From Gammaproteobacteria bacterium (GTDB taxonomy: Bacteria > Pseudomonadota > Gammaproteobacteria > UBA9214), in NCBI GenBank assembly GCA_029859555.1, contig JAOUCV010000041.1, positions 1 to 11,697 on the forward strand: 11,697 nucleotides of DNA, in the 5' to 3' direction. How positions within the stretch are numbered: position 1 is the first letter of the stretch; the number at the start of each line of letters is the position of its first letter. This document shows, piece after piece, positions 1 to 11,697 of the stretch. The notes beneath the pieces are model-generated. The model was not told the origin of the DNA and made no database searches. It was given only the letters and a program-made list of their open reading frames with translations. Both the position numbers and the translations under genes were made by a program.

Positions 1-1
1 T

Positions 2-946
2 GCACGCCATGTTTGTGGTCGTCCGCTGCATGAGCTGATCCTGAATAAAGAGGTAATTGCCGATCAGCTCACAAAGATGCTGGGTACGGAGCAGCCGATT
101 ACGTACCGCCATTGTGTGCTCGAATTGCCGGATGCGCCCGATCTGTGCGTTAACTGCAACTTTACCCCGATCACTGATGAGCAGGGGGCAGAATATGTGC
201 TGCTTGAGATGCGCAAGGTTGATTTCCACCTGCGTATAGAGCAGGAGGAACACCTGATCACACAACAGCAGGCCACCCATGAACTGGTGCGCGGTCTGGC
301 CCACGAGATCAAAAATCCGCTCGGTGGTTTGCGCGGCGCGGCGCAGTTGCTGGAACGGGAGATCGAGGATGATGCCCTGCGTGAGTACACCGGGATTATT
401 ATTGGTGAGGCGGATCGCTTGCGTTCGCTGATCGATAACATGCTGGGCCCCAACAAGCCAGCCGTTATACGGGCGGTAAATATTCATCAAGTACTCGAAC
501 GGGTCTGTAATCTGGTATCTGTCGAGGCCGGCGAGCTGTTGCAGATTCACCACGATTACGATCCAAGTCTGCCGGATACACAGGCAGACCCTGACCTGCT
601 GGTTCAGGCGCTACTGAATATTGTACGTAATGCCGCACAGGCGCTGGATAATGCCGGCGATATCACGCTGCGCACTCGCATAGAACGCAATTGCAACATC
701 GGCGCTCGCATCCATCGACTGGTAACCTGCATCCAGGTTATTGATAACGGCCCGGGCATTGATGAAGCACTGCAGAAGCAGATTTTCTACCCGATGATTA
801 CCGGGCGCAGCGAAGGCACCGGGCTGGGACTATCGATTGCCCAGGCGCTGATCAGTCGCCATCAGGGCCTGATTGAATGCAGCAGCGAACCGGGCCAAAC
901 AATATTTACCATTTTGCTACCACTGGAAGCAGGGCATGAGTCATAA
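2..946 (+). CDS. glnL: Nitrogen regulation sensor histidine kinase NtrB (5' end outside window)
   Basis: Sensor kinase/phosphatase of the NtrBC two-component system. It responds to the PII protein and phosphorylates NtrC when nitrogen is limiting. The reading frame is open from base 2, so the N-terminus is missing; 314 residues are visible against about 350 for the family, so roughly 35-45 are lost. The first part is the end of a PAS-type domain. The phospho-accepting His is in LAHEIKNPLGG (His codon 302-304). The ATPase domain shows the N box (NIVRNAAQAL), the G1 box (DNGPGI) and a FYPMITGRSEGTGLGLSIAQ stretch combining the F and G2 boxes. No membrane segment is seen, as expected for this cytoplasmic kinase. 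The end overlaps ntrC by 11 bases, so the two are probably translationally coupled. An internal ATG at 77 is not the true start, because PAS-like coding continues upstream of it. Confidence 0.95.
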   Translation, partial: ARHVCGRPLHELILNKEVIADQLTKMLGTEQPITYRHCVLELPDAPDLCVNCNFTPITDEQGAEYVLLEMRKVDFHLRIEQEEHLITQQQATHELVRGLAHEIKNPLGGLRGAAQLLEREIEDDALREYTGIIIGEADRLRSLIDNMLGPNKPAVIRAVNIHQVLERVCNLVSVEAGELLQIHHDYDPSLPDTQADPDLLVQALLNIVRNAAQALDNAGDITLRTRIERNCNIGARIHRLVTCIQVIDNGPGIDEALQKQIFYPMITGRSEGTGLGLSIAQALISRHQGLIECSSEPGQTIFTILLPLEAGHES

Positions 947-2348
947 CCAGAAAATCTGCGTCATCGATGATGACAGTTCAATTCGCTGGGTGCTTGAAAA
1001 GGCGCTCGCTAGCGCCGGCCTGCAGGTAGAGTTGCATGAGTCTGCCGATAATGCGCTGGCCGTCATTAAACAGCAGGAGCCAGCCGTTGTTGTTACCGAT
1101 ATTCGCATGCCGGGCATGGACGGCCTGGAGCTGCTTGAATTGATAAACAGCCAGTACCCGGATCTGCCGGTGATCATCATGACGGCACACTCTGATCTGG
1201 ACAGTGCGGTGTCCGCCTACAAGGGTGGTGCTTTCGAGTACCTGCCGAAACCGTTTGATGTTGATGATGCGGTCGCACTGGTAAATCGTGCGCTGGAAGC
1301 CCGCGCACAGCAGCCGGCCGGAAGCGTACCGCTGTCGCAGCAGGATGTGCCGGAAATTATCGGCAAGGCGCCGGCGATGCAGGAAGTGTTTCGTGCCATC
1401 GGCCGGCTTTCCAATTCCAACGCAACCGTGCTTATCAACGGTGAATCGGGCACCGGTAAAGAGCTGGTGGCGCTGGCACTGCACCGCCACAGCGCGCGGG
1501 CTGCAAAGCCGTTTGTGGCACTTAATATGGCAGCCATACCGCGTGATCTGCTGGAATCAGAGTTATTTGGACACGAGCGTGGCGCCTTTACCGGCGCACA
1601 AAACCGGCGCGCCGGCCGTTTTGAACAGGCTAATGGCGGCACGCTGATGCTGGATGAGATTGGTGATATGCCGGCGGAATTGCAGACCCGTTTGTTACGG
1701 GTACTGGCTGATGGCGAGTTTTACCCGGTCGGCGCGCATGCACCGAAAAAGGTTGATGTACGTATTATTGCAGCGACTCATCAGGACCTGGAGCAGCGGG
1801 TTCGGGATGGTGCGTTTCGTGAAGACCTGTTTCACCGCCTCAATGTTATTCGTATTCAGCTGCCTGCCCTGAGGCAGCGGCGTGAGGATGTTCCGCTGTT
1901 AATGGACTATTTTCTGCAGCGTGCTGCACGCGAGCTTGAGGTCGAAACCAAGTCCCTGGCCAGCGACACGACCACGTTGCTGGTGCAGCTCGACTGGCCC
2001 GGTAATATCCGGCAGCTGGAAAACCTGTGTCGCTGGCTGACGGTGATGGCACCTGGCCAGGAAGTACGCCCGGAGGATTTGCCCGGGGATTTGCATGCTG
2101 CGGGCACTGCAGGCGCTGCAGTTGCTACAGCGGGTGCTGACTGGCAGGGCCTGTTGCGACAGTGGGCGCAGCAGCAACTGGCTGCTGGCAGCGAGCGCCT
2201 GCTGGACGAGGCATTACCAGACTTTGAAAAGGTGCTGATAGATGTTGCCTTGCAGCAAACCGGTGGGCGCCGTCAGGATGCGGCCCGCCTGCTGGGCTGG
2301 GGGCGAAATACCCTGACGCGCAAACTGAAGGAGCTGGAACAGCAGTAG
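936..2348 (+). CDS. glnG: Nitrogen regulation response regulator NtrC (sigma-54 activator)
   Basis: Phosphorylated by NtrB, this enhancer-binding protein drives sigma-54 promoters of nitrogen-assimilation genes. From the ATG at 936 it is 470 residues, almost the same as the enterobacterial protein. Receiver domain: acidic D11-D13, phospho-acceptor D55, T83 and K105. AAA+ domain: Walker A GESGTGK at 169-175, the sigma-54 contact loop GAFTGA at 216-221, and Walker B with D240-E241. C-terminal Fis-type helix-turn-helix: the stretch containing QQTGGRRQDAARLLGWGRNT. The reading frame is also open further upstream, with an ATG at 873. The start at 936 is preferred because the protein then begins MSHNQKICVIDDD as in the family, with a GGAAG ribosome site at 925-929. 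No strong terminator follows; the next gene starts 196 bases on. Confidence 0.96.
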   Translation: MSHNQKICVIDDDSSIRWVLEKALASAGLQVELHESADNALAVIKQQEPAVVVTDIRMPGMDGLELLELINSQYPDLPVIIMTAHSDLDSAVSAYKGGAFEYLPKPFDVDDAVALVNRALEARAQQPAGSVPLSQQDVPEIIGKAPAMQEVFRAIGRLSNSNATVLINGESGTGKELVALALHRHSARAAKPFVALNMAAIPRDLLESELFGHERGAFTGAQNRRAGRFEQANGGTLMLDEIGDMPAELQTRLLRVLADGEFYPVGAHAPKKVDVRIIAATHQDLEQRVRDGAFREDLFHRLNVIRIQLPALRQRREDVPLLMDYFLQRAARELEVETKSLASDTTTLLVQLDWPGNIRQLENLCRWLTVMAPGQEVRPEDLPGDLHAAGTAGAAVATAGADWQGLLRQWAQQQLAAGSERLLDEALPDFEKVLIDVALQQTGGRRQDAARLLGWGRNTLTRKLKELEQQ

Positions 2349-2407
2349 TTGCGGCGGCGGCCGCTACAATGCCTCCATGCTTAGCCCCGGATTTCCCTGC
2401 CTGAATG

Positions 2408-2423
2408 GACGCATCAACGCGTC
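2408..2423. repeat. Short inverted repeat downstream of ntrC
   Basis: Arms GACGC (2408-2412) and GCGTC (2419-2423) with a 6-base loop. A run of six T lies at 2442-2447, but about 18 bases past the stem, too far for a normal intrinsic terminator. The rest of 2349-2544 shows no convincing sigma-70 or sigma-54 promoter to me. The element may be a weak ntrC 3' structure or chance. Confidence 0.25.
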
Positions 2424-2513
2424 TGTGCTTCAATCTGCGTGTTTTTTAAGACAGATATAAGTTTGATGACTTTCCGCAGGTGTGAATCAGAAATTATCCG
2501 CGACCGCCCGGTA

Positions 2514-2530
2514 ACTGCATTGTCTGCAGT
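2514..2530. repeat. Inverted repeat just before the barrel-protein start
   Basis: ACTGCA (2514-2519), five bases, TGCAGT (2525-2530). It ends 14 bases before the GTG start at 2545, in the expected leader of that message. It is short and could be chance; if real it might affect ribosome access, since the ribosome site there is weak. Confidence 0.25.
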
Positions 2531-2544
2531 GTGGATTTAAGCGG

Positions 2545-4935
2545 GTGATACGTATAGCTATTGCCGCTATTGTTCTGCTGTCACTTGCATACGCAGGATT
2601 AACGCAGCTGCAGTCGTCTGACCGTGCCGCTGAGGGCACACAGGGCAATAACATCCGTCAACAGAGCCAGCCGCTGCTCCCTCCCGTCGGGCAGTCCGGG
2701 CCGCGTCTTGCCGGTACGGCTGTACGCCACGATGAACCAGCCCGTAGCAATGTATCTCCCGATGAAACGGTGGCAACGGTTACCGTTGTCGAGTCGGTGC
2801 CAGCAGCGGTAGCCGCTAGCAGTGAGCCTGTAAGTGAACCGGCAGCAGCGGCAATAGCCAGTAAGGCGCTTACTGGTAGCAACGCTGCAGCAGAAGCAAC
2901 AGACAAGGCTACGATCGCAGACGCACCTGCCCGGGATGAACCGGTAATGCAGCCGGTACTGGCGGGGCCACTGGATAACGCCGAAGAATCAACCCTAGCA
3001 GCTGCATCAGGTGACGTACCCGGGCAGGCCGCGGGCGAGCTGCCAGCTGCAGCTGATAGCAGCGTTTATATTGATCAGCTGATCGACCCGTCAGCCATGG
3101 AGGCAGATTCGCTGTATCCCGGTTTTGCAGACGCAGAAGAGCCGCAAGGCTTTCGCAGCTACAGCACCGAGTACCGTCATTACCAGCAGGATATCGACAA
3201 GGCCGGTAAGTCCTACGAGGACGGCTTTATCTTTCATGCCCGGCGGGAGACACGCGATTACGGCGAGTTTGAGTTGCTCGCGACAATACGCAATGACCGG
3301 CCCTCGAGTGACTCGGCGGATGATGAAACCACCGGTGGCCGTCTGACCCTGCGTCAATACGGTTTTGCACTCAACCAGAACTGGTTGCTGGACAACAGTG
3401 CCGGCGTGCTGCGCAGTGATTCCGATCAGGTGCTGAGTAACAGTTACCGTTTTAACCTGCCCTCGACGCTGGTGTCCGGGCTGAAAAACTGGTCACGTAA
3501 CGAGCATACCCAGTTGCGTTTCAGTGCGGGAAAAATAGGTACTCTGGGTACCGGTCGTATTGAGGACTTTGATACCACCTCCGGCACACTCGCTACGATG
3601 AACATCAGCCATGCACTTACTGATCGCTGGCTGATGTCCGGCCAGCTAATTGCACTGAACGATTCTGACGAGGTGCAGGACCATGAGACCGGGGCGGTTG
3701 CGTTGCAATACCGGAGTGCCGACCGGCGGCATACCTATGTGGGCCACACCTTGACGGGCAGTGCCGGTGGCGATGCTGTCTGGCTCGATGGTGATAACCA
3801 GTTTGGCCGCTGGCGTCAGCGTTACGGTATTTTCTGGCTGGAGCCGGAGCTGTTGTGGAGTGATGCCAGTCTGACGGATGACCAGCAGGGTATTTATACC
3901 CGCTCGGAACTGCGCTCGCAGCGTTATAACCTGACCGTGGGCACTGACTTCAACGAAAACAATATCAATGATAACAGTGCATTACCAAAGAACCGGTTTA
4001 CCAATCTATTCCTTACCGGTAACCGTCGCCTGCAACGTACCACCAGTGTTGGCGGTACCGCCAGCTATCTTGATATCGATCCGCGCAACGCAGCCGCCGG
4101 AGACGAGTCACGCGTCATACGCCTGACCGGTTATGTGCAGCAGCGCTTTGGTCTTGGTGATACGCGCCTGGAAATCACCGGTGCAGACATAGAAAAAAAT
4201 AACGACAATGGCAATGTCTATGGCGTCACCTGGGACCAGAGCTGGAACGTACACCGCTGGCTGACGCTTTCTACCACGCTTGCGCATGAGCAGAGCAGCG
4301 GCCTGAGTGACGACCAGAAACGCGACTCTGCCAGTGTGCTGTTTACCCATGATGTCACACCCGATTTTCAATGGAATGGCAGTGCTACTTACGCGCACGT
4401 AAAAAACGACGGCGACCCCGGCAGGGACAACTACAACGTCGTGCTCGGCAGCGCCTGGCAGTTTCTGCCGAACTGGGTTGCCCACCTGGACCTGACCTGG
4501 TCACGCGCAGAAGAGAATACCGGTGTACTGGATGAGCTGTTTGATGTCGACGAGAAGACCCTGTTGCTGCGTATCAAGCACAGTATCCGTAGCGGGCGAG
4601 CATTTATGACGGCCGGCAACAAGACGGGATCCTCCGGTTATGGTGAGGTCAGGGGCGAAGTGTTTTTTGATGATAACCGTGACGGTGTACGCCAGGCAGG
4701 TGAGCGTGCCGCCAGTGGCATTTTTGTCTACCTGGATAATCGCTACGAACGGGTAACCGACAATGAAGGGCGTTACAGCTTCAGCGCCGTGCAGGCTGGC
4801 GAACACGCGGTGAGCATCGCGGTTGAGGATTTGCCGTTGCCGTGGGGGCTCGAGGATGACAGGCCACAGCCGCTGACGGTAACTGTGCGGGGTGTTACAG
4901 AGGCCGATTTCGCGCTCACGCGCATCGTGCAATAG
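2545..4935 (+). CDS. Predicted outer-membrane barrel with C-terminal SdrD/Cna-B-like domain; candidate usher-like protein
   Basis: A 796-residue exported protein I do not recognise as a named gene. Residues 1-20 form a hydrophobic signal or anchor (IRIAIAAIVLLSLAYAG). Residues about 25-195 are low-complexity, rich in Ala, Pro, Glu and Ser, probably a periplasmic spacer. Residues about 205-695 are rich in alternating polar/hydrophobic stretches separated by Asp/Asn/Gly turns, with many Trp and Tyr, as in a large beta barrel; about 490 residues is near the size of a fimbrial usher barrel. Residues about 698-796 resemble the SdrD-B/carboxypeptidase-regulatory fold: GEVFFDDNRDGVRQAGE, then TDNEGRYSF and AGEHAVSI. 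The start is the only usable start codon, a GTG with a weak ribosome site; the frame is closed by TAA at 2512-2514. It converges on the chaperone and subunit genes, ending 17 bases from the chaperone stop. The usher role is inferred from context; no canonical usher N-terminal or plug domain was seen. It could instead be another surface-export barrel. Confidence 0.6.
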   Translation: MIRIAIAAIVLLSLAYAGLTQLQSSDRAAEGTQGNNIRQQSQPLLPPVGQSGPRLAGTAVRHDEPARSNVSPDETVATVTVVESVPAAVAASSEPVSEPAAAAIASKALTGSNAAAEATDKATIADAPARDEPVMQPVLAGPLDNAEESTLAAASGDVPGQAAGELPAAADSSVYIDQLIDPSAMEADSLYPGFADAEEPQGFRSYSTEYRHYQQDIDKAGKSYEDGFIFHARRETRDYGEFELLATIRNDRPSSDSADDETTGGRLTLRQYGFALNQNWLLDNSAGVLRSDSDQVLSNSYRFNLPSTLVSGLKNWSRNEHTQLRFSAGKIGTLGTGRIEDFDTTSGTLATMNISHALTDRWLMSGQLIALNDSDEVQDHETGAVALQYRSADRRHTYVGHTLTGSAGGDAVWLDGDNQFGRWRQRYGIFWLEPELLWSDASLTDDQQGIYTRSELRSQRYNLTVGTDFNENNINDNSALPKNRFTNLFLTGNRRLQRTTSVGGTASYLDIDPRNAAAGDESRVIRLTGYVQQRFGLGDTRLEITGADIEKNNDNGNVYGVTWDQSWNVHRWLTLSTTLAHEQSSGLSDDQKRDSASVLFTHDVTPDFQWNGSATYAHVKNDGDPGRDNYNVVLGSAWQFLPNWVAHLDLTWSRAEENTGVLDELFDVDEKTLLLRIKHSIRSGRAFMTAGNKTGSSGYGEVRGEVFFDDNRDGVRQAGERAASGIFVYLDNRYERVTDNEGRYSFSAVQAGEHAVSIAVEDLPLPWGLEDDRPQPLTVTVRGVTEADFALTRIVQ

Positions 4936-4952
4936 TTATTATAAACAAAGAG

Positions 4953-5756
4953 TTATTTCAGCGTAGTGTCAATTTTCTGTTTGCCGCCACGCCATTCAAT
5001 AGTGCCTTCAAGCTGTAGCGGCGGACTCAGTTTACTGGCTTCCGCACCTTCGGCTATGACCTCCCAAATAGCGGTTTCACGGCTGCGGCCTGGCAGTATC
5101 GGTGTCTGCGCAATGGCGAAATCAATGCGCGTGCCATTGGCGTCGCGGCCTTCCAGAAAGCCGGACGGGCGACCGTGTGCGTTACCTGAATTTTCCAGTA
5201 TCGCCACCGGTGTCAGGCGACCGTTCACATCCTGCAGCTTCAGTGACTGTACCGTCAGTTCGGGTGTTGCATCACCGATGGCCACATATATGATAATCGC
5301 GATGCGACCATCAATCGGGAAGCTGATGTTTTTGGCACGCGCCAGTATGCCGCTGTCATCGCCGGACTCAACCAGTATCGCCACCCGGCATTCACCCGCG
5401 GGTGCATCTTCAGGAACATGAATTTCAAAGCGGTAACGCTTGCCCGACTGTGCCTGCAGTCGCAGTGCTCGCCGTTCAATACGTACCCACGGGCGGCAAC
5501 TGTTCGGCTGTAACTCGGGCGGGAAAATAGTCAGTCCGCCACTGTCGGTCAGGTCCCAGTCGGCAGTGCGTAGCGCAAACAGGGCCGGTGTGTCACCGGC
5601 ATTGTCAATCTCGACAATTTCGCGAATGACTTCACCCGGCTTGCCCTGTAATTCAAATCGCGGTGGCGAGACGGTCGCTGAAAAACTGTCTGCCAGTACC
5701 GGATTGAACAGCACTGCGGTGATTGCCATGAGCAGGCATGCAAGTCTTTTTGTCAT
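4953..5756 (-). CDS. Periplasmic pilus-type chaperone (PapD/FimC-like)
   Basis: A 267-residue exported protein with the layout of fimbrial chaperones: signal peptide (MTKRLACLLMAITAVLFNPVLA, then DSFSATVSPPRFEL) and two Ig-like domains. Domain 1 has the family-like opening VSPPRFEL, then EIVEIDNAGDTPALFAL. The G1-like strand GRIAIIIYVAIGD (about 150-162) has the alternating hydrophobics that chaperones lend to subunits in donor-strand complementation. Domain 2 follows (VQSLKLQDVNGRLTPVAILENSGNAHG). Cys87 and Cys123 could form a disulfide. An alternative TTG start at 5768 overlaps the upstream stop codon and would add four residues; the ATG at 5756 gives the more normal signal peptide. Neither has a good ribosome site, so translation is probably coupled to the gene upstream. 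It is last in the minus-strand set. The assignment as a chaperone-fold protein is fairly firm; its clients are inferred from neighbours. Confidence 0.75.
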   Translation of the reverse strand: MTKRLACLLMAITAVLFNPVLADSFSATVSPPRFELQGKPGEVIREIVEIDNAGDTPALFALRTADWDLTDSGGLTIFPPELQPNSCRPWVRIERRALRLQAQSGKRYRFEIHVPEDAPAGECRVAILVESGDDSGILARAKNISFPIDGRIAIIIYVAIGDATPELTVQSLKLQDVNGRLTPVAILENSGNAHGRPSGFLEGRDANGTRIDFAIAQTPILPGRSRETAIWEVIAEGAEASKLSPPLQLEGTIEWRGGKQKIDTTLK

Positions 5757-5764
5757 GTCAAAAT

Positions 5765-6241
5765 TCAATATAATTCAATGTCATAAACGGGTTCGAAGCG
5801 CAGGTTGTTATAGACCTGGCGGGCATCGATTTCAAACGTTATATCAAAAACATCGGTCATCACGCGCTCTGTGATTTCACCCTCAAACAACTTGACACGA
5901 TTACCCGCAGTCAGGGAGCCGTTCGAGAACCGGCCGTTGGTGGTCCAGCTCATGCGCAAGGCGCTGGAATCGGCGGTGCCGCGTATATTGAGTGGCAGGG
6001 TAATAAAAATTCTGCCACGTTGACCGATATAGGGCGCGGTATTCAGGCGGATCTCAACACGACGTGCCCTGGCGATCAGTGCATTCAGTTCGCGTGTGTC
6101 AAGATTCTCGGTGCCATGCTGTTCCTTCCATACCAGGTCAACGTCAAACTGTTGCTGTGTCGACAGTGAATCATCCAGCCGTTCAGCATGTAGCGGGTTA
6201 CAGGCTATAAGTGCTGTCAGCAGCAGCCAGTATTGTTTCAC
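5765..6241 (-). CDS. Small exported protein, probable third fibre subunit or accessory
   Basis: A 158-residue protein with a clear signal peptide (MKQYWLLLTALIACNPLHA, mature end near ERLDDSLS). The rest looks all-beta (VEIRLNTAPYIGQRGRIFIT, DVFDITFEIDARQVYNNLRF) and ends in DIELY with a terminal aromatic residue, as pilin-like subunits often do. A MSWTTNG stretch resembles ISWTARDG in the subunit encoded just upstream, so it may be a divergent relative. The GTG at 6241 overlaps the upstream TGA stop (GTGA) and gives the best signal peptide; an ATG at 6253 would add four residues. The stop overlaps the alternative TTG start of the chaperone gene. I do not recognise the family. It may be a tip, terminating or anchoring component, which is inference. 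Confidence 0.7.
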   Translation of the reverse strand: MKQYWLLLTALIACNPLHAERLDDSLSTQQQFDVDLVWKEQHGTENLDTRELNALIARARRVEIRLNTAPYIGQRGRIFITLPLNIRGTADSSALRMSWTTNGRFSNGSLTAGNRVKLFEGEITERVMTDVFDITFEIDARQVYNNLRFEPVYDIELY

Positions 6242-6774
6242 GGAACCGCCCATGTGTAGATCACATGTCCTTCGTAGGTGCCCGACTCGATCTCCAGGGT
6301 ATTGGCATAACTGAAGGTGTGGAAGTCGCGGTAGCGTTGCGAGCTTTGAAAACTGACGATGTCCTGGTCTATTTCATCCTGAAAGGCGCCCGAAGGGATG
6401 TCTCCGTCCCGCGCTGTCCAGCTGATTTCCGAAAACGGGATGCTGCTGGTGCTGCCCGGGTCGGTGTTCTCCAGCGGATTGCTGAGTGAATCGACCGTCA
6501 GGAAGCCGGTAAGCGGGTTGGCCGCGGATGCACGGATCAGGACCTGGATTCTGACGCGGCCGGCTGCCGTTATCGGATTGTTGTCACCGATCTGGCCGGC
6601 AGGAACCGTAAAGGCTACTTCTGTGATGTTGCTGCCGGCGGCGCCGACACGGATGTTGATGCGCGGGGTGGCGCGGTTATTCAGGTTGAAAACAACGGCA
6701 TCGGCCATTGCGCACCATAGGGCGCAGACAAGCAGCAGGCTCTTCAAAACTGTAGGCAGGGTGTGACCGGGCAT
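6238..6774 (-). CDS. Exported pilin-like subunit (minor), paralogue of the upstream subunit
   Basis: A 178-residue protein with a signal peptide (hydrophobic LKSLLLVCALWCAMADA, mature start near VVFNLNN). The remainder appears all-beta. It shares with the first subunit (6901-7509) an early block (IRVGAAGSNITEVAFTVPAG here; FRVGSDAGTIDLVQFTPTAA there), a following GD motif, and the C-terminal layout SYANT...GTYEGHVIYT...P (TYDNT...GGRVTYT...P there). The C-terminal G-x-V-x-YT motif is like the beta-zipper end of chaperone-usher pilins. The ribosome site before the ATG at 6774 is poor, and a strong hairpin lies between this gene and the major subunit gene, so lower expression is likely. It overlaps the next gene by four bases if that gene starts at GTG. 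Possible roles are adaptor or tip subunit. Confidence 0.72.
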   Translation of the reverse strand: MPGHTLPTVLKSLLLVCALWCAMADAVVFNLNNRATPRINIRVGAAGSNITEVAFTVPAGQIGDNNPITAAGRVRIQVLIRASAANPLTGFLTVDSLSNPLENTDPGSTSSIPFSEISWTARDGDIPSGAFQDEIDQDIVSFQSSQRYRDFHTFSYANTLEIESGTYEGHVIYTWAVP

Positions 6775-6836
6775 GGCATTGCTCAGGGAAGGTCGTTGTT
6801 ACGCTGTATGCTACCTTTGCGCAGCCCTTAACAACA

Positions 6837-6866
6837 AGGGCCATGTCTGTTTCCAGACATGGCCCT
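6837..6866 (-). terminator. Strong hairpin between subunit genes; probable partial terminator
   Basis: A perfect 13-base-pair stem (6837-6849 with 6854-6866) and a 4-base loop. On the minus strand the stem is followed by TGTTGTT, a T-rich but broken tail. It lies 34 bases past the stop of the first subunit gene and 63 bases before the next start. This fits an intrinsic terminator or an mRNA-stabilising stem that keeps the major subunit message in excess. It is the strongest hairpin I found in the window. Confidence 0.75.
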
Positions 6867-6900
6867 GTGCATGTTGCGGGTCATTGCGTGCCGCGTAATG

Positions 6901-7509
6901 CTACGGCGAAGCTGCGGTGTAGGTCACGCGGCCACCCTGTGTGTTAACGCCACCGTAGGTACCTTCCGGATAAACGTCCGTATTGTCATAGGTATAGGTC
7001 CATGACTCGGTCAGGTTGGTGACGCGCGAACCGCTGGTGGGTGGTGGTTGTGAGGTGGTGCCGCCGGCATCGGAAAGTACCGGTACCGGTAATACGGCTG
7101 CATCACTGCTTGAGGTGAGGATCTCGTCGTATGAGATAGTGTCGCCCAGGCCATTGTCCAGGCCGGCACCGCTACTGTTGTTGGTCGGGGTAATGGTGAT
7201 TTGTCCGGCATTACTGAATAAATCAACCGTGACTTCACCACCCGTCAGGTCGCCACCGGTACCGTCGATGTCGGTATCGTCACCGAGGTTGGCCGCCGTC
7301 GGGGTGAACTGCACCAGGTCGATGGTGCCGGCATCACTACCGACGCGAAACCGCAGGATGCCCGGGATATTGATCTGGAAGTCCAGACGGGCGGCTGCAG
7401 ATAACGGCGTGGCGCCGTCGTCAGATGTTGCTTCAGCCAGGAGTGTGCCTGGCATCGCCGTCGCCGCCAGAAGAGCGGTTGTGACTATTTGTTTGTAAAT
7501 ATTTTTCAT
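6901..7509 (-). CDS. Exported pilin-like subunit, probable major subunit
   Basis: A 202-residue protein: signal peptide 1-26 (MKNIYKQIVTTALLAATAMP, cut near LLAEA), then an acidic, Gly/Thr/Asp/Ser-rich all-beta sequence without cysteine. Residues 41-57 (RLDFQINIPGILRFRVG) start the conserved core. A Pro-rich linker TTSQPPPTSG lies at 151-160. The C-terminus (WTYTYDNTDVY, then GGRVTYTAASP) has the aromatic-rich final strand typical of pilin-like subunits. The ATG at 7509 is chosen because it has an excellent ribosome site (GAGGGAGG, minus strand, 7514-7521); an in-frame ATG at 7536 would run through that site. First gene of its set, best ribosome site and a hairpin behind it: all argue for the most abundant component. 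No named family recognised. Confidence 0.75.
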   Translation of the reverse strand: MKNIYKQIVTTALLAATAMPGTLLAEATSDDGATPLSAAARLDFQINIPGILRFRVGSDAGTIDLVQFTPTAANLGDDTDIDGTGGDLTGGEVTVDLFSNAGQITITPTNNSSGAGLDNGLGDTISYDEILTSSSDAAVLPVPVLSDAGGTTSQPPPTSGSRVTNLTESWTYTYDNTDVYPEGTYGGVNTQGGRVTYTAASP

Positions 7510-7510
7510 G

Positions 7511-7536
7511 ATGCCTCCCTCGGCGGCAGCTGGCAT
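7511..7536 (-). repeat. Inverted repeat flanking the major subunit ribosome site
   Basis: On the minus strand ATGCC (7536-7532) and GGCAT (7515-7511) can pair around a 16-base loop. The second arm overlaps the end of the Shine-Dalgarno GAGGGAGG. A five-base stem is weak and may be chance, but it would touch the translation start. Confidence 0.2.
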
Positions 7537-7577
7537 AAATTCAGCATTTTCAATGGTTGCTCCAGATGAAACAGATG

Positions 7578-7593
7578 TACGTAGATATACGTA
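7578..7593. promoter_or_regulatory. Paired TACGTA boxes upstream of the subunit genes; possible operator
   Basis: Two perfect TACGTA palindromes (7578-7583 and 7588-7593) with four bases between them, so their centres are 10 bases apart, one helical turn. They lie about 70-85 bases before the major subunit start, in the only room for its promoter. I do not recognise a regulator with this site. A TATATC overlaps the region on the minus strand and could be a -10, but no good -35 is visible. Confidence 0.3.
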
Positions 7594-7647
7594 TCGGGCG
7601 GGCGCGCAAAAACCTTAGAATGAAACTACTTGTTTATGCGGGTAATT

Positions 7648-7676
7648 TGACCGGCCGGGTAAGGACCGGCCGGTCA
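7648..7676 (-). terminator. GC-rich hairpin after the dihydroorotate dehydrogenase gene
   Basis: An 11-base-pair perfect stem, TGACCGGCCGG (7648-7658) with CCGGCCGGTCA (7666-7676), and a 7-base loop. It starts 8 bases past the pyrD stop. On the minus strand it is followed by AATTACCC, not a true T run, so it may be a weak intrinsic terminator or a 3'-end stabiliser. It separates pyrD from the subunit genes in the same direction. Confidence 0.55.
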
Positions 7677-7684
7677 CAGGTGGG

Positions 7685-8656
7685 CTAGCTGCCGGCGCAG
7701 GGTGCGACTGGCGGGGTATTCAGGGTCAGGCTGCCGGTGAGTTTTTGTACGGAGCTGAGTCCGTGACGGTCAAGGTAGTCCATGATGCCGTGGTTGATTT
7801 TGCTGCAAATCAGCGGGTCATAGAACAGGGCCGTGCCGACACCCACGGTAGTGGCGCCGGCAATCAGAAATTCAATGGCATCCTCTGCATTGATGATACC
7901 GCCCTGTCCGATAATGGGAATGTTGTGGTCTTTGCAGACCTGGTAGACCTGGTGCACTTTCAACAACGCAACCGGCTTGATGGCCGGGCCGGACAGGCCG
8001 CCCTGGTTGTTGCCGATGATCGGTGTGCGTTGCTCGATATCAATGGCCATGCCCATCAGGGTATTGATGACCGCAAAGCCGTCGCTGCCGGCCTCGATAC
8101 AGAGGCGGGCATTGCCGGCAATATCGGTCTGGTTGGGTGACAGCTTGGTGATCAACGGTTTGTTGGTAACCGCGCGACAGGCAGCTACCACGCGCGCCGA
8201 CATGTCCGGGTCATTGCCAAAAGTGACGCCGCCCTCTTTTACATTCGGGCAGGAAATATTGATCTCGATAGCATCGATGGGGGAGTCGTCAAACAGCCGG
8301 GTGACTTCGGCATACTCTTCCACCGTTGAACCGGAAACGTTGGCAATAAAACGTGTTTCAGTGAAATCCAGCGACGGCAGAATGTGCTTCACTACATGAT
8401 CGGTACCGGGATTCTGCAGGCCGATCGCATTCAGCATGCCGCCGGGTGTTTCTGCGATCCGGTGAGGGCGATTGCCGAGCCGCGGCGCCCTGGTCGTGCC
8501 TTTAAGGCAAACAGCGCCGACATCGCGGTTGGAAAAGCCGGCAACCCGGGTATATTCTTCGCCGAAGCCAACGCAGCCGGATAGCAGCACCAGCGGTGTT
8601 GCCAGCGATAGCCCGCAGAAATCCACCGCGAGTTTTTGCCGGTCTGCTTCAGTCAT
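7685..8656 (-). CDS. pyrD: Dihydroorotate dehydrogenase, class 1B type catalytic subunit
   Basis: FMN flavoprotein of the de novo pyrimidine pathway, oxidising dihydroorotate to orotate in the cytoplasm. The 323 residues match class 1B features: [10 protein letters not shown] (27-36), [12 protein letters not shown] (73-84), [13 protein letters not shown] with the catalytic base Cys136 (131-143), KLSPN (171-175), a [10 protein letters not shown] phosphate-binding stretch (219-228) and [11 protein letters not shown] (250-260). There is no N-terminal membrane helix as in the quinone-linked class 2 enzyme usual in gammaproteobacteria. Class 1B enzymes normally work with PyrK, an FeS/FAD subunit; no pyrK lies in this window. 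The ATG at 8656 is chosen because the domain begins there; a longer frame to 8731 would run into trmL. Its start is 35 bases from the divergent trmL start. The enzyme could act on a related substrate, but all the key motifs are present. Confidence 0.88.
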
Positions 8657-8691
8657 TTTCAAAACTGCTGTCAATTCAAAAAGGTTCCTGG

Positions 8692-9159
8692 ATGTTTCAT
8701 ATTGTGCTCTACCAGCCGGAGATACCGCCAAACACAGGCAATATCATACGCCTTTGTGCCAATAGCGGCAGTGCCCTGCACCTGATTCATCCACTGGGCT
8801 TTAGCCTCGATGATAAAAAATTACGCCGCGCCGGGCTCGATTACCGTGAATGGGCGGCCGTGCGTGAACATGTTTCACTGGATGCATTTCGCAAGGACGT
8901 AAACCCGGCCCGTTTGTGGGGGGTGTCGACCCGGGGAGCAACGGTTTACGCAAAGGCTCGATTTGAGGCGGGCGATGCCTTCCTGTTTGGTCCGGAGACC
9001 CGGGGTCTGCCGGATGCGGTGCTGGGTGAGCTGGGTGAAGCCGCCGTGTTACGTCTGCCCATGGCCAGCCACAGTCGCAGCTTGAATCTGTCGAATACGG
9101 TAGCCGTGCTGGTCTATGAAGCCTGGCGCCAGCAAGGGTTTCAGGGCTCAGCCGAGTGA
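8692..9159 (+). CDS. trmL: tRNA (cytidine/uridine-34 2'-O)-methyltransferase TrmL
   Basis: SPOUT-family enzyme that 2'-O-methylates the wobble base of leucine tRNAs using S-adenosylmethionine; it acts as a dimer. 155 residues, as in E. coli (157). Motifs: [14 protein letters not shown] (13-26), FGPETRGLP (99-107), [20 protein letters not shown] (120-139) with the conserved SLNLSN forming the cofactor knot. The ATG at 8692 has AAGG seven bases upstream. Frames open further upstream would overlap the pyrD start and lack homology. The end overlaps the gpsA end by 12 bases, tail to tail. Confidence 0.95.
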
Positions 9160-10155
9160 CTCCGGTTTGACCTCGCGTGCCAGCAGGTTTCGAACTGCGT
9201 CGGCCGGTGATAGCTGATCATACAGAACCCGGTACACCTGCTCGGAAATCGGCATATCCACCTTGTATTTTTTTGCCAGCTGAAGCACTTCACCTGCCGT
9301 GTTGAAACCTTCCACCACCTGACCAATCTCCTGCAGCGCGATTTCCAGGCCGGTTCCCCTGCCCAGTGCCAGCCCCAGGCGGCGGTTGCGTGACAGGTCA
9401 TCTGTACAGGTCAGTATCAGGTCGCCAACACCGGCCAGCCCCATCAGGGTTTCACGGTGGGCACCCATGGCATCACCAAGGCGAATGATCTCCGCCAGTC
9501 CGCGGGTAATCAGTGCGGCCCGGCTGTTGGCGCCGAGCTGCAAACCGTCGGTAATCCCGGAGGCAATCGCCAGCACATTTTTTACCGTGCCGCCGAGTTG
9601 TACTCCTGCCATGTCGTCGCTGGTATAGACGCGCATGCTGCCGCCATGCAGGCGGCTGGCCATGTCATTGGCAAATGCCGGGTTGCTGGATGCGACGGTC
9701 ACAGCCGTTGGTAGTCCGGCAGCGACTTCCCTGGCAAAGGTTGGTCCCGACACCACGGCAGCGGGATAACGGCTACCGAGCACTTCCTCGAATACTTCGC
9801 TCATGAACTTGCCGCTGCCATTTTCCAGGCCCTTGGTGGCCCAGGCAATGCGCGTGTCAGGGTTGAGCAGGGGAGCCAATGCCGTGAGGACCTCACGAAA
9901 CGCGTGACTGGGTACAGCCAATAACAGGTCACGGCTGGCGGCGACGGCCTGCACCAGATCGGGCTCAATCGTTAAGTTGTCCGGGAACGGATATCCGGGT
10001 AGAAACTTGCTGTTCTGGCGTTCACGGGACAGTGATGCCATGAATTCCGGTTCATGACCCCACAGGCAGGTGGCGTTATTGTTGGCGGCCAGTCGCAGCG
10101 CCAGAGCGGTTCCCCACGAGCCGGCACCGAGAACCGTTATTGTGCGGCTGTGCAT
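9148..10155 (-). CDS. gpsA: Glycerol-3-phosphate dehydrogenase [NAD(P)+]
   Basis: Reduces dihydroxyacetone phosphate to sn-glycerol-3-phosphate, supplying phospholipid synthesis; cytoplasmic. 335 residues, the usual length. The Rossmann motif GAGSWG is at 10-15. Catalytic region: ATKGLE (106-111) with K108, [12 protein letters not shown] (136-147), and [13 protein letters not shown] (189-201) with catalytic K192. SRNRRLG at 255-261 is the conserved substrate/NAD loop. The ribosome site before the ATG at 10155 is weak, and a small hairpin sits just upstream. It is the last gene of the arsR-rhodanese-secB-gpsA series, 61 bases after secB; secB-gpsA adjacency is common in gammaproteobacteria. 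Confidence 0.96.
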
Positions 10156-10162
10156 ATTGTTG

Positions 10163-10176
10163 CCACATTCGTGTGG
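10163..10176 (-). repeat. Small hairpin in the secB-gpsA gap
   Basis: CCACA (10163-10167) and TGTGG (10172-10176) pair around a 4-base loop, ending seven bases before the gpsA ATG. There is no T run, so it is not a clear terminator. It may affect gpsA ribosome access or be chance. Confidence 0.25.
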
Positions 10177-10216
10177 TCGTTCATTGTGCTATACCGGCAG
10201 ATAATTACAGGCAATA

Positions 10217-10705
10217 TTATTGCTCGCTGGAAGGATTTTCCTGTTCGTCCCGGGTTTTTTGCAGCTTTTGTTCATACATCGCTGCAAAGTGCATTGGCGG
10301 GAGCAGTAACTGCGGGAACCCGCCCTTGGTAACCAGGTCCGATAATGCAGCACCGGCATATGGATACAGGGTGTTCAGGCAGTAAACCTGCTGGAGACGT
10401 TCCAGGACGTCAGCTTCGAACCCTTTCAGGGTAAATATACCGGCCTGGTGAACTTCAGCCAGAAAGGCTGTTTTATCATTTACCGATACCGTTGCTGTAA
10501 CAGACAAGGTGACTTCGTAGAGATCACCATCCAGCACGGCGACTGCATTGTTCATTTCCACTCCAAGCTTCGGTTCCCATTTCGTGGTGAACAGTTCCGG
10601 AGAATTTGGCGACTCGAATGAAACGTCTTTCAGATAAATTTTTTGAGGGCGCCTGATTGTTTTGTTTTCATCGGCCTGTGCTTTCGGTTGATCATCTTCT
10701 GACAT
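10217..10705 (-). CDS. secB: Protein-export chaperone SecB
   Basis: Cytoplasmic tetrameric chaperone that keeps precursors unfolded and hands them to SecA. 162 residues, in the family range. Characteristic stretches: KDVSFESPNSPELF, YEVTLSVTATVSVNDKTAFL with AEVHQAGIF following, CLNTLYPYA, and GGFPQLLLPPMHF. The N-terminus (first 20) and C-terminus are charged and disordered, as usual. A GGGA ribosome site lies before the ATG. It starts 33 bases after the rhodanese stop and is presumably co-transcribed. In E. coli and Pseudomonas the glutaredoxin gene grxC sits between these two; here there is no room for it. SecB is fitting next to a locus with several exported proteins, but it is a housekeeping gene. 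Confidence 0.97.
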   Translation of the reverse strand: MSEDDQPKAQADENKTIRRPQKIYLKDVSFESPNSPELFTTKWEPKLGVEMNNAVAVLDGDLYEVTLSVTATVSVNDKTAFLAEVHQAGIFTLKGFEADVLERLQQVYCLNTLYPYAGAALSDLVTKGGFPQLLLPPMHFAAMYEQKLQKTRDEQENPSSEQ

Positions 10706-10738
10706 GGTGTATTCCCGGCTTGAAATGTAACGGTGTAA

Positions 10739-11173
10739 TTACTGATTATTTTTGCTAAGCGGCAGCGCTTCTTTTTGCCAGGCCAGCAATCCGCCCTTTA
10801 GATTGTAAACTGACTCGAAACCCTGTTTTTTAAGCTTGCCACAGTATCCACTGGAACGCTGTCCGCGCTGGCAGTAAACAATAACCGGCTTGTCGCGGTA
10901 TTTTGCAAGCTTGTCTGAATGGTCAGCCGGATCTGCCGGTAGATGCAGTGCATTTACGATGTGACCTTCACGGTAATCCTTGTCCTCGCGCATATCAACC
11001 AGCACGGCGTTGTCATGGTTGATCATTCGAATTGCCTCGCCCGGGGCAAGCTCCCTGATACCGCTGATGCGTGACTGTATTTCACTACCGATCAGCATGG
11101 CGATAATGGCAAACAGGGCCATCACCAGCAGCATGTGGTTGCCGGCAAACTCAGTCAGTTGGTTGATGTCCAT
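10739..11173 (-). CDS. Membrane-anchored rhodanese-like protein (YibN type)
   Basis: A 144-residue protein with one N-terminal transmembrane helix (about 14-30, MLLVMALFAIIAMLIGS) and a single rhodanese domain (about 38-138). The active-site loop is VYCQRGQRSS with catalytic Cys101; Asp60 precedes the conserved R-x-x-x-x-Y-x-x-GHI (REDKDYREGHI) element. It should carry persulfide sulfur on Cys101; the acceptor is unknown. The family is the one found upstream of secB in E. coli (yibN). It follows the ArsR-type regulator by 75 bases and precedes secB by 33, so it could be co-regulated with either. Confidence 0.92.
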   Translation of the reverse strand: MDINQLTEFAGNHMLLVMALFAIIAMLIGSEIQSRISGIRELAPGEAIRMINHDNAVLVDMREDKDYREGHIVNALHLPADPADHSDKLAKYRDKPVIVYCQRGQRSSGYCGKLKKQGFESVYNLKGGLLAWQKEALPLSKNNQ

Positions 11174-11221
11174 AAACGATTCTGGCCGCTATTGTTTTGT
11201 AATGATGGCCCTGTCCTGATT

Positions 11222-11237
11222 ACCGTTGTGCAACGGT
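11222..11237. repeat. Near-perfect palindrome between regulator and rhodanese genes
   Basis: ACCGTTG (11222-11228), two bases, CAACGGT (11231-11237): seven perfect pairs. It lies 11 bases past the regulator's stop on the minus strand and about 50 bases before the rhodanese start. No T run follows on either strand, so it is not an obvious terminator. It may be an operator, an mRNA processing stem or a weak attenuator. Confidence 0.45.
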
Positions 11238-11248
11238 CCGGAATATAG

Positions 11249-11563
11249 TCAGGGCCGGGTGCAGAAAACTTCCCGCATCATGCCGATCAGGCGCAGGGTA
11301 CGTGCATCGCCGACGCGATAATAAACCCGGTTGGCGTCCTTGCGTGAGGCGAGTATGCCCTTGTCGCGCAGGATGGCAAGGTGTTGTGAGATATTGCTCT
11401 GGGATGTGCCGACACGCTCTACGATATCCTGTACGCTGATTTCCTGGTCACCGAGGGTGCACAGGATTTTCAGTCGTAGCGGGTGGGACATAGCCTTGAG
11501 GGAGCGCGATGCCCGCTCGATATCTTCCTCACGGGAGATGAGTGGTTCACTGCTTGCAGACAT
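11249..11563 (-). CDS. ArsR-family regulator, BigR/SqrR-like candidate persulfide sensor
   Basis: A 104-residue winged helix-turn-helix repressor of the ArsR family: KAMSHPLRLKILCTLGDQE (23-41), then the recognition helix region VGTSQSNISQHLAILRDKG and the wing SRKDANRVYYRV. It lacks the ELCVCDL metal site of arsenic/cadmium sensors (ISVQDIVERVG instead). It has exactly two cysteines in the contexts ILCTL (Cys35) and REVFCTRP (Cys101), 66 residues apart. In BigR and SqrR, as I recall, the redox pair (Cys41/42 and Cys107/108) has this same spacing and contexts, and forms a disulfide or tetrasulfide on reaction with persulfide. The ATG at 11563 is preceded by GAGAGG; a TTG five codons upstream would overlap that ribosome site. 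The next gene is a rhodanese, which fits sulfur-linked control. Effector and targets are inferred. Confidence 0.85.
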   Translation of the reverse strand: MSASSEPLISREEDIERASRSLKAMSHPLRLKILCTLGDQEISVQDIVERVGTSQSNISQHLAILRDKGILASRKDANRVYYRVGDARTLRLIGMMREVFCTRP

Positions 11564-11608
11564 GGTTCGACCTCTCAAACTTCTGAAACGATATGGGTTA
11601 CTGCATTC

Positions 11609-11632
11609 ATTATTAATACATTATACAATAAT
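11609..11632. promoter_or_regulatory. AT-rich dyad upstream of the regulator; candidate autoregulatory operator
   Basis: ATTATT (11609-11614), twelve bases, AATAAT (11627-11632), with an internal perfect TATTAATA palindrome at 11611-11618. It lies 46-69 bases before the regulator start and covers the -10 box. AT-rich dyads are usual operators for ArsR-family repressors, which commonly autoregulate; the link is inference. Confidence 0.5.
11620..11625 (-). promoter_or_regulatory. Perfect -10 box for the regulator-rhodanese-secB-gpsA series
   Basis: TATAAT on the minus strand, 57-62 bases before the ATG at 11563. No good -35 is visible at 16-18 bases upstream (GTAGCC at 17). It sits inside the AT-rich dyad, so a repressor bound there would block it. 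Confidence 0.45.
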
Positions 11633-11697
11633 AAACCGTTTGGGCTACCGGTAAGATGCGACTAGGATGACGCCGTAATTACCTGTATCGAAGTAGA

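Follow-up and report, generated by a model that had tools for sequence, protein, structure and literature searches.

Ushers are 24-strand outer-membrane barrels with a plug, in which an N-terminal domain docks chaperone-subunit complexes and the C-terminal domains CTD1 and CTD2 follow the barrel. Described systems with which the present locus can be compared include the archaic (sigma) chaperone-usher pathways of the Csu and CupE type, the alternative (alpha) pathways such as CFA/I and Ecp, and the WxL clusters of Gram-positive bacteria, which encode DUF916/DUF3324 proteins together with WxL proteins and, to our knowledge, no outer-membrane usher. Here, we analysed a window of 11,697 nucleotides (contig JAOUCV010000041.1 of the gammaproteobacterial assembly GCA_029859555.1) and a locus within it of which no description was found in the titles and abstract openings listed by searches of open-licence PMC papers. 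With a probability of about 0.8, this locus encodes a divergent form of the chaperone-usher pathway, whose product is a thin surface fibre.

The archaic type shares with the new locus a PapD-like chaperone whose anchoring position is an arginine, single-domain subunits whose last strand is of the AGTY type (by eye), and the end of the usher barrel with CTD1. However, the new chaperone falls into a separate clade and is without the conserved proline, the usher N-terminal domain and PapC_C are undetected, the subunits are unrecognisable by profile, and the barrel gene is convergent in the window's clade. The alternative type differs in that EcpB and EcpE fall among the canonical chaperone rows, with the new clade apart, and in that EcpC has no match to the new barrel profile (0.6%). 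As in WxL clusters, small exported proteins accompany a chaperone whose first domain matches WxLIP_PGBD (10 of 21 copies), although an outer-membrane barrel is present and the subunits are without a WxL match.

Results

The region 2545-7509 is filled by five genes for exported proteins, and the remaining open frames listed in the window overlap these genes. The open-frame list thus bears out the set proposed in the earlier note, namely a chaperone, two pilin-like proteins, a third exported protein and a barrel protein with nothing else between them. A signal-peptide-like stretch is seen by eye at the N-terminus of each protein. Four genes form an operon on the minus strand that encodes a 211 aa subunit (ORF 6901-7536; 6901..7509 and 202 aa from the likely ATG at 7509), a 178 aa subunit (6238..6774), an exported protein of 162 aa (5765..6253) and a 271 aa chaperone (4953..5756 and 267 aa from the likely ATG at 5756; ORF from 5768), tail to tail with the plus-strand gene of the 796 aa barrel protein (2545..4935). 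The 178 aa, 162 aa and chaperone genes overlap or nearly touch, and 126 bases separate the 211 aa gene from the 178 aa gene. Pfam left all four small proteins unnamed and gave only SdrD_B/CarboxypepD_reg-type matches for the large one, NCBIfam named none of the five and returned weak matches at chance level, and a PHROGs search with the four small proteins gave no meaningful match. Such loci go unannotated because the Pfam and NCBIfam profiles fail to recognise the system.

The flanks (1-2348 and 7685-11578) hold a two-component pair, ntrBC-like by eye, on one side and a dihydroorotate-dehydrogenase-like (PyrD-like) gene on the other, the latter together with gpsA-, secB-, rhodanese- and ArsR-like genes (mostly by eye). 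The flanks of the loci L016 and L017 look the same as these, which suggests that members of this group carry the cluster at a constant chromosomal location.

The five genes are a unit. Barrel and chaperone are accompanied by two or more subunit frames and by a member of the 162 aa family in 18 of 21 locus copies from proteobacterial assemblies, where a copy was defined by the presence of barrel and chaperone (the orphan barrel of genome G107 is thus outside the set) and L015-L020, duplicates of L052-L057, were counted once. The exceptions are L021 and L057, which stop at a contig end, and L024, which is without the 162 aa family; a 70-residue piece of that family was seen in L021. Among 144 genomes around the window's own, the barrel matched in 21, over the barrel region in 10 and at the SdrD_B-like end only in 11, and the chaperone matched in 12, strongly (E < 1e-50) in nine and at 1e-5 to 1e-3 in three. 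Nine of the ten genomes with a barrel-region match carry the chaperone gene within the barrel's cluster, and these are all nine with a strong chaperone match. The co-occurrence that the earlier note proposed to survey is therefore found, beyond what chance would give. The exception is G107, whose barrel is without C-terminal domain, chaperone or subunits within the 16 kb fetched; this homologue of 559 aa (L083 6687-8363) is either an orphan barrel or the remains of a decayed system.

Distribution is patchy: besides the window's own genome, three of 12 from the genus and one of 10 further ones from the family have the locus, many of these genomes being incomplete. A scan of a species-genome collection gave 14 confirmed loci, whose titles name gamma- and betaproteobacteria, one Rhodospirillaceae, one plain Pseudomonadota and one 'Halobacteria archaeon'; the last record (L055) is probably a mislabelled assembly, because a contig from the window's genus (G006:C26) has the same content. 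When 299 genomes of the phylum were searched with the barrel alignment, 35 matched, with the barrel covered only in G000 and G129 and nearly all remaining matches confined to the SdrD_B-like domain. Likewise, a plasmid search gave three records, each with the C-terminal part of the barrel protein only. The barrel gene is convergent to the rest in 15 of the 21 copies, the window included, and all genes run one way in the other six. The barrel and chaperone trees are each compatible with a single switch between the convergent and single-operon arrangements, with middling support (92/95 and 79/89). L062 (2721-13115) and L063 (2742-13197) each contain two side-by-side copies of the system, one single-operon and one convergent.

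The barrel protein appears to be a remote usher, with an alignment to known ushers that spans its last strands and its C-terminal domain. A single FimD gave nothing against the new barrel profile (1.2%) and EcpC, a real usher, reached just 13% against a 16-row usher profile; deeper profiles were therefore built. Against these, the last barrel strands of the family align too (E 8.3e-9, 246 columns; hhalign E values throughout are those of single pairwise comparisons of home-made profiles), and for eight sequences from the single-operon side the last strands and C-terminal domain gave E 4.4e-12 over 204 columns. Single barrel copies reached 7-95% against 26 archaic-like ushers (at least 50% in 10 of 21; window copy 23%) and 1-93% against all 44 ushers (at least 50% in 5 of 21; window copy 1.6%). 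The control EcpC gave 95% and 96% against these two profiles, and six decoys, all E. coli barrel proteins, gave at most 3.1%. The low scores of the window's own barrel taken singly count against a chaperone-usher reading, as does the chaperone proline that is missing (see below).

An unrelated porin or exporter beside a fimbrial-type operon, which the earlier note had considered together with a lack of co-occurrence, would agree with the weak similarity to ushers of the barrel without its end (27%), with the generic OMP_b-brl model touched by 10 of 53 barrel homologues (best 2.5e-4) and with the orphan in G107. It is contradicted by the clustering of chaperone and barrel, by the single operon in six copies, by the decoys and by the usher-like last strands and CTD1; we consider it highly improbable and reject it on the decoy comparison and co-occurrence. 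A described usher clade in full, the other case considered there, is not found either, as PF00577 matches none of the 53 homologues at E 1. No usher-type N-terminal domain was matched by Pfam in these 53, and their N-terminal half gave no confident alignment; PapC_C (CTD2) was likewise not found by Pfam, and no plug was recognised at the sequence level.

Behind the signal peptide, the window's barrel protein has an Ala/Pro/Glu-rich linker (about residues 18-173, by eye; 2596..3063, plus strand), then the short peptide YIDQLI (3067..3084, plus), a putative docking tail, and a beta-barrel region (about residues 205-690; 3157..4614, plus) of about 24 strands, a number that is uncertain. A strand score, which is crude and poorly calibrated on FimD, gave 24 peaks between residues 206 and 673 at the laxest threshold. 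A loose YIDQLI-like pattern occurs in 15 of 21 copies, although the match in L024 lies inside the barrel and is probably due to chance, and in 44 of 53 aligned homologues, with Y and D nearly invariant in the alignment of the 53. Where the motif was found, the linker before it is mostly shorter in relatives; it is longer in two, whose starts are uncertain.

The C-terminal domain (4621..4932, plus) matches SdrD_B at residues 705-759 (Pfam, E 4.7e-8), as do 52 of the 53 homologues at E 1. In profile comparisons, it also matches usher CTD1 (E 5.3e-8), and against CTD1 of 16 canonical ushers it gave E 2.5e-6, where 27 other SdrD_B domains gave 0.0037 in the same test. Its match to these 27 (E 9e-20) is partly circular, because the model of this domain had served to select them. 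The domain, as far as profiles tell, is thus no foreign replacement, because usher CTD1 is matched as well as SdrD_B. The earlier note was right that a recognisable usher N-terminal domain is missing, but its view of an SdrD/Cna-B domain standing instead of usher parts is not supported.

By profile, the chaperone is a remote relative of PapD, and its family forms a clade separate from 36 canonical chaperones. The family (n = 21; profiles exclude L025-L027) reached 97.5% in the alignment with 11 canonical chaperones (E 7.8e-12; 194 columns that cover residues 25-236 of the 271) and 96.3% in that with 36 (E 1.9e-9). Single copies gave 32-96% against the 36, with at least 50% in 19 of 21 and 35% for the window copy, and six barrel-protein decoys stayed below 1% against the canonical profile. 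Together with the usher homology and the 18 of 21 copies that keep the gene set, this sustains the claim of a divergent chaperone-usher-like locus. Arg113 and Asn193 are present in all 21 new chaperones and align with an Arg in 34 and an Asn in 36 of the 36 canonical rows. Arg128, present in 20 of 21, aligns with an Arg of EcpE that we take to be the residue by which archaic and alternative chaperones anchor the subunit. The canonical Pro of 35 of 36 rows aligns with an Arg in the new family, in an alignment made from profiles and not from structures. On this alignment, we regard the missing proline as a real departure, because a passage of PMC4654587 calls it invariant across the superfamily. 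In a tree with the 36 canonical chaperones, the 21 new ones form one clade (100/99), and this clade, joined by those of L025, L027 and Deinococcus, splits from all canonical rows (100/99, with long branches present); the archaic identity of reference rows was taken from neighbouring pilin ends and recall, not from a curated label.

In Pfam searches at E 1, PapD_N was found in none of the 21 chaperones and WxLIP_PGBD in the first chaperone domain of 10 (best 1.2e-7), the window's own chaperone not among them, and an Enterococcus DUF916/DUF3324 protein aligned by hhalign at 88% (E 3e-6). These matches and the absence of the superfamily proline would also suit a Gram-negative counterpart of the WxL clusters, in which a DUF916-like protein and small surface proteins are displayed with neither strand exchange nor fibre growth and the barrel is an anchor, as would the UniRef name of P0255, a subunit relative from Lysobacter korlensis that is called WxL domain-containing. 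We regard such a counterpart as unlikely, given that the chaperone is closer to PapD, the barrel is usher-like, and the subunits match neither the Pfam WxL model (no match at E 1 in 37 sequences) nor three WxL domains by hhalign (0.1%). Pfam finds no WxL domain in P0255 itself.

The two pilin-like proteins are paralogous, as the earlier note had it. Direct BLASTP of the 178 aa and 211 aa proteins is weak (30 residues, E 0.008), but profiles of the long and short types (18 and 19 sequences, sorted by hand) match with E 4.4e-29 over 168 columns; the resulting alignment of 37 sequences covers part of the subunit frames of the loci. The long subunit carries a donor-strand-like N-terminal extension (ARLDFQINIP) that is absent from the short paralogue, and all 37 subunits end directly after the last strand. 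The AlphaFold2 model of the long subunit (mean pLDDT 86.8) has a pilin-like fold without the seventh strand. Among the best 50 structure neighbours (Foldseek top 1000, re-ranked), nine lie outside the chaperone-usher group: TLP-1a/b, two cannulae, TasA, CEP192, two glycoside hydrolases and an integrin. Because the short paralogue has no such extension, the long subunit is suggested to be the major pilin and the short one the tip. SCPU found no match at E 1 in the 37 subunits (Pfam), and an identity as FimA-type pilins or EcpA was not borne out by sequence. The 162 aa protein has 19 distinct relatives in the clusters and no Pfam match.

It could also be argued that the locus is an ordinary archaic (sigma) system that has merely diverged beyond Pfam, since the archaic-like set gives the best usher similarity and Arg128 corresponds, by alignment, to the Arg that serves as anchor in archaic and alternative chaperones. 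However, the chaperones lie outside all 36 canonical rows, the subunits do not match 15 archaic-type pilins by profile, so that an identity as archaic pilins is not borne out by sequence, and the 53 barrel homologues are without usher N-terminal domain or PapC_C. By contrast, PF00577 and PapC_C both matched in all four archaic-like ushers that were scanned, with the PapC_C match under the cut-off in two. An ordinary archaic system is therefore improbable.

Discussion

Within a divergent chaperone-usher pathway, we infer the role of each protein, the docking, every assembly step and the fibre itself as follows. Signal peptides would carry the subunits across the inner membrane, where the periplasmic chaperone would lend its G1 strand (around GRIAIIIYVAIG) and complete the unfinished Ig-like fold of each subunit, with the free C-terminus of the subunit held near Arg128. 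The chaperone-subunit complex would then be passed to the outer-membrane barrel, a putative usher reduced to barrel and CTD1, where the conserved YIDQLI tail near the N-terminus may take over docking from the undetected N-terminal domain. The tip would be formed by the short subunit, which has no donor extension and would enter before the others. Copies of the long subunit would then be added by donor-strand exchange via the ARLDFQINIP strand, and the growing fibre would exit through the barrel. The 162 aa protein may be a minor subunit, an adaptor or a terminator.

More tentatively, and at somewhat less than even odds, we hypothesize that the locus represents a separate deep chaperone-usher branch beside the classical, alternative and archaic ones, with an usher that has no N-terminal domain and docks on YIDQLI, and with proline-lacking chaperones that link the PapD type to DUF916 of Gram-positive WxL clusters. 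If so, chaperone-usher and WxL surface systems would share an origin. Because the chaperone resembles both PapD and DUF916, a connection between surface assembly in Gram-negative and in Gram-positive bacteria becomes testable, and an usher seemingly without a loading domain would test which usher parts are essential.

Unannotated loci with a chaperone and a large barrel were also seen in L025 (7922-11299, genome G037), L027 (6487-10691, genome G128) and L082 (5892-11638, a Deinococcus psychrotolerans plasmid), the latter two with small exported proteins (by eye). In the chaperone tree, all three join the new clade (100/99), and SdrD_B or CarboxypepD_reg-type domains lie near the barrel ends. 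The barrel of L025 differs in its usher alignment, which runs along 663 columns and takes in the N-terminal part, and those of L027 and L082 differ in having no usher-profile match and Ig-like domains at the start (partly by eye).

LysM matched in 2 of 53 barrel homologues (best 0.0012), the L060 barrel (3234-5948) is LysM-like at its N-terminus by eye without a LysM profile match, and a LysM domain could tie the platform to peptidoglycan. P0180 (1000 aa), a weak match to the barrel family (E 2.3e-7 over 25% of the query), has copper-amine-oxidase-N-like stretches before the barrel (by eye).

Finally, the spacer 3' of the putative major pilin gene holds a perfect 13 bp stem with a GAAA loop (6837..6866, minus strand). 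Perfect stems of 10-16 bp stand at this place in four of five close relatives (L016, L017, L018 and L020, not L015), and ten more distant spacers have a stem of 9 bp, of 6-7 bp or none.
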